A stretch of 64,000 bases of DNA from Streptomyces mangrovi (GTDB lineage Bacteria; Actinomycetota; Actinomycetes; Streptomycetales; Streptomycetaceae). The DNA lies in the NCBI RefSeq assembly GCF_900114215.1, contig NZ_FOSG01000002.1, forward strand, positions 124,001 to 188,000. Reading direction: 5' to 3'. Each line of letters starts with the position of its first letter. Position 1 is the stretch's first letter. A program made the position numbers and the translations under genes. Below the pieces are notes generated by a model. It ran no database searches. It saw only the letters and a program-made list of their open reading frames with translations, and was not told where the DNA came from. This document shows positions 1-64,000 of this stretch, piece by piece.

Positions 1-115
1 CGCCGCCCAGCAGCGTCAGCAGTCCCGCCCAGAAGGGGCGCTGCCAGCGCCACAGGCGGAACGACTGCCGCCAGTGGCTGATGCGTTCACGCGCTCCCGG
101 CGACTCGGCACTCAT
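1..115 (-). CDS. DUF6114 family membrane protein (N-terminal part only)
   Basis: Only the first 38 codons lie in the window; the gene runs off the left edge. The ATG at 115 opens a frame reading MSAESPGARERISHWRQSF, then a Trp/Arg-rich stretch entering a hydrophobic segment (FWAGLLTLLGG). This is how the DUF6114 membrane proteins of Streptomyces begin. It lies 106 bp downstream of the DUF6230 gene on the same strand, and the two families usually occur as a pair, so they are probably cotranscribed. The function of the family is unknown. Confidence 0.75.
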   Translation of the reverse strand, partial: MSAESPGARERISHWRQSFRLWRWQRPFWAGLLTLLGG

Positions 116-221
116 CAGAAAACAGCTCCCTAGGGCCGAACTGTCCATAAAGATCGATGGCACTGGGGGGGGAGGCGGGGGACCGGCTCGGCGGTCCCCC
201 GCCCCCTCTCCGCTCAGTGCG

Positions 222-839
222 TCAGAAGCACTCGTTCTTGCCCTTGGCGACGTTCAGCGAAAGGCCGGAGAGCTTGAAGGTGCCGGCGCTGGTGGCCCAG
301 GACGTCTGCTTGACGTCGGTGAGCAGGGCCTCGTCGGCCTCCTGGGCGAAGGAGCCCGGAAGCACGGCGTCGCCGTCCTTCAGACCCGGACCCTTGCTCG
401 TGTCGTTCGCCGAGACACCGATGTTGATGTTCTTGAACGTGGCATCGGCGTCGAGCTGGTCGAGGTCGATGTAGAGGTTCTTCGCCTCGACGACCTTGCC
501 GTCGTTGCCCGCGTTCAGCTTCACCGAGACATCGCCGAAGACCGGAACGGGGATCACGACGGACTGGCACAGGCCCCTGAGCTCGGCGCTCTTGAAGGCC
601 GACACGGCGACGGGGACCTTCTTGCCCCCGTGCACGGTGTCGATCGTGCCGTACTGCACGAACCCCTTGCCGTCCAGCCGGTCAACCGAGACCTTCGCCT
701 GCTGACCGGAAACGCTGAACGACGCGGCGAGTGCACCCTGTGCCAGGGCGACCCCGACCGCCGCCGTGGCGGCGACGCTGGGGACCATGACGACGGCGAA
801 CCGCTTCCATCTGGTCCCGCCACGAGCCACAGACTCCAT
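222..839 (-). CDS. DUF6230 family secreted/membrane-anchored protein
   Basis: A protein of 205 residues. An Arg/Lys-containing N-terminus (GGTRWKRF) is followed by a hydrophobic Ala/Val segment at about residues 14-36, which is a signal peptide or membrane anchor. The rest is an exported beta-rich domain (VSGQQAKVSVDRLDGKGFVQ) ending KNECF. I chose the ATG at 839 because a strong ribosome site (GAAGGAGGA) lies just upstream; the frame continues 35 codons further without a better start. This is the Streptomyces family annotated DUF6230, sometimes called cholesterol esterase without enzymatic proof. It pairs with the DUF6114 gene. I see no catalytic motif and assign no activity. Confidence 0.8.
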   Translation of the reverse strand: MESVARGGTRWKRFAVVMVPSVAATAAVGVALAQGALAASFSVSGQQAKVSVDRLDGKGFVQYGTIDTVHGGKKVPVAVSAFKSAELRGLCQSVVIPVPVFGDVSVKLNAGNDGKVVEAKNLYIDLDQLDADATFKNINIGVSANDTSKGPGLKDGDAVLPGSFAQEADEALLTDVKQTSWATSAGTFKLSGLSLNVAKGKNECF

Positions 840-1186
840 GACTTTCCTCCTTCTCGGACGTACATCTCCGGCCCGGGCCGGACCCGGACGGGATGGGAGA
901 AGTGCTACGTCCTCGGGAAGGAGAGCGCCGTTCCCCGGACTCACCTGATTCCGGAGCGCCGGCGATCACCCCCGAGCGACAACCACTGGCCACGCTCTCG
1001 CGCAACCTGCCGGACAGGCCCTGCCCTTCGGCAGAGACCCCCCTGTCCGCGGCCGGCGTCACCGACGCCGGCCCACCCGGTGGGGACCCATGGTCCGGCT
1101 CTGCCCGGATGTGGTGTGCCGGGCTGCGGACGATGGACCGAGCGTGGCCGATCGTGGTGCATGAGAGGCCGGGGCACAAGGGGCTC

Positions 1187-1202
1187 GTTACTTGCGAGTA
1201 AC
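1187..1202. promoter_or_regulatory. 16-bp near-perfect palindrome, candidate operator
   Basis: GTTACTTGCGAGTAAC pairs at 7 of 8 positions. A related element lies 129 bp away at 1317-1329. Palindromes of this size upstream of a gene are typical binding sites of TetR-type dimers. It is about 350 bp upstream of the DUF6230 start, on the side from which that gene would be transcribed. Confidence 0.4.
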
Positions 1203-1316
1203 GGGAAGATGACAGGGGTTGCGCCGAAAGTGATCACACATGCACCCAGGGTTGCCGGAAGAAACGATGGGCGATCGGATCAAACGGACTTTGCGGGACT
1301 GAACACCCCAGGCGGC

Positions 1317-1329
1317 TTACTACGAGTAA
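1317..1329. promoter_or_regulatory. Second TTACT-N3-AGTAA palindrome
   Basis: TTACTACGAGTAA has 5-bp arms and matches the arms of the element at 1187-1202. It abuts the base of the hairpin at 1328-1374. The two copies suggest one dimeric regulator controlling the DUF6230/DUF6114 pair, which is an inference from symmetry only. Confidence 0.35.
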
Positions 1330-1374
1330 CAGCGGCCGCGATTACCAAGTTTCGGTAAAGCCGCGGCCGCTGTT
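1328..1374. terminator. Hairpin terminator downstream of the thioredoxin-TPR gene
   Basis: Perfect 13-bp arms (AACAGCGGCCGCG and its complement) enclose a second 5-bp stem (TTACC/GGTAA). It sits 43 bp beyond the stop codon of the thioredoxin-TPR gene, where a factor-independent terminator is expected. Confidence 0.65.
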
Positions 1375-1416
1375 GATCGTTATGTCAATAAGTCCCGGAC
1401 CACCGGAACCGGCAGG

Positions 1417-2418
1417 TCAGAAGAGCACCCGGGCAAGGGCACCGCGTGCCGCGACCACCCTCGGATCCTCGTGCCCGACCACCTCGAAGAGTTCCAGCAG
1501 ACGGACGCGGGCGGCCTCCCGGTCGTCCCCCGCCGTACGGCGGACCGTCTCCACCAGCCGCCCGAAGGCGTCCTCGACGTGCCCGCCGGCCAGGTCGAGG
1601 TCGGCCGCCCTCAACTGTGCCCGGGCATCGGCGGGCGCCTCGGCCGCCTCCTTGCGCACCCGGGCCGCGTCCAGCCCCTGGACGCGCTGCAGGAGTTCGG
1701 CCTGGGCCAGGCCCAGCTTGGCCTCGGTGTTGGCCGGGTCGTCGGCGAGCACGTTCCGGTACGCCTGGACCGCGCCGCCCAGATCCCCCGCGTCCAGCGC
1801 GGAGTGGGCGGCCGCCAGCGCCGGGTCCTCCGGAACGACTGGCGCGGCCGGGGCCCGCCCGGCGTCCTCGCCGCCCTCCACGGAGATACCGGTGATGCCG
1901 AAGCGCTGCTCGGCGACCTGGACGAGCTGGTCCAGCACCTCGCGCACCTGCTGCTCGGGCGCCGCGCCCTGGAACAGCGGCAGGGCCTGACCGGCCACCA
2001 CCGCGAAGACGGCCGGGATGCCCTGCACCCCGAACTGCTGGAAGAGCGCCTGGTTACGGTCGACGTCGATCTTGGCGAGGAGGAAGCGCCCGGCGTACTC
2101 GTGGGCCAGCCGCTCCAGCAGCGGCCCGAGCTGCTTGCACGGACCGCACCACTCGGCCCAGAAGTCGATGACCACCGGGACCTCGGCGGAGCGCTGGAGC
2201 ACCTCCTGCTCGAAGTCCGCCTCCTCGACGTCGATCACCAGGGACACCGGAGCCGCTCCGGCCGCTCCGGCCGCTCCCTCCGCACCGGCACCGCCGGCAC
2301 CGCCCTGCTGCCGTGCGGCCCGGGCACGGGCCTCCTCGGCCTTCTGCTTGGCCTCCCCGGCCGCCTTCACCGCGGCGAGGTCGACCACTCCGCTCATGGA
2401 CATGTTGCGTGGCTGCAT
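1417..2418 (-). CDS. Thioredoxin-fold/TPR co-chaperone (CnoX/YbbN-like)
   Basis: A protein of 333 residues. An Ala/Gly/Glu-rich N-terminal stretch (about 15-57) precedes a thioredoxin domain (about 65-170) with an intact WCGPC motif, cysteines at 91 and 94. TPR-like helices follow, first DPALAAAHSALDAGDL and then a second helical block to the C-terminus. Thioredoxin plus TPR is the CnoX/YbbN arrangement, which protects unfolded proteins and hands them to chaperones. The E. coli member lacks the first cysteine, whereas this one keeps both and could be redox active. The start MQPRNMSMSG is chosen for a GGGGGAG ribosome site; in-frame ATGs at 2403 and 2397 are alternatives. It is divergent from the TetR gene. 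Confidence 0.85.
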   Translation of the reverse strand: MQPRNMSMSGVVDLAAVKAAGEAKQKAEEARARAARQQGGAGGAGAEGAAGAAGAAPVSLVIDVEEADFEQEVLQRSAEVPVVIDFWAEWCGPCKQLGPLLERLAHEYAGRFLLAKIDVDRNQALFQQFGVQGIPAVFAVVAGQALPLFQGAAPEQQVREVLDQLVQVAEQRFGITGISVEGGEDAGRAPAAPVVPEDPALAAAHSALDAGDLGGAVQAYRNVLADDPANTEAKLGLAQAELLQRVQGLDAARVRKEAAEAPADARAQLRAADLDLAGGHVEDAFGRLVETVRRTAGDDREAARVRLLELFEVVGHEDPRVVAARGALARVLF

Positions 2419-2579
2419 GTGACCAGTCTCCCCCGTTCCCGGACCGTTCCGTGCAGCGTGTCGCACATCGGCGCCGGGTCCCCGTCCGGCGCCAGTGGTT
2501 GTCGCGTGATCGCCGCCCGTTCCGGGGGTGCCGGAACCAGCGTTTCGATACGCCCCGTAGCGTAACTCATGGCCCCGGC

Positions 2580-2585
2580 TACAGT
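2580..2585 (+). promoter_or_regulatory. Candidate -10 (TACAGT) of the TetR gene, leaderless spacing
   Basis: TACAGT fits TANNNT and lies 6 nt before the ATG at 2592, with no ribosome site between. That spacing would start transcription at or next to the A of the ATG. No good -35 box is visible. Confidence 0.4.
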
Positions 2586-2591
2586 CACCCC

Positions 2592-3263
2592 ATGGCCGAT
2601 TCCGCTCGACGCACGGGCAGGCCGCGCAGCGCCGCGGCCGACCGCGCGATCCTCGACGCGACGCGCTCGGCGCTGGTCGAGCTGGGATGGGGCGGACTGA
2701 CCATGGGGGACGTGGCCCTGCGCGCGGGGGTGGCCAAAACCACCCTCTACCGCCGCTGGGCGAACAAGAGCGAGATGGTCGTGGACGCCGTCGCCGTCCT
2801 CTTCGACGAGCTGGAGCTGCCCGACCTCGGCAGCCTGCGGGCGGACGTCGAGAGCGTGGTGCTCGCCTTCGCCGCGCTGCTGGAGCGGCCGGAGGCGAAG
2901 ACGGCCCTGATGGCCGTCGTCGCCGAGGCCACCCGCGACGACGCGCTGCGCGCCCGTATCCGCGCCGCCATCGTGGAGCGCCAGAAGCATCTGGTGGTCG
3001 AGGGTCGCCGCCGCGCCCAGGCCCGCGGCGAACTCCCGCCCGACCCGCCCGGCCCGGAGGGCGCCGCCGCGGCGGACCGCGCCGCCGACCTGATCTTCGA
3101 CGTGATCGCGGGCGCGGTCGTCCACCGCTCACTGGTCAGCGCGGAGAGCGTCACCCCGGTGTGGGCCCGCGCCCTGACCGCCCTGCTGCTGCACGGCCTG
3201 CCCTCCGCCGCCGGACCCGCCGGGCCCGCCCCGGGAGGCTCTGGCGGCCCCGTGGACGCCTGA
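2592..3263 (+). CDS. TetR/AcrR family transcriptional regulator
   Basis: A protein of 223 residues. The N-terminal helix-turn-helix runs from about residue 15 to 60 (ILDATRSALVELGWGGLTMG, then VALRAGVAKTTLYRRWANKS), the classic TetR signature. The remaining helical part is the ligand and dimer domain, ending in a Gly/Pro-rich tail. No ribosome site precedes the ATG, but a -10-like TACAGT does, so the mRNA may be leaderless. It is divergent from the thioredoxin-TPR gene and convergent with icmA. Its target is not evident; TetR proteins often control a divergent neighbour, but no clear palindrome is visible in the 173-bp gap. Confidence 0.9.
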   Translation: MADSARRTGRPRSAAADRAILDATRSALVELGWGGLTMGDVALRAGVAKTTLYRRWANKSEMVVDAVAVLFDELELPDLGSLRADVESVVLAFAALLERPEAKTALMAVVAEATRDDALRARIRAAIVERQKHLVVEGRRRAQARGELPPDPPGPEGAAAADRAADLIFDVIAGAVVHRSLVSAESVTPVWARALTALLLHGLPSAAGPAGPAPGGSGGPVDA

Positions 3264-3336
3264 CGGCCCCAGACGGCCCCGGACGGGCCTCTGGTGCCCT
3301 CCGGCGGGCCTCCGGCCTGCCGTGACAGGCCGGATA

Positions 3337-3369
3337 TCCGGCTCCCGTCCCGGAAGGACGGGAGCCGGA
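3337..3369. terminator. Bidirectional terminator between tetR and icmA
   Basis: Perfect 14-bp arms (TCCGGCTCCCGTCC and its complement) with a 5-nt loop, placed between two convergent stop codons. Confidence 0.75.
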
Positions 3370-3414
3370 CAGGACCGGGCGCGTGGGGCGTGGCCCGCGG
3401 TGTACCGGACCGCC

Positions 3415-5115
3415 TCAGAAACCGGCGGGCTCGGTGTAGACGCCCCACTCGTCGCGCAGCACCCCGCAGATCTCGCCCAGCGTCGCCTCGGCGCGCACCG
3501 CGTCCAGCATGGGCTCGATCATGTTGGAGCCGTCCCGGGCGGCGGCCAGCATCCCGTCCAGGGCGGCGCGCACCCGCGCGTCGTCGCGCGCTGCCTTGCG
3601 GTCGGCCAGCACGCGCACCTGCTCGCGCTCGACCTCGTGGCTGACCCGCAGGATCTCCAGGTCCCCGGTGACCGAGCCGGTGTGGCAGTTGACGCCGACG
3701 ACCTTCTTCTCGCCCTTCTCCAGCGACTGCTGGTAGCGGAAGGCGGCCTCGGCGATCTCCCCGGTGAACCAGCCGTCCTCGATGCCGCGCAGGATGCCGG
3801 AGGTGATCGGGCCGATGGGGTGCTTGCCGTCCGGCACCGCGCGCCGGCCGCGCTCCCTGATCTGCTCGAAGATCTTCTCGGCGTCGGCCTCGATCCGGTC
3901 GGTCAGCGCCTCGATGTACCAGGAACCGCCCAGCGGGTCGGCCACGTTGGCCACACCCGTCTCCTCCATCAGCACCTGCTGGGTGCGCAGCGCGATCTCC
4001 GCGGCCTGCTCGCTGGGCAGGGCGAGGGTCTCGTCCAGGGCGTTGGTGTGCAGGGAGTTGGTGCCGCCCAGCACCGCCGCCAGCGCCTCCACAGCGGTGC
4101 GCACCACGTTGTTGTACGGCTGCTGGGCGGTGAGCGAGACGCCCGCGGTCTGGGTGTGGAAGCGCAGCCACTGCGCCTTCTCGCTCTTCGCGCCGTACAC
4201 GTCCCGCATCCAGCGCGCCCAGATCCGCCGGGCGGCGCGGAACTTGGCGATCTCCTCGAAGAAGTCCAGGTGCGCGTCGAAGAAGAACGACAGGCCTGGC
4301 GCGAAGGCGTCCACGTCCAGGCCGCGCGAGAGGCCCAGCTCCACGTAGCCGAAGCCGTCGGCGAGGGTGTACGCCAGCTCCTGCGCGGCCGTCGAGCCGG
4401 CCTCGCGGATGTGGTAGCCGGAGACCGACAGCGGCTTGTACGCCGGGATGCCCCGGGCGCAGTGCTCCATCAGGTCGCCGATCAGGCGCAGGTGCGGCTC
4501 CGGCTCGAAGAGCCACTCCTTCTGCGCGATGTACTCCTTGAAGATGTCCGTCTGGAGCGTGCCGTTGAGGACGGCGGGGTCCACGCCCTGCCGCTCGGCG
4601 GCCACCAGGTACATGCAGAACACCGGTACGGCCGGGCCGCTGATCGTCATCGAGGTGGTGACGTCGCCCAGCGGGATGTCCCGGAAGAGAACCTCCATGT
4701 CGGCGGCGGAGTCGATGGCGACACCGCAGTGGCCGACCTCGCCCAGCGAGCGCGGGTCGTCGGAGTCGCGGCCCATCAGGGTGGGCATGTCGAAGGCGAC
4801 CGACAGCCCTCCGCCGCCGGCCGCGAGGATCATCTTGTAGCGCTCGTTGGTCTGCTCGGCGTTGCCGAAGCCCGCGAACTGGCGGATGGTCCAGGTCCGG
4901 CCGCGGTAGCCGGTGGGATACAGACCGCGGGTGAAGGGGAACTCCCCGGGCCAGCCGATCCTCTCGAACCCCTCGACGGTGTCGCCGGGCGCGGGGCCGT
5001 AGACCGGCTCGACGGGGTCGCCGGAGAGCGTGGTGAAGTCGGCGTCCCGCTTGCGTGCGGCGTCGTACCGGGCCTGCCAGCGGCGGCGGCCCTCTGCGAT
5101 GGCGTCAGCGTCCAT
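3415..5115 (-). CDS. icmA: Isobutyryl-CoA mutase large subunit (IcmA)
   Basis: A protein of 566 residues, the length of known IcmA. It is the substrate-binding TIM-barrel subunit of an adenosylcobalamin-dependent mutase that interconverts isobutyryl-CoA and n-butyryl-CoA. The sequence has Phe80 (in [17 protein letters not shown]) and Gln198 (YIAQKE), the two positions where IcmA differs from methylmalonyl-CoA mutase (Tyr89 and Arg207), so isobutyryl-CoA is the better call. The B12-binding small subunit IcmB is not in the window. The ATG at 5115 is set by homology; no clear ribosome site precedes it. An 18-bp palindrome lies 12 bp upstream. The mutase chaperone gene meaB and an adenosyltransferase gene lie within 27 kb. 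Confidence 0.92.
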
Positions 5116-5126
5116 ACGCACAAATT

Positions 5127-5144
5127 TACTAGGACGTCCAAGTA
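5127..5144. promoter_or_regulatory. 18-bp palindrome upstream of icmA, candidate operator
   Basis: TACTAGGACGTCCAAGTA pairs at all but one of nine positions around the core GGACGTCC. It lies 12 bp before the icmA ATG, overlapping the likely promoter (TAAATT on the minus strand follows directly). Flanking CAAAT and ATTTG (5121-5125, 5144-5148) add outer symmetry, shifted by one base. A repressor bound here would block icmA transcription. Confidence 0.5.
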
Positions 5145-5233
5145 TTTGTCGATGGAAGACCGCCCGGTGCGGCGTGGCGCACACGGACGGTCCAGCGGGC
5201 CTCGACCGCGGGGCCCCGGGCTCCCGGGAGCCC

Positions 5234-5572
5234 TCAGACCCCGGCCGGGACGGCCTCGTCGTCCTCGATCAGCGGCTCGACCTCGCGCGACACCTTCCGC
5301 TCGACGAAGAACGCGGCGGTGGGGACGGTGCCCGCGAGCAGCACCCAGGCCAGCTTGCCGAACTTCCACCTCGCCTTGGAGCCCAGATCGAAGGCGAAGA
5401 TCAGGTACAGCACGTACAGCCAGCCGTGGGCGAGACTGACGACGTAGGTGAAGCCCTCGGCGCCGTCCGTCTCCAGCAGGTACTTGCCGATCATGCCGAT
5501 GACCAGCAGGACCAGCAGGACACCGGTGACGTAGGCCATCACCCGGTAGCGGGTGAGCACGCTCTTCTTCAT
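5234..5572 (-). CDS. DUF3817 family small integral membrane protein
   Basis: A protein of 112 residues with about three membrane segments (YRVMAYVTGVLLVLLVIGMI, then FTYVVSLAHGWLYVLYLIFA, then a third near KLAWVLLAGTVPTAAFF) and a charged C-terminal tail. This is the DUF3817 (YdzA-like) pattern, function unknown. The ATG at 5572 gives the usual MKKS start; a GTG two codons upstream is an alternative. A second DUF3817 gene lies 1 kb away at 6520-6894, on the other side of a MarR gene. Confidence 0.8.
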   Translation of the reverse strand: MKKSVLTRYRVMAYVTGVLLVLLVIGMIGKYLLETDGAEGFTYVVSLAHGWLYVLYLIFAFDLGSKARWKFGKLAWVLLAGTVPTAAFFVERKVSREVEPLIEDDEAVPAGV

Positions 5573-5619
5573 GCACACGAGCGTAACCGGCGCTCCGCGG
5601 GACCCGGCGGGGGCCCGGC

Positions 5620-6129
5620 TCAGCCCTCCTTGAAGTCACCCGCGGCCACACGCAGCGGCCTGAGCAGCGCGAAGATCTCGTCGCACTCCTCGTCGTCGTA
5701 CGCACCGAGCCCGAAGTCCATCGCCATCAGGTCGCGGGTGGCCGCCTCGCAGACCTCGCGCCCCCGGTCGGTGATGGAGGCGAGCGTGCCGCGGCCGTCG
5801 TTGGGGTTGGGGCGCTTGGCCACCAGACCGGACCTCACCAGGCGGTCGACGGTGTTGGTCACGGAGGTGGGGTGGACCATCAGCCGCTCGCCGATCTTCG
5901 ACATCGGCAGCTCGCCCGCCTTGGAGAAGGTCAGCAGCACCAGCGCCTCGTAACGGGCGAAGGTCAGACCGTAGGGCTTGACGACGGCGTCGACCTCGGC
6001 GAGCAGGATCTGGTGCGCGCGCATGACCGAGGTGATCGCGGCCATCGAGGGCACGGAACCCCATCGCTGCTTCCACAGTTCGTCGGCGCGGGCGATCGGG
6101 TCGAACGTCAGGCTGAGCGGCTTCGGCAC
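5620..6129 (-). CDS. MarR family transcriptional regulator
   Basis: A protein of 169 residues with a winged helix-turn-helix at about 45-125. The recognition helix region is MSKIGERLMVHPTSVTNTVDRLVRSGLV and the wing contains NDGRGTLASITDRG. Its position between two DUF3817 genes suggests that it regulates them. The effector is unknown. Confidence 0.9.
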   Translation of the reverse strand: MPKPLSLTFDPIARADELWKQRWGSVPSMAAITSVMRAHQILLAEVDAVVKPYGLTFARYEALVLLTFSKAGELPMSKIGERLMVHPTSVTNTVDRLVRSGLVAKRPNPNDGRGTLASITDRGREVCEAATRDLMAMDFGLGAYDDEECDEIFALLRPLRVAAGDFKEG

Positions 6130-6232
6130 GGCTACGACCTTACCGGCCGGTCATATCGTGGTCAGCCCCGTCTCAGCACTCGGGCCGCCCGGCGGCGTCG
6201 CCGCCGGGCGGCCGGGCGGGGAGGGCCGGCGC

Positions 6233-6523
6233 TCAGCCCAGGTGCCGCTCGACGGTGGCGACCTTGGAGGTCAGACCGTCGGTGACACCGGGGCGGATGT
6301 CGGCCTTCAGCACGAGCGACACGCGCGGCGCCCGGGCCTCGACGGCGGCCACCGCCCGCCGCACGACCTCCATGCACTCCTCCCACTCGCCCTCGACCGA
6401 GGTGAACATCGCGTCGGTGCGGTTGGGCAGCCCGGACTCGCGGACCACGCGCACCGCGTCGGCGACGTACTCCCCCACGTCCTCGCCGACCCCGAGCGGG
6501 GTGACCGAGAAGGCGACGATCAC
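6233..6523 (-). CDS. MTH1187/YkoF-like thiamine-binding domain protein
   Basis: A protein of 96 residues, [11 protein letters not shown] followed by [17 protein letters not shown] and [20 protein letters not shown]. This is the small ferredoxin-like fold of the MTH1187 family (DUF77), some members of which bind thiamine. The GTG start overlaps the stop of the upstream DUF3817 gene by four bases (GTGA), so the two are translationally coupled. No enzyme activity is expected. Confidence 0.8.
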
Positions 6524-6894
6524 GCGTCCACCGCCCCCGTACGGGGCCGCTCGTCCCGCCCGGCCCGCTCGGCACGGGCCCGGGCGGCGATCACGCTCGC
6601 CTCGGCCTCGCGGCGCAGCAGCCTGTCGGCGTAGAAACCGCCCCCGGGCAGCACCGAGAGCGCGAAGTAGAGCGCGGCGCGGCTCATCGGCCACCTGGCG
6701 CGGTTCCAGGCGTCCAGCCAGAAGATCACGTAGAGCACGAAGAGGGCGCCGTGGACGGCGCCCATCACCGGCACCGCGTTGAACTCGGTCGTGCGCTTGA
6801 GCACGGAGCACACCAGCAGCAGCAGGAAGGAGACTGCCTCCGGGGCGGAGATCAGCCGGAGGCGGCGGAGCGCTGAAGCGGTCTTGAGGTCCAC
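6520..6894 (-). CDS. DUF3817 family integral membrane protein (second copy)
   Basis: A protein of 124 residues with hydrophobic segments at about 15-35, 44-62 and 72-92 and the family pattern [20 protein letters not shown]. The C-terminus is Arg/Ala-rich and cytosolic. The GTG at 6894 is chosen for an AAAGGA ribosome site; the open frame extends far upstream but is antisense to the AIM24 gene there. It is cotranscribed with the MTH1187 gene (GTGA overlap) and is a distant paralogue of the gene at 5234-5572. Confidence 0.8.
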
Positions 6895-6966
6895 GGGAGA
6901 TCCTTTGTGAAGGGATGCACAAGCTCTGCCATTGTGGCAGCCTCCCGCCAAAGGCCCGCGTCCGGG

Positions 6967-6972
6967 TAGATT
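6967..6972 (+). promoter_or_regulatory. Candidate -10 (TAGATT) of the AIM24 operon
   Basis: TAGATT fits TANNNT and lies 6 nt before the GTG at 6979 with no ribosome site between, so the operon mRNA may be leaderless. Confidence 0.45.
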
Positions 6973-6978
6973 CGCACC

Positions 6979-7617
6979 GTGGCTCAGTTCCGACTCCAAG
7001 GCGGCAAGGTCCTCGCCGTCGACCTGGCAGGCGACACCGTCAGGGCCAAGAACGGCTCGATGGTCGCCTACGACGGCCAGATGGCCTTCAAGAAGCTCAC
7101 CGGCGGCGGCGAGGGCCTGCGCGGCATGGTCACCCGCCGCCTCACCGGCGAGCAGATGGAGATGATGGAGGTGAAAGGGCAGGGCACCTGCTACTTCGCC
7201 GACCGCGCGAGCGACATCGCCCTGGTGGCGCTCCAGGGGCAGAAGCTCCATGTGGAGTCCAGCAACCTGCTGTGCGCCGACGGCTCCCTGCGCACCGGCA
7301 CCACCTTCACCGGGCTGCGCGGCGCCTCCCAGGGCAACGGCCTGTTCACCACCACGGTCGAGGGCACCGGCACGGCCGCGCTGATGTCGGACGGCCCGGC
7401 GGTGGTGCTGCGCGTCACACCGCAGACGCCGCTCCAGGTGGACCCGGGGGCATACGTGGCCCACACCGGAGGCCTGCGGCAGGAGTTCCAGACGGGCGTG
7501 AACTTCCGGACCTTCATGGGCGAGGGGTCGGGCGAGTCCTTCCAGATCCGCTTCGAGGGCGAGGGGCTGGTCTACGTCCAGCCCAGCGAGCGGAACACGA
7601 TCGGCGGTGACGTCTAG
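6979..7617 (+). CDS. AIM24 family protein, first of three
   Basis: A protein of 212 residues with the AIM24/TIGR00266 beta-helical fold: repeated short strands and Gly-rich turns ([20 protein letters not shown]), and the family's closing motif [13 protein letters not shown] followed by [20 protein letters not shown]. The yeast namesake is mitochondrial; the role of the bacterial members is not settled. It has no signal peptide. It opens an operon with two micro-ORFs and two more AIM24 genes. The GTG follows a -10-like TAGATT by 6 nt. Confidence 0.88.
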
Positions 7618-7788
7618 CCGTGAGCGACGCACGTGCGGCCACCGGCCCGCAGACCACCACCGAACCCGCACCCGCCCGCCGCACGGGCGGAGAAGCGAAC
7701 GGAGAAACACCGTGAGCGACGCACGTGCGGCCACCGGCCCGCAGACCACCACCAAACCCGCACCCGCCCGCCGCACGGGCGGAGAAGC
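7618..7788 (+). repeat. Tandem duplication, 79-bp copies at 92-bp period
   Basis: 7618-7696 and 7710-7788 match at 78 of 79 positions (G7662 against A7754). The period of 92 equals one 96-nt micro-ORF minus a 4-nt overlap, so the duplication keeps both ORFs coupled. The copies diverge after GCGGAGAAGC. Confidence 0.9.
7620..7715 (+). CDS. 31-aa micro-ORF, copy 1 (candidate small protein)
   Basis: GTG at 7620 starts two bases after the first AIM24 stop and the frame ends at TGA 7713-7715. The product is hydrophilic: MSDARAATGPQTTTEPAP, then ARRTGGEANGETP. Its TGA overlaps the GTG of copy 2 (GTGA). Its 3' end carries GGAG, which would serve as ribosome site for copy 2. There is no recognised domain. 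Support comes from the tight coupling and the in-frame duplication; there is no direct evidence of expression. It might instead be a spacer whose only job is to pass ribosomes on. Confidence 0.5.
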   Translation: MSDARAATGPQTTTEPAPARRTGGEANGETP

Positions 7789-7807
7789 TCACGAAGGGGG
7801 TGCTTGA
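7712..7807 (+). CDS. 31-aa micro-ORF, copy 2 (candidate small protein)
   Basis: GTG at 7712 overlaps the stop of copy 1. The TGA at 7805-7807 overlaps the ATG of the second AIM24 gene (TGATG). The product differs from copy 1 by one substitution (Glu to Lys) up to residue 26 and then ends HEGGA. Its last codons contain AAGGGGG, the ribosome site of the next gene. The three ORFs are therefore chained by stop/start overlaps. The function is unknown. Confidence 0.5.
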   Translation: MSDARAATGPQTTTKPAPARRTGGEAHEGGA

Positions 7808-8457
7808 TGCCGTTCCGGGAGATCGGTTCCAAGATGGTCGAGGCCCGGGTGGCGCCCGGGCAGCGGATGTTCAGCCAGCGCGGCGCGATGATCGCCTACA
7901 AGGGCGAGGTCTCCTTCACGCCCAGCATCCAGGGCGGCCAGGGCGGCATCGGCTCGATGATCGGGCGGCGGCTGGCCGGCGAGGCGGCTCCGCTGATGAC
8001 GGTCGAGGGTGACGGCACGGTGCTGTTCGGCCACGGCGGCCACCACGTCGAGGTGGTCGAACTGTCCGGCGACACCCTCTACGTGGAGGCCGACCGGTTG
8101 CTCGCGTTCGACGGGACGCTGGAGCAGGGCACGATGTTCATGGGCTCCCAGGGCGGGGTCATGGGCATGGTGCGCGGCCAGGTGACCGGGCAGGGGCTGT
8201 TCACCACGACGCTCTCCGGGCACGGCTCGGTGGCCGTGATGGCCCACGGCGGGGTGATCCGGCTCCCGATCGCTCCGGGCCGCCCCGTCCACGTCGACCC
8301 GCAGGCGTACGTCGCCCACCACGGGGACGTACGGAACAAGCTCTCCACGGCGCTCGGCTGGCGGGACATGATCGGGCGCGGCTCGGGCGAGGCGTTCCAG
8401 CTGGAGCTGTCCGGGCAGGGCGAGGTGTTCGTACAGGCCAGCGAGGAGAAGCTTTGA
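7807..8457 (+). CDS. AIM24 family protein, second of three
   Basis: A protein of 216 residues with the AIM24 fold: KMVEARVAPGQRMFSQRGAM, then TVEGDGTVLFGHGGHHV, with the closing VDPQAYVAHHGDV and GRGSGEAFQLELSGQGEVFV. The ATG overlaps the preceding micro-ORF stop, and a strong AAGGGGG lies 6 nt upstream. Its own stop overlaps the TTG of the third gene. It is clearly paralogous to the flanking AIM24 genes, so the cluster arose by old duplication and divergence. Confidence 0.88.
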   Translation: MPFREIGSKMVEARVAPGQRMFSQRGAMIAYKGEVSFTPSIQGGQGGIGSMIGRRLAGEAAPLMTVEGDGTVLFGHGGHHVEVVELSGDTLYVEADRLLAFDGTLEQGTMFMGSQGGVMGMVRGQVTGQGLFTTTLSGHGSVAVMAHGGVIRLPIAPGRPVHVDPQAYVAHHGDVRNKLSTALGWRDMIGRGSGEAFQLELSGQGEVFVQASEEKL

Positions 8458-9251
8458 ACGGTCCGATCGTCCACGACGCCCACACGCTGCCGTCGAACGA
8501 CAACGTCAACCCCTACGCGTTCTGCGTCGACCTGTCGGGCCGGTGGTTCCTGCAGAAGGGGAAGATGATCGCCTACTACGGGCAGATCACCTTCAACGGC
8601 ATCGGCCACGGCCCCCTGGACCGGCTGGTCGCCACCAGCTTCCACTCCCCGCTGCACGCCTCGGACTGGGTGGTCGCCGAGGGCAAGGGCAGGATGCTGC
8701 TCGCCGACCGCGCCTTCGACGTCAACTCCTACGACCTCGACGACGGCAACCTCACCATCCGCTCGGGCAACCTGCTGGCCTTCGAGCCGAGCCTGGCGCT
8801 GAAGCAGTCCATCGTCCCCGGTTTCGTGACCCTGCTGGGGACGGGGAAGTTCGTGGCGGCCTCCAACGGCGAGGTGCACTTCGTGGAGCCGCCGGTCCGG
8901 GTCGATCCGCAGGCGCTGGTCGGCTGGGCGGACTGCCCCTCGCCCTGCCACCACTACGACCACCAGTACATGCGCGGCGTGCTCGGCGGACTGCGGGCGA
9001 TGACCGGGATCGGCGGCGTCTCCGGCGAGGAGCACCAGTTCGACTTCACCGGTGCGGGCACGGTGCTGATCCAGTCGACCGAGGTGCTGATGGCGGAGCG
9101 GGACACCGGCGCGCCCCCGCCGTCGCAGCCGGGCGTCCCCGGCGCGGGCGGCGGGCAGGGCGGCCACGGCGGGCAGGGCAGGCACGGCGGGCAGCAGATG
9201 CCGCAACTCCCGGGGCAGTTGGGCGACATCCAGCGCCGCTTCGGGTTGTGA
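8454..9251 (+). CDS. AIM24 family protein, third of three, with Gly/Gln-rich tail
   Basis: A protein of 265 residues. The start is TTG at 8454, overlapping the upstream TGA (TTGA), with GAGGAG in front. The AIM24 domain occupies about 20-225 (SGRWFLQKGKMIAYYGQITF, RVDPQALVGWADCPSPCHHY). An unusual Cys/His cluster (CPSPCHHYDHQY, near residue 162) might bind a metal. A tail of about 45 residues is rich in Gly, His and Gln (GGQGGHGGQGRHGGQQ) and is absent from the other two. It is the last gene of the AIM24 operon. Confidence 0.85.
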   Translation: MNGPIVHDAHTLPSNDNVNPYAFCVDLSGRWFLQKGKMIAYYGQITFNGIGHGPLDRLVATSFHSPLHASDWVVAEGKGRMLLADRAFDVNSYDLDDGNLTIRSGNLLAFEPSLALKQSIVPGFVTLLGTGKFVAASNGEVHFVEPPVRVDPQALVGWADCPSPCHHYDHQYMRGVLGGLRAMTGIGGVSGEEHQFDFTGAGTVLIQSTEVLMAERDTGAPPPSQPGVPGAGGGQGGHGGQGRHGGQQMPQLPGQLGDIQRRFGL

Positions 9252-9305
9252 CCGGATCACTTCCCTCGGTGAGAGGCCTCGGTGAGAGCGCTCCCGGTCG
9301 CCGGG

Positions 9306-9311
9306 TAGAGT
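9306..9311 (+). promoter_or_regulatory. Candidate -10 (TAGAGT) of the MarR gene
   Basis: TAGAGT lies 8 nt before the ATG at 9320 with no ribosome site between; a short-leader or leaderless start is likely. Confidence 0.45.
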
Positions 9312-9319
9312 CCAACGGC

Positions 9320-9796
9320 ATGGAGAGCGACAAGGAAACCCGCTGGCTGAGCGGAGAGGAGCAGCGTGCCTGGCGCGTCCACCTCGACGTCAACAGGCTC
9401 CTCACGCACCAACTGGAGCGGGATCTCCAGCCGTTCGGGCTGACCATGAACGACTACGAGATCCTGGTGAACCTCTCCGAGTCGGACGACCACCGGATGC
9501 GGATGAGCGATCTGGCCGCCGCCACCCTGCAGTCCAAGAGCCGTCTGTCCCACCAGATCACCCGCATGGAGAAGGCCGGGCTGGTGCGCCGGGAGAACTG
9601 CGAGTCCGACAGGCGCGGGCTGTTCGCGGTACTGACCGAGCACGGCTGGAGGACGATGCGCGAGGTGGCGCCGCACCATGTCGCCTCCGTGCGGCGCCAC
9701 TTCATCGATCTGCTCCCGCCCGGGGCGCTCGACGGACTGCACGGTTCGCTGGTGCCGGTCGCCGAGCATCTGCGGTCGCTGCGCGGGCGCGGCTGA
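9320..9796 (+). CDS. MarR family transcriptional regulator
   Basis: A protein of 158 residues. The winged helix domain spans about 40-120 (MNDYEILVNLSESDDHRMRM, then SDLAAATLQSKSRLSHQITR, and a wing around SDRRGLFAVLTEHG). The ATG at 9320 follows a -10-like TAGAGT. It lies 68 bp downstream of the AIM24 operon on the same strand and may read through from it. Target and ligand are unknown. Confidence 0.9.
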   Translation: MESDKETRWLSGEEQRAWRVHLDVNRLLTHQLERDLQPFGLTMNDYEILVNLSESDDHRMRMSDLAAATLQSKSRLSHQITRMEKAGLVRRENCESDRRGLFAVLTEHGWRTMREVAPHHVASVRRHFIDLLPPGALDGLHGSLVPVAEHLRSLRGRG

Positions 9797-9980
9797 GGCA
9801 CCCCGCCGAACCCCCGCGCCCCGGGGGGAGTTCTTGGGGGATGATGAGGGCGACCCGCTCAACTGCCGTGACGGACAAGACGCGGCGGGTCCGCGGCTGA
9901 CCGGCCCTTTCCGGGGGAGCGCTGGACCGGACGAGCGGGAGGGTCCTCTGCCGCCGGACCCGCGCCAGAGGTGACCTCCG

Positions 9981-10847
9981 ATGAGCCAGCCACCACCGGG
10001 CCAGCCCCCGCACGACGGCTTCGGCCCCCCGCAGTATCCGGGCGGACAGCCGCAGCAGCCGCAGCAGCCGCAGCAGCAGCCCCAACAGCCGCCGCCCCCG
10101 CCGCAGGCCGGGCCGTCGCAGGCGCCACCGCCGGGTTACGGCGGCCCGGCGGCGTACCCCCAGGGCGGGCAGTCCGGCTACGCCTACCCCCAGGGCGGGC
10201 AGCCGCCCCAGCAGCCCTACGGGCAGCCCAACCCGTACGCCGCCTATCCGCCGCCCCCGCAGGGAGGCGGGCCGAAGGGCGCGAAGGGCAGGGCGGCCCT
10301 CATCGTCGGTGGCGCCGTGGTGGCGCTCGCCCTCATCGGCGGCGGGGTCTATCTGGCGGTCGACGACGGCGAGCCCGGCGCCGCCGCCACCGTGAGCCCG
10401 TCCCCGAGCGCCTCCTCCGAACCGGCGCAGGAGACGGAGGAGCCGGTGGAGCCGACCCCCGAGGAGACGGCGGAGGATCCGCTCGACGACTACGAGCCCA
10501 CCGACGAACCGGCCGGGGAGCCGCCCGCCGGGAACGACTTCAGGGGACAGTGGCAGGGCGAGGGCGCCAGGACGCTGACCGTGGGCAAGGCGTTCGAGAG
10601 CGGGGAGGCCGAGGGGAAGAACTCGGTCTCCTGGATCGAGTTCGGCGGCGACGGCATATGCGTGGGGATCGGCGAGAACCAGAGCCGCGGCTACCGGATG
10701 GCGCTCAAGTGCGGCGAGGGTGACGACGAGGAGTACATCGCCGGCACCGCCAGCAAGACCTCGGACGGCGAGAGCATCAAGATCAAGTGGGACGACGGGG
10801 GCGGGACCGACACCCTCGACTGGATCGGCGACGACAACCTCCGGTGA
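9981..10847 (+). CDS. Pro/Gln-rich single-pass membrane protein
   Basis: A protein of 288 residues. The first 100 or so are Pro, Gln, Gly and Tyr (GQPQQPQQPQQQPQQPPPPP, QPNPYAAYPPPP) and presumably cytosolic. A membrane segment follows at about 106-127 (ALIVGGAVVALALIGGGVYL), then an acidic Ser/Pro/Glu linker and an extracellular domain (DFRGQWQGEGARTLTVGKAF, with cysteines in GDGICVGIG and ALKCGEG that may pair). Streptomyces has many proteins of this layout. I do not recognise the outer domain. The ATG has AGAGGTGA upstream. It converges on the histidine kinase gene. Confidence 0.8.
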   Translation: MSQPPPGQPPHDGFGPPQYPGGQPQQPQQPQQQPQQPPPPPQAGPSQAPPPGYGGPAAYPQGGQSGYAYPQGGQPPQQPYGQPNPYAAYPPPPQGGGPKGAKGRAALIVGGAVVALALIGGGVYLAVDDGEPGAAATVSPSPSASSEPAQETEEPVEPTPEETAEDPLDDYEPTDEPAGEPPAGNDFRGQWQGEGARTLTVGKAFESGEAEGKNSVSWIEFGGDGICVGIGENQSRGYRMALKCGEGDDEEYIAGTASKTSDGESIKIKWDDGGGTDTLDWIGDDNLR

Positions 10848-10871
10848 ACCTCCCGTACCCCCCGGAGCCTT

Positions 10872-10913
10872 CCGGCCTCGCCCGGGCTACCCGGCCCGCC
10901 CGGGCGAGGCCGG
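10872..10913. terminator. Terminator overlapping the 3' end of the histidine kinase gene
   Basis: Perfect 16-bp arms (CCGGCCTCGCCCGGGC and its complement) with a 10-nt loop that contains the kinase stop codon. It lies between two convergent genes and can serve both. Confidence 0.7.
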
Positions 10914-12527
10914 GGCCGCGGCGGGCAGCCGCAGGGTGAACAGGGCGCCGCCCTCGGCCGCCCGGCCGGCGGTGAGGCCGCCGCCGTGCCGGGCCGCCAC
11001 GTCGCGGGCGATGGCCAGCCCCAGCCCGGCGCCGCCCTCGTCCCGGCTGCGCGCGTCGTCCAGCCGTACGAACCGTTCGAAGATCCGCTCCCGCTCCTCC
11101 TCCGGCACCCCGGCGCCGTCGTCGGCGACCTCCAGCACGGCCTGCCCGTGTTCACGGGCCACTCGCACCCGGATGCGGGAGGCCGCGTGGCGCCGGGCGT
11201 TGTCCAGGAGGTTGCCGAGCACCCGGGCGAGCTGGCCGCGCGAGCCCGTCACCTCCACCGGTTCCCCGTCCTCCCCGCCACCGCCGTAACCCCCGTCACC
11301 CCCGTCCTCCAGGACGACCGTGATCCGGTCCCCGGTGCGCTGCGCCAGCTCCTCCCGCACCAGCGCGTACAGGTCCACCCGCGCCTCCCCGGGGCGCTCC
11401 CCGGCGTCCAGGCGGGCCAGCAGCAGCAGATCGGCGGCCAGCGCCTGCAGCCGTACGGTGTCGTGGACCGCGCCGTCGATGTCGAGCAGCCCGGGGTGGG
11501 CGGCGGCGACCTCCAGCTGGGTGCGCAGGGAGGCGATCGGACTGCGCAGTTCGTGCGAGGCGTCGGCGACGAAGCGGCGCTGCCGCTCGACGGACGCCTC
11601 CAGGACGCTCAGGGTCTCGTTGGTGGTCCGCGCCAGGCGTGCCACCTCGTCGCGGGAGGGTGGCTCGGGTACGCGCCGGGACAGGTCGGTGCCGGCCGCG
11701 ATGGCCGCCATCTCCCGCCGGATGCCCTCCACCGGGCGCAGCGCGCCCCGGGTGACCAGCCAGGTGACGCCTCCGACGACGGCGAGCAGCGCGGGCAGCC
11801 CGGCGAGCATGGTGCCGGTGACGGTCGAGACGGCCTCCTCCTGCTCGGCGAGGGAGGCGCCGGCGTAGACGGTGACGGGGACGCGGTCGCGGGTGACACT
11901 CTGCACGGCGACCAGGCGGAAGGCCTGCGTCGTCACCGCCCGGGAGCGGTCGTAGGTCACCTCGCCGTCCCCGTCCACGGGCAGGGCGACGGTCCGGGTG
12001 ACGCTGTTGCGGTCCACCGCGACGGGCTCGTCGGACGGCGCCGGGGTGGTGCCGTCGTCGCGGTCGTCGTCGCGGTCATCGTCATCGTCCCGGTCATCGT
12101 CCCGGTCGTCGTCCCGGTCGTCGTCCCGGTCGTCGTCACTGCCGCCGCCGTCCTCCGGGGAGGGCGTGACGGGCGCCTGCCGGGGCTCGTCCGGCCTGTT
12201 GAAGTCGGCCACGGGCCCGCGTCCGCGCAGTGGGTCGCCGGCTCCGAGCACCTCGCCGGAGGCGTCCACGACCTGCACCGGCTCGTCGTCCGCCAGCGCC
12301 TCCACTCCTCCCACCTCGGCCGCCGGCACGTCGGCGACCCCGGCGGCGACCTCACGGGCGGTGGTCTCGGCGTGCAGCCGGGCGTTCTCGGTGAGCCCCC
12401 CGCGGAGCACCTCGACCACCGCGATCCCGGCCACCACCAGGGCGACCGCCACCACGAGCGTGGCGCCGAGCGCGGCGCGCACCCGGACGGTGAGCCGGGC
12501 GAGCGGGGAGAGCACGGGCCTACGCAC
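10887..12527 (-). CDS. Sensor histidine kinase with extracytoplasmic RDDD repeats
   Basis: A protein of 546 residues. Membrane segment 1 is at about 19-41; the extracytoplasmic domain at 42-238 contains an almost pure Asp/Arg tract at 130-158 (repeats of RDDD); membrane segment 2 is at about 239-259; then HAMP, the phospho-acceptor helix with His325 (ADASHELRSPIASL), and the ATP domain (NLLDNARRHA, DDGAGVPEEE, GGAGLGLAIA). The GTG start overlaps the response regulator stop by 8 nt. The PepSY-like secreted protein divergent from this operon has the same repeats, so the two may share a ligand such as a metal ion. Confidence 0.92.
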   Translation of the reverse strand: MRRPVLSPLARLTVRVRAALGATLVVAVALVVAGIAVVEVLRGGLTENARLHAETTAREVAAGVADVPAAEVGGVEALADDEPVQVVDASGEVLGAGDPLRGRGPVADFNRPDEPRQAPVTPSPEDGGGSDDDRDDDRDDDRDDDRDDDDDRDDDRDDGTTPAPSDEPVAVDRNSVTRTVALPVDGDGEVTYDRSRAVTTQAFRLVAVQSVTRDRVPVTVYAGASLAEQEEAVSTVTGTMLAGLPALLAVVGGVTWLVTRGALRPVEGIRREMAAIAAGTDLSRRVPEPPSRDEVARLARTTNETLSVLEASVERQRRFVADASHELRSPIASLRTQLEVAAAHPGLLDIDGAVHDTVRLQALAADLLLLARLDAGERPGEARVDLYALVREELAQRTGDRITVVLEDGGDGGYGGGGEDGEPVEVTGSRGQLARVLGNLLDNARRHAASRIRVRVAREHGQAVLEVADDGAGVPEEERERIFERFVRLDDARSRDEGGAGLGLAIARDVAARHGGGLTAGRAAEGGALFTLRLPAAAPASPGRAG

Positions 12528-13185
12528 CGGTCCTCACCAGCCGGTATCCGGCGCCGCGCACCGTGGCGATCGCCGCGCTGCCCAGCTTGCGGCGCAGCGC
12601 GCTGACGTACACCTCGACGATGTTGACGTCACCCTCGTAGGCGAAGTCCCAGACGTGTTCGAGGATCTCCGACTTGGAGACCACCTCCCCGGCGCGTACC
12701 GCCAGGTACTCCAGCACGGCGAACTCCTTGGCCGTCAGGGCCACTTCACGCCCGTCCAGGGTCACCCGCCGCGCGGCGGGGTCCACGGTCAGCCCGCCCA
12801 CCCGCAGCACCGACGCCCCGCCCCGGGTGCGGCGGCGCAGCAGCGCCCTCACCCGGGCGAGCAGCACCACGTAGGAGAACGGCTTGGTGAGGTAGTCGTC
12901 GGCGCCGGTGTCCAGCCCCTCGGCCTCGTCGTACTCGCCGTCCTTGGCGGTCAGCATCAGGATCGGCGTCTCGTCCCCGGCGGCGCGCAGGGCCGAGCAG
13001 ACGCGGTAGCCGTTCATGCCCGGCAGCATGATGTCGAGGACGATCAGGTCGTACGGGCCCTCGGTCGCCCGGTGCAGCCCGCCGGTCCCGTCGTGGGCCA
13101 CGTCGACGGCGAACCCCTCGGCCGTCAGGCCCCTGGCCAGCGACAGGGCGAGCCGTTTCTCGTCCTCCACGATCAGTACGCGCAT
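12520..13185 (-). CDS. OmpR/PhoB family response regulator
   Basis: A protein of 221 residues. The receiver domain (1-115) has the acidic pair at ED7-8, the phosphorylated Asp51 (IVLDIMLPG) and Lys in LTKPFS. The C-terminal winged helix (about 128-221) has AKEFAVLEYLAVRAGEVVSK and VYVSALRRKLG. It is the partner of the overlapping histidine kinase. Three TTCAG direct repeats at about one helical turn upstream of the start are a probable binding site, so it likely controls itself and the divergent PepSY gene. Confidence 0.93.
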   Translation of the reverse strand: MRVLIVEDEKRLALSLARGLTAEGFAVDVAHDGTGGLHRATEGPYDLIVLDIMLPGMNGYRVCSALRAAGDETPILMLTAKDGEYDEAEGLDTGADDYLTKPFSYVVLLARVRALLRRRTRGGASVLRVGGLTVDPAARRVTLDGREVALTAKEFAVLEYLAVRAGEVVSKSEILEHVWDFAYEGDVNIVEVYVSALRRKLGSAAIATVRGAGYRLVRTGA

Positions 13186-13205
13186 GGGGCCAGCCTGCCA
13201 AAAGC

Positions 13206-13246
13206 CACCTGAAGAGATCTTCAGGTGCTTTCAGGATGCCTTCAGC
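13206..13246. promoter_or_regulatory. TTCAG direct repeats and palindrome in the divergent promoter
   Basis: TTCAG occurs at 13220, 13230 and 13241, spaced 10 and 11 bp, the pattern recognised by OmpR/PhoB regulators. The first copy also forms an 8-bp-armed palindrome with CACCTGAA at 13206-13213. The region lies between the response regulator start and the PepSY gene. Confidence 0.55.
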
Positions 13247-13256
13247 CGCGCCCTGC

Positions 13257-13289
13257 GACGGTGTTCCACGTCAGGCACGGAACACCGTC
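13257..13289 (+). promoter_or_regulatory. Inverted repeat in the 5' region of the PepSY-like gene
   Basis: Perfect 11-bp arms (GACGGTGTTCC and its complement) are separated by 11 nt, ending just before the AGGGAGGA ribosome site. It could be an operator, or an mRNA hairpin that affects initiation or stability. Confidence 0.5.
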
Positions 13290-13307
13290 TCCAGGGAGGA
13301 AACCACC

Positions 13308-13772
13308 ATGAACCGCAAGCTGGTCGTCGCCGCCGTCGCCACCGCCGCCCTCGCCGTCGGCGGGAGCACCCTCGCCTTCGCCGACGACGACGCCGCTCAG
13401 GACGCCCTGGCCGCGAGCCTGCGGGCCGGCGCCGACACCGGTGACCGGGACGACGACCAGGACGACGACCGGGACGACCAGGACGACGACAGGGACGAGC
13501 CGCAGACGCTGCGCGGCGCCGAGGTCACCCTCCAGGAGGCCGTCGCGGCCGCGCTGAAGGCCGTACCGGGCTCGGCGGAGTCCGCCGAACTGGAGGACGA
13601 CGACAGCGACCGGCCGGCCTGGGAGGTCGAGATCCTGGGCGAGGACGGCTCCCGGTACGAGGTCTCGGTGGGCACGGACAGCGCCGACGTGCTGGAGCGG
13701 AACACCGAGTCGGACGACCGGGACGACGCCGACGACCGGGACGACGACCGGGACGACCGCCGCGAGGACTGA
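13308..13772 (+). CDS. Secreted PepSY-like protein with Asp/Arg repeats
   Basis: A protein of 154 residues. The signal peptide (about 1-25, MNRKLVVAAVATAALAVGGS, cleavage near AFA) is followed by an Asp/Arg/Gln tract (46-63), a central domain like PepSY (about 68-132: VTLQEAVAAALKAVPGSAES, WEVEILGEDGSRYEVSVGTD), and a second Asp/Arg tract to the end (135-154). PepSY domains often occur near two-component systems and may sense or inhibit outside the membrane. The ribosome site is AGGGAGGA. It is divergent from the kinase operon with a shared control region. Confidence 0.85.
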   Translation: MNRKLVVAAVATAALAVGGSTLAFADDDAAQDALAASLRAGADTGDRDDDQDDDRDDQDDDRDEPQTLRGAEVTLQEAVAAALKAVPGSAESAELEDDDSDRPAWEVEILGEDGSRYEVSVGTDSADVLERNTESDDRDDADDRDDDRDDRRED

Positions 13773-13791
13773 CGGCCGCCCCCGGCGGGGC

Positions 13792-14751
13792 TCATTCCCC
13801 CGTCAGCCCCGCCACCAGCTCGTCGGCCGCCGCGTACGGGTCGAGCGTCCCGCCCGTGATCCGCTCGGCCAGCGCCTCCAGGCGGCGGTCGCCGTGCAGG
13901 TCGCCGATGCGCTCGCGCAGCGCGGTCACCGCGATGGTCTCCACCTCGCGGGCCGCGCGCGCCCGGCGGCGCTCGGCGAGCACTCCGCGCTCCTCCATCC
14001 AGGCGCGGTGCTTCTCCAGCGCCTCGACGACCTCGTCGACGCCCTCGCCGCGCGCGGCGACGGTCTTGACGATCGGCGGGCGCCAGTCGCCGGGCTTCCG
14101 TGCCTCGCCGAGGCCCAGCATGTGGTTGAGCTCGCGGGCGGTGGCGTCCGCGCCGTCGCGGTCGGCCTTGTTGACCACGTACACGTCGCCGATCTCCAGG
14201 ATCCCGGCCTTGGCGGCCTGGATGCCGTCGCCCATGCCGGGCGCCAGAAGAACGACGGAGGTGTCGGCCTGCGAGGCGATCTCGACCTCGGACTGGCCGA
14301 CGCCGACCGTCTCGACCAGGACGACGTCGCAGCCGGCCGCGTCCAGGACGCGGATGGCCTGCGGGGCGGCCCAGGCCAGGCCGCCGAGGTGGCCGCGGGT
14401 GGCCATGGAGCGGATGTAGACGCCGGGGTCGGAGGCGTGCTCGGACATCCGCACCCGGTCGCCCAGCAGCGCGCCGCCGGAGAAGGGGGAGGAGGGGTCC
14501 ACCGCGAGGACGCCGACCCGCCTGCCGGCCTTGCGGTACGCGGTCACCAGCGCCGAGGTGGAGGTGGACTTGCCCACCCCCGGCGAGCCGGTCAGACCGA
14601 CGACGTACGCGTTGCCCGTCAGCGGCGCCAGCGCCGCCATGACCTCCCTGAGCTGCGGGGAAGCCCCCTCAACCAGCGAGATCAGCCGGGCCACGGCCCG
14701 GGGCCTGCCCTGCCGTGCCTGCTCCACCAGTCCGGGGACGTCCACCGCCAT
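13792..14751 (-). CDS. meaB: MeaB/ArgK-type GTPase, acyl-CoA mutase chaperone
   Basis: A protein of 319 residues. The G domain has Walker A GSPGVGKST (about 55-63), the family motif AVDPSSPFSGGALLGDRVRM, the Walker B/G3 region DVVLVETVGVGQSE and the base-recognition motif NKAD. A C-terminal helical arm follows. MeaB proteins load adenosylcobalamin and protect methylmalonyl- and isobutyryl-CoA mutases from inactivation. Older annotations call the family arginine transport ATPase, which is wrong. The ATG at 14751 is chosen by family length; the frame extends upstream without support. Thiolase, epimerase and icmA lie nearby. Confidence 0.9.
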   Translation of the reverse strand: MAVDVPGLVEQARQGRPRAVARLISLVEGASPQLREVMAALAPLTGNAYVVGLTGSPGVGKSTSTSALVTAYRKAGRRVGVLAVDPSSPFSGGALLGDRVRMSEHASDPGVYIRSMATRGHLGGLAWAAPQAIRVLDAAGCDVVLVETVGVGQSEVEIASQADTSVVLLAPGMGDGIQAAKAGILEIGDVYVVNKADRDGADATARELNHMLGLGEARKPGDWRPPIVKTVAARGEGVDEVVEALEKHRAWMEERGVLAERRRARAAREVETIAVTALRERIGDLHGDRRLEALAERITGGTLDPYAAADELVAGLTGE

Positions 14752-14943
14752 ACGTGCTGCGCTCCTCGCGATACTCGGCCGTCGCCGGCCCTCGTCGGCC
14801 CTCGTCGGCCGCCGGGCGGCCGCTGTGGTCGGCCACCTGTTCCAGCCGTCATTCTTCCCGCGCCGCTCGCGCGCCGCCGTGCCGCCGGTCACACGGGCCC
14901 GCATCCGTCATGTGCGGTGTCACGGGCCCGTGCGACCGCGCCG

Positions 14944-16170
14944 TCACTTCTTCGGCACCCGCACGATCAGGGCGTCGCCCTGGCCGCCGCCGCCGCACAG
15001 CGCCGCGGCGCCGACACCGCCGCCGCGGCGCTTGAGCTCCAGGGCGAGGTGGAGCACGATGCGCGCGCCGGACATACCGATCGGGTGACCCAGCGCGATC
15101 GCGCCACCGTTGACGTTCACCTTTTCGTGGTCGATGCCGAGGTCCTTCATCGACTGCACCGCGACGGCCGCGAACGCCTCGTTGATCTCGATCAGGTCGA
15201 GGTCGCCGACCTCCAGGCCGTCCTTCCTCAGAGCGTGGCGGATGGCGTTGGACGGCTGCGACTGCAGGGAGTTGTCCGGGCCGGCCACGTTGCCGTGGGC
15301 GCCGATCTCGGCGATCCACTCCAGGCCCAGCTCCTCGGCCCTGGCCTTGCTCATCACGACCACCGCGGCGGCGCCGTCGGAGATCTGTGAGGAGGTGCCG
15401 GCGGTGATGGTGCCGTCCTTGGCGAAGGCCGGGCGCAGCCTGCCCAGGGACTCGGCGGTGGTCTCGGCCCGGATGCCCTCGTCCTTGGAGAACAGGATCG
15501 GGTCGCCCTTGCGCTGCGGGATCTCCACCGGGGTGACCTCGGCGTCGAACAGGCCGTTCTTCTGCGCGGCGGCGGCCCGCTGGTGGGAGAGGGCGGCGAT
15601 CTCGTCCTGCTCGGCGCGGCCGATGCCCAGACGGGTGTTGTGCTTCTCGGTGGACTCGCCCATGGCGACGTTCTCGAAGGAGTCGGTCAGGCCGTCGTGG
15701 GCCATGGCGTCCAGCATCTGCACCGCGCCGTACTTGAAGCCCTCGCGGGACTTCGGCAGCAGGTGGGGGGCATTGGTCATGGACTCCTGGCCGCCGGCGA
15801 CGACCACGTCGAACTCGCCGGCGCGGATGAGCTGGTCGGCCAGCGCGATGGCGTCCAGGCCCGACAGGCAGACCTTGTTGACCGTCAGCGCGGGGACGTT
15901 CATCGGGATGCCGGCCTTGACCGCGGCCTGGCGCGCGGGAATCTGCCCGGCGCCGGCCTGGAGCACCTGGCCCATGATCACGTACTCGACCTGGTCCCCG
16001 CCGATGCCCGCGCGGTCCAGGGCGGCCTTGATGGCGAAGCCGCCCAGGTCGGCGCCGGAGAAGGTCTTCAGCGAGCCCAGCAGGCGGCCCATGGGCGTAC
16101 GGGCGCCCGCGACGATCACGGAGGTGGTGGCGGACGCCGAACGGGTCTCGGGGTTCGTCTTTTCGGTCAC
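14944..16170 (-). CDS. Acetyl-CoA C-acetyltransferase (thiolase)
   Basis: A protein of 408 residues, normal for biosynthetic thiolases. The nucleophile is Cys101 ([11 protein letters not shown]). The C-terminal motifs [17 protein letters not shown] and [12 protein letters not shown] supply the other catalytic His and Cys. It condenses two acetyl-CoA to acetoacetyl-CoA or runs in reverse. GTG at 16170 is chosen for an AAGGGG ribosome site. With the 3-hydroxybutyryl-CoA dehydrogenase at 30.4 kb it provides the first steps towards butyryl- or ethylmalonyl-CoA. It is divergent from the epimerase gene. Confidence 0.93.
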
Positions 16171-16307
16171 GGTGCGGCCCCTTCGGAGCAGGGAGTTAAC
16201 GAGGGTTATCGCCAATGTACTGAGCGGTACCGTCCCGGGTCACCGGTCGGTCGGTGTGACCGTGCGCACGTTGCGTAACCACACTTCGAGACGGTGCACT
16301 GTCTTCC

Positions 16308-16739
16308 ATGCTGACGCGCATCGACCACATCGGTATCGCCTGTTTCGACCTGGACAAGACGGTGGAGTTCTACCGTGCCACTTACGGCTTCGAGGTGTTC
16401 CACACCGAGGTGAACGAGGAGCAGGGGGTGCGCGAGGCCATGCTGCGGATCAACGGCACGGACGACGGCGGCGCCTCCTACCTCCAGCTCCTGGAACCGA
16501 CCCGCGACGACTCCACGGTGGCCAAGTGGCTGGCGAAGAACGGTGAGGGCGTGCACCACATCGCCTTCGGCACGGCGGACGTCGACGGCGAGGCCGAGGC
16601 GATCCGGAACAAGGGCGTCCGGGTGCTGTACGACGAGCCGCGCACCGGTTCGATGGGGTCGCGGATCACCTTCCTCCACCCCAAGGACTGCCACGGCGTA
16701 CTCACAGAACTGGTCACCTCCGCTTCCTCACACCACTGA
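16308..16739 (+). CDS. mce: Methylmalonyl-CoA epimerase
   Basis: A protein of 143 residues of the glyoxalase/VOC fold, made of two repeats. Metal ligands fit the family: His7 (RIDHIGIAC), Gln in SYLQLLEP, His in GVHHIAFG and Glu near the end (GVLTELV). It interconverts the (2R) and (2S) forms of methylmalonyl-CoA, linking propionyl-CoA carboxylase with the mutase. The location next to thiolase and meaB fits this role. Confidence 0.92.
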   Translation: MLTRIDHIGIACFDLDKTVEFYRATYGFEVFHTEVNEEQGVREAMLRINGTDDGGASYLQLLEPTRDDSTVAKWLAKNGEGVHHIAFGTADVDGEAEAIRNKGVRVLYDEPRTGSMGSRITFLHPKDCHGVLTELVTSASSHH

Positions 16740-16758
16740 CGACCGCTCCCCCGGCCGG

Positions 16759-16764
16759 TAGAGT
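16759..16764 (+). promoter_or_regulatory. Candidate -10 (TAGAGT) upstream of scy
   Basis: TAGAGT lies just after the epimerase gene and 123 bp before the scy GTG, giving a leader of roughly 115 nt. No clear -35 box. Confidence 0.35.
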
Positions 16765-16887
16765 GGCCGTTCGGCCGGGGCTGCGGGCCGGCAGGGGCCC
16801 GTCCCATGTTCCGCCGATGATCTGACACCATTTCTCCGAAGGGTCAGTTCACCTTCACCACGACCAGGGGACGGATGGGACCGCGCA

Positions 16888-19800
16888 GTGCGGGGCTACG
16901 ACCGCTACGAGGCTGACGACCACCTCTCTCAGCTCGAAGCCGAGATGAAGCGGCTGAAGGACGAGCGGGACAAGGCGGTCGACCACGCCGACGACCTCGG
17001 CTACCAGGTCGAAGTGCTGCGCGCCAAGCTGCACGAGGCGCGCCGCGCTCTCGCCGCGCGCCCGGCCGGCTACGACAACCTGTCGCACCAGGCCGAGCAA
17101 CTGCTGCGCAACGCCCAGGCGCAGGCCGAGCAGTTGCGCGCCGACGCCGAGCGCGAGCTGCGCGAGGCCCGGGCCCAGACCCAGCGGATCCTCCAGGAGC
17201 ACGCCGAGCGGCAGGCCCGCATGGAGGCCGAGCTGCACGCCGAGGCGGTCGCCCGCCGCCAGCGGCTGGACGAGGAGCTGGCCGAGCGCCGCGCGACCGT
17301 CGAGTCGCACGTCAACGAGAACGTCGCCTGGGCCGAGCAGCTGCGCGCCCGCAGCGAGTCGCAGGCCCGCCGGCTGACGGACGAGGCACGGGCCGAGGCC
17401 GAGCAGACCCTGGCCGCGGCCCGCGCCGAGGTGCAGCGGCTGACCGAGCAGTCCCGCCAGCGCTTGAACTCGGAGGCGGAGGCCGCCAAGGCCGAGGCCG
17501 AGCAGGTGCTGCGCCGGGCCCGCGCGGACGCCGAACGGCTGCTGAACGCGGCCTCCACCCAGGCGCAGGAGGCCACCGAGCACGCCGAGCGGCTGCGCAC
17601 CTCCACCGCCGCCGAGTCCGAGACCGCCCGCCGCGAGGCCACCACGCTGGCCCGCCAGGCCGAGCAGCGGATGCAGGAGGCCGAGACGGCGCTGCGCGAG
17701 GCCCGCGCCGAGGCCGACCGCGTCCTGACCGAGGCGCGCGAGGCCGCCGCGAAGCGGCTGGCCGACGCCGAGTCGGAGAACGAGCAGCGCGGGCGTACCG
17801 CCAAGGCCGAGATCGCGCGCATGGTCGCCGAGGCCACCAAGGACGCCGAGGCCGCCAAGGCCGAGGCCGAGCAGGTGCGGGCCGACGCCCGTGCCGAGGC
17901 CGAGCGGCTGATCGCCGAGGCCCGCGAGAGCGCCCGCGCCAAGTCGGCGGAGGAGTCGGCCGCCCAGCTCGCCGAGGCCGCGCGTACGGCCGAGGAGGTG
18001 CTCACCAAGGCGTCCGAGGAGGCCAAGGCCACCACCCGGGCCGCCACCGAGGAGGCCGAGCGGCTGCGCGCGGAGGCCGAGGCGGAGGCCGACCGGCTGC
18101 GCGCCGAGGCGCACGATCTGGCCGAGCAGCTCAAGGGCGCGGCCAAGGACGACACCGAGGAGTACCGCGCCAGGACCGTCGAGCTCCAGGAGGACGCGCG
18201 GCGGCTGCGCGGCGAGGCCGAGCAGTTGCGCGCCGACGCGGTCGAGGAGGGCGAGCGGATCCGCGGTGAGGCCCGCCGCGAGGCCGTCCAGCAGATCGAG
18301 GAGGCCGCCAGCCGCGCCGAGGAACTGCTCAGCCAGGCCAAGGCGGACGCCGAGGAGACCCGCGGCGCCGCGGTGACCGAGGGCGAGCGGGTGCGCACCG
18401 AGGCGATCGAGCGGGCCACCGCCCTGCGCCGTCAGGCCGAGGAGGCCCTGGAGCGGGCCCGCGCGGAGGCCGAGGAGCTGCGGACGGCGGCCGAGCAGCA
18501 GGCCGAGCGGGCCCGCGAGGAGGCCGAGCAGGCCGGCCGGCGGCTGCGCGAGGAGGCCGAGGAGGCCGTCGCCGCACGCCGCGCCGAGGCCGACGCGGAG
18601 CTGGAGCGGCTGCGCGAGGAGGCCGAGCAGCGGCTGACCGCCGCCGAGGAGGAGCTGCGCGGGGCCCACGAGGAGGCCGAGCGGCTGCGCGAGGAGACCC
18701 GCGCCGAGACCGAGCGGCTGCGCACGGAGTCGGCACAGCGGCTGCGCGACCTGCGCGAGCAGGCCGAGGAGGAGTCCGAGCGGCTGCGCACCGAGGCGGT
18801 CTCCGACGCCGCGCAGGCCCGCGCCGAGGGCGAGGCCGTGGCGGTGCGGCTGCGCACCGAGGCGGCGACCGAGGCCGAGCGGCTGCGCGCCGAGGCGCAG
18901 GAGACCGCCGACCGGGTGCGGGCGGAGGCGGACGCCGCCGCCGAGCGGATGGGCGCCGAGGCCGCCGAGGCGCTGACCGCCGCCCAGGAGGAGGCCTCCA
19001 GGCGCCGCCGCGAGGCCGAGGAGCTGCTCACCGGCGCCCGCCAGGAGGCGGACCGGGAGCGGGCCCAGGCCCGGGAGCAGAGCGAGGAGTTGCTCGCCTC
19101 GGCCCGCAAGCGGGTCGAGGAGGCGCAGGCGGAGGCCGAGCGGCTGGTGGCCGAGGCCGAGCGGCGGGCCGCCGAACTGGTCTCCGCCGCCGAGCAGAAG
19201 GCCCAGCAGGTGCGCGACTCGGTCGCGGGGCTGCGCCGGCAGGCCGAGGAGGAGATCGCCGGTCTGCGCTCCGCGGCCGAGCATGCCGCGGCCACCCTGC
19301 GCCAGGAGGCGAAGGAGGAGACGGACGCCGCCAAGTCGCTGGCGGAGCGCACCGTCTCGGAGGCGATCGCCGAGGCGGACCGGGTCCGGGCCACCGCCGA
19401 CGAGGAGGCCGAGCGTACGCGCTCGGAGGCCGACCGCGTACGGGACGAGGCCCGTGAGGCGGCGGCGCGCCGGCTGGGCGAGGCGGCCGAGCAGGCCGAC
19501 CGGCTGGTCGCCGAGGCCCGCGAGGAGGCCGTGCGCATCGCGGCGTCCGCCGAGGAGCAGGCGGACACCATGGTGGGCGCCGCCCGAAAGGAGGCCGAGC
19601 GGCTGGTGGCCGGGGCGCGGACCGAGAGCACCTCGCTGGTGGAGAAGTCCCGCAGCGACTCCGACACCATGCTGGAGGAGGCCCGCCGCGACGCGAGCGC
19701 CATCCGGGAGCGGGCCGAGGAGCTGCGCTCGCGTACCGAGGCCGAGGTCGAGGAGCTGCACGAGCGGGCGCGCCGGGAGGCCGCGGAGGCGGTGCGGTCC

Positions 19801-20271
19801 GCCGGCGAGCGTGTTGACAAGCTGGTGAAGGCGGCCGACGAGCAGTTGGCCGAGGCTCAGGAGAAGGCCCGTCAGACCCGCTCGGAGGCCGACTCCGAGG
19901 CGAGCAGGGTCCGTATCGCCGCGGTGCGCAAGGCCGAGGGGCTGCTCAAGGAGGCCGAGCAGAAGAAGGCCGCGATCGTCCGGGAGGCCGAGAAGGTGCT
20001 CGCCGAGGCGGAGGCCGAGGCGAAGCGGACCCTGGAGAAGGGCAAGCGCGAGCTGGATGTGCTGACCCGCCGTCGCGAGGACATCAACGCCGAGATCTCG
20101 CGCGTGCAGGACGTGCTGGAGGCGCTGGAGTCCTTCGAGTCACCCGGAAGGGGCAAGTCCGACAAGGACGGCAAGGGGGGAAAGGGTTCTGACGGAGGAT
20201 CGAACGGAGCGGTCAAGGCCGGTGCGGGAGCGGGGGCGGCGCATGGCGGCGGCAAACAGGGCAAGAACTGA
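16888..20271 (+). CDS. scy: Scy, polarity scaffold coiled-coil protein
   Basis: A protein of 1127 residues, almost entirely coiled coil built from Glu/Ala/Arg repeats (AEAERLRAEA-like units). The N-terminus (VRGYDRYEADDHLSQLEAEM, LGYQVEVLRAKLHEARRALA) matches Scy, and the last 60 residues are a Gly/Lys-rich tail. In S. coelicolor Scy organises the polarisome with DivIVA and FilP and sets the number of tip-growth sites. That protein is, as I recall, about 1300 residues, so this one has fewer repeats. The GTG start is weakly supported by GGATGGGA upstream. filP follows 123 bp downstream. Confidence 0.9.
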   Translation: MRGYDRYEADDHLSQLEAEMKRLKDERDKAVDHADDLGYQVEVLRAKLHEARRALAARPAGYDNLSHQAEQLLRNAQAQAEQLRADAERELREARAQTQRILQEHAERQARMEAELHAEAVARRQRLDEELAERRATVESHVNENVAWAEQLRARSESQARRLTDEARAEAEQTLAAARAEVQRLTEQSRQRLNSEAEAAKAEAEQVLRRARADAERLLNAASTQAQEATEHAERLRTSTAAESETARREATTLARQAEQRMQEAETALREARAEADRVLTEAREAAAKRLADAESENEQRGRTAKAEIARMVAEATKDAEAAKAEAEQVRADARAEAERLIAEARESARAKSAEESAAQLAEAARTAEEVLTKASEEAKATTRAATEEAERLRAEAEAEADRLRAEAHDLAEQLKGAAKDDTEEYRARTVELQEDARRLRGEAEQLRADAVEEGERIRGEARREAVQQIEEAASRAEELLSQAKADAEETRGAAVTEGERVRTEAIERATALRRQAEEALERARAEAEELRTAAEQQAERAREEAEQAGRRLREEAEEAVAARRAEADAELERLREEAEQRLTAAEEELRGAHEEAERLREETRAETERLRTESAQRLRDLREQAEEESERLRTEAVSDAAQARAEGEAVAVRLRTEAATEAERLRAEAQETADRVRAEADAAAERMGAEAAEALTAAQEEASRRRREAEELLTGARQEADRERAQAREQSEELLASARKRVEEAQAEAERLVAEAERRAAELVSAAEQKAQQVRDSVAGLRRQAEEEIAGLRSAAEHAAATLRQEAKEETDAAKSLAERTVSEAIAEADRVRATADEEAERTRSEADRVRDEAREAAARRLGEAAEQADRLVAEAREEAVRIAASAEEQADTMVGAARKEAERLVAGARTESTSLVEKSRSDSDTMLEEARRDASAIRERAEELRSRTEAEVEELHERARREAAEAVRSAGERVDKLVKAADEQLAEAQEKARQTRSEADSEASRVRIAAVRKAEGLLKEAEQKKAAIVREAEKVLAEAEAEAKRTLEKGKRELDVLTRRREDINAEISRVQDVLEALESFESPGRGKSDKDGKGGKGSDGGSNGAVKAGAGAGAAHGGGKQGKN

Positions 20272-20394
20272 GCCACTCGAACGGACGTACATTCTGCATA
20301 TCAAACCGGCATCTTCTCGAAGACACGCCGTTTTCCCCCCTAGGATTCCCTCTATCACTCTCCCGTCCGACCCCGTCTGACCGACAGGAACCCC

Positions 20395-21336
20395 ATGAGC
20401 GACAACACCTCTCCCTTCGGCTTCGAGCTCGTGCGGCGCGGCTACGACCGCGGTCAGGTGGACGACCGCATCGCGAAGCTCGTCGCCGACCGTGACAACG
20501 CACTGGCCCGTATCGCCTCGCTGGAGAAGCGGATCGAGGAGCTGCACCTCGAGACGCAGAACGCACAGGCGCAGATCAACGACTCCGAGCCGTCGTACGC
20601 CGGACTGGGCGCCCGTGTCGAGAAGATCCTCCGTCTCGCCGAGGAGGAGGCCAAGGACCTGCGCGAGGAGGCCCGCCGGGCCGCCGAGCAGCACCGGGAG
20701 CTGGCCGAGTCCGCCGCGCAGCAGGTGCGCAACGATGCCGAGTCGTACGCCTCCGACCGCAAGGCCAAGGCGGAGGACGAGGGAGCCCGGATCGTCGAGA
20801 AGGCCAAGGGCGAGGCCGCCACGCTGCGCGCGGACGCGCAGAAGGACGCCCAGGCCAAGCGCGAGGAGGCCGACGCCCTCTTCGAGGACACCCGGGCCAA
20901 GGCCGCGCAGGCCGCCGCCGACTTCGAGACCAACCTGGCCAAGCGCCGCGAGCAGTCCGAGCGCGACCTGGCCTCCCGTCAGGCCAAGGCCGAGAAGCGG
21001 CTGGCGGAGATCGAGCACCGCGCCGAGCAGCTCCGCCTGGAGGCCGAGAAGCTGCGCACCGACGCCGAGCGCCGCGCCCGCCAGACGGTGGAGACCGCCC
21101 AGCGCCAGGCCGAGGACATCGTGGCCGACGCCAACGCCAAGGCCGACCGCATCCGCAGCGAGTCCGAGCGCGAGCTGGCCGCTCTCACCAACCGCCGCGA
21201 CAGCATCAACGCCCAGCTCACCAACGTCCGCGAGATGCTGGCCACGCTCACCGGCGCGGCCGTCGCCGCGACCGGGCAGCCGAACACCGACAGCGGCGAG
21301 GAGTCGCTGGGCGTTCCCGCCCAGCAGTCGCGCTGA
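20395..21336 (+). CDS. filP: FilP, filament-forming coiled-coil protein
   Basis: A protein of 313 residues. A short N-terminal globular part resembles DivIVA/Scy (FGFELVRRGYDRGQVDDRIA), then a continuous coiled coil (about 30-280) and a short tail. FilP forms intermediate-filament-like networks that stiffen hyphae and interacts with Scy and DivIVA at tips. It begins with an ATG 123 bp after scy, with CGACAGGAA upstream. A terminator at 21391-21424 closes the pair. Confidence 0.93.
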   Translation: MSDNTSPFGFELVRRGYDRGQVDDRIAKLVADRDNALARIASLEKRIEELHLETQNAQAQINDSEPSYAGLGARVEKILRLAEEEAKDLREEARRAAEQHRELAESAAQQVRNDAESYASDRKAKAEDEGARIVEKAKGEAATLRADAQKDAQAKREEADALFEDTRAKAAQAAADFETNLAKRREQSERDLASRQAKAEKRLAEIEHRAEQLRLEAEKLRTDAERRARQTVETAQRQAEDIVADANAKADRIRSESERELAALTNRRDSINAQLTNVREMLATLTGAAVAATGQPNTDSGEESLGVPAQQSR

Positions 21337-21390
21337 GGCTGAGGCTGAGGCCGGACACGGACCGGCAGCGCCTGCAGACGGTGGGACACC

Positions 21391-21424
21391 GCGCCCCGTA
21401 CCGCCCTCGTGCGGTGCGGGGCGC
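21391..21424. terminator. Terminator downstream of filP
   Basis: 14-bp arms (GCGCCCCGTACCGC against GCGGTGCGGGGCGC, one G-T wobble) with a 6-nt loop, 54 bp after the filP stop. The rest of the 244-bp gap to the ABC gene shows no further feature. Confidence 0.65.
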
Positions 21425-21580
21425 CGCCGTCTCCCGCCCCGGATCCCGGGTGCGCCGCACCCCACGCACGCCCCGCAGGAGCCCCGCGGGCGGACGGGAA
21501 CCGAACCCCTCCCGGTAGCCTCCTAGTCCAGACGGGGGCCCAGCGCCCGGACCGCGACGGCCAGCAGGGGCGGAAGAAGC

Positions 21581-22711
21581 ATGATCGAAGCAGTCGGCCT
21601 GACGAAGCGCTACGGCGCGAAGACGGCCGTGTACAACCTCTCCTTCCAGGTGAGGCCGGGGATGGTCACCGGCTTCCTGGGGCCCAACGGCTCGGGGAAG
21701 TCCACCACCATGCGGATGATCCTGGGTCTGGACGCCCCCACCGAGGGGCACGTGACCATCGGCGGCCACACGTACCGCAGGCTCCCCAACGCGCCCCGGC
21801 AGGTGGGTGCCCTGCTGGACGCCAAGGCGGTGCACGGCGGACGCAGCGCCTACAACCACCTGCTCTGCCTGGCGCAGCTCTCCGGCATCCCCGCGCGGCG
21901 CGTGGACGAGGTGCTGGGCGTCGTGGGCCTGCGGGACGTGGCGAAGAAGCGCTCCAAGGGCTTCTCGCTCGGCATGGGCCAGCGGCTGGGCATCGCGGCG
22001 GCGCTGCTGGGCGACCCGCAGGTGCTGCTGTTCGACGAGCCGGTCAACGGCCTGGACCCGGAGGGCATCCTCTGGATCCGCAACCTGATGAAGAGACTGG
22101 CCTCCGAGGGGCGCACGGTCTTCGTCTCCAGCCATCTGATGAGCGAGATGGCCCTGACGGCCGACCATCTGATCGTCATCGGCCGCGGCCAATTGCTCGC
22201 CGACATGTCCGTGAAGGACTTCATCGCGCACAACTCCGCCGAGTTCGCCCGGGTCCGCACCCCGGACGGCGCGCCGGAGCAGCGCGACAAGCTGACCGCC
22301 GCCCTCGCCGAGGCCGGCGGCCACGTCCTGCCGGAGCCGGACGGTGCCCTGCGGGTGTCCGGGCTGCCGCTGCCGCGGATCAGCGACCTGGCGCACGGGG
22401 CGGACGTACGGCTGTGGGAGCTCTCCCCGCACTCGGCCTCCCTGGAGGAGGCGTACATGCGCATGACGCAGGGCGCGGTGGACTACCGGTCCACCGAGGA
22501 CACGCGGGCCGGGCTCCTGGCGCAGCCGCCGGCGGGGCACGCGGGCCCGCCGGCGGGGCACGCGGCGCCGGTGCCGGGGCAGGCCCCCGGGCAGCCCAAC
22601 CCGTACGCGGTACCGCCGCAGCAGGCCTGGCAGCCGCCGCAGCCGCCCGCGGCCGCGCCGGTGCCCGCCCCCGCCGACCCGACCGAGCGTGACAGCGAGG
22701 ACGCCCGATGA
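21581..22711 (+). CDS. ABC transporter ATP-binding protein
   Basis: A protein of 376 residues. The nucleotide domain has Walker A GPNGSGKST (34-42), signature SLGMGQRLGIAAA, Walker B VLLFDEPVNGLDPEG and the switch His in VSSHLMSEM. An extra C-terminal part (about 300-376) rich in Pro, Gln and Ala is typical of Streptomyces DrrA-like ATPases. The ATG is placed after GGGGCGGAAG. The stop overlaps the permease ATG (ATGA), so both subunits are made together. The substrate is unknown; sequence type suggests an exporter. Confidence 0.92.
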   Translation: MIEAVGLTKRYGAKTAVYNLSFQVRPGMVTGFLGPNGSGKSTTMRMILGLDAPTEGHVTIGGHTYRRLPNAPRQVGALLDAKAVHGGRSAYNHLLCLAQLSGIPARRVDEVLGVVGLRDVAKKRSKGFSLGMGQRLGIAAALLGDPQVLLFDEPVNGLDPEGILWIRNLMKRLASEGRTVFVSSHLMSEMALTADHLIVIGRGQLLADMSVKDFIAHNSAEFARVRTPDGAPEQRDKLTAALAEAGGHVLPEPDGALRVSGLPLPRISDLAHGADVRLWELSPHSASLEEAYMRMTQGAVDYRSTEDTRAGLLAQPPAGHAGPPAGHAAPVPGQAPGQPNPYAVPPQQAWQPPQPPAAAPVPAPADPTERDSEDAR

Positions 22712-23664
22712 GCACTCCCCGGCAGAGCCAGGCCGTACCCCCCGTACCCCCCTCGCAGCCGGGTGCCCCCCGGGCCGCGTCGCAGGCGTTCCCCGGACCG
22801 CACCCCGGCGGCCACGGCTACGCCTCGCCGATCCCCGTCCGGCGCACCCATCTCGGGCACGCCGTCGCCTCGGAGTGGACCAAGATCCGCTCGGTGCGCT
22901 CGACGGTGTGGACGCTCGCGGTGATGTTCGTCCTCGTCCTCGGCATCGGCCTCCTCACGGCCTTCGCCCTCGGCAGCCAGGACACCCTGGAGATGCCGGT
23001 GCTGGCCGGGGGTTTCTTCGGCCTGATGCTGGGCCAGCTGTGCGTGATCACGCTCGGAGTACTGGTGATCACCTCCGAGTACAGCACCGGGATGATCCGC
23101 ACCACCCTCACCGCCTGCCCGCAGCGCGGCCGGGTGCTGCTCGCCAAGGCGCTGGTCTTCTTCCTGCTGTCCTTCACGGTGACGCTGGCCGCCTGCACGC
23201 TGACCGCGCTGGTCCAGACGGCGATGATCGAGGGCAAGCCCGTCCCCGAGTACATCGACCCGCGGATGCTCAACGAGGAGACGGCCGCCACCGGGCAGGC
23301 CGTCGCGTCCGCCGGCGAGTGGCTGGGCGCGACGGTCGGCGCCGCGCTCTACGTGGCGCTGCTGGGCCTGCTGTCGCTGGCGGTCGGCACGCTGCTGCGC
23401 AGCACCCCGGGCGCGATCACCACCATGATCGGGCTGGTGCTGCTGCCCTTCATCGTCTCGCTGTTCCTCTTCACCGAGAGCGTGCGGGAGTTCGGCGAGA
23501 AGCTGCGCGAGTACTCGGTGCTCAACGGTCTGTCCTCGCTGTTCCGCATCCCGTTCGAGGGCGGTTCGGCCGACACCGGGTGGCCGCTGCTGTGGCTGCT
23601 GGCGGGCGTCACGCTCGCCGCGCTGATCGGCGCGTACGCCCGCATCTCCACCCGCGACGTCTGA
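22708..23664 (+). CDS. ABC transporter permease (ABC-2 type)
   Basis: A protein of 318 residues. A Pro/Gln-rich cytosolic N-terminus of about 50 residues precedes six hydrophobic segments (for example VWTLAVMFVLVLGIGLLTAF, GLMLGQLCVITLGVLVITSE, ALYVALLGLLSLAVGTLL). The conserved SEWTKIRSVRSTVWTL is common to Streptomyces ABC-2 permeases. It is coupled to the ATPase by ATGA. Confidence 0.9.
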   Translation: MSTPRQSQAVPPVPPSQPGAPRAASQAFPGPHPGGHGYASPIPVRRTHLGHAVASEWTKIRSVRSTVWTLAVMFVLVLGIGLLTAFALGSQDTLEMPVLAGGFFGLMLGQLCVITLGVLVITSEYSTGMIRTTLTACPQRGRVLLAKALVFFLLSFTVTLAACTLTALVQTAMIEGKPVPEYIDPRMLNEETAATGQAVASAGEWLGATVGAALYVALLGLLSLAVGTLLRSTPGAITTMIGLVLLPFIVSLFLFTESVREFGEKLREYSVLNGLSSLFRIPFEGGSADTGWPLLWLLAGVTLAALIGAYARISTRDV

Positions 23665-23686
23665 CGGGCGCCGCCGCCCCGCGGGG

Positions 23687-24022
23687 TCAGTACCTGGGGG
23701 CCTGACGGGACCGCTGGAGCCGCGCGCTCCGGCGGTCCCTGGCGTTCCAGCACGCCCGGTGCCAGTGCCGCCGGTCGTCCACCCGCCCCTCGCGCTGCCA
23801 GGCCACCACGTGCGGCACCCCGGGCGGGATCTCCTGGTCGCAGCCGGGGCAGCGGTAGTGCTTGGCCGCGGACTGTCCGCTGACCTGCCGCACCACCCAC
23901 TCCTCACCGCGCCACTCGTCGGTGTTCTCCATGCCGTAGCGGCCGTCCGCCTCACCGTCGCGGCGGGCGGACCTGCCACCGCCGCGCGGGCGGTTTCGAC
24001 GCGGGGACAACAGGCACCTCAC
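23687..24022 (-). CDS. Small conserved protein with Cys/His zinc-binding motif
   Basis: A protein of 111 residues. A basic N-terminus (SPRRNRPRGGGRSARR) precedes a compact domain with CPGCDQEIPPGVPHVVAW and DRRHWHRACWNARDRR; the two cysteines in CPGC and the later His and Cys look like one zinc site. It is often annotated ATP/GTP-binding protein in Streptomyces, but I see no nucleotide motif. The start is GTG at 24022 or TTG at 24010 (preceded by GAGGTG). It converges on the ABC permease gene. Confidence 0.7.
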   Translation of the reverse strand: MRCLLSPRRNRPRGGGRSARRDGEADGRYGMENTDEWRGEEWVVRQVSGQSAAKHYRCPGCDQEIPPGVPHVVAWQREGRVDDRRHWHRACWNARDRRSARLQRSRQAPRY

Positions 24023-24349
24023 CTGGTCTCGGGGGCCTACGGGGCCCGTCGGCGGACTGCTCCGTCCAGCCTACGCAGGTCGCGGGGGGCCTTGTGCCGC
24101 GCACCCGCGGCGCCTCTCCCCTCGTCCTCCCGTGCGGTCCGAAAAAATTCCCGGCGGATTCCCGGCAGGCCGTGCCCTTGGCACGTGTCAGACGTTGTTG
24201 CCTCAAGGGGACCGTCCGGCGGTCCGTTCGGAGGGCCGCCGCAGACCACCGCGGGCCGTCGCAGGCCGTCACAGGCCGTCGCAGGCCTTCGCGCGGCGGT
24301 GCCGGGAGGGCGCCGGGGCGGTCCCGGTACCGGGCAGGAGGCTGTGGCG
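24023..24349. other. 327-bp intergenic region between divergent genes
   Basis: It separates the zinc-motif gene (minus) from the LLM oxidoreductase (plus). It contains a 10-bp tandem repeat (24254-24293) and the oxidoreductase ribosome site CAGGAGG. No clear promoter boxes and no gene are visible. Confidence 0.5.
24254..24293. repeat. Four tandem 10-bp units (GGCCGTCGCA)
   Basis: GGCCGTCGCA, GGCCGTCACA, GGCCGTCGCA and GGCCTTCGCG follow one another without gaps, 56 bp before the oxidoreductase ATG. The period equals about one helical turn. Confidence 0.75.
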
Positions 24350-25486
24350 ATGCACATCGGGACTTTCGTGCCGGCGGGGCAGTTCCCGGGGCAGGGGCAG
24401 GGAGAGGCGCTCCACCGCGCCCTGCGCTCGGCGGAAGCCGCCGAGCGGGCCGGCCTGGACTCCGTGTGGGTGGCCGAGCACCATTTCGTCCCCTACGGGG
24501 TCTGCCCCTCGGCGATCACCCTGGCCGCGCTGCTGCTGGGGCGCACCCGGCGTATCAGGGTGGGCACGGCCGTGAGCGTGCTCCCCACCGTGCATCCGGT
24601 CGCCCTGGGCGAGCAGACCGCGCTGCTGCACCTCGTCTCCGGCGGCCGGTTCACCCTCGGCGTCGGCCGCGGCGGCCCCTGGGTGGACCTGGAGGTCTTC
24701 GGCGGCGGCGTCGAGGCGTACGAGCGGGGCTTCCCCGAGTCGCTGGACCTGCTGCTGCGCTGGCTGCGCGAGCCGCGCGTCGGCGCGGACGGCGAGCGCT
24801 ACCACTTCCGTGAGGTCCCCGTCGTACCGCGCCCGGACCAGGGCCTCGGCGGGCCGGAGGCGCCGCCCGTGCTGATCGCCTGCACCTCTCCCGCCTCCGT
24901 GCGGCTGGCCGCGGCGCGCGGGCTGCCGATGCTGCTGGGGATGCACTGCGGGGACGAGGAGAAGGCGGACATGGTCGCCCTGTGGCGGCGCGAGGCGCTG
25001 GCGGCGGGAGCGGACCCGGAGGCCGTGGCGGCGGCCGGACACGTGTCTGCCGGGGTGGCGCAGGTGGCCGACACCCGCGAGGAGGCCGTGGAGACGCTCA
25101 CCAAGGCGATGCCCGGCTGGCTGCGGCAGGGGCTGGAGGCCCATACGACCGTGGACGGCCGGGCGCGTTCGATGCGCGACCCGCTCGCCTACACCGAAAT
25201 GCTGTGCTCTCTGCACCCGGTGGGCCCGCCGCGACTGTGCGCGGACCGGCTCGCGGCCACCGCCGAACGGACCGGGATCGGCCGGTTCGCGCTGCTGGCC
25301 GAGGGCTCCGGCGACCTGGCCGCCACCGAACTGAACATCTGGCGGCTGGGCTCCGAGGTGCTGCCGCTCCTCCCCCGAGCAGCGGCAGCTCCCGCGCCGT
25401 CGGACACAACTCCGGACACAACGCCGGAAATAGCGCCGGAAACAACGCCGGACGACGAGGGCGCGGGGACGGGCGCGGCACCCTGA
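24350..25486 (+). CDS. LLM class flavin-dependent oxidoreductase
   Basis: A protein of 378 residues with the luciferase-like TIM barrel: AAERAGLDSVWVAEHHFVPY, RIRVGTAVSVLPTVHPVALG, GRFTLGVGRGGPWVD. These enzymes use reduced FMN or F420; the substrate cannot be read from sequence. The last 45 residues are a Pro/Thr/Ala-rich tail (DTTPDTTPEIAPETTP) outside the fold. ATG at 24350 follows CAGGAGG. Confidence 0.9.
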   Translation: MHIGTFVPAGQFPGQGQGEALHRALRSAEAAERAGLDSVWVAEHHFVPYGVCPSAITLAALLLGRTRRIRVGTAVSVLPTVHPVALGEQTALLHLVSGGRFTLGVGRGGPWVDLEVFGGGVEAYERGFPESLDLLLRWLREPRVGADGERYHFREVPVVPRPDQGLGGPEAPPVLIACTSPASVRLAAARGLPMLLGMHCGDEEKADMVALWRREALAAGADPEAVAAAGHVSAGVAQVADTREEAVETLTKAMPGWLRQGLEAHTTVDGRARSMRDPLAYTEMLCSLHPVGPPRLCADRLAATAERTGIGRFALLAEGSGDLAATELNIWRLGSEVLPLLPRAAAAPAPSDTTPDTTPEIAPETTPDDEGAGTGAAP

Positions 25487-25519
25487 CCGGCCGCCCGCCC
25501 GCTCGCCGTCCGCCCACGA

Positions 25520-25912
25520 TCAGCAGTCGCGCAGTTCCGGCGACTGGTTGAGGAGCTGGCCGCGGACGGAGGTGAAGCGGGCGAGCCGCTCGTCCGCGGA
25601 GGAGTCCAGCGGGAAGACCGCGACCCGGTGGCAGTTCTGGAAGGCCAGTCTCACCCCGAAGTGGCGCTCCAGCGCGCCGCGTATCGCGTCGCTGGCGAGT
25701 GCGCGCAGCAGCTGGCCCCGCGCCCGCTCGTCCGGCGGCGGCGTCTGGTTGTCGGCGAACTCCCCGCCGTCCACCCCGAGTCGGGCCACCAGAGAACTGA
25801 TCATGTCCCATGCGTAGGGCAGGGACGTACGGACGCAGTCGACGAAGGCCGCCTCATCGACCTCGCCTCGCTCGGCCTGCTCCAGGAGGGCCGGTGAGAC
25901 GTCGAGCGACAT
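25520..25912 (-). CDS. SCO5389 family protein
   Basis: A protein of 130 residues, MSLDVSPALLEQAERGEVDE, then FVDCVRTSLPYAWDMISSLV, FADNQTPPPDERARGQLLRA and HFGVRLAFQNCHRVAVFPLD. It is a soluble Streptomyces protein known only as the SCO5389 family, with no assigned activity. ATG at 25912 follows GAGAGGAG. It is divergent from nucS (230-bp gap) and convergent with the LLM gene. Confidence 0.8.
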   Translation of the reverse strand: MSLDVSPALLEQAERGEVDEAAFVDCVRTSLPYAWDMISSLVARLGVDGGEFADNQTPPPDERARGQLLRALASDAIRGALERHFGVRLAFQNCHRVAVFPLDSSADERLARFTSVRGQLLNQSPELRDC

Positions 25913-26128
25913 GAGTTCTCCTCTCGCGATCCCGGACATACCAGGACCTCAGGGACGGGATGTCGGGGCTGCGCGTAATCAAACGATCTCGTACGGCGAC
26001 CCCCGGGCTGCAACGTTATGCCTGCGCGTACCGCCGCACCAGGCTTGTGGGCACACAACCAGCCACGCCCGAACGGTGATCGAACAGGGAGAAGCAGGGG
26101 CGAATCGCGTGGACCGCCCGTCGTCCAG

Positions 26129-26134
26129 TAGCGT
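26129..26134 (+). promoter_or_regulatory. Candidate -10 (TAGCGT) of nucS
   Basis: TAGCGT lies 8 nt before the nucS ATG with no ribosome site between, so nucS is probably leaderless. Confidence 0.45.
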
Positions 26135-26142
26135 GACCGACC

Positions 26143-26814
26143 ATGCGTCTCGTCATCGCCCGCTGCTCCGTGGACTACGCCGGAAGGCTCACCGCCCACC
26201 TCCCCTCGGCCCCCCGCCTCATTCTGGTGAAGGCCGACGGATCGGTCTCGGTCCATGCGGACGACAGGGCCTATAAGCCCCTCAACTGGATGTCTCCGCC
26301 ATGCACCCTCAAGGAGGGCGAGGAGAACGGCGTCGGCGTCTGGACGGTTGTCAACAAATCGGGTGAGAAACTCATCATCACCATGGAGGAGGTCCTGCAC
26401 GACTCCTCGCACGAACTCGGCGTCGATCCCGGCCTGATCAAGGACGGTGTGGAGGCACACCTTCAGGAACTCCTCGCTGACCGAATGGAGACCCTCGGCG
26501 AGGGCTGGTCGCTGATACGGCGTGAGTACCCCACCGCCATCGGACCGGTGGACATCCTGTGCCGGGACGCGGAGGGGACCACCGTCGCGATCGAGATCAA
26601 GCGGCGCGGCGAGATCGACGGCGTCGAGCAGCTCACCCGCTATCTGGAACTGCTCAACCGCGACCCCCACCTCTCCCCGGTCCGGGGGGTGTTCGCGGCA
26701 CAGGAGATCAAGCCGCAGGCGCGCGTGCTGGCCACGGACCGCGGCATCGGCTGCGTCGTCCTCGACTACGACGCGCTGCGCGGCATCGAGGACGACAAGC
26801 TGCGGCTGTTCTGA
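26143..26814 (+). CDS. nucS: NucS/EndoMS mismatch-specific endonuclease
   Basis: A protein of 223 residues, the usual actinobacterial NucS length. The N-terminal DNA-binding domain is [20 protein letters not shown] to about 110. The C-terminal RecB-like nuclease domain has the acidic Asp in GPVDILCRD, the EIK motif in [13 protein letters not shown] and Gln in VEQLTRYLE. In actinobacteria lacking MutS/MutL this enzyme cuts both strands at mismatches and keeps mutation rates low. A strong terminator follows. Confidence 0.93.
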
Positions 26815-26831
26815 TCCCCGTGACCCGCCCG

Positions 26832-26890
26832 CCACGCACGCCGGGGCCGCGACCGCGCTCGACGCGCGGCTGCGGCCCCGGCGTGCGTGG
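26832..26890. terminator. Bidirectional terminator between nucS and the STAND ATPase gene
   Basis: Perfect 19-bp arms (CCACGCACGCCGGGGCCGC and its complement) with a 21-nt loop, 17 bp after the nucS stop. Confidence 0.8.
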
Positions 26891-26905
26891 CTTCCGGGCT
26901 CCGGA

Positions 26906-29719
26906 TCAGATGACCGGGCTCTCCGCGGAGTCCTGGGACGCCTGACCGCTGCTCGGCGCGGCGGTGCTCGACGCGGTCCCACTGGCGGTGACACTCCCGC
27001 CGGCTCCGCCCGTCGTCGGCTCCGAGGGAGTGGATGCGGACGGGGACGGGGACGGGGAGTCGGAGCCACCGGAATCCGTGCCACCGGAATCCGTGCCACC
27101 CGAGTCGGAGCCACCGGAATCCGTGCCACCCGAGTCGGAGCCACCGGAATCCGTGCCACCCGAGTCAGAGCCACCGGAATCCGTGCCACCGGAGTCCGAA
27201 CCACCTGCACCGCCCGAACCACCGCCCGAGGTGGTCGACCCACCGGGCTTCTCGGTGTCCTTCTCCCCGCCCCCGGAGGTCGTGCCGTTCTCCTCCTCCG
27301 TCTCCTCGGACGTGTCACCCGATTCGGAGGCTCCCGGAGAGGCCGGGGCCGTCCCGCTGCCGGACGGTCCGCCGGGGACGGCCGGCGCGCTGCTCGCGCC
27401 GGGCTTCTCGCCCCGCTCGTCGCTGGAGCTCGGCGCGGGCTCGTCGACGGTGATGCCGTCGTCCTCCCGGGAGGTGACCGCCGGGTTGACGCTGCCGGCG
27501 GGCTCCTCGCTCCCCGAGGTCATGCCGATCGTGACGACCGTGCCCACCAGCGCGGCCAGCAGCGCGCCCGCGCCCGCCGCGAAGACGTTGCGCCGGGCTC
27601 CCCGGAGGGCGAGCCCGCGCGGGCCGCGGCGGCCGTCGTCCGGGCCGGCCGCGCCGTGCGCGGTCCGTGCCAGCGGCGTCGGCCGGGTCAGCGCCTCGCT
27701 GCCGAAAGTGCCGCCGCCGGGAGTCTCGTCGAAGGCGCTGCCCACCGTCACCGGCGGAACCGCCAGGGCGGGCGGAAGCTTGTCGAGCGCCGGCGTGCTG
27801 CCGGTAATCTGCGGTCCGGACGGGGTCTGTGCCGCGGCCGGCGCCACGGGCTGCGGTACGGAGGCCCCGGGCGGCTTCGCCGTGCTCTGGCGTCTGGGGA
27901 GCGCGGGCGGGGTGGAGGCGTCGGGCGCGGCGGGCGGTACGGCGACGGCCGGCAGCGGCCCGCCGAGGGCCTTCCCGCCGTCCCCGGATCCCCCGGCCGC
28001 CTTGTCCGGGCCGCCCTCGGCCTCGATCGTGAAGCGGTCCTCGACCAGGGCCAGCGCACGCCGTCCGGCGACCGTGCCCCGGCGGTCCGCGAGCACTCCG
28101 CGCAGCCCGATGGACGCCTCGAGTTCGGCGCGGGCCCGGTCCAGGTGGCCGGTGCACAGGGCGAGCACACCGAGGTCGTGGTGGAAGTACGCCTCCTCGG
28201 CGACCTCGCCCGCCGTACGCGCCGCCTCCTGCCCGCCGCGCAGGATCCGCTCCCAGGGGCCCCAGTGCAGCGAGGCGGCGAGGATGGGCGCGGCGGTACG
28301 GGCCAGCAGCACGGCCGCGCTCGCGTGGCCGCCGCGCCGGGCACCCTGGACGGCGGCGAGCACCGCCTCGGCCTCCTGCGCCACCCGCTCCGGGGTGACC
28401 GAGGGGTGACCGGTCCACCAGGCGTAGTGCTGGGCGGCGGTACGGGCGCGGTCGTCGGCTCCGTCGGCGTATCCGGCGTCGGCCAGTTGCCCGGTCACGT
28501 CCGGGGCGAGCCGGTAGTACGTGCCGGCGGTGGTGACCAGGCCGCAGGCGAGCAGTTCGCCCAGGGAGGCGTCGGCGTCGGCGTCGTCCACCAGCGCGGG
28601 CAGATGGGCCGGGTGCGGCAGCACGCCGCCGAGCGCCACGGCGAAGCGCAGCACCTCGCGGGTGCTCCCGGACAGCCGGGCGGCCAGGAGGGCGGCGGGG
28701 GCCGCGCCCTCGGCCAGCGTCGGCAGCGGTGCGCCGGCCCGGCCGTTCCCCTCGGTGCTCCCGGCGTCCTCGGCACCCGTCTCGCCGTCGTAACCGTCGT
28801 AACCGTCGTAACCGTCGTCACCGCCGTCGGCTCCGTCACTGTCACCGCCGCCGTCGGCCGCGGTCCGCGCGGCCTCCGCCGCCTCCGCCGCCTCCGCGTC
28901 GCGCTGCCGCAGCAGCGCGCCGGCCTGGACGAAGCGCAGCGGCAGTCCCTCGGACTCGAACCACAGGTCCCCGACCCAGCCCGCCTCGTCCTCGGTCAGC
29001 GGGCGGCGGACGATGTACTCCATCAGCTCCCGGCAGGCGGCGCGGCTGATGCCCGAGAGGGCGACCTCCTCCAGGGGCGCGTCGGCGGAGGGAGCGGGGG
29101 CGCCGGGCGCGGCCGCGATCAGGAAGGCGCACTCGGGGGTGGCGTCGAGGAGGGAGTCGAGCGCCTGACCGCCGAACTCGGCGTCGTCCAGCAGGACGAT
29201 CGCTCCCACGCCGCGCACCGCCTCCTCCAGCTCGGCGCGGTCGGGCCGGTGCCGGGGCGCGTCGTGGACGGCGGCGAACAGTTCGTACAGCACGTCCGAG
29301 GCCGTGCGCCGGCAGCCGCTGAGCCGGATGACGCCGTCCGGGGCGAGGTCGGCGCACTCGGCGGCGACGGCGGCCAGCAGGGAGCTGCGTCCGGAGCCGG
29401 GCGCCCCGGTGAGCCGGACCGAGCGTCCGCGCCTGAGCAGCTGGAGGAGGCGCTCGCGCTCCGCCGTGCGCTCCAGCAGCGGCAGGTCGGGCAGGGAGAT
29501 CCCGGTCGGGAGCGGGGCCACGGCGGCACGCTCCCGCTCGGCGCGGGAGGCCGGGGTGCGCCTGCGGGGCGCGCCGGGGTGCTCGCCGGGCGGGCAGGGC
29601 TCGATCTCGCTGCCGTCGACGGGATTGACGGTCAGCAGGTACTCACCCGCTATGAGCGGGATCGCGCGGGTGGTGCTCCCGCTGTCCTGTTCCTCGGATC
29701 CCCGGTCGTTCGGGTCCAT
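26906..29719 (-). CDS. STAND-type ATPase with membrane segment and repetitive outer tail
   Basis: A protein of 937 residues. The N-terminal NTPase has a P-loop GAPGSGRSS (about 105-113) and Walker B AIVLLDDAEF (173-182), then winged-helix and helical repeat regions to about 560. A Pro/Ala-rich linker follows, one membrane segment at about 706-732 (NVFAAGAGALLAALVGTVVT), and an extracellular tail of about 200 Ser/Gly/Asp/Thr residues with perfect SDSGGTDSGG repeats. A cytosolic switch ATPase fused to an outer stalk suggests signal transduction across the membrane. Ligand and partner are unknown; the adjacent STAS gene (upstream, same strand) may belong to the same pathway. Confidence 0.8.
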   Translation of the reverse strand: MDPNDRGSEEQDSGSTTRAIPLIAGEYLLTVNPVDGSEIEPCPPGEHPGAPRRRTPASRAERERAAVAPLPTGISLPDLPLLERTAERERLLQLLRRGRSVRLTGAPGSGRSSLLAAVAAECADLAPDGVIRLSGCRRTASDVLYELFAAVHDAPRHRPDRAELEEAVRGVGAIVLLDDAEFGGQALDSLLDATPECAFLIAAAPGAPAPSADAPLEEVALSGISRAACRELMEYIVRRPLTEDEAGWVGDLWFESEGLPLRFVQAGALLRQRDAEAAEAAEAARTAADGGGDSDGADGGDDGYDGYDGYDGETGAEDAGSTEGNGRAGAPLPTLAEGAAPAALLAARLSGSTREVLRFAVALGGVLPHPAHLPALVDDADADASLGELLACGLVTTAGTYYRLAPDVTGQLADAGYADGADDRARTAAQHYAWWTGHPSVTPERVAQEAEAVLAAVQGARRGGHASAAVLLARTAAPILAASLHWGPWERILRGGQEAARTAGEVAEEAYFHHDLGVLALCTGHLDRARAELEASIGLRGVLADRRGTVAGRRALALVEDRFTIEAEGGPDKAAGGSGDGGKALGGPLPAVAVPPAAPDASTPPALPRRQSTAKPPGASVPQPVAPAAAQTPSGPQITGSTPALDKLPPALAVPPVTVGSAFDETPGGGTFGSEALTRPTPLARTAHGAAGPDDGRRGPRGLALRGARRNVFAAGAGALLAALVGTVVTIGMTSGSEEPAGSVNPAVTSREDDGITVDEPAPSSSDERGEKPGASSAPAVPGGPSGSGTAPASPGASESGDTSEETEEENGTTSGGGEKDTEKPGGSTTSGGGSGGAGGSDSGGTDSGGSDSGGTDSGGSDSGGTDSGGSDSGGTDSGGTDSGGSDSPSPSPSASTPSEPTTGGAGGSVTASGTASSTAAPSSGQASQDSAESPVI
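27070..27206 (-). repeat. In-gene tandem repeat coding for SDSGGTDSGG
   Basis: Repeats of 15 and 30 bp (plus-strand units like GAGCCACCGGAATCCGTGCC) code for the Ser/Asp/Gly tail of the ATPase. Because the units are multiples of three, copy number can change without breaking the frame. Confidence 0.8.
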
Positions 29720-29839
29720 GGTGGGTGCCCCCAGATGCGGTGCGTACTCGAAGCTCAGCTCTCCAGGGCCGACCGTACGCTGGCCTTCGCTCGTGGTCCG
29801 GTGGCCGTCCGCAGCGCAGTGTAGGCGGCGGGTTCCAGA

Positions 29840-29845
29840 ACCCTA
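29840..29845 (-). promoter_or_regulatory. Candidate -10 (TAGGGT, minus strand) of the STAND ATPase gene
   Basis: Read on the minus strand the sequence is CAATAGGGTTC, fitting TANNNT, about 120 bp before the ATG at 29719. It lies in the 178-bp gap after the STAS gene, so the ATPase could have its own promoter. Confidence 0.3.
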
Positions 29846-29897
29846 TTGCCTGGCCCGGGAGTGGGGGCAAGCCCGAGCGGGCGCCCTGACCCAATAG

Positions 29898-30227
29898 TTA
29901 TGGCTTGGTCAGGGTTCCGCCCTCGGCGAGCCCGCCTCCCTCGATGGCCAGGATGCGGTGCAGACGGGTGGCCACCAGCAGGCGCTGCATCTGGGGCGGC
30001 ACGTCCCGCAGGACGAGGCGGCGCCCGCACCGGCCCGCCCTCCGGTGCGCGCCCATGATCACGCCGAGACCGGTGGCGTCCCAGGAGTCCAGCTCGGCGA
30101 GGTCCAGCACGAGATCGCCCTCTCCGGAGTCGACCGCGGTGTGCAGGACCGAACGGGCGTCCGCCGCGCTGCGGACGTCGAGGCGACCTCCGACGACCAG
30201 TTCAGCGTGGTCGCCCCTGATGTGCAT
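29898..30227 (-). CDS. STAS domain protein, anti-sigma factor antagonist-like
   Basis: A protein of 109 residues, a single STAS domain (ELVVGGRLDVRSAADARSVL, LVLDLAELDSWDATGLGVIM). The phospho-acceptor position of the family (usually Ser before GLG) appears as Thr in DATGLGV. Such proteins bind anti-sigma kinases when unphosphorylated. No kinase or sigma gene is adjacent. ATG with GGGGGAG upstream. It reads towards the STAND ATPase gene. Confidence 0.85.
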   Translation of the reverse strand: MHIRGDHAELVVGGRLDVRSAADARSVLHTAVDSGEGDLVLDLAELDSWDATGLGVIMGAHRRAGRCGRRLVLRDVPPQMQRLLVATRLHRILAIEGGGLAEGGTLTKP

Positions 30228-30386
30228 ATCCGCTCCCCCGGAAAAGAAGTGGTCCGTCTGTGACTGCTGTCTGCCTATGTCTCACCACAACTGACCGCCT
30301 GTTCGGCGGCGGAGTTGCCGTCCGCCGCCGAATCGGCGCCGAATTCACCCGTAGGGGCGACCCGCCTGTGTTCCGTACGGGTCCGT

Positions 30387-31235
30387 TCAGTAACGGTAGA
30401 AGCCCTGGCCGCTCTTGCGGCCGATGTCCCCGGCGTCCACCATGCGCCGCATCCCCTCCGGCGGGGCGAACTTCTCGTCCTGCGACTCGGTGTAGATGTT
30501 CTCCGTGGCGTGCAGCAGGATGTCGACACCGGTGAGGTCCGCGGTGGCCAGCGGGCCCATGGCGTGCCCGAAACCCAGTTTGCAGGCGATGTCGATGTCC
30601 TCGGCGGTCGCCACACCCGACTCGTGGAGCTTGGCGGCCTCGACGACCAGGGCGGAGATCAGCCGGGTGGTGACGAAGCCCGCGACATCCCGGTTGACGA
30701 CGATACAGGTCTTGCCGACGCCCTCGGCGAACTCCCTTGCCGCCGCGAGGGTTTCGTCGCTCGTCTTGTACCCGCGCACCAGCTCGCACAGCTGCATCAT
30801 CGGCACCGGGGAGAAGAAGTGGGTGCCCACGACCCGCTCGGGGCGCTCCGTCACCGCCGCGATCTTGGTGATCGGGATGGCGGAGGTGTTGGAGGCGAGC
30901 ACGGCCTCGTCCTTCACCAGGCCGTCGAGCGTGCGGAAGATCTCCTGCTTGACGTCGATCCGCTCGAAGACGGCCTCGACCACGATGTCGGCGTCGAACG
31001 CGGCGTCGAGGTCGGTGGTGGCGGTGATGCGGCCGAGCGCCGCCTCCGCGTCCTCGGCGGCCAGCTTCCCCTTGGACACGAACTTGTCGTACGAGGCCCG
31101 GATCCCGTCCGTGCCGCGCCTGAGCGCCTCGTCGGTGACGTCGCGCAGCACCACGTCCCAGCCTGCCTGGGCGGAGACCTGGGCGATGCCCGATCCCATG
31201 AGTCCGGCTCCGATGACGGCGAGCTTCTTGGCCAC
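30387..31235 (-). CDS. 3-hydroxybutyryl-CoA dehydrogenase
   Basis: A protein of 282 residues. NAD-binding motif VIGAGLMGSGIAQ at the N-terminus; catalytic His in VGTHFFSPVPMMQL; substrate region DVAGFVTTRLISALVVEAAK. It reduces acetoacetyl-CoA to 3-hydroxybutyryl-CoA, downstream of the thiolase at 14.9 kb. GTG at 31235 has AGAGGGG upstream; a longer open frame beyond it is antisense to the adenosyltransferase gene. It is divergent from that gene. Confidence 0.92.
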   Translation of the reverse strand: MAKKLAVIGAGLMGSGIAQVSAQAGWDVVLRDVTDEALRRGTDGIRASYDKFVSKGKLAAEDAEAALGRITATTDLDAAFDADIVVEAVFERIDVKQEIFRTLDGLVKDEAVLASNTSAIPITKIAAVTERPERVVGTHFFSPVPMMQLCELVRGYKTSDETLAAAREFAEGVGKTCIVVNRDVAGFVTTRLISALVVEAAKLHESGVATAEDIDIACKLGFGHAMGPLATADLTGVDILLHATENIYTESQDEKFAPPEGMRRMVDAGDIGRKSGQGFYRY

Positions 31236-31463
31236 GTGTATGTCCCCTCTGCGGCTTTGCGGTGCGACTCTCAGGCGGACCCTAGCGCCCGTGAGCGCGC
31301 GGTGGGCGGGGAAGAGATGCGCGTCACGTCTCACATGGCGGACATCACACTCGCGCGGGCCATTCGGCGGCCCGCCGCGCGCAGTTGGGCGGTGCGGCGG
31401 GCGGGCGCACGGCGGGCCCCGTGACGGTGGGCACACCTGCGCTCCGCGGAGCCCGCGCGTGGC

Positions 31464-31469
31464 TAGGCT
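31464..31469 (+). promoter_or_regulatory. Candidate -10 (TAGGCT) of the adenosyltransferase gene
   Basis: TAGGCT lies 6 nt before the ATG at 31476, with no ribosome site between: leaderless-type spacing. Confidence 0.45.
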
Positions 31470-31475
31470 CGGTCC

Positions 31476-32048
31476 ATGGTCAATCTGACACGCATCTACA
31501 CGCGCACCGGCGACGACGGCACCACCGCCCTCGGCGACATGAGCCGTACCGCCAAGACCGACTCCCGCATCTCCGCATACGCCGACGCCAACGAGGCCAA
31601 CGCCTCGATCGGGGTGGCCATCGCGCTCGGCGACCTGCCCGAGGAGATCACCAAGGTCCTGGTCCGGGTGCAGAACGACCTGTTCGACGTGGGCGCGGAT
31701 CTGGCCACACCGGTGGCGGAGAACCCCGAGTACCCGCCGCTGCGGGTGCGGCAGAGCTACATCGACAAGCTGGAGGAGGACTGCGACCGCTTCCTGGCCG
31801 ATCTGGAGAAGCTGCGCAGCTTCATCCTCCCGGGCGGCACCCCGGGCGCGGCCCTGCTCCACCAGGCGTGCACGGTCGTGCGCCGCGCCGAGCGCTCGAC
31901 GTGGGCGGCGCTGGAGGAGCACGGCGAGGTCATGAACCCTCTGACGGCCACCTACCTCAACCGGCTGTCGGACCTGCTGTTCATCCTGGCCAGGTCCGCC
32001 AACAAGGAGGTGGGCGACATCCTCTGGGTCCCCGGCGAGAACCGCTGA
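31476..32048 (+). CDS. Cob(I)yrinic acid a,c-diamide adenosyltransferase, PduO type
   Basis: A protein of 190 residues with the PduO-type ATP motif near the N-terminus (RIYTRTGDDGTTALGDMSRT) and the conserved RRAERSTWAALEE and NPLTATYLNRLSDLLFILAR. It adds the adenosyl group to cobalamin, making coenzyme B12 for mutases such as IcmA. A terminator follows at 32076-32113. Confidence 0.92.
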   Translation: MVNLTRIYTRTGDDGTTALGDMSRTAKTDSRISAYADANEANASIGVAIALGDLPEEITKVLVRVQNDLFDVGADLATPVAENPEYPPLRVRQSYIDKLEEDCDRFLADLEKLRSFILPGGTPGAALLHQACTVVRRAERSTWAALEEHGEVMNPLTATYLNRLSDLLFILARSANKEVGDILWVPGENR

Positions 32049-32075
32049 CGCGCGGGTACCGCGGCCGCCGTCGTG

Positions 32076-32113
32076 CGAGGCCCCCGTCCCCCCTTCCGGG
32101 GACGGGGGCCTCG
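32076..32113. terminator. Bidirectional terminator
   Basis: Perfect 16-bp arms (CGAGGCCCCCGTCCCC and its complement) with a 6-nt loop between the convergent adenosyltransferase and membrane protein genes. Confidence 0.8.
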
Positions 32114-32146
32114 GTCGTCTCCGACGCGCGGCGCCGGCGCGTGGTG

Positions 32147-32761
32147 TCAGTGCCCGGCCGTCTCCCGCCCGGCAGCCTCCCGCCCGGCGGGCCGGGCACC
32201 GGCGGGGTCACGCGGTTCGCCGGAGGGCGTCTTCGGCTTCTTGGGCCAGAGCGTGTAACTGGCCGCGATGACCACGCTGATGCCGATGACGAAGAGCATC
32301 TTGTGCTGCCACTGCGTCAGCGACTCGCTCCGCCCGGCGTCGCCGACGTACCAGACCGCGCCCTGGAGCAGTGCCAGGGCGATCACCGCGCCGAGCACCG
32401 ATCGGGCGCACATCTTCCACTCGTGGACGGCCCGCGCCATCCCGTACTTCGGCGGCCTCACCGGCGGCGGGCCGCCCGCGAAGCGGTGGGCGAAGTGCCC
32501 GTCGGCCCACTTGACCATGTAGTGGCCGTAGGCCACGGTGAAGCCGATGTAGACGGCCGCCAGACCGTGCTTCCAGTCGCCCTCGGCGCCGTTTCTCAGG
32601 TCGATCGCGGTGACGGCCAGCAGCACCACCTCCAGCAGCGGCTCGCACAGCAGCACGGCGGCGCCCAGACGGGGTTTGCGGGCGGGGTAGCGCAGCACCA
32701 GCCCGGCGGCCAGCAGCACCCAGAAGGCCACCTCGCAGACGATGATCAGTGTGACGACCAC
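32147..32761 (-). CDS. Integral membrane protein of unknown function
   Basis: A protein of 204 residues with about five hydrophobic segments: residues 3-23, 33-53, 68-83, 118-138 and 153-168 (for example LIIVCEVAFWVLLAAGLVL, MLFVIGISVVIAASYTLW). The C-terminus is Pro/Arg/Gly-rich and cytosolic. GTG start with AGGAG eleven bases upstream. It is divergent from the kinase at 32.9 kb. I do not recognise the family. Confidence 0.75.
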   Translation of the reverse strand: MVVTLIIVCEVAFWVLLAAGLVLRYPARKPRLGAAVLLCEPLLEVVLLAVTAIDLRNGAEGDWKHGLAAVYIGFTVAYGHYMVKWADGHFAHRFAGGPPPVRPPKYGMARAVHEWKMCARSVLGAVIALALLQGAVWYVGDAGRSESLTQWQHKMLFVIGISVVIAASYTLWPKKPKTPSGEPRDPAGARPAGREAAGRETAGH

Positions 32762-32928
32762 GGCGGACCACTCCTCTTCCCTCGCTGCCTCCAGCCTGGC
32801 CGCCCTCCGGCCCCGGCACGTCGTCTGCCGCGACGATCCCGGACTGCATCCTTCGATGTACTCCGCCCGCTTCCGTACCGGCCCGGACGCGGAGGCGGGC
32901 GGCCGGTGCGGCGGTGTTGGATGGCGGG

Positions 32929-34230
32929 GTGAGCACCGCCCGTTCCCCGTTGTCCCTCCCGCCCCGGGAGGACCTGCTGATCGCCGCCGCCGGCCTGGCG
33001 GGCGGGATGGCGATGTGGGCCCTGGGGCTGTTCAACAACCCGCGCCCACCGCTGGAGGGTGGCTGGGTGCTGCTGCCGCTGACGATGATGGGACTGGCGG
33101 AGGCGCTGCGCCGTACCGCTCCGTCCGCGGCGCTGGCGCTCGGGACGGCCGCACTGGTCGGCGACCTGCTCACCCGGTCGCTGCTGGCGACGATCGTGAT
33201 GTTCTCCGACGTGGTCTACGCGGCCGTGCTCTACGGCGGACCGAGGCTGTCGCGGGCCGTGCCACCCGCGAGCGCCGCGCTGACCGCCGCCGTGACCGTG
33301 GGCGCCCTGGCCGCCTCCCGCGACCCGCAGGCGCTGCTGGTGGGGTTCGTCTGCGGGCTGGTCACGGTCGGTCCGGCGTGGACGGGCGTCATCGTCCGCG
33401 ACCACCGCAACGCCGCCGCCGCCGAGCGGCTGCGCGCCGAGCAGACCGCGCTGCTGGCGGAGATGGACCGCGTCCAGGCCGTCACCGCCGAGCGCTCCCG
33501 GATGGCCCGCGAACTGCACGACGTGGTGGCGAACCACCTCTCCGCCATCGCCATCCACGCCACCGCGGCGCAGTCGCTCGACGACCGCGCCGCCACCGGG
33601 GACGCGCTGGCCGTGATCCGTGAGAACAGTGTGCAGGGGTTGGCCGAGATGCGCCGTCTGATCGGTCTGCTGCGGACCGCGGGAGGGGACGAGGAGGTGT
33701 CCGCCGCGCCGACCCTGGACGGCCTGGACGCGCTGCTGGCCCATGCCCGCGGACACGGTGCGGCCGGAGGTCTCTCCTTCGCCCTGCGCGACGAGCGCTC
33801 CGGCGGCCCCCTCCCGGCCCCCGTGGAACTGGCGGCCTACCGCATCGCCCAGGAGTCCCTGACCAACGCGCTCAAGCACGCCTCTCCCGGAGAGGTGACC
33901 GTCGTCCTGACCTCGCCCGGCGGGGACGGGGAGGGAGGAGGACACGGCGGCGGTGAGGGCGCGCTGACCGTCACCGTCACCAGCCCCTGCGACCGGCGCC
34001 CCGGCCCGCGTGCCCCCGGCTCGGGCACCGGGCTGGTCGGGATGCGCGAGCGCGCCGAGTTGCTGGACGGCGTCTTCGGCGCGGGCCCGGTCGAGACGGC
34101 CGGCGGCACACGGTGGGAGGTGCGGGCGGTGCTGCCCCTGGGGGAGGCCGCCCGGAACGCCACGGACGGCGGGGGCGGCGGGAACGGCAGGACCGGCGGG
34201 GACGGAACGAGGGGAAGGTACGGAGCATGA
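32929..34230 (+). CDS. Sensor histidine kinase, NarL/DesK type
   Basis: A protein of 433 residues from GTG 32929 (GTG 32914 would add five). About four to five membrane segments fill the first 155 residues. The HisKA_3 dimerisation helix has His197 (RMARELHDVVANHLSAIAIH), and the ATP domain shows AAYRIAQESLTNALKHA and GSGTGLVGMRER. The middle of the ATPase domain has a Gly-rich insertion (GGDGEGGGHGGGEG). The stop overlaps the response regulator ATG (ATGA). The signal is unknown. Confidence 0.9.
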   Translation: MSTARSPLSLPPREDLLIAAAGLAGGMAMWALGLFNNPRPPLEGGWVLLPLTMMGLAEALRRTAPSAALALGTAALVGDLLTRSLLATIVMFSDVVYAAVLYGGPRLSRAVPPASAALTAAVTVGALAASRDPQALLVGFVCGLVTVGPAWTGVIVRDHRNAAAAERLRAEQTALLAEMDRVQAVTAERSRMARELHDVVANHLSAIAIHATAAQSLDDRAATGDALAVIRENSVQGLAEMRRLIGLLRTAGGDEEVSAAPTLDGLDALLAHARGHGAAGGLSFALRDERSGGPLPAPVELAAYRIAQESLTNALKHASPGEVTVVLTSPGGDGEGGGHGGGEGALTVTVTSPCDRRPGPRAPGSGTGLVGMRERAELLDGVFGAGPVETAGGTRWEVRAVLPLGEAARNATDGGGGGNGRTGGDGTRGRYGA

Positions 34231-34889
34231 CCATCCGGGTGCTCGTGGCCGAGGACCAGTCGGCGGTGCGCGCCGGGCTCGTCCTGATCCTGCGCGGTGC
34301 GCCGGACATCGAGGTCGTCGGGGAGGCGCCGGACGGCGAGGAGGCGGTGCGGCTGGCCCGTGAACTCCGTCCGGATCTGGTGCTGATGGATGTGCGGATG
34401 CCGCGTCTGGACGGGGTGTCGGCGACCGAGCGGGTGGTCGGCGAGGGGCTGGCCGATGTGCTGGTGCTGACCACCTTCGACCTCGACGCCTACGTCTTCG
34501 GCGCGCTGCGCGCGGGGGCCGCGGGCTTCCTGCTCAAGGACAGCGAGGCGGCGCAACTGGTGGACGCGGTAAGGGCGGTGGCGCGCGGTGAGGGGGTGAT
34601 CGCCCCGGTCGTGACGCGGCGGCTGATCCGGGAGTTCGCCCGCTCCTCCGCCGCGCCCGGGGGCGGGCGCCGGGCCGATCCCGCCGTGCTCGACGCCCTC
34701 ACCCGGCGCGAGCGCGAGGTACTGGCGTGCCTGGGCGAGGGGCTGTCCAACGCGGAGATCGCCGCACGGTTGTCGATGGCGGAGGCGACGGTGAAGACGC
34801 ACGTCAGCCGGCTGCTGGCGAAGCTGGAGCTGCGCAGCAGGGTGCAGGCCGCGGTGCTGGCGCAGGAGTTGGGGGTGGCCGGGGAATGA
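34227..34889 (+). CDS. NarL/LuxR family response regulator
   Basis: A protein of 220 residues. Receiver with acidic DQ pair at the start, Asp55 (LVLMDVRMPRLDG) and Lys in FLLKDSE; C-terminal LuxR-type helix-turn-helix (LTRREREVLACLGEGLSNAE, VKTHVSRLLAKL). It is coupled to the kinase by ATGA. The chitinase gene follows 156 bp downstream with its own promoter. Confidence 0.93.
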   Translation: MTIRVLVAEDQSAVRAGLVLILRGAPDIEVVGEAPDGEEAVRLARELRPDLVLMDVRMPRLDGVSATERVVGEGLADVLVLTTFDLDAYVFGALRAGAAGFLLKDSEAAQLVDAVRAVARGEGVIAPVVTRRLIREFARSSAAPGGGRRADPAVLDALTRREREVLACLGEGLSNAEIAARLSMAEATVKTHVSRLLAKLELRSRVQAAVLAQELGVAGE

Positions 34890-34911
34890 ATTCCTCATTG
34901 GTGCATACCTG

Positions 34912-34940
34912 TTGACCGGTGGTCCAGACCAATCTACGCT
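34912..34940 (+). promoter_or_regulatory. Chitinase promoter with DasR-type operator
   Basis: TTGACC (34912-34917), 17-bp spacer, TACGCT (34935-34940). The spacer contains TGGTCCAGACCA (34920-34931), which matches both the 12-bp element known from Streptomyces chitinase promoters and the core of the DasR-responsive element. DasR is the N-acetylglucosamine-responsive GntR repressor, so the gene should be induced by chitin breakdown products. The leader is about 100 nt. Confidence 0.75.
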
Positions 34941-35045
34941 CCAGTTCAACTGCACGCCCATGCCATGCACATGGCACTCTCCACGAGCGGCGCAGGAGAC
35001 CCCCAACGGCCCGGTCCGGCACCGGGCCCTGTGCGAGGAGCGCTC

Positions 35046-36896
35046 TTGAGAACGAACACCACCGCACACCGCATCAGACGGAAAGCCGTAGCGGCCGCGG
35101 CCGCGATGCTGATGCCCCTCGGTGCCCTGGTCGCCCTGGCCTCCCCGGCCCAGGCCGCCGAGCAGGCGACCGCCACCTTCTCCAAGCCCTCCGACTGGGG
35201 CAGCGGCTTCGAGGGCAAGTGGACGATCAAGAACACCGGTGACACCACCATCAGCGGCTGGACGCTGAAGTGGGACTTCCCCACCGGCACCAAGGTCGGC
35301 TCCGCCTGGGACGCCGCCGTCACCAGCTCCGGCAACACCTACACCGCCAAGAACATGAGCTGGAACGGCACCCTGTCCCCCGGAGCCAGCGTCAGCTTCG
35401 GCTTCAACGGCACCGGCACCGGCTCCCCCTCCGACTGCACCCTCAACGGCCGCCCGTGCGACGGCTCGGACGGGGGGAACCCCGACGACGCCCCGCCCGG
35501 AGCGCCCGGCACCCCCACCGCGAGCGGCATCACCGACACCTCCGCCAAGCTCAGCTGGGGCGCCGCGAGCGACGACAAGGGCGTCAAGAACTACGACGTC
35601 CTGCGCGACGGCGCCAAGGTCGCCACCGTCACCGGCACCTCGTACACCGACTCCGGCCTGACGGCGGGCACCACCTACACCTACTCGGTGGTGGCACGCG
35701 ACACCGCCGACCAGACCGGACCGGCCAGCGGTTCCGTCACGGTGAAGACCACCGGCGGCGACGGCGGTGGCGGCGACCCGGGCGAGTACGTCAACCTGGG
35801 CTACTTCACCGAGTGGGGCATCTACGGCCGCAACTACCACGTGAAGGACATCGTCACCTCCGGCTCCGCCGAGAAGCTGACCCACATCAACTACTCCTTC
35901 GGCAACGTCCAGGGCGGCAAGTGCACCATCGGTGACGCCTTCGCCGCGACCGACAAGGCCTACACCGCCGAGCAGAGCGTCGACGGCAAGGCCGACACCT
36001 GGGACCAGCCGCTGCGCGGCAACTTCAACCAGCTGCTGAAGCTGAAGAAGATGTACCCGCACATCAAGGTCCTGTGGTCCTTCGGCGGGTGGACCTGGTC
36101 CGGCGGCTTCCCCGACGCCATGAAGAACCCGGCCGCGTTCGCCAAGTCCTGCAACGAGCTGGTCAACGACCCCCGCTGGGAGGGCCTGTTCGACGGCATC
36201 GACCTGGACTGGGAGTACCCCAACGCCTGCGGTCTGACCTGTGACACCAGCGGCCCGGCCGTGATGAGGACCATGGCCCAGGCCTTCCGCGCCGAGTTCG
36301 GCGACCAGCTCGTGACCGCCGCGATCACCGCCGACGCCTCCAGCGGCGGCAAGATCGACTCCGCGGACTACGGCGGCGCCGCGCGGTACCTCGACTGGTA
36401 CAACGTGATGACGTACGACTACTTCGGCGCCTGGGACAAGACCGGGCCGACCGCCCCGCACTCACCGCTGACCTCGTACGCCGGCATTCCGAACGAGGCG
36501 TTCAACACCGACGCCGCGATAAAGAAGCTCAAGGCCAAGGGCGTCCCGGCCGAGAAGCTGCTGCTCGGCATCGGCTTCTACGGCCGCGGCTGGACCGGCG
36601 TGACCCAGAAGGAGCCGGGCGGCACCGCCACCGGCGCCGCACCGGGCAAGTACGAGGCGGGCATCGAGGACTACAAGATCCTCAAGGAGCGCTGCCCGGC
36701 CAACGGGACCGTCGCCGGCACCGCGTACGCGCACTGCGGCGACGAGTGGTGGAGCTACGACACCCCGGCCACCATCGCGGGGAAGATGGACTACGCCAAG
36801 CAGCAGAAGCTCGGCGGGGCCTTCTTCTGGGAGATCAGCGGGGACACCGCGAACGGCGAGCTGATCACCGCCATCCACAACGGGCTGAACAAGTGA
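35046..36896 (+). CDS. Secreted GH18 chitinase with CBM2 and FnIII domains
   Basis: A protein of 616 residues. TTG at 35046 is chosen because GAGGAGC lies 5 nt upstream and it opens a proper signal peptide (HRIRRKAVAAAAAMLMPLGA, cleavage near AQA-AE at 37-38). A CBM2-like domain (about 39-138, EGKWTIKNTGDTTISGWTLK) precedes a fibronectin type III domain (about 152-237) and the GH18 barrel (about 250-616) with the catalytic DGIDLDWEYP near residue 385. It hydrolyses chitin outside the cell. The layout and neighbours match the ChiC-type chitinase of S. coelicolor. Terminator at 36939-36976. Confidence 0.93.
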   Translation: MRTNTTAHRIRRKAVAAAAAMLMPLGALVALASPAQAAEQATATFSKPSDWGSGFEGKWTIKNTGDTTISGWTLKWDFPTGTKVGSAWDAAVTSSGNTYTAKNMSWNGTLSPGASVSFGFNGTGTGSPSDCTLNGRPCDGSDGGNPDDAPPGAPGTPTASGITDTSAKLSWGAASDDKGVKNYDVLRDGAKVATVTGTSYTDSGLTAGTTYTYSVVARDTADQTGPASGSVTVKTTGGDGGGGDPGEYVNLGYFTEWGIYGRNYHVKDIVTSGSAEKLTHINYSFGNVQGGKCTIGDAFAATDKAYTAEQSVDGKADTWDQPLRGNFNQLLKLKKMYPHIKVLWSFGGWTWSGGFPDAMKNPAAFAKSCNELVNDPRWEGLFDGIDLDWEYPNACGLTCDTSGPAVMRTMAQAFRAEFGDQLVTAAITADASSGGKIDSADYGGAARYLDWYNVMTYDYFGAWDKTGPTAPHSPLTSYAGIPNEAFNTDAAIKKLKAKGVPAEKLLLGIGFYGRGWTGVTQKEPGGTATGAAPGKYEAGIEDYKILKERCPANGTVAGTAYAHCGDEWWSYDTPATIAGKMDYAKQQKLGGAFFWEISGDTANGELITAIHNGLNK

Positions 36897-36938
36897 CGCC
36901 CGGGCGGTGATCCGCCCCACGCACCACCTGGAGTGACA

Positions 36939-36976
36939 GAACCGGGGAGACGGCCCGCACGCCGTCTCCCCGGTTC
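36939..36976. terminator. Terminator downstream of the chitinase gene
   Basis: Perfect 15-bp arms (GAACCGGGGAGACGG and its complement), 8-nt loop, 42 bp after the stop. Confidence 0.8.
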
Positions 36977-36987
36977 GCTGTCCGTAC

Positions 36988-37180
36988 CTCCCCCGGGCTC
37001 CGTCCGGGGGGGGACCCCCAGACACCGGGGAAACCGCTCAGGCGACATTCACTCTCCCCCAGACTCCGTCCGGGGGACCCCCAGGCAACGGGGGCACCGC
37101 TCAGGCGACATTCACTCTCCCCCAGACTCCGTCCGGGGGGACCCCCAGGCAACGGGGGCACCGCTCAGGCGACATTCACT
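36988..37180. repeat. Three tandem 63-66 bp REP-like units
   Basis: Units at 36988-37053, 37054-37116 and 37117-37180. Each contains the GC-rich palindrome-like CTCCCCCAGACTCCGTCC and GGGGGACCCCCAGG and ends ACCGCTCAGGCGACATTCACT. The second and third are nearly identical; the first is more diverged. The third unit includes the last codons and stop of the DUF2550 gene. Confidence 0.9.
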
Positions 37181-37620
37181 CTTTGACCGGGGGGGGCTGC
37201 TTCGAGCCAGGCGAGGAAGCCCGTCAGGGCGTCCTCGCTCATCGCCAGCTCCACCCGGGTGCCGCGGTGCGAGCAGGCCAGGATCACCGAGTCCGACAGG
37301 AGCGCCAGCTCCTCGTCCCCCTCGGGCCTGCGGCGCTCCAGCACCTCGATCGCCTCCCGCTCCAGCCGCCGGCGCGGCCGCGGCGCGTAGGAGAAGACCC
37401 GGAACCACTCGACCCGATCCCCGCTGTAGCGGGAGACGCCGTACACCCAGCCCTTGCCGCCGGCCTCGGCTCCCTCGCCGGGATCCGGCGCGTCCCACCG
37501 CAGACTGCAGTCGAAGGTGCCGCCCGGCCGCTGGATCAGCCGCCGCCGCAACCCGAAGGCGAACAGCCCCAGCAGCACCAGAGCCAGCACCGCCCCGGAC
37601 AGCACGAGAGCGAGGACCAT
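37165..37620 (-). CDS. DUF2550 family membrane-anchored protein
   Basis: A protein of 151 residues. One N-terminal membrane segment (MVLALVLSGAVLALVLLGLF), then a basic patch (GLRRRLIQR) and a soluble domain (TFDCSLRWD, GWVYGVSRYSGDRVEWFRVF). DUF2550 genes follow atpC in many actinobacteria; the function is unknown. ATG 37620 has GAGGAGG upstream. The last residues (VNVA) are encoded inside a tandem repeat unit, so the natural C-terminus may have been altered. Confidence 0.85.
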   Translation of the reverse strand: MVLALVLSGAVLALVLLGLFAFGLRRRLIQRPGGTFDCSLRWDAPDPGEGAEAGGKGWVYGVSRYSGDRVEWFRVFSYAPRPRRRLEREAIEVLERRRPEGDEELALLSDSVILACSHRGTRVELAMSEDALTGFLAWLEAAPPGQRVNVA

Positions 37621-37668
37621 CTTCACCGACCTCCTCGCCTCGTCCGTCCGTACAGCAGCCAGCAATCG

Positions 37669-37721
37669 CCTCAGCCGCGGACCGCGCCGGAGCGATGCTC
37701 CGAAGCGGTCCGCGGCTGAGG
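37669..37721. terminator. Terminator of the atp operon
   Basis: Perfect 17-bp arms (CCTCAGCCGCGGACCGC and its complement) enclose a second 6-bp stem (CGGAGC/GCTCCG). It lies 21 bp after the atpC stop and directly before DUF2550. Confidence 0.85.
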
Positions 37722-37741
37722 CACGTACATGCGCGCGGGTC

Positions 37742-38128
37742 TCAGCGTGCGCTCGCCAAGGCGGCCCGAAGCCGGATCTCGGCGCGGCGCTCGGCGGCGG
37801 CGTCCGCCTCCGACTGCGCCCGCTCCAGCGCGCGCTCAGCGCGCTGGACATCGATCTCCTCGGACAGCTCCGCGATCTCCGCGAGCAGCGACAGCTTGTT
37901 GTCCGCGAAGGAGATGAAGCCGCCGTGCACCGCGGCGACGACGGTGCCGCCCCCGCTCTCGCCGGTCGTACGGATCGTCACCGGGCCCGGCTTCAGCACA
38001 CCGAGCAGCGGCTGGTGGCCGGGCATGACGCCGATATCACCCGACGAGGTGCGCGCGACGACCAGGCTGGCCTCGCCCGACCAGACCTTGCGGTCCGCGG
38101 CGACCAACTCGACGTGCAGCTCAGCCAC
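37742..38128 (-). CDS. atpC: ATP synthase epsilon subunit
   Basis: A protein of 128 residues. N-terminal beta sandwich (LHVELVAADRKVWSGEASLV, GDIGVMPGHQPLLGVL) and a two-helix C-terminal part (ERALERAQSEADAAAERRAE). It is part of the F1 central stalk and can inhibit ATP hydrolysis. GTG start with GAGGAG upstream. Last gene of atpIBEFHAGDC. Confidence 0.96.
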   Translation of the reverse strand: MAELHVELVAADRKVWSGEASLVVARTSSGDIGVMPGHQPLLGVLKPGPVTIRTTGESGGGTVVAAVHGGFISFADNKLSLLAEIAELSEEIDVQRAERALERAQSEADAAAERRAEIRLRAALASAR

Positions 38129-38218
38129 AGTGGCTCCTCGAAACTGGGGTTTTCACAGAATAACGGTGCGCGGGACAGGGGACGGGCTTCACCCGCCCCC
38201 TGTCGTGGGGCGCGGACG

Positions 38219-40593
<2,375 letters not shown>

Positions 40594-40595
40594 GC

Positions 40596-42167
40596 TCAGA
40601 CCTCGCCCAGCAGCTTGCCGTCCGAGGTCTCGAACTGCTTCTTGAAGGAGGCGATGGCGTCCGACAGCACCTGGAGGGTGTCGTCGGACATCTTGCCGCC
40701 CTCGCGGATGCCGGTCATCAGGTCCTTGCGCTCGCGGTGCAGGTGCTCCAGCAGGTCGCTCTCGAAGCGCCGGATGTCCTCGACGGGGACGTCGTCCATA
40801 CGGCCGGTGGTGCCCGCCCAGATGGAGATGACCTGGTCCTCGGTCGGGTACGGCGCGTACTGCGACTGCTTGAGCAGCTCGACCATGCGCTTACCCCGCT
40901 CCAGCGCCGCCTTGGAGGCGTCGTCCAGGTCGGAGCCGAAGGCGGCGAAAGCCTCCAGCTCGCGGAACTGGGCGAGGTCCACACGGAGGCGACCGGAGAC
41001 CTGCTTCATGGCCTTGTGCTGGGCCGAGCCACCGACTCGGGAGACGGAGATACCGACGTTCAGCGCCGGGCGCTGGCCCGCGTTGAACAGGTCGGACTCC
41101 AGGAAGCACTGGCCGTCGGTGATGGAGATGACGTTGGTCGGGATGAACGCCGACACGTCGTTCGCCTTGGTCTCGATGATCGGCAGACCGGTCATCGAGC
41201 CGGCGCCCATCTCGTCCGAGAGCTTGGCGCAGCGCTCCAGCAGCCGGGAGTGCAGGTAGAAGACGTCGCCCGGGTAGGCCTCGCGGCCCGGCGGACGGCG
41301 CAGCAGCAGGGACACGGCGCGGTAGGCGTCGGCCTGCTTGGACAGGTCGTCGAAGATGATCAGGACGTGCTTGCCCTGGTACATCCAGTGCTGGCCGATG
41401 GCCGAGCCGGTGTAGGGCGCCAGGTACTTGAAGCCCGCCGGGTCGGACGCCGGGGCGGCGACGATGGTGGTGTACTCCAGCGCGCCGTTCTCCTCCAGCG
41501 CCGCGCGCACGGAGGCGATGGTGGAGCCCTTCTGGCCGATGGCGACGTAGATGCAGCGGACCTGCTTGCCCGGGTCGCCGGAGCGCCAGTTGTCGCGCTG
41601 GTTGATGATCGTGTCGATCGCCAGGGCCGTCTTGCCGGTCTGGCGGTCGCCGATGATCAGCTGGCGCTGGCCGCGGCCGATCGGGGTCATCGCGTCGACG
41701 GCCTTGTAGCCCGTCTCCATCGGCTCGTGCACCGACTTGCGCTGCATGACCGTGGGGGCCTGCAGTTCGAGGGCGCGGCGGCCCTCGGTCTCGATCTCGC
41801 CGAGGCCGTCGACCGGGTTGCCCAGCGGGTCGACGACACGGCCGAGGTAACCGTCGCCGACCGCGACGGAGAGGACCTCGCCGGTGCGGCGCACCGTCTG
41901 GCCCTCCTCGATGCCGCTGAACTCGCCGAGGACGACCGCGCCGATCTCGCGCTCCTCGAGGTTGAGGGCGAGGCCGAGGGTGCCGTCCTCGAACTTCAGC
42001 AGCTCGTTCGCCATGGTCGAGGGAAGACCCTCGACCTTCGCAATGCCGTCACCGGCAAGGCTGACCGTCCCGACCTCTTCGCGCGAGGCCGCGTCCGGCT
42101 TGTACGACTGGACGAAGTTCTCCAGCGCGTCCCGGATCTCATCCGGCCGGATCGTGAGCTCCGCCAT
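40596..42167 (-). CDS. atpA: ATP synthase alpha subunit
   Basis: A protein of 523 residues. Regulatory nucleotide site with Walker A GDRQTGKT at 173-180 and the conserved [23 protein letters not shown] at 42167 with AAGGAGAGCAGGGA upstream; the 119-bp gap to atpH is the longest within the F1 genes and holds only the ribosome site. Confidence 0.98.
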
Positions 42168-42286
42168 CTGGGTTCCCTGCTCTCCTTGTTGGGCCCGTAT
42201 GTGTCTGCTACGGCCCAACTCGGGCCGCCAGTACTGCTTCTTGAGTTGGTGTGGCCTACCGCCCGCGGTGTCCGCCGGCCGTGGGC

Positions 42287-43111
42287 TCAGCTCGCCATCC
42301 GCCGGGTCGCCCCTTCGAGGCGCTCCGAGACGGTGCCGTCGATGATCTCGTCGCCGACCCGCACCCGGATTCCGCCGAGGACCTCCGGGTCCACGTCCAG
42401 GTTGAGGTGCATCTCGCGTCCGAAGAGCCGCGCCAGAGCGGCGCCGAGGCGCTGCTTCTGGCGGTCGCTGAGCGGTACGGCCGAGGTGACCACCGCGACC
42501 GAGCGGTTGCGACGCTCGGCGGCCAGCCCGGAGAGGGCTTCGAGCCCTCCTTCAAGACTACGGCCACGCGGCTGGCGCACGAGGCGGACGACCAGTCGCT
42601 CGGTGGCGGGCTTGGCCCGGCCACCCAGCAGCCGCCGCAGCAGCTCGGTCTTGGCCGCCTTCAGGCTGTCGTCGGTGATCTTGCCGCCGAGAGCCGCACG
42701 CAGCTCCGGGGAGGAGGCCACCGTCCGGGAGAACCGGAACAGCTCGTCCTCCACGTCGTCCAGCGTGCCGTCGCGCTCGGCCGCGGTGAGGTCGGCGACG
42801 TCGGCGAGCTGCTCGACCGCGTCCGCCAGGTCGCGCGAACGCGACCAGCGGGAGCGGACCATACCGGAGACCAGATCGACGGCCTCGCCGCCGACCTGGC
42901 CGCCCAGCAGGCGTCCGACCAGCTCGGCCTTGGCCTCGCCGGGCTGCGCCGGGTCGGTCAGGACCCGGCGCAGCGACACCTCGCGGTCGAGCAGCGCGGT
43001 GACCGCGGCCAGTTCCTCGGCGAGCCGGGCCGCGTCGACGGACGTGGAGTCCGTCAGCGCGTCCAGTCGCTCGCGGGCGGCGGCCAGTGCCTCGCGACTC
43101 GCTCCGTTCAT
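42287..43111 (-). CDS. atpH: ATP synthase delta subunit
   Basis: A protein of 274 residues, about 100 longer than the E. coli delta because of the extra N-terminal helical region seen in actinobacteria. The C-terminal family motif is [20 protein letters not shown]. It links the b stalk to F1. ATG overlaps the atpF stop (ATGA). Confidence 0.96.
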
Positions 43112-43662
43112 CGGGCGGCTCCAGAGGACTCGGCGGAGGCCGCCTTCCCCTCGAGTTCGTCGAGGAAGCGGTCGATCGTGCGGCTCTGCCGGGCGACGTC
43201 CTCCAGGGACTCGCCGACCAGCTTGCCGGCCAGGTCGGTGGCGAGCTTGCCCACGTCCTGGCGCAGCGACTGCGCGGCCTGCCGACGGTCGGCCTCGATC
43301 TGGGCGTGGCCCGCGGCGATGATCTCCTCACGCTGCCGCTGGCCCTCCTCGCGCATCTCGGCGATGAGCGCGGCGCCCTGCTCCTGCGCCTCCTGGCGCA
43401 GGCGCGCGGCCTCGTGACGAGCCTCGGCGAGCTGGACTCGGTACTCCTCAAGCGTCTGCTGCGCCTCGGCCTGAGCAGCTTCGGCCTTCTCGATGCCCCC
43501 CTCGATCGCCTCGCGGCGCTCGTCCAGGGCCTTGTTGATGGCCGGGAGGAGCTTCTTGGCGAACACGAAGAAGACGATGCCGAAGGCGATCAGGCCGATG
43601 ACGACCTCGGGCCAGACCGGAAGCAGCGGGGACTGCGCTTCCGAAGCTGCCAGGTTCATCAT
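43108..43662 (-). CDS. atpF: ATP synthase b subunit
   Basis: A protein of 184 residues. One membrane helix (about 20-40, VVIGLIAFGIVFFVFAKKLL) and a long amphipathic coiled helix (EGGIEKAEAAQAEAQQTLEE). Two adjacent ATGs; the first (43662) has AAAGG at proper distance. Overlaps atpH. Confidence 0.96.
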   Translation of the reverse strand: MMNLAASEAQSPLLPVWPEVVIGLIAFGIVFFVFAKKLLPAINKALDERREAIEGGIEKAEAAQAEAQQTLEEYRVQLAEARHEAARLRQEAQEQGAALIAEMREEGQRQREEIIAAGHAQIEADRRQAAQSLRQDVGKLATDLAGKLVGESLEDVARQSRTIDRFLDELEGKAASAESSGAAR

Positions 43663-43694
43663 GGTGGACCTTTCGTCGGTTTCAGCTGCCGATG

Positions 43695-44027
<333 letters not shown>

Positions 44028-44837
44028 TCAGTGCGCCTCTTCCAGGGCCTGGGAGAGGTAGGTGGCGGTCAGCACGGTGAAGACGTAGGCCTGCAGCGCC
44101 TGGATGAACAGCTCGAAGACCGTCAGCACCACGGTCATCGCGAACGAGGCGGTCGCGTAGAGGGTGCCGAGGAAGGTGCCGAGCATGTACCAGGTGGCGA
44201 TCGTGAAGATCAGGATCAGGATGTGGCCGGCGAACATGTTCGCGAAGAGCCGGACCGCCAGCGTGAAGGGCCGCACGAAGATGTTGGAGATGAACTCGAT
44301 CGGCGTGAGCAGCACGTAGATCGGCTTCGGCAGTCCGCCGGGGACGCAGAGGTTGCGGATGCCGCCGACGAATCCGTTCGTCTTGAACGTCACCGTCATG
44401 TAGGTGATCCAGACCACGACCGCGAGGCCGGCCGGGTAGGCGATGACCGAGCTGACCGGGAACTGGGCGATGGGGATGATCGCCCAGAGGTTCAGCATCC
44501 ACACGAAGAAGAACAGCGACACCAGCAGCGGGATGAAGGGATCGCCCTTCTTCCCCATCACCTCTCGGGCGATGCCCCGGCGCACGAACTCGTACAGCGC
44601 CTCGGCGACCATCTGCAGCTTGCCGGGGACCACCTTGGGCTTGGAGAAAGCCATCCAGAAGAAGGTGAGGATCGCGGCCGTGCCGATGAGCGCGAGGAGC
44701 ATCGGCTTGTTGAACTCGACGCCGCCGACCTCGAAGATCGGGTCGAAGAGGAACGACCACACACTGGGGGCCTGGAAGCCACAGTCCTTGAACAGGTGGC
44801 AGTCAACCTCGAAGGCGAGCAACTGGTCACTACTCAC
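44028..44837 (-). CDS. atpB: ATP synthase a subunit
   Basis: A protein of 269 residues with five to six membrane helices. The essential Arg is in PFTLAVRLFANMFAGHILIL. It forms the proton channel with the c ring. GTG start with GAAGGAG 7 nt upstream. The 267-bp gap to atpI holds no other feature that I can support. Confidence 0.96.
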   Translation of the reverse strand: MSSDQLLAFEVDCHLFKDCGFQAPSVWSFLFDPIFEVGGVEFNKPMLLALIGTAAILTFFWMAFSKPKVVPGKLQMVAEALYEFVRRGIAREVMGKKGDPFIPLLVSLFFFVWMLNLWAIIPIAQFPVSSVIAYPAGLAVVVWITYMTVTFKTNGFVGGIRNLCVPGGLPKPIYVLLTPIEFISNIFVRPFTLAVRLFANMFAGHILILIFTIATWYMLGTFLGTLYATASFAMTVVLTVFELFIQALQAYVFTVLTATYLSQALEEAH

Positions 44838-45104
44838 CGCGAGCTCCTTCGATCGGACGCATGGGTACGGCTACCTCGGGGTGTCGGCATGGCGCTGGGC
44901 CACGGGGCGGCACTGGACTGGGGGTGGGCGGGAAGGGACCGGCCGGCTCTGCGGCAGGACGGCCCCGTGAAGAGGCGAGGAGCGTCCGGCGCTGTCCCGC
45001 ACAGCGCCTTCGCCAAGGCTCGCGGCCCTCTCGGCGTCGGACGATAGCAGCCCGGCGGGCGCGGCTTACCACCGCCCCTGCCCGAGCCTTCGCGCTGTTC
45101 GCGA

Positions 45105-45548
45105 TCACGCGCGGGATTCCGCGGCGGGGGAGCCCGGGGAGCCCTTGCCGGTCCCGGAGGGCTCCACGTACGGGGTCTTGAGCCGGGTCTGCGTCCACGC
45201 CTGGGCGGCCAGCCACACCAGGAGACAGGCCAGCACCGTGAAACCGAACACGCGGCCGTCCATGAAGGCGGCGTCCCGCAGGAGCCTCATCACCACGAAC
45301 ATGGCGATCACCTGGGTCGTGTAGACCAGGAACCCGGCCCCGAGGAGGAGTTCGGGCCACTGCCGCCCGATCCGGCCGAGCACATGGAGGCCCACGCTGA
45401 AGAAGACGAGGACCACCGCGGTGCCCAGGCCTGCTCCCAGGGCGCCCTCGCCTCCCGAGACGACCGCGCCGACGATCACGCCGACCAGGCCGGCACCGGC
45501 TGAGGGAATCGCGGCGCCACGAAGGATCCGGGCGTCGTTCGACTGCAT
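45105..45548 (-). CDS. atpI: AtpI-like membrane protein
   Basis: A protein of 147 residues with four hydrophobic segments (PSAGAGLVGVIVGAVVSGG, GLGTAVVLVFFSVGLHVLG, LLLGAGFLVYTTQVIAMFVV, VFGFTVLACLLVWLAAQAW). AtpI helps c-ring assembly in other bacteria. First gene of the operon by position and strand; sequence conservation of the family is low. Confidence 0.85.
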   Translation of the reverse strand: MQSNDARILRGAAIPSAGAGLVGVIVGAVVSGGEGALGAGLGTAVVLVFFSVGLHVLGRIGRQWPELLLGAGFLVYTTQVIAMFVVMRLLRDAAFMDGRVFGFTVLACLLVWLAAQAWTQTRLKTPYVEPSGTGKGSPGSPAAESRA

Positions 45549-45669
45549 AAACGCTGCTCCAGCAGGGTGGTCTACGGGGGGCGGTGCGTGACCTTCGAAA
45601 GCTGTGGTCGCCCGGCGGAACGGACTCGCTGATCGGGGGCACTGGAGGCCACCGGCCTTCTCACCGGAC

Positions 45670-45687
45670 TCGTGAACGGTATCACAA
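45670..45687. promoter_or_regulatory. Candidate Rex operator upstream of the atp operon
   Basis: TCGTGAACGGTATCACAA matches the redox regulator Rex consensus TTGTGAA-N4-TTCACAA at 12 of 14 fixed positions. It lies about 125 bp before atpI in an AT-richer stretch that probably contains the promoter. Rex senses NADH/NAD+ and controls respiratory genes in Streptomyces. Confidence 0.55.
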
Positions 45688-45717
45688 ACTATTTGATGAG
45701 GTCTTTACCTAGTTCGT

Positions 45718-45731
45718 GTGCGGACTGTCAC
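45718..45731. promoter_or_regulatory. Candidate Crp-type site upstream of the atp operon
   Basis: GTGCGGACTGTCAC fits GTG-N6-GNCAC, the Crp consensus reported in Streptomyces, and is part of a CGTGTG/CACACG inverted repeat (45715-45734). Its centre lies about 46 bp from that of the Rex-like site. Confidence 0.4.
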
Positions 45732-45782
45732 ACGAGCGGGTCAGCCGGCGGTACTCCGTGGTGACGAACGGCGGCGGGACTG

Positions 45783-47138
45783 CTATGAGCGGTTCTCCAC
45801 CCTGGGGCGGCCGTCGCGCACCCGGCGATCGTACTCGCCGAGCGCCGTCGCCCCCGCGGGCCGCCGCCCGGCCTCCGGGCCGGGCAGCGCGTCCTCGTCC
45901 GCGCCCTCCGCTCCTGCCGGGGGCCGCTGCGCCGCGTCCGCCCCGGGCCGCTCCTCCGCCGCCGGACCGCGCCGGGCGCGGTAGCGCGGCGGCACCAGCC
46001 GCTGCGCCCAGTGCGGCACCCTCGGGGTGAACCTCGGCAGCAGCAGGATCACCAGCCCCACCGCGCTCAGCAGCACGATCGCGAGCACGATGACCAGGCT
46101 GGAGGAGCGCACAGAGAAGGCCACCGCGCCGAAGGCGATCAGCGCCGACCAGAAGTACATGATCAGCACCGCGCGGCTGTGGGAGTGGCCGATCTCCAGC
46201 AGCCGGTGGTGCAGATGGCCGCGGTCGGCGGCGAACGGCGACTGGCCCCGCCAGGTGCGCCGCACCACCGCCAGCACCAGGTCGGCGATGGGCACCGCGA
46301 TGATCGTCAGCGGCAGCAGCACCGGCATGTAGACCGGCACCATCGTCTGGACCGTGGTCTTGACCGAGCCGGTGGTGTCGGTGATGACGTCCGGGTCGAC
46401 CTGGCCGGTGATGGAGACCGCCCCGGCGGCCAGCACCAGGCCGATGAGCATCGACCCGGAGTCGCCCATGAAGATCCGCGCGGGGTGCATGTTGTGCGGC
46501 AGGAAGCCCAGGCACATACCCATCAGGACGGCGGCGAAGAGCGTCGCGGGGGCCGCGGCCTCGATGCCGTAGCCGTACCAGATCCGGTAGGCGTACATGA
46601 AGAACGCCGCGGCCGCGATGCCGACCATGCCCGAGGCCAGGCCGTCCAGACCGTCGACGAAGTTGACCGCGTTGATGGTGACGACGACCACCGCCACCGT
46701 CAGCAGCGTGCCCTGCAGCGGGGTCAGCGCGACGTTGCCCACGCCCGGAACCGGCAGCCACAGGATCGTCAGGCCCTGCCAGACCATCACGCCCGCGGCG
46801 ATCATCTGGCCGCCGAGCTTGATCAGCGCGTCCACGCCCCACTTGTCGTCCAGGACGCCCAGCAGCCAGATGAGGCCGGCGCCGGCCAGCAGCGCGCGGG
46901 GCTCGTCGGAGAGCCGGAAGACGTCGCCGACGTTGGTGAGCTGGGAGGCGGCCAGCAGACCCGCGCACAGCCCGCCGAACATGGCGATGCCGCCGAGCCG
47001 GGGCGTCGGTTCGCGGTGCACGTCGCGGGCCCGGATCTCGGGCATCGCGCCCGCCGCGATCGCGAACTTCCTCACCGGGCCGGTGAGGAGGTAGGTGACC
47101 GCGGCCGTGACGCACAGCGTCAGCAGGTATTCACGCAC
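45783..47138 (-). CDS. WecA/MraY-type undecaprenyl-phosphate sugar-1-phosphate transferase
   Basis: A protein of 451 residues with about eleven membrane segments. Motifs of the family: LLGVLDDKWG (Mg-binding DD), NAVNFVDGLDGLASG, FMGDSGSML and the RGHLHHRLLE loop typical of WecA rather than MraY. It transfers a HexNAc-1-phosphate from UDP-sugar to undecaprenyl phosphate, starting teichoic or arabinogalactan-like polymers. The C-terminal 65 residues are Pro/Ala/Arg-rich. GTG at 47138 follows GGGGA. It lies directly upstream of the atp operon on the same strand. Confidence 0.9.
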   Translation of the reverse strand: MREYLLTLCVTAAVTYLLTGPVRKFAIAAGAMPEIRARDVHREPTPRLGGIAMFGGLCAGLLAASQLTNVGDVFRLSDEPRALLAGAGLIWLLGVLDDKWGVDALIKLGGQMIAAGVMVWQGLTILWLPVPGVGNVALTPLQGTLLTVAVVVVTINAVNFVDGLDGLASGMVGIAAAAFFMYAYRIWYGYGIEAAAPATLFAAVLMGMCLGFLPHNMHPARIFMGDSGSMLIGLVLAAGAVSITGQVDPDVITDTTGSVKTTVQTMVPVYMPVLLPLTIIAVPIADLVLAVVRRTWRGQSPFAADRGHLHHRLLEIGHSHSRAVLIMYFWSALIAFGAVAFSVRSSSLVIVLAIVLLSAVGLVILLLPRFTPRVPHWAQRLVPPRYRARRGPAAEERPGADAAQRPPAGAEGADEDALPGPEAGRRPAGATALGEYDRRVRDGRPRVENRS

Positions 47139-47266
47139 GGATTCCCCAGAACTCTCGCGGGCTCCCGGGCTCACGCCCGGGACCACCACACCTTAGACAA
47201 CGGCCCGGTCCGGACGGTTGCGCGCCCGGCACCGCCTGACACCGCCTGACACCGCCCGGCACGGTC

Positions 47267-47911
47267 TCACGTCCGCGCCGGGACCCCCGTCAGGGCCGTG
47301 ACCACCGGATCCAGCGCCGCGTTGATCTCCTCGCCGACACTGCGGAAGTAGGTGATGGGGGCGCCGTAGGGATCGTAGACCTCGTCGGCCTCCGCGCTGG
47401 GCGCCAGCAGCCAGCCGCGCAGCGCCGCGGCGGCCCGCACCAGGGCCCGGGCGCGCCCGACCACCCCGCCGTCGGCGTCCGGGCCGGGCAGCGTGGCGGG
47501 GTCGATCGCCCGCACCAGACGGGTGAACTCCTTGAGCGTGAAGGTGCGCAGCCCCGCCGAGTGCCCCATGGAGATCACCTGCGCCCGGTGGTCCCGGGTG
47601 GCGGTCAGCACCAGATCGGCTCTGATGACGTGCTCGTCCAGCAGTTCGCGGCCGAGGAAGCCGGACGGGTCCGCGCCGTACTCCAGCAGGACCTCCGCCG
47701 CGTGCTCCTCCATCGGCGCGCCCTCGTGCCCCCATGTCCCCGCGCTCTCCACCACCAGCCCGCCGGCCCGCTCGTCGCCGAGTCTGGCCACCAGGGCATG
47801 CCTGGTCAGCCGCTCGGTGATGGGCGAGCGGCAGACGTTTCCGGTGGAGACGTGGAGGATGCGGAAGACCGGTATGCCATGCTCCTCGGCCGCCCCGGCG
47901 GGCGGGGTCAA
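47267..47911 (-). CDS. Low-molecular-weight protein tyrosine phosphatase homologue with Ser at the nucleophile position
   Basis: A protein of 214 residues. The P-loop reads VSTGNVCRSP (21-30), whereas active members have VCxGNxCRSP, so the catalytic Cys is Ser22. The Arg and SP of the loop and a DPYG general-acid motif near the C-terminus are kept. It is therefore probably a pseudophosphatase or has a changed chemistry. TTG at 47911 overlaps the upstream stop (TTGA) with GAGG in front. It is coupled to the threonylcarbamoyl-AMP synthase gene. Confidence 0.82.
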   Translation of the reverse strand: MTPPAGAAEEHGIPVFRILHVSTGNVCRSPITERLTRHALVARLGDERAGGLVVESAGTWGHEGAPMEEHAAEVLLEYGADPSGFLGRELLDEHVIRADLVLTATRDHRAQVISMGHSAGLRTFTLKEFTRLVRAIDPATLPGPDADGGVVGRARALVRAAAALRGWLLAPSAEADEVYDPYGAPITYFRSVGEEINAALDPVVTALTGVPART

Positions 47912-48555
47912 CTGGCGGCCTCGAGGCCGGGTACGACCTTGCGCAGCTCCTCCGCGCTGATCGCGCCCGCACGCAGCAGCCTGGGCACCGGGCCTGTGAC
48001 GTCGACGATCGAGGAGGGCACGGAGTCGGGGGTGGGGCCGCCGTCGAGGTAGACGGCGACGGAGTCCCCCAGCATCTCCTGGGCGGCGTCGCAGGTCTGC
48101 GGGGCGGGGTGGCCGGTGAGGTTGGCCGACGACACCGCCATCGGGCCGGTCTCGGTCAGCAGCTCGATCGCCACCGGGTGCAGCGGCATGCGGACGGCGA
48201 CCGTGCCGCCGGTCTCGCCCAGGTCCCAGGTCAGCGACGGCTGGTGGCGGGCGACGAGGGTGAGCGCGCCGGGCCAGAAGGCGTCCACCAGCTCCCACGC
48301 CTGCTCGGAGAAGTCGGTGACCAGGCCGTGCAGGGTGTTCGGGGAGCCGATCAGGACGGGCGAGGGCATGCCTCGCCCGCGTCCCTTGGCCTCCAGCAGG
48401 TCGCCGACGGCCTCCGGGGTGAAGGCGTCGGCGCCGATGCCGTAGACCGTGTCCGTGGGCAGCACGACGAGTTCGCCTCGGCGGACCGCCGAGGCGGCCT
48501 CGCGCAGGCCGGTCGCGCGGTCGGTCGCGTCGGAGCAGTCGTAACGCCGTGCCAT
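47908..48555 (-). CDS. L-threonylcarbamoyladenylate synthase (Sua5/YrdC/YciO)
   Basis: A protein of 215 residues. Family motifs VVLPTDTVYGIGADA, KGRGRGMPSPVLIGS, and GTVAVRMPLHPVAIELL with PMAVSSANLTG. It makes threonylcarbamoyl-AMP for the t6A modification of tRNAs reading ANN codons. It starts at the base right after the prmC stop (TAAATG). Confidence 0.93.
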   Translation of the reverse strand: MARRYDCSDATDRATGLREAASAVRRGELVVLPTDTVYGIGADAFTPEAVGDLLEAKGRGRGMPSPVLIGSPNTLHGLVTDFSEQAWELVDAFWPGALTLVARHQPSLTWDLGETGGTVAVRMPLHPVAIELLTETGPMAVSSANLTGHPAPQTCDAAQEMLGDSVAVYLDGGPTPDSVPSSIVDVTGPVPRLLRAGAISAEELRKVVPGLEAAS

Positions 48556-49401
48556 TTACGGCACCTCCCTGCGGGCTGTGGCAAAACGGGGCCGGTTGTT
48601 GAGGTCGGGGTGGTCCGCGGCGTCCGCCCAGCCGCGGTCCTCGGTGAAGATCCAGGGGACCTGGCCGCCCTGGGTGTCGGCGTGCTCGACGACGACCAGG
48701 CCGCCGGGGCGCAGCAGGCGGTGCGCGGTGCGTTCGATGCCGCGGATGACGTCCAGTCCGTCCTCGCCGGAGAACAACGCCATCTGCGGGTCGTGGTCAC
48801 GTGCCTCGGGGGCGACGTACTCCCATTCGGTGAGCGGGATGTAGGGCGGGTTGGAGATGACGAGGTCGACCTGGCCGTCCAGCTCGGGCAGGGCGGTCGT
48901 CGCGTCGCCGTGGTGCAGGGTGACGCGGGAGCCCTCGGTGTTCTTCCGGGCCCACTCCAGCGCGCCCTCGTCCAGTTCCACGGCGTGCACGCGCGAGCGC
49001 GGCACCTCCTGGGCGAGTGCGAGCGCGATGGCTCCGGAGCCGGTGCACAGGTCGACGATCAAAGGCTCGGCGACGTCCATGGCGCGCACGGCGTCTATCG
49101 CCCAGCCGACCACGGACTCGGTCTCGGGGCGCGGCACGAACACCCCCGGACCCACCTGGAGCTCCAGGTAGCGGAAGAAGGCCCGGCCGGTGATGTGCTG
49201 GAGCGGCTCGCGGGCCTCGCGGCGGGCGACGGCCTCCCAGTAGCGGGCGTCGAAGTCGGCGTCGGCGACGCGGTGCAGCTCCCCGCGCCTGACGCCGTGC
49301 ACGTACGCCGCCAGCTCCTCCGCGTCGAAGCGCGGGGAGGGCACTCCGGCGTCGGCGAGCCGCTGGGTGGCCTGGGCCACCTCGGCGAGCAGTACGTTCA
49401 C
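48556..49401 (-). CDS. prmC: Release factor glutamine methyltransferase
   Basis: A protein of 281 residues. SAM-binding VDLCTGSGAIALALA and the catalytic NPPY in LVISNPPYIPLTE. It methylates the Gln of the GGQ motif in release factors, and its target gene prfA is immediately upstream. GTG at 49401 with GAGGACGAGG upstream. Confidence 0.95.
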   Translation of the reverse strand: MNVLLAEVAQATQRLADAGVPSPRFDAEELAAYVHGVRRGELHRVADADFDARYWEAVARREAREPLQHITGRAFFRYLELQVGPGVFVPRPETESVVGWAIDAVRAMDVAEPLIVDLCTGSGAIALALAQEVPRSRVHAVELDEGALEWARKNTEGSRVTLHHGDATTALPELDGQVDLVISNPPYIPLTEWEYVAPEARDHDPQMALFSGEDGLDVIRGIERTAHRLLRPGGLVVVEHADTQGGQVPWIFTEDRGWADAADHPDLNNRPRFATARREVP

Positions 49402-49427
49402 GTTCCTCGTCCTCCACCCGTCCCTGC

Positions 49428-49446
49428 GCGCCCCGCCCCGGGGCGC
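49428..49446. terminator. Short hairpin between prfA and prmC
   Basis: 8-bp arms GCGCCCCG/CGGGGCGC with a 3-nt loop, 8 bp after the prfA stop. It may attenuate or protect the mRNA end. Confidence 0.4.
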
Positions 49447-49453
49447 CGCACGG

Positions 49454-50524
49454 TTACTGAACCGCGGCCAGCTTGGCCGCGGAGTCGGCGTCCACGCACG
49501 CCTGGATCACCGCGTCCAGGTCGCCGTCCAGCACCTGGTCCAGGTTGTACGCCTTGAAGCCCACCCGGTGGTCCGAGATCCGGTTCTCCGGGAAGTTGTA
49601 GGTGCGCACCCGCTCCGACCGGTCCACCGTACGCACCTGGCTGCGGCGCGCGTCGGAGGCCTCCCTGTCCGCCTCCTCCTGGGCCGCCGCCAGCAGGCGG
49701 GCGCGCAGGATGCGCAGCGCCTGCTCCTTGTTCTGCAGCTGGCTCTTCTCGTTCTGGCAGGAGACGACGATGCCGGTGGGCACGTGGGTGATGCGGACGG
49801 CGGAGTCGGTGGTGTTCACGGACTGGCCGCCGGGGCCGGAGGAACGGTAGACGTCGATGCGCAGGTCGTTCGGATTGATCTCGACGTCGACGTCCTCGGC
49901 CTCGGGCAGGACGAGGACGCCGGCGGCGGAGGTGTGGATGCGGCCCTGGGACTCGGTGGCGGGCACCCGCTGGACGCGGTGGACGCCGCCCTCGTACTTC
50001 AGCCGGGCCCACACGCCCCGGCCGGGCTCGGTGTTGTTCCTGGTCTTCACCGCGACCTGGACGTCCTTGTAGCCGCCGAGATCGGACTCGTTGGCCTCGA
50101 TGACCTCGGTCTTCCAGCCCTGCCGCTCGGCGTAGCGCAGGTACATGCGCAGCAGGTCGCCGGCGAACAGCGCGGACTCCTCGCCGCCCTCGCCCGCCTT
50201 GATCTCCAGGATGACGTCCTTGTCGTCGCCGGGGTCGCGCGGGACGAGCAGCAGCCGCAGCCGTTCGGTGAGCTCCTCGCGCCGGGCCTCCAGCTCCTTG
50301 ACCTCGGCGGCGAACTCCGGGTCGTCGGCGGCCAGCTCGCGGGCGGTGGCGACGTCGTCGGCGGTGCGCTTCCACTCGTGGTAGGCGCCCACGACCGGGG
50401 TCAGCTCGGCGTAGCGCTTGCCCAGTCTGCGGGCGTTGGCCTGGTCCGCGTGGACGGCGGGGTCGGCGAGCCGCTTCTCGAGGTCGGCGTGCTCGCCGAT
50501 CAGTTCCTCGACCGCCTCGAACAT
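49454..50524 (-). CDS. prfA: Peptide chain release factor 1
   Basis: A protein of 356 residues, as in E. coli RF1. Codon-recognition PAT motif in [10 protein letters not shown] and the GGQ motif in [15 protein letters not shown]; also [13 protein letters not shown]. It reads UAA and UAG. ATG at 50524; upstream in-frame codons are not supported. Confidence 0.97.
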
Positions 50525-50566
50525 CGTTGAGTCCTTCGTGTGGAGAGAGGGCTGCCGGGACGGCAA

Positions 50567-50611
50567 AACGCCGGTCCGGCCCTCCCTGGGGGACGGCCGA
50601 GGACCGGCGTT
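50567..50611. terminator. Hairpin between rpmE and prfA
   Basis: Perfect 11-bp arms (AACGCCGGTCC and its complement) with a further GGCC/GGCC stem inside, 9 bp after the rpmE stop. Confidence 0.6.
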
Positions 50612-50619
50612 CGGGGTCG

Positions 50620-50847
50620 CTACTTCTTGTTCCTCGACCCGGCGTTCTTGCCGAAGCGGGCCTCGAAGCGGGCCACACGGCCACCGGTGTCGAGGATCTT
50701 CTGCTTGCCCGTGTAGAACGGGTGACACGCGGAGCACACGTCGGCGCGGATGGCGCCCTCGGTGACGGTGCTACGGGTGGTGAAGGAGTTCCCGCAGGTG
50801 CAGCTGACCTGGGTCTCCACGTACTCCGGGTGGATGTCGCGCTTCAA
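50620..50847 (-). CDS. rpmE: Ribosomal protein bL31, zinc-containing form
   Basis: A protein of 75 residues. The zinc ligands are present ([19 protein letters not shown]), so this is the C+ paralogue. The start is TTG, which gives the standard MKRDIHPEY start and has AGGAG 5 nt upstream. Streptomyces usually also has a zinc-free bL31, used under Zur control; it is not in the window. Confidence 0.95.
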
Positions 50848-51000
50848 GGTCTCTCCTAGGTATCGGGAGGGTTCCGGGTCGCACCGGCTCCTCGCGTCCG
50901 ACGGTCGGACGACGGGGATGGCTGCCTGCGCGTGAACCGGGACCGACGCACCAGTCTGCCATTACTGGCCGCACCTCCCAAAACCAGATGGCAAAGGATG

Positions 51001-52143
51001 CTATTCCCCGGCCTCCCCGGCTTCCCCGGCTTCCCCGGCCCCCACGGCGTCCTCGGCCTCCGTGGCCTCCCGGGCCGCCGACCCCTTGGTGGCGGAGTCG
51101 GGGATCGGCCGGTCCGTCTTGAGCGCGTCCCAGACCCGCTCCGTCTGCACCCCGATCGGCACCACACGGTTGGGGTCGGCGGAGGAGTAACGCACCGGCA
51201 GGGTGACCATCTCGATGTCGTCCGGGTCGACGCCCTTCACGGCGCCGGCCAGACCGGCCAGGTCCGAGGCCGACGCCAGGGCCGCGTCGGTGGTGAGATG
51301 GGAGGTGACGGCGTCGAGGAGGTCGTAGGTCTTCTTGGGGTCGGAGAACACCCCGACGTCCCTCACCCGGTCGGCGAGGGCCCTGACGAAGGCGTGCTGG
51401 AGCTTTATGCGGCCCAGGTCGCTGCCGTTGCCCACACCCTTGCGGGTGCGGACCAGGGCCAGGGCCTGCTCCCCGTCCAGGGTGTGGCGTCCCGGCTCCA
51501 GGTCCAGCCGGCTGTCGTCGTCCTCGATCGGTTCGGTGACGGTCATCTCCACCCCGCCCAGTTCGTCGACCACCTTCTCGAAGCCGTCGAAGTCGAGTTC
51601 CACGTAGTGGTCCATGCGGATTCCGGTCATGGACTCGACCGTCTTGACGGTGCAGGCCGGGCCGCCGATCTCGTACGCCCGGTTGAACATCGTGCGCCGG
51701 GCGGCGGGCGCCGTGCCGCCGTCGGTCTTCTCGCACTCGGGCCGCTCGACGAGGGTGTCGCGGGGGATGGAGACGATGGACGCCCGGTCGTGCTCCTTGT
51801 TGATGTGGACGATCATCGCGGTGTCGGAGCGGGCGGTGCCGTCGTCGCGGCCGTAGCGGGAGTTGTCCCCGGCGCGGGTGTCGGAGCCCAGCAGGAGGAT
51901 GTCCAGGGTGCCGTCGGGGACGTCGGCGGGCCGGTTCGGCCCCAGGACGGAGTCGATGTCGACGCCGGCGATGTTGCCGTCGATCCTGGAGTAGACGAGC
52001 CCGAGTCCGGCCCCGGCCAGCACGAGGACGCCGACCGCGGCCCACGCGGCCGCGTACAGCCCCCTGCGCCGCCGCGGGCGCGGGCTTGGGCGTTCCTGCC
52101 CGGCGCTCTCCCCGCCGCCGGTGGTGGTGTCCTCGTCCGCCAT
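51001..52143 (-). CDS. LytR-CpsA-Psr (LCP) family protein
   Basis: A protein of 380 residues. Cytosolic N-terminus with an Arg cluster (RPRRRR), one membrane helix (about 29-51), then the LCP domain (about 80-300) with DILLLGSDTRAGDN, SDTAMIVHINKEHDRASIVSIP and GEQALALVRTRKG. LCP enzymes attach polymers such as teichoic acids from lipid carriers to peptidoglycan. The C-terminus ends in repeated GEA triplets (GEAGEAGEAGE). ATG at 52143 with GAGGAA upstream. Confidence 0.92.
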   Translation of the reverse strand: MADEDTTTGGGESAGQERPSPRPRRRRGLYAAAWAAVGVLVLAGAGLGLVYSRIDGNIAGVDIDSVLGPNRPADVPDGTLDILLLGSDTRAGDNSRYGRDDGTARSDTAMIVHINKEHDRASIVSIPRDTLVERPECEKTDGGTAPAARRTMFNRAYEIGGPACTVKTVESMTGIRMDHYVELDFDGFEKVVDELGGVEMTVTEPIEDDDSRLDLEPGRHTLDGEQALALVRTRKGVGNGSDLGRIKLQHAFVRALADRVRDVGVFSDPKKTYDLLDAVTSHLTTDAALASASDLAGLAGAVKGVDPDDIEMVTLPVRYSSADPNRVVPIGVQTERVWDALKTDRPIPDSATKGSAAREATEAEDAVGAGEAGEAGEAGE

Positions 52144-52467
52144 GTCGTTCCTCGTCTGCCGTGCGTCTCCCCTGCCGTGCGGGGCTGCCGCGGGGCCGTC
52201 CGGCGCCTGTCGGAGCCGTCGGACCGGGGCGGGCCGGACGGACAGCGGTCGGCGAGGGACCTCCCTCTCCACTTGCGACGGCGTACCCCCATCGGGCCTG
52301 ATCACTCCGTGCCGCCTGCTCCGGCGGGCGGCACGGGCCCGGCGGTGACGGGCCGGTGGCACACGGCGAGGGCCGCCCCACCGTGTGCGGTGGGGCGGCC
52401 CTCGCCGTGCTGTGCCGTGCTATGCCGTGGTGCGCTGTGCCGTGGTGCTGTCCGTGCGGGACGCCGG
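52144..52467. other. 324-bp region between rho and the LCP gene
   Basis: It contains the rho terminator hairpin (52362-52409), a smaller hairpin with 8-bp arms GTGCCGCC/GGCGGCAC at 52309-52334, irregular repeats of GTGCCGTG at 52410-52452, and the LCP ribosome site. No gene. Confidence 0.55.
52362..52409. terminator. Terminator downstream of rho
   Basis: Perfect 21-bp arms (starting CACGGCGAGGGCCGCC) with a 6-nt loop, 59 bp after the rho stop. It is the longest perfect stem I found in the window. Confidence 0.8.
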
Positions 52468-54414
52468 TCAGTCGCCGTTGCCGGGCGCCGGCGTCGTCTT
52501 CTGGATCTGCATCAGGAACTCGGCGTTCGACTTCGTCTGCTTCATCTTGTCCAGCAGCAGCTCAATGGCCTGCTGCTGGTCCAGCGCGTGCAGGACGCGC
52601 CGCAGCTTCCAGACGATGCCCAGCTCGTCGGAGCCCATCAGGATCTCCTCCTTGCGGGTGCCGGACGCGTCGACGTCCACCGCCGGGAAGATCCGCTTGT
52701 CGGCGAGCTTCCGGTCGAGCTTGAGCTCCATGTTGCCGGTGCCCTTGAACTCCTCGAAGATGACCTCGTCCATCCGCGAGCCGGTCTCGACCAGCGCGGC
52801 GGCCAGGATCGTCAGGGAGCCGCCGTCCTCGATGTTCCGCGCGGCGCCGAAGAACTTCTTCGGCGGGTAGAGCGCGGTGGAGTCGACACCGCCGGACAGG
52901 ATGCGGCCCGACGCGGGGGCGGCCAGGTTGTACGCGCGGCCCAGGCGGGTGATGTTGTCCAGCAGCACCACCACGTCGTGGCCGAGCTCCACCAGCCGCT
53001 TGGCCCGCTCGATGGCCAGCTCGGCGATGGTGGTGTGGTCCTCGGCCGGGCGGTCGAAGGTCGAGGAGATGACCTCGCCCTTGACCGACCGCTGCATGTC
53101 GGTGACCTCCTCCGGCCGCTCGTCCACGAGCACGACCATCAGATGGCACTCGGGGTTGTTGCGGGTGATGGAGTTGGCGATCGACTGCAGGACCGTGGTC
53201 TTGCCCGCCTTGGGCGGGGCCACGATCAGACCGCGCTGCCCCTTGCCGATGGGCGAGACCAGGTCGATGATCCGCGAGGTGAGGTGGTTCGGCTCGGTCT
53301 CCAGCCGCAGCCGCTCCTGCGGGTACAGCGGGGTGAGCTTGCCGAACTCGGGCCGGCCCTTGCCGCTCTCGGGCGACATGCCGTTCACCGAGTCCAGGCG
53401 CACCAGCGCGTTGAACTTCTCGCGCCGCTCGCCCTCGCGCGGCTGGCGGACCGCGCCGGTGACGTGGTCGCCCTTGCGCAGGCCGTTCTTGCGGACCTGG
53501 GCCAGGGAGACGTACACGTCGTTCGGGCCGGGCAGGTAGCCGGAGGTGCGCACGAACGCGTAGTTGTCGAGGATGTCCAGGATTCCGGCGACCGGGATCA
53601 GGACGTCGTCCTCGGAGATCTGCGGCTCGGCGGCGAAGTCGTCGCGGCCCCGGCGGCCCCGGCGGTCGCGGTAGCGGCCCCGGCGTCCGCGGCGGCCACC
53701 CTCGAAGTCGTCGTCGCGGTCGCCGCGGTTGTCGCGGTCGCGGCCCTGGCGGTTGCCGCCGTCCTGGCCCTGCTGCTGACCGCCGTCCTTGCCGCGACGG
53801 TCACGCTGGCGGCCCTTGCCCTGGCGGTCGCCGCCCTTGTCCTGGCGGTCGCCGCCCTTGTCCTGCTGCTTGTCCTGCTGCTTGTCCTGCCTGCCGCCGT
53901 CGCCCCGGCCCTCGGCGGGCCTGTCCTCGGCGGTCTCGGCGGCGGTTTGGGCCTCGGCACCCCTGCTCTCGCCGCCCTTGCCGCCGCGGCGGCGGCGCTC
54001 GCCGGCGGGCTCGTCGCTGACGGGCTGGCCGGGGATGTCGATCTGCTGCTGAGCGGCCTCGCCGGCGGCGCCCTCGGCGCTCTCGCCCGTACGCGCCTTG
54101 GAGGTCGCGCGGCGACGCGGCTTGCTCTCGGCGGGGGCGGCCGGGGCCTCGGCGGCGGGGGCGGAGCCCGAGCCGTTCTCGGCCTGCTTGGCCCGGATCG
54201 TCTCGATCAGCTGGCTCTTGCGCATCCGCGCCGTGCCCTTGATACCGAGACCGGAGGCGACTTGCTGCAGCTCGGCGAGAACCATGCCCTCAAGGCCCGT
54301 GCCGGAGCGGCGACGCCTGGGGGCGGTACCGGATGCGGGCGCGGCAGGGGCGTCCGTGGCGGGCGCGGCGGCTTCGGCGGCGTCCACGCCCATCAGATCG
54401 GTGGTATCGCTCAC
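52468..54414 (-). CDS. rho: Transcription termination factor Rho
   Basis: A protein of 648 residues. N-terminal Rho_N helices (about 25-60, MVLAELQQVASGLGIKGTAR), a long insertion of Arg, Gly, Asp, Gln and Lys (about 100-265, such as RRGRRGRYRDRRGRRGRDD), the RNA-binding domain, and the RecA-like ATPase with Walker A VAPPKAGKTTVLQ near 400 and GGVDSTALYPPKKFFGAARN. The insertion is typical of actinobacterial Rho and adds RNA binding. GTG start with AAGGA upstream and a leader of about 335 nt. Confidence 0.97.
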   Translation of the reverse strand: MSDTTDLMGVDAAEAAAPATDAPAAPASGTAPRRRRSGTGLEGMVLAELQQVASGLGIKGTARMRKSQLIETIRAKQAENGSGSAPAAEAPAAPAESKPRRRATSKARTGESAEGAAGEAAQQQIDIPGQPVSDEPAGERRRRGGKGGESRGAEAQTAAETAEDRPAEGRGDGGRQDKQQDKQQDKGGDRQDKGGDRQGKGRQRDRRGKDGGQQQGQDGGNRQGRDRDNRGDRDDDFEGGRRGRRGRYRDRRGRRGRDDFAAEPQISEDDVLIPVAGILDILDNYAFVRTSGYLPGPNDVYVSLAQVRKNGLRKGDHVTGAVRQPREGERREKFNALVRLDSVNGMSPESGKGRPEFGKLTPLYPQERLRLETEPNHLTSRIIDLVSPIGKGQRGLIVAPPKAGKTTVLQSIANSITRNNPECHLMVVLVDERPEEVTDMQRSVKGEVISSTFDRPAEDHTTIAELAIERAKRLVELGHDVVVLLDNITRLGRAYNLAAPASGRILSGGVDSTALYPPKKFFGAARNIEDGGSLTILAAALVETGSRMDEVIFEEFKGTGNMELKLDRKLADKRIFPAVDVDASGTRKEEILMGSDELGIVWKLRRVLHALDQQQAIELLLDKMKQTKSNAEFLMQIQKTTPAPGNGD

Positions 54415-54807
54415 GAAGGGTCCTTCCCTGGAGCGGGCGTCGGCCTGTCTGGCTCGGCGACCGGTTGTGCTGTCCGGCGGCGGTCTTCGTCTCGACCGGG
54501 CCGGGGCGGTGGTTCCGCCCGGATGTACGGCGGAGGAATCAGGACATGGTCAATACATGGTGTGGCGTGAGGGGATGACGTGCGTCAATCACGCCGTTCC
54601 GGAGCGAGCTCGGCACTGCTCGGCAGGCTGCTCAGGCAGTTCTGGAGGCTCCCGGAAGAAGGAGTGGCCCCGTATGGGACTGTACCCATGGGATCACGGA
54701 GAGCACCGCACCGCCCTCGGGTCGTCCCAGGAGGCTGCGAGTGCAGACTTGAGGTTAACACTACCGGACCCAACAAACATTCCCCCTCTCCAAGGCCCGC
54801 ATTCGTG
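54415..54807. other. rho leader and promoter region (393 bp)
   Basis: The gap between thrB and rho. Assuming the -10 at 54758-54763, transcription starts near 54750 and the mRNA leader is about 335 nt. Rho is known to control its own leader in E. coli. I see no obvious thrB terminator, so thrB transcripts may also run in. No gene is supported. Confidence 0.5.
54758..54763 (-). promoter_or_regulatory. Candidate -10 (TAGTGT, minus strand) of rho
   Basis: Minus-strand GGTAGTGTTAAC contains TAGTGT in the most AT-rich part of the gap. No convincing -35 box lies 17 bp upstream. Confidence 0.35.
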
Positions 54808-55734
54808 TCACCGGCCCGTGCCGGCCAGCGGCAGCACACCGGCTCCCGCCGTGTCGAGAGACAGCCGGTTGGCCGCCCATCCGTCGCCCGCCAGACGCGC
54901 GACCTTGTCGGCCGTGGCCTCCTGCGCCAGCGCCAGGACCGTGGGCCCGGCGCCCGAGATGACGGCCGGCACCCCGTCGGCGCGCAGCCGGTGCACCAGT
55001 TCCACGCTCTCCTCCATCGCGGGGGCCCGGTACTCCTGGTGGAGCCGGTCCTCGGTGGCGGGCAGCAGGAGTTCGGGACGGCGGGTCAGCGCCTCGACGA
55101 GCAGGGCGGCGCGGCCCGCGTTGGCGGCGGCGTCCACATGGGGGACGGTACGGGGCAGCAGTCCGCGGGCGGTCTCGGTGAGCACCGGCCGGTCGGGGAC
55201 GAAGACCACCGGGACGACGGCGGGGTCCGGGTCCATCCTGATCGCCCGCGCGGCGCCGCCGTCCGTCCAGGCGAGGGTGAAGCCGCCGAGCAGGCAGGCG
55301 GCCACGTTGTCGGGGTGCCCCTCCATCTCCGTGGCCAGCTCCAGCAGGGCGGTGTCGTCGAGTTTCTCGGCGCCGCCGGTGGTCACCGCGCGGGCGGCGA
55401 TGATGCCCGCGCAGATGGCCGCGGAGGAGGAGCCCAGGCCGCGGCCGTGCGGGATGCGGTTGGCGCAGACGACCTCCAGGCCGCGCGGCTGGCCGCCCAG
55501 CAGGTCGAAGGCCGTGCGCAGCGAGCGTACGAGCAGGTGGCTCTCGTCGCGGGGCAGGGTGTCGGCGCCCTCGCCGGCGATGTCGATGTGCAGTCCGGAG
55601 TCGGCGACGCGGACCACGACGTCGTCGTACAGGCCGAGGGCCAGACCGAGGGCGTCGAAGCCGGGGCCGAGGTTTGCGCTGGTGGCGGGGGTGCGCACCC
55701 GGACGGCGGCGGCGCGGAACGCGGGACCGGCCAT
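54808..55734 (-). CDS. thrB: Homoserine kinase
   Basis: A protein of 308 residues of the GHMP kinase family: PATSANLGPGFDALGLAL, the ATP loop PHGRGLGSSSAAICAG and the C-terminal ISGAGPTVLALA. It phosphorylates homoserine for threonine synthesis. ATG at 55734 with AAGGAG at a long distance (12 nt). thrC lies 344 bp upstream, so thrB may have its own promoter. Confidence 0.96.
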   Translation of the reverse strand: MAGPAFRAAAVRVRTPATSANLGPGFDALGLALGLYDDVVVRVADSGLHIDIAGEGADTLPRDESHLLVRSLRTAFDLLGGQPRGLEVVCANRIPHGRGLGSSSAAICAGIIAARAVTTGGAEKLDDTALLELATEMEGHPDNVAACLLGGFTLAWTDGGAARAIRMDPDPAVVPVVFVPDRPVLTETARGLLPRTVPHVDAAANAGRAALLVEALTRRPELLLPATEDRLHQEYRAPAMEESVELVHRLRADGVPAVISGAGPTVLALAQEATADKVARLAGDGWAANRLSLDTAGAGVLPLAGTGR

Positions 55735-56078
55735 CGCTCGTTGACTCTCCTTGATGTGACTGTCCTGTGGGACTGCGGGGGACTGTGCTGCTCGGATGCT
55801 CGGTCGGATGTGCGGGCGGACGCCGGTCCGGCGCGGGTCGCGGACGCGCGGCGCGACGCCTTCGAAAACCGGGCTGGCGCCGGACCGGTCCACTGACCTC
55901 TGGCACATGCCGTATGACAGGTCGGGACGTGCCCCCACCCTATCGAAGGACGGTTCGGTGACGGTACAGGGCGTACGGGAGGCGCACGATGCGTGTCGCG
56001 CGCCGTCGGTGCGCCCCCGCGCCGGACGCGGCCCCGGCGGGCGCGCACCCGGCGCGGGGGGTCACAGGTCCGGCGCCC
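55735..56078. other. 344-bp region between thrC and thrB
   Basis: It contains a hairpin with 10-bp arms CCCCCGCGCC/GGCGCGGGGG (56014-56060) just after thrC and a -10-like TAGGGT on the minus strand (55937-55942). This suggests partial termination after thrC and a separate thrB promoter. No gene. Confidence 0.5.
55937..55942 (-). promoter_or_regulatory. Candidate -10 (TAGGGT, minus strand) of thrB
   Basis: Minus-strand TTCGATAGGGTGGGG contains TAGGGT about 200 bp before the thrB ATG, inside the gap after the thrC hairpin. The -35 region is not convincing. Confidence 0.35.
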
Positions 56079-57212
56079 TCACACCAGGCCGAGGCGCTCG
56101 GCCGCGGCGTCCGCGTCGACGGGGACGACGGTCGGCTGCGGAGCGCCCTGCACGGCCCAGTCCGGGTCCTTCAGTCCGTTGCCCGTGACGGTGCAGACGA
56201 TCCGCTGGCCGGGGTCGACCTTCCCCTGCTCGGCCGCCTTGAGCAGGCCGGCGACCGAGGCCGCCGAGGCCGGCTCGACGAAGACGCCCTCCTGCGCGGC
56301 CAGCAGCCGGTAGGCGGCCAGGATCTGACGGTCGGTCACCTCGTCGATGAACCCGCCGGACTCGTCGCGGGCCGCCTCCGCGTACTCCCAGGAGGCCGGG
56401 TTGCCGATGCGGATGGCGGTGGCGATGGTGCGCGGGTCCTTGACCGGCTCACCCCGCACGATGGGCGCCGAGCCGGAGGCCTGGAAGCCCCACATCCGCG
56501 GTGTGCGCGAGGCGTGGACCCCGCCGTCGGGACCCGGCGCCGCGTACTCCCGGTAACCCCTCCAGTAGGCGGTGATGTTGCCCGCGTTGCCGACCGGCAG
56601 GACGTGGATGTCGGGGGCGTCGCCGAGCATGTCGACGACCTCGAACGCGGCGGTCTTCTGGCCCTCGATCCGCACCGGGTTGACCGAGTTGACCAGCGAC
56701 ACCGGGTAGTTGTCGGACAGGCCGCGCGCCAGGGTGAGGCAGTCGTCGAAGTTGCCGTCGACCTGGAGGATGCGGGCGCCGTGCACCAGCGCCTGGCCCA
56801 TCTTGCCCATCGCGATCTTGCCCTGCGGCACCAGCACCGCGCAGACCATCCCCGCGCGCACCGCGTAGGCGGCGGCCGATGCGGAGGTGTTGCCGGTGGA
56901 GGCGCAGATGACGGCCTTCGCGCCCTCCTCCTTGGCGCGGCTGATGGCCATCGTCATCCCGCGGTCCTTGAAGGACCCGGTGGGATTGGCGCCCTCGACC
57001 TTGAGGTGGACCTCGCAGCCGGTGCGCTCGGAGAGCACCTGTGCGGGCACGAGCGGAGTGCCGCCCTCGCGCAGGGTGACGACGGGGGTGTCGTCGGTGA
57101 CCGGAAGCCGGTCGCGGTACTCCTCGATGATGCCCCGCCACTGGTGGGTGCCGGACATTCGAGGAGTGCTGGTGCTGCCAGGACTGGCGGTGGTGACGGT
57201 CATCTTCCTCAT
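56079..57212 (-). CDS. thrC: Threonine synthase
   Basis: A protein of 377 residues. PLP lysine in [16 protein letters not shown] and the phosphate-binding [13 protein letters not shown]. It converts O-phosphohomoserine to threonine. ATG at 57212 overlaps the hom stop (ATGA) with GAAGGGGA close by; a second in-frame ATG at 57203 is possible. Cotranscribed with hom. Confidence 0.96.
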
Positions 57213-58510
57213 TCCCCTTCGACCCGCATGGTGCTCGCGACGCCGCGTACGGTGTCCAGTCTGCGCAGCGCCTCGACGGTCGCCGACAGGGCCGCGTCCG
57301 AGGCGCGGTGGGTGACGACGACCAGCGACGCACCGTCGCCGGGGCCGTCGATGCCCTGCTGGCGCACGGTGTCGATGGAGACCCCGTGCTCGGCGAAGAC
57401 GGTGGCGCACTGGGCGAGGACGCCCGGTTTGTCGGCGACGTCCAGGCTGATGTGGTAGCGGGTGACCACCTCGCCCATCGGGCTCACCGGGAGCTGGGCG
57501 TAGGCCGACTCCCCCGGCCCCCGGGCGCCGGCGAGCTTGTTGCGGCAGACGGCGACCAGATCGCCCAGCACCGCCGAGGCGGTGGGCGCGCCGCCCGCGC
57601 CGGGCCCGTAGAACATCAGCCGGCCGGCGGCCTCCGCCTCGACGAAGACCGCGTTGTACGCCTCGCGGACGGAGGCGAGCGGGTGGGTCAGCGGGATCAT
57701 CGCCGGGTGGACGCGGGCGGTGACCGAGCGCCCGTCGGCGGCGCGCTCGCAGATGGCCAGCAGCTTGACCGTGCAGCCCATGCGCCGCGCGGAGGCGATG
57801 TCGGCGGCGGTGACCTCGGTCAGCCCCTCGCGGTGCACGTCGTCCAGGCGGACGCGGGTGTGGAAGGCGATGCCGGCCAGGATCGCGGCCTTGGCGGCGG
57901 CGTCGAAGCCCTCGACGTCGGCGGTCGGGTCGGCCTCGGCGTACCCCAGGGCGGTGGCCTCGTCCAGCGCCTCGGAGTACCCGGCGCCGGTGGAGTCCAT
58001 CCGGTCGAGGATGAAGTTGGTGGTGCCGTTGACGATGCCCAGGACGCGGTTGACCTTGTCACCGGCCAGGGACTCGCGCAGCGGGCGCACCAGCGGGATC
58101 GCGGCCGCGGCGGCTGCCTCGTAGTAGAGGTCCACCCCGTGCTTCTCGGCCGCCTCGTGGAGGGCCGGACCGTCCTCGGCCAGCAGCGCCTTGTTGGCCG
58201 TGACGACACCGGCGCCGTGCTCGAAGGCGGTGGTGATCAGAGTGCGGGCCGGCTCGATGCCGCCGATGACCTCGATCACCACGTCGATGTCGTCCCGGGC
58301 CGCCAGGGCGGCGGCGTCGGTGGTGACCAGCTCGGGCGCTATGCCCTCGCGGACCCTCCCGGGACGGCGGACGGCGACCCCGGCCAGTTCGACCGGGGCC
58401 CCGATCCGGGCGGCGAGATCCTCCGCGTGCGTCGTCATGATGCGTGCCACCTCTGAGCCGACGACCCCACAGCCCAGCAGCGCCACCTTCAGCGGACGCG
58501 TACGCATCAT
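57209..58510 (-). CDS. hom: Homoserine dehydrogenase
   Basis: A protein of 433 residues. NAD(P)-binding [15 protein letters not shown], the signature [20 protein letters not shown], and a C-terminal ACT domain (about 355-433, [20 protein letters not shown]), the site of threonine feedback in this family. Two adjacent ATGs; 58510 has GAGG upstream. Coupled to thrC. Confidence 0.97.
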
Positions 58511-58634
58511 CAGACCTCGCTTCTCCACAGTCCTGAGGACTCAAGTCTCACGCACGGTTGGCGGGATCCCCCGCTCCATCCAGCATGCGAGACGTCATCC
58601 TCCGTTTTTGAGATGCCCCGGTGAGGGGCCGGCC

Positions 58635-58675
58635 GCCCGGACGGTGCCCGGGCGGTGTCCGGACGCCGTCCGGGC
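58635..58675. terminator. Terminator downstream of lysA
   Basis: 10-bp perfect arms GCCCGGACGG/CCGTCCGGGC, 6 bp after the lysA stop. It probably separates lysA from hom-thrC, which begin 125 bp further on. Confidence 0.6.
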
Positions 58676-58680
58676 CGGGC

Positions 58681-60072
58681 TCAGCCGACGTCCAGGCCGA
58701 GCAGGTCCTCCTCCGTCTCGCGCCGCACGATCACCCGGGCCTCCCCGCCCGAGACCGCCACCACCGGCGGCCGCAGGGAGTGGTTGTAGTTGCTCGCCAT
58801 GGACCGGCAGTACGCGCCGGTGGCCGGGACGGCGAGCAGGTCGCCGGGGGCCAGGTCGGCGGGGAGGAAGCCGTCGCGCACCACGATGTCGCCGCTCTCG
58901 CAGTGCTTGCCGACCACGCGCGAGAGCATCGGCGCGGCCTCGGAGGTGCGGGAGACCAGCGCCACGGAGTACTCGGCGTCGTACAGCGCGGTGCGGATGT
59001 TGTCGGACATGCCGCCGTCCACGCTGACGTAGGTGCGCAGGCCCGCAAGCTCCTTGACGGTGCCGACCTCGTAGAGAGTGAAGGTCGTCGGGCCGGCGAT
59101 GGCCCGGCCCGGCTCGACCGACAGCCTCGGCGCGGCCAGCCCGGCGGCCCGGCACTCGTGGGCGACGATCTCGTGCAGCGCCCCGGCGATCTCGTGGGGC
59201 TCGCGCGGGTCGTCCTCGGGGGTGTAGGCGATGCCCAGACCGCCGCCGAGGTCGATCTCGGGCAGCTCCACGCCGTGCTCGTCGCGGACCTCGGTCAGCA
59301 GCTGCACCACGCGGCGCGCGGCGACCTCGAAGCCGGCCATGTCGAAGATCTGCGAGCCGATGTGGGAGTGGATGCCCACCAGCTCCAGGCTGTCCAGCTT
59401 CAGCACCCGCCGTACCGCCTCGGCGGCCTGCCCGTCGGCGAGCGCGAGCCCGAACTTCTGGTCCTCGTGGGCGGTGGCGATGAACTCGTGGGTGTGCGCC
59501 TCCACACCCACCGTCACCCGGATCTGCACCCGCTGGCGCCTGCCGAGCCGCTCGGCGATGTGCGCGACGCGGGCGATCTCCTGGAAGGAGTCCAGCACGA
59601 TCCGGCCGACCCCGGCCTCCACGGCCCGCTCGATCTCGGCGGCGGACTTGTTGTTGCCGTGCAGCGCGATGCGCTCGGCGGGCATCCCGCCGGCCAGCGC
59701 GGTGGCCAGCTCACCGCCGGAGCAGACGTCTAGGTTGAGGCCCTCCTCGGTCAGCCAGCGCACCACCGCACGGCACAGGAAGGCCTTCCCGGCGTAGAAC
59801 ACGTCGGCCTCGTCGCCGAAGGCCTCGCGCCAGGCGCGGCAGCGGGCCCGGAAGTCGTCCTCGTCCAGGACGTAGGCGGGGGTGCCGAACTCCTCGGCCA
59901 GCGCGACGACGTCCAGCCCGCCGACGGTGGTCACCCCCCGCTCGTCGCGGGCGACGGTACGGGCCCACACGCGCGGGTCGAGGGCGTTGAGGTCGGCGGG
60001 CGGCGGGGTGTAGTGGCCCTCGGGGAGGACGTCGGCGTGGCGGGGCCCGGCGGGGTGTGCGGAACGGCTCAT
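58681..60072 (-). CDS. lysA: Diaminopimelate decarboxylase
   Basis: A protein of 463 residues. PLP lysine in [19 protein letters not shown]-type motif [32 protein letters not shown] and the CESGD motif completing the dimer active site. It makes lysine from meso-diaminopimelate. It lies 19 bp after nrtL, and is followed by a terminator. Confidence 0.97.
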
Positions 60073-60091
60073 GGTCGCTTCGTGCTCTCCA

Positions 60092-60922
60092 TCACAGATG
60101 TACGGGTGCGGTGACGCCCAGCCGGGACAGGCCGCCGGCCAGCACCGTCCCGGCGGCCTGGGCGAGGGCCAGCCGGGCGCGGTGGGCGGCCAGGGGTTTG
60201 TGCTCCCCCAGCGGCAGCACGGACGCGTGTATGCCGAGGAGGCCGTCGGCGACCGTCTCCAGACGGCGGGCGAGCCGGCCGGTGTCTCCCAGCGCGGCGA
60301 TCCGCTCGTACTCGGCCAGCGCCCCCAGCAGCTCCGCCTCGCGCGGCGCGTCGTAGGCGTACCCGCCCGCCCCGGCCTCGGGCGCGAAGCCGAGGGCGCG
60401 TGCGCCGCGCAGCAGGGCGCGGGCGCGGGCGTGGGCGTACTGGACGAGGAAGAGGGGGTTGGACTCGCGCTGCTCCAGAAGCCCCGGGCCGGGCTCCCCG
60501 CCCGTGGCGGCGGCCCAGTTGCGGACGTCGCGCGCGGGGTCGGTGCGCTCCGCCGCGGCGTACTCCCCGTGCCGCGCCGCCAGGGCCTCCACCAGCTCCG
60601 CGCGGGCCCCGCCCGCCACGGTGATGTTGAGGAACCCGGGCCCGGCGACCGCCACCTCGGCGATGCCGGCCTCACGCGCCAGCCTCTCCCGCAGGACCTC
60701 GGCCACGCCCCGGGCGGGCCGTCCGGTGACGGCGGCCAGCCGCAGCGCGGCGTTGGTGGCGTAGTCCCCGCAGCCCGGCCGCGGTGGACGCCCCACGGTG
60801 ATCCGCTCCGGCAGCCCGTCCAGCGCCTCCAGCGCACCCGGGGACAGCTCCCCCAGCGCGCCGTCGCCGGCAGCGCGGCGCACGGTGCGCAGCACGGTGC
60901 GCGAGAGCTGGGCGGGAGTCAC
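60092..60922 (-). CDS. nrtL: ArgS-related anticodon-binding protein NrtL
   Basis: A protein of 276 residues. The N-terminal part (about 1-115) resembles the ArgRS N-terminal domain ([33 protein letters not shown]). The C-terminal part (about 155-276) is a DALR anticodon-binding domain ([37 protein letters not shown]). The catalytic Rossmann core with HIGH and KMSK motifs is missing, and there is no frameshift, so this is a standing gene and not a decayed synthetase. The role is unknown. A tRNA-Arg gene lies 700 bp away. GTG start; operon with lysA. Confidence 0.85.
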
Positions 60923-61047
60923 GCGTCAAGGGTATGGGAGGGAGGGCGGGGAGGCGCGAACGTGTTTCAAGGGATGACACGCACCTCACACCGGCCGACC
61001 GCGCACCGGCCGGCTCCGGTCGGCCCCTGCCGGTGCGCCCCGCGGGC

Positions 61048-61473
61048 TCAGCCCGGCCGCCCCACGGCGGGCTCCGTCCCGCACGCACCGCCGCTGCCGC
61101 GCCGGGCGGCGGCCAGCCGCCGCACCGTCCGCACCAGCTCCACCGGCTCGAACGGCTTGGCCACGAACGCGTCCACCGCCGCCGCCCGCGCCCGCTCGCC
61201 GGCCAGCTCCGACCGCGTACAGGCGCTGACGATCGCCAGGGGGATGCCGCGCGTCCGCTCGCCTGCGCGCAGCCGCTCGGCGGCCCGCAGGCCGTCAAGC
61301 CGGGGCATGGCCACGTCAAGCGTGATCACGTCGGGCCGCACCCGCTCCACGATCTCCAGACACTCGGCACCGTCGGCCGCGGTCACGACCTCGAAGCCTT
61401 CGAGTTCGAGGTTGACCCTGATCAGCTGCCGGATGACCCTGCTGTCGTCCACCACAAGGATCCGGCCGGACAT
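61048..61473 (-). CDS. Single-domain response regulator
   Basis: A protein of 141 residues: a receiver domain only, with acidic DD9-10, Asp53 (VITLDVAMPRLDG) and Lys in FVAKPFEPVELVR, followed by a short Arg/Gly tail. Without an output domain it may act by protein contact, as CheY or Spo0F do. No kinase gene is adjacent. ATG at 61473; a GTG three codons upstream is possible. Confidence 0.88.
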   Translation of the reverse strand: MSGRILVVDDSRVIRQLIRVNLELEGFEVVTAADGAECLEIVERVRPDVITLDVAMPRLDGLRAAERLRAGERTRGIPLAIVSACTRSELAGERARAAAVDAFVAKPFEPVELVRTVRRLAAARRGSGGACGTEPAVGRPG

Positions 61474-61584
61474 GCCAGGCACACCCCAGAGAGTAGGCCC
61501 GCACCTCCGCCCGCGTCCGGCTTTCGCCCTTTTCCGCCCGCCCGGCAACGGCGAACCCTGTCCGATCCACCCCCGGGAAGCTGG

Positions 61585-61590
61585 TAGTGT
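61585..61590 (+). promoter_or_regulatory. Candidate -10 (TAGTGT) of the tRNA-Arg gene
   Basis: GGTAGTGTTCTAC lies 38 nt before the tRNA start; the -35 region is unclear. Confidence 0.4.
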
Positions 61591-61628
61591 TCTACCCGTC
61601 GCCGCGATCAACCGACCGCCGCCGACAC

Positions 61629-61700
61629 GCCCCCGTAGCTCAGGGGATAGAGCAACGGCCTCCGGAGCCGTGTGCGCAGGTTCGAATCCTGCCGGGGGCA
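61629..61700 (+). tRNA. tRNA-Arg (anticodon CCG)
   Basis: A 72-nt cloverleaf. Acceptor GCCCCCG/CGGGGGC with discriminator A; D arm TAGCTCAGGGGATAGAGC; anticodon stem ACGGC/GCCGT with loop CTCCGGA, anticodon CCG; T arm GCAGGTTCGAATCCTGC. CCA is not encoded. It reads CGG. Confidence 0.96.
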
Positions 61701-61719
61701 CCTCGCAGAAGGTGCCGAC

Positions 61720-61757
61720 AGACCCCGCCACCAGCCACCACGCTGGGTGCGGGGTCT
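61720..61757 (+). terminator. Terminator of the tRNA-Arg gene
   Basis: 9-bp arms AGACCCCGC/GCGGGGTCT with a second inner stem (AGC/GCT), starting 20 nt after the tRNA. Confidence 0.7.
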
Positions 61758-61803
61758 TCGTATGTGCACTTGGACCTGCGGTCTCAGGACATCGCCCGCC
61801 CCT

Positions 61804-62133
61804 TCAGCCCCACGGGACGAAGCCGGCCGACCGGTCCAGATGGAACGGGGAACCGGGGCGCTTTGGCGTCCAGCCGCGCGCGAGGGCGGTACGAACGGCA
61901 TCCGCGACCTCCCCGGGCAGCACGGGAGCGGCGGGCACACCGACCCAGTTGCCGGGATGCGGCCGGTCGGTGGTGACGACGAGCACGGTGCCCGACCGGT
62001 CGGCGTCCTCTACGGCGTAGGTGCGGGGAGACCAGCACATGCCCTGGCCGTATGTAGGCCTTCCGCGCAGACGCCAGCGGTAGGCCGTGCCGTCGACCAC
62101 GATGCGCCGTGATCCTTTCCGCCTCAACGCCAC
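61804..62133 (-). CDS. Conserved short protein of unknown function
   Basis: A protein of 109 residues, MALRRKGSRRIVVDGTAYRW, then RGRPTYGQGMCWSPRTYAVE, LVVTTDRPHPGNWVGVPAAP and ARGWTPKRPGSPFHLDRSAG. I recognise it as a short protein present in many Streptomyces genomes, often several times. It is probably a small beta-rich protein. GTG start with the very good ribosome site GAGGAGGAAAG. Confidence 0.8.
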   Translation of the reverse strand: MALRRKGSRRIVVDGTAYRWRLRGRPTYGQGMCWSPRTYAVEDADRSGTVLVVTTDRPHPGNWVGVPAAPVLPGEVADAVRTALARGWTPKRPGSPFHLDRSAGFVPWG

Positions 62134-62184
62134 GCTTTCCTCCTCGAGTTGATGCCGCGGCCCTGTGCGGAACGATCACGCTTG

Positions 62185-62451
62185 CTACCGCTTGCACTGT
62201 CGGCAGGGCTTGAGCCCCTGCGCCTCTGCGTCTTCCTCGGGGATCTCCACTATGTAAGTGCTGTAGAGCCGGGTACCGGCGGTTCGGCGGCGTCTGCCCG
62301 CCCGCGAAAGAGGGCCGGAACGATGAATAAGCGGAGTTGCAATAAGTGCTCCTATACGTGCAAATGCGCACTGTGGACAGGCCCTTTCGAGGTGTTTGAC
62401 CGCGACTTCGGGTAGTTGAACTGACCCGCTTCGCCACTCTGCCCAACCCAC
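62185..62451 (-). other. Doubtful 88-codon frame with Cys-rich C-terminus
   Basis: GTG at 62451, no good ribosome site. The end of the product (YIVEIPEEDAEAQGLKPCRQ, then CKR) resembles C-terminal zinc-motif fragments such as GxxPCxxC, while the first part reads like random translation. It may be a fragment of a lost gene. It overlaps the micro-ORF at 62323 on the opposite strand. Confidence 0.25.
62323..62415 (+). CDS. 30-aa Cys-rich micro-ORF (tentative)
   Basis: ATG at 62323, TAG at 62413-62415. The product begins MNKRSCNKCSYTCKCALWTG and has four cysteines in C-x2-C-x3-C-x-C, then an acidic/aromatic end (FEVFDRDFG). AGAGGG and GGAA lie upstream. Codons such as AAT, TAT and AAA are unlike the rest of the window, which indicates foreign or decaying DNA. 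It could be a tiny zinc protein, or chance. Confidence 0.3.
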   Translation: MNKRSCNKCSYTCKCALWTGPFEVFDRDFG

Positions 62452-62662
62452 GCGCCGCCCTGGGCGTGGTCTCCGGCCGGCGTCGCCAGGGCAGGACCTT
62501 CCTTCCGGACACCGTCACACGGGCGAGCGGCGCCTTCATGTCCACCCCCACCGAGACCACTGAAGTCGACGCCCTGAGCCGGCCGGCGAGCTGCGCCGTC
62601 TCGCCGAGAGTGACCCCACCGTCCAGCTGATCGATCCCGTCCGCCTCTACCACGGCGGCTGA
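62416..62662 (+). pseudogene. Frameshifted remnant of an unidentified gene
   Basis: One frame reads ELTRFATLPNPRAALGVVSG through MSTPTETTEVDALSRP (ATG 62538); after about 62584 a different frame continues protein-like as GELRRLAESDPTVQLIDPVR, then LYHGG and TGA at 62660. The switch of frame suggests a deletion or insertion. I cannot name the family. Confidence 0.35.
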
Positions 62663-62789
62663 ACCGGTCACTCGGGGCTGTTCAAGTCGGCCTGGCGGAG
62701 GGAAGGTTCACCGGGGAATCGGGGCGGCCGCAAGGCGGCGCGCCCGGTGGGTGCGGCCCGGCGGGGCCGCGGCCTCGACGGGATGTGCC

Positions 62790-63785
62790 ATGTTGCATGT
62801 GCGCTTCGACAGCGGGGAGTTGGCCCGGTTGCGGGTGGCGCGGCGGACCGATCCGCTGTGGGAGGCCGTCCTCAGCCTGCACCTGCTGCAGAACCGGCAG
62901 GCGGCGCTCGTCTTCGATCCGTGGCGGCGGGAGGTGCGCGCCGCGCTGGAGCGGCACCGGATGGTGCCGGTGGTCCGGGAGCTGATGCGGCTGTGCCCGC
63001 CGGCCCCGTACTTCCCCGACTTCCTCACCCCCGGCCGCGGTGAGGACGATGTGGACGCGGCCCTGGAGCGGGTGCTGGCCACGCCCCGGCGGCGGCTGGC
63101 CGACGAGCTGGCGCGGGTGTACGTACGCGGTCCGGTGCCGCGGAGCGTGCGGTGGGTGGCCCAGGGCGAGGCCGAGGCGCTGCGATGGCTGGGAGAGGCC
63201 CTGCGCCGCTACCACGACGTGGCGGTGGCCCCGTACCTGGCGGCCATCCGGGCGCGGGCCGCGGCCGACCGCGCCCGGCGGGGCGAGGCGGCCCTGGCGG
63301 GGGGCGCGGAGGCGCTGCTGGCGAGCTACGCCGCGCCCGAGGGGTGGGAGTACGGCGGGCACGCGCTGCGGGCGCCTTATCCGCTGGAGCGCGAACTGCA
63401 CCTGAAGGGAAGAGCGTTGACGCTGATGCCCGGCTTCTTCTGCGTCCGCACCCCACTGGTGCTGGCGGACGACTCGCTGCCACCGGTCCTGGTGCACCCC
63501 CTCTCCCCCGCGCCCGGCTGGCTGGCCCGGCTGCGGCGGGACGAGGCGGCGCCGCCGGTGGCGCAGCTGATCGGCGGTACGCGCTCGCGGGTGCTGGAGT
63601 TGCTGGAGGAGCCGGTGACGACCACCGGCCTGGCATCGCTCACGGGCCTGGCGCCGTCGACGGTGAGCCATCACGTGGCGGTGCTGCGGGACGCGGGGCT
63701 GGTGGCCTCCCGGCGGGACGGGATGCGGGTGCTGCACCGCCGCACCCCGCTGGGCACCGCTCTGCTGGACGGGCCCGTGCCCTGA
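62790..63785 (+). CDS. ArsR/SmtB-type winged-helix regulator with DUF5937-like N-terminus
   Basis: A protein of 331 residues. An N-terminal helical region (MLHVRFDSGELARLRVARRT, DPLWEAVLSLHLLQNRQAAL) of the DUF5937 type is followed at about 255-320 by a winged helix (RSRVLELLEEPVTTTGLASL, APSTVSHHVAVLRDAGLVAS). Streptomyces has many regulators of this layout. ATG at 62790 with GACGGGA upstream; 13 further codons upstream are open. Target unknown. Confidence 0.88.
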   Translation: MLHVRFDSGELARLRVARRTDPLWEAVLSLHLLQNRQAALVFDPWRREVRAALERHRMVPVVRELMRLCPPAPYFPDFLTPGRGEDDVDAALERVLATPRRRLADELARVYVRGPVPRSVRWVAQGEAEALRWLGEALRRYHDVAVAPYLAAIRARAAADRARRGEAALAGGAEALLASYAAPEGWEYGGHALRAPYPLERELHLKGRALTLMPGFFCVRTPLVLADDSLPPVLVHPLSPAPGWLARLRRDEAAPPVAQLIGGTRSRVLELLEEPVTTTGLASLTGLAPSTVSHHVAVLRDAGLVASRRDGMRVLHRRTPLGTALLDGPVP

Positions 63786-63829
63786 GCCGGGCGCCGGCGG
63801 GCGGGCGCCCGGGCACGGGTCACGCGGCC

Positions 63830-64000
63830 CTACGGGCAGTCGGGGACGCCGGGGATCCTGTTGTCCGGGGTGGCGACGTAGATGTTGGTCATGTAACCGC
63901 CGTACTGGGGCAGATAGGCCCACCAGTCGTTGGTGTAGGGCGGCACGGAGACCGTCTGGCCGCGCTTCTGGCAGCCGACCAGGACGTCGACGCCGGCCGG
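63830..64000 (-). CDS. C-terminal part of a probable secreted protein
   Basis: The frame enters from the right edge and ends at 63830. The visible 56 residues include VDVLVGCQKRGQTVSVPPYT and NDWWAYLPQYGGYMTNIYVA, ending RIPGVPDCP. Two cysteines and many aromatic residues suggest an exported, disulfide-bonded domain, similar to the SH3-like ends of small Streptomyces secreted proteins. The start and any signal peptide lie outside the window. Confidence 0.7.
   Translation of the reverse strand, partial: PAGVDVLVGCQKRGQTVSVPPYTNDWWAYLPQYGGYMTNIYVATPDNRIPGVPDCP

Follow-up and report, generated by a model that had tools for sequence, protein, structure and literature searches.

Two short tandem units lying between a pair of AIM24-family genes in Streptomyces mangrovi are, very probably, copies of a short mobile repeat found in the Streptomycetaceae, a counterpart of the mycobacterial interspersed repetitive units (MIRUs), with an open reading frame (ORF) and a ribosome site that preserve translational coupling. 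Sequence comparison shows that the repeat is dispersed, that it prefers certain sites and keeps its reading frame, that its stem covaries, and that related genomes have empty sites and differ in copy number.

The window, by which we mean the whole stretch of 64,000 nucleotides that was analysed, carries on its forward strand AIM24 gene 1 (positions 6979-7617, 212 amino acids; PF01987, E 5.2e-38), which ends with a TAG codon at 7615-7617, and AIM24 gene 2 (7807-8457, 216 amino acids; PF01987, E 2.3e-38). A third neighbour of the repeat pair also belongs to this family (PF01987, E 4.3e-11). Between genes 1 and 2 an earlier note on this DNA had described a duplicated unit of 92 bp, each copy a complete GTG-initiated ORF of 31 codons, and both units were located with exactly that period. 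Copy 1 (7620-7711, delimited by sequence comparison from one GTGAGC to the next) and copy 2 (7712-7804, comprising a core at 7712-7792 and a tail that reaches to the stop codon) are 95% identical over 87 nt. The structure-aware model R2 matches them at 7620-7700 (79.0 bits, E 8e-17) and 7712-7792 (80.3 bits, E 4e-17), scores obtained on copies that were themselves in the set from which the model was built; across the window R2 found only these two known copies at a threshold of E 0.03. An Rfam search of positions 7500-7900 gave a single match, at 12 bits against a gathering threshold of 35.

Bridging ORF 1 (7620-7715, plus strand) runs from GTG to a TGA that overlaps the start of bridging ORF 2 (7712-7807, plus strand) as GTGA, and the period of 92 equals the 96 nt of the ORF minus this 4-nt overlap. 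The stop codon of ORF 2 (7805-7807) overlaps the ATG of gene 2 (7807-7809) as TGATG; an alternative start for gene 2, a TTG at 7804-7806 (TTGA), is also possible. Both overlaps had been read correctly in the earlier note, as had the ribosome-site-like sequences in the 3' ends of the ORFs: GGAG at 7701-7704, in the repeat tail 7 nt 5' of the second GTG, and GAAGGGGG at 7793-7800, a tail lying 6 nt 5' of the gene 2 ATG. At the upstream end the TAG of gene 1 stands two bases 5' of the first GTG (TAG-CC-GTG), leaving ORF 1 without an overlap to gene 1; at the same place in S. barkulensis and S. verrucosisporus gene 1 ends with TGA. The arms of a terminal stem, mapped by position from the stem of 98 copies discussed below, fall at 7624-7639 (5' arm, model positions 5-20) and 7678-7696 (3' arm, model positions 59-77) in copy 1, and at 7716-7731 and 7770-7788 in copy 2. 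A copy-specific residue 15, Glu or Lys, is indeed present in the two peptides, although it is not their only difference, as the last five residues differ too (NGETP versus HEGGA).

The unit is a dispersed repeat and not a local duplication, since copies occur at many unlinked operons and in many species. A DNA search of the whole S. mangrovi genome found further copies on other contigs, and R1, a sequence-only model of the 81-nt core, counted 12 copies there at E<=0.01, the two weakest being degenerate. Within the genus, 46 of 121 genomes carry the repeat, in up to 16 copies (R1, E<=1e-6), and within the family 47 of 150 sampled genomes do, representing nine of 17 genera (R1, E<=1e-5); we take the family to be Streptomycetaceae on the ground that the named loci of this repeat come from Streptomyces. 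The larger searches were run with strict filters, which makes these counts lower bounds. An exact 30-base pattern located 77 contig stretches, 76 of them titled Streptomyces and one Streptantibioticus, and our set A2 was built from 78 loci at E<=1e-8. When the sample was widened to the class, R1 found matches in 12 of 296 genomes, every one from the repeat's own genus, and in none of the 268 sampled genomes outside genus and family, a number reached by subtracting 28 genomes of the same genus, the listing of near-to-far kin holding no other member of the family. Sixteen of these 268, forming one genus with strong PPE matches, are probably mycobacteria. A chance origin of the units is excluded by the recurrence of the same unit in this genome and across the family. 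With a unit of about 92 nt and a core of 81 nt, the repeat lies within the 40-100 bp criterion for interspersed units. Plasmid and phage collections searched with blastn held no match to it, and in the published literature, covered through titles and abstract openings with few subscription papers among them, the repeat was undescribed in Streptomyces among the matches listed. A single weak R2 match outside the family (genome G350, locus L203, E 1.4e-4; G, L and C numbers are our own labels for genomes, loci and contigs) sits at a coding-like gene start, of a gene that we take to be CoA-transferase-like, and was dismissed as chance.

The sites occupied are junctions within operons. Ten fragments of flanking proteins, when compared with NCBIfam, gave as best matches nadB, nadC, gatA, nitrite/sulfite reductase, hisB, nuoE, cysD, argJ, purQ and purL, several of them below the whole-protein cut-off because fragments served as queries. 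Further flanking genes, judged by eye from their translations, are presumably argC, nuoB, nuoD, cysC and pairs of response regulator and kinase. Core operons that host the repeat include argC-argJ, nadB-nadC and purQ-purL. In S. mangrovi the purQ and purL flanks of the repeat lie at the start of contig C31 and at the end of contig C42 (L003 and L005), where a tandem array probably broke the assembly.

Analysis of the reading frame covered 155 copies in 128 array rows, after removal of near-end copies and identical-flank copies. In 119 of the 128 rows the repeat frame is open and its stop overlaps the start of a same-strand downstream ORF of at least 40 codons, as NTGA in 116 cases and as TGATG in three. 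Upstream of the repeat, a frame of at least 50 open codons with a start-overlapping stop near the repeat start is found in 118 rows (117 of type -4, one of type -1), and in 114 the upstream gene ends in an NTGA overlap whose GTG or ATG shares the frame of the repeat ORF; coupling at both ends is seen in 108. The rows are not independent, the same junction often recurring in several species: among the 108 rows counted in the codon-position comparison below, 18 represent argC-argJ, 13 hisB and 12 gatA. The ORFs of coupled rows have 16 different lengths, from 81 to 144 nt (27 to 48 codons). Downstream coupling is about as frequent in loci recovered with the model (51 of 55) as in those recovered with the pattern (68 of 73); because L079 to L155 were recovered by an exact 5' pattern containing TGA, conservation of the 5' arm in them is no evidence, and their frame was counted apart. 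Within the core, stop codons occur in none of 95 copies in frame 0, in 24 in frame 1 and in two in frame 2. Of the 119 coupled rows, 103 have one of the 4-mers GGAG, GAGG, AGGA or AAGG at a distance of 5-15 nt ahead of the downstream start codon, and 90 have one ahead of the start of the repeat ORF itself, compared with 361 of 2380 control windows inside downstream genes. The proposal that the micro-ORFs are chained into the AIM24 operon therefore stands as regards the chaining, whereas any specificity for AIM24 falls away, the unit being a dispersed repeat.

Nine rows lack downstream coupling. Three (L010, L123 and L130) are artefacts of duplicate removal, which split long arrays into two rows, and the last copy of L010 is in fact coupled through a 135-nt frame ending in TTGA. 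In another three (L051, L096 and L118) the repeat ORF is fused in frame to the ORF that follows; the frame is lost in L048, and a clean overlap is missing at L049 and L135. In the three fusions the start codon and N-terminus of the downstream ORF may come from the repeat; the gene upstream of it in L051 and L118 reads, presumably, like a beta-ketoacyl synthase. Nested inserts shift the GTGA 27, 33 or 39 nt upstream with the frame kept in L008, L048, L067, L068, L070 and L072; the argC-argJ copy of S. mangrovi (L007) is an exception, its GTGA lying 17 nt upstream in a frame other than that of the repeat ORF. A shorter second palindromic insert, of the GGGGGCACCTCCC...GGGGGAG type, was observed in the 5' or the 3' portion of copies L008/L047, L067, L068, L070, L072 and L014; at the 5' end it displaces the GTGA by 27 or 33 nt without loss of frame, and an exact pattern for it matched once in the S. 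mangrovi genome. Another in-frame insert, of about 24 nt (approximately SDISRYRG), lies in the 3' arm of argC-argJ copies L076 and L099, with a similar one in L049. Frame preservation could come in part from the spread of in-frame masters.

Junctions lacking the repeat reveal the site before insertion. At argC-argJ, 28 of 30 loci were readable and all 28 show NTGA overlaps (CC-GTGA in 26, CC-ATGA in two); the 30 loci were the best matches to the joined flank and are hence empty by choice. The AIM24 junction carries two copies in the window, two in S. verrucosisporus, one in S. barkulensis and none in S. radiopugnans or Streptomyces sp. CNQ085, five close genomes in all. The empty site reads GTC-TGATG in S. 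radiopugnans and ATC-TGATG in CNQ085, with flanks 96-98% identical to the window, and in most empty relatives the ATG of gene 2 directly overlaps the TGA of gene 1. Set against the empty GTC-TGATG, the single copy of S. barkulensis (GTC-TGA-CC-GTGAGC...GGTGCT-TGATG) has the TGA repeated on both sides of the insertion. In S. verrucosisporus the two copies (95% identity over 599 bases) have a period of 93 and form one in-frame ORF of 62 codons. Among 14 genomes surveyed at this junction, one holds two copies, one holds a single copy and five are empty (L212, L213, L217, L218 and L221); the remaining AIM24 loci (L214, L215, L216, L219, L220 and L222) fall outside the junction count, the match coordinates of L214 to L216 fitting one copy there, and G572 has no AIM24 match. 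A second form of insertion, without the CC and with another right end, is present in Streptomyces sp. Root1304, S. termitum and S. griseoluteus, and may have arisen at this junction by a separate insertion event. The search for a single-copy version in other AIM24 operons, suggested in the earlier note, was thus rewarded in S. barkulensis and in these three strains.

Copy number varies at other sites as well. Copies of the repeat at hisB number one in S. cellulosae, two in S. werraensis and one in S. albogriseolus, with flanks 95-99% identical; nine-copy arrays were seen in S. niphimycinicus and S. morookaense. Loci L123 (1477-2266) and L130 (1216-2032) each contain nine near-alike copies, with periods of 89 and 92, and are candidates for rapid copy-number change. 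It had been argued that a random duplication would hardly keep the coupling, an argument that carries little weight: each unit is bounded by an overlap at both ends, so duplication by whole units keeps the chain automatically; besides, the S. verrucosisporus pair, with its period of 93, has both ORFs fused in frame.

Differences by codon position were compared in equal-length pairs of 1-35% divergence, which are not independent and were taken without a tree. At argC-argJ, the repeat ORF shows 0.14/0.14/0.16 differences at the three codon positions, versus 0.04/0.05/0.23 in argJ and 0.10/0.08/0.25 in argC; at hisB the values are 0.08/0.09/0.10 versus 0.02/0.01/0.25 in hisB itself, and at gatA 0.12/0.21/0.20, with no excess beyond position 2, versus 0.07/0.07/0.29 in gatA. 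All 55 ORFs of 93 nt together give 0.16/0.22/0.19. A third-position excess is absent from the repeat ORF at argC-argJ, hisB, nuoD-nuoE, nuoB-nuoC and cysC-cysD, and present in argC, argJ, hisB, gatA and the nuo genes. Small genes 3' of gatA and hisB have a weak excess (0.20/0.13/0.23 and 0.27/0.11/0.31). The contrast between repeat ORF and upstream genes is large, and the ORF probably serves merely to carry ribosomes over the insertion rather than as a working protein.

The ends of the repeat can pair in an imperfect terminal stem of 15 pairs, for which 98.9% of cells are paired among 98 distinct copies. Changes on both sides were found in seven of the 15 pairs, a number reached by none of 500 shuffles and far above that of slid controls; the copies from which the stem had first been proposed overlap with this set, which favours the stem over the slid controls, and the shuffling ignores relatedness. 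Departures from pairing on the sense strand comprise 34 G-T and five A-C cells (P 2.4e-6 on the assumption of independent cells, which does not hold for related copies), and this preference indicates that the paired strand is probably sense RNA or sense single-stranded DNA. Two local hairpins (16-20/27-31 and 58-61/67-70) were considered in place of the terminal stem and rejected, covariation being absent from them. Single-sequence folding of the two window copies was no better than for shuffles (z -0.97 and 0.16), and the claim of structure consequently draws on covariation only. Among 12 argC-argJ copies (93-nt ORFs only), divergence is equal in stem and loop (0.090 and 0.099). One double change was counted, and 16 changes on a single side left the pair intact; nine pairs are broken, six of them in three copies whose nested insert shifts the alignment. 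The pattern at argC-argJ points weakly to upkeep of the stem after insertion (P 0.011 by shuffling).

As judged from sequence, the repeat is evidently mobile. The S. mangrovi genome encodes two Y1 transposases, and no significant copy lies within roughly 1.5 kb of either gene (best E 0.22). The 77 pattern-found stretches include no long version of the repeat, the match extending past model position 60 in 76 of them and to position 54 in L153.

Several other accounts of these units deserve consideration. The ORFs might encode functional small proteins of the AIM24 operon, kept for their amino-acid sequence. An ORF open in nearly all copies, with its frame kept in 119 of the 128 array rows and with peptides that resemble one another (VSDARAATGP...RRxGGEAN), is what such an account would lead one to expect. 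Yet the same peptide is found between unrelated genes, the ORFs are 27 to 48 codons long, the AIM24 junction carries no copy in close relatives, and the third-position excess of argC, argJ, hisB, gatA and the nuo genes is absent from the repeat ORFs, so that the comparison of codon positions, which had been suggested as a check, leaves a family of small proteins unsupported. Pfam gave no match to the peptides, for which the earlier note knew of no family. We consider this account very improbable. An ordinary local tandem duplication of chance intergenic sequence in a single strain would explain why the two window copies are 95% identical; it is refuted by the presence of the unit at many unlinked operons and species, and we give it practically no credence.

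Two further accounts turn on the stem. The repeat may be mainly a post-transcriptional regulator, in which the sense-strand stem sets mRNA processing or protein ratio and the ORF only keeps the passage open. The compensatory changes and the wobble bias on the sense strand (34 G-T versus five A-C) are in keeping with such a role, and in Mycobacterium tuberculosis higher fpg1 mRNA went together with a lengthened tandem repeat region 5' of that gene, according to the part of that report available to us (PMC2734929). Against it, the sporadic presence of the repeat between close species implies that no operon seems dependent on it, the upkeep of the stem at the one site, argC-argJ, is weak, folding of the window copies is no better than that of shuffles, and the same wobble bias would be expected if a single-stranded DNA hairpin were recognised for mobility; the regulatory account is thus conceivable and rather doubtful. 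Another candidate is a REP-like or IS200/IS605-like passenger, in which a Y1 (RAYT-type) transposase would recognise the stop/start tetranucleotide and move the repeat as a single-stranded hairpin. An imperfect terminal hairpin with strand asymmetry, a fixed short target, the want of an internal gene and the two Y1 genes of S. mangrovi all suit it, while neither Y1 gene adjoins a copy and the TGA appears to be duplicated at the AIM24 junction, target duplication not being typical of IS200/IS605. On balance this origin seems unlikely to us.

The reading that we prefer, a mobile repeat that preserves coupling, would operate as follows. The repeat would insert at the stop/start overlap (GTGA, ATGA or TGATG) of two co-directional operon genes, so that a new overlap forms at either end. 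Its 5' end usually supplies a GTGA, which serves as stop for the upstream gene and as start for the short ORF. This ORF crosses the repeat without a stop and ends on the downstream start codon, with the ribosome site of the tail just ahead of it. Ribosomes leaving the upstream gene could then begin again at the short ORF and once more at the downstream gene, and insertion would thereby be nearly neutral for translation of the operon, with selection for coupling presumably keeping the repeat in frame. Tandem copies would arise by duplication of the unit, probably unit-wise and usually with the chain kept, and an enzyme acting in trans may move the repeat. A more speculative extension, which we entertain only tentatively, holds that the Streptomycetaceae have a family of translation-transparent mobile repeats whose origin is separate from that of MIRUs, and that these repeats are sent to stop/start overlaps via recognition of a sense-strand hairpin and, after insertion, retune the ratio of coupled proteins, the core operons of close strains differing by the number of bridges.

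Among known systems the MIRUs are the nearest in kind. They are described, in the portions of the literature available to us, as apparently mobile elements that insert at start codons with an internal ORF coupled at -4 nt spacing (PMC12548453, a 2025 review), and as units of 40-100 bp at 41 sites with variable copy number, differential translation within operons being among their proposed roles (PMC12065434, PMC2734929). The Streptomycetaceae repeat resembles them in unit size, in its place between co-directional operon genes, in -4 nt ORF overlaps, in the empty overlap of relatives and in variable tandem number; MIRU tandem copies vary between strains, as those of the present repeat do at AIM24 and hisB. 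In the window itself the upstream end (TAG-CC-GTG) departs from the -4 overlap. The title of a 1997 paper by Supply et al., cited in the 2025 review, is said to name two-component operons among the MIRU sites, and the same work reportedly put forward a DTGA insertion model. The present repeat belongs to another bacterial family, and our models detected no sequence relation: R1 gave no match among the 268 genomes outside genus and family, 16 of them probably mycobacterial, and R2 only the one weak match put down to chance. The covarying terminal stem is a feature of the Streptomycetaceae repeat, and the likeness of this repeat to MIRUs, as examined here, is one of position and coupling.

REP/RAYT elements and MITEs are short, intergenic and palindromic or bounded by terminal inverted repeats, and occur in many copies with no transposase inside. 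The Streptomycetaceae repeat shares with MITEs its terminal inverted repeats, in the form of the imperfect stem of 15 pairs, and differs from both groups in targeting a coding overlap and in carrying an ORF and a ribosome site; unlike the situation with REP/RAYT elements, neither a RAYT (Y1) gene nor a parent IS was found beside it. The Betaproteobacterial repeat element (BRE), of about 90 bp, is mostly intergenic, and ERIC, RUP, BOX and NEMIS are likewise small dispersed repeats (PMC3110155). In-frame bridging of genes by an ORF, as seen here, is absent from the descriptions of these five in the parts of that paper accessible to us (PMC3110155).

These results offer an explanation for a class of apparent micro-genes in Streptomyces operons, whose annotation as proteins needs evidence. 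They also suggest that the MIRU strategy, in which mobility is made harmless by a coupling ORF and a ribosome site, is found in a second actinobacterial family and in its core operons. Because close Streptomyces species differ naturally in having filled, empty or multi-copy alleles, both the effect of a bridge on protein ratio and the identity of the moving enzyme can be tested, and the variable copy number could serve strain typing.

Elsewhere in the window, an ORF of 546 amino acids on the minus strand (10887-12527), presumably sensor-kinase-like, contains a long Asp-Arg repeat (DDDRDDDRDDD) in its N-terminal half.
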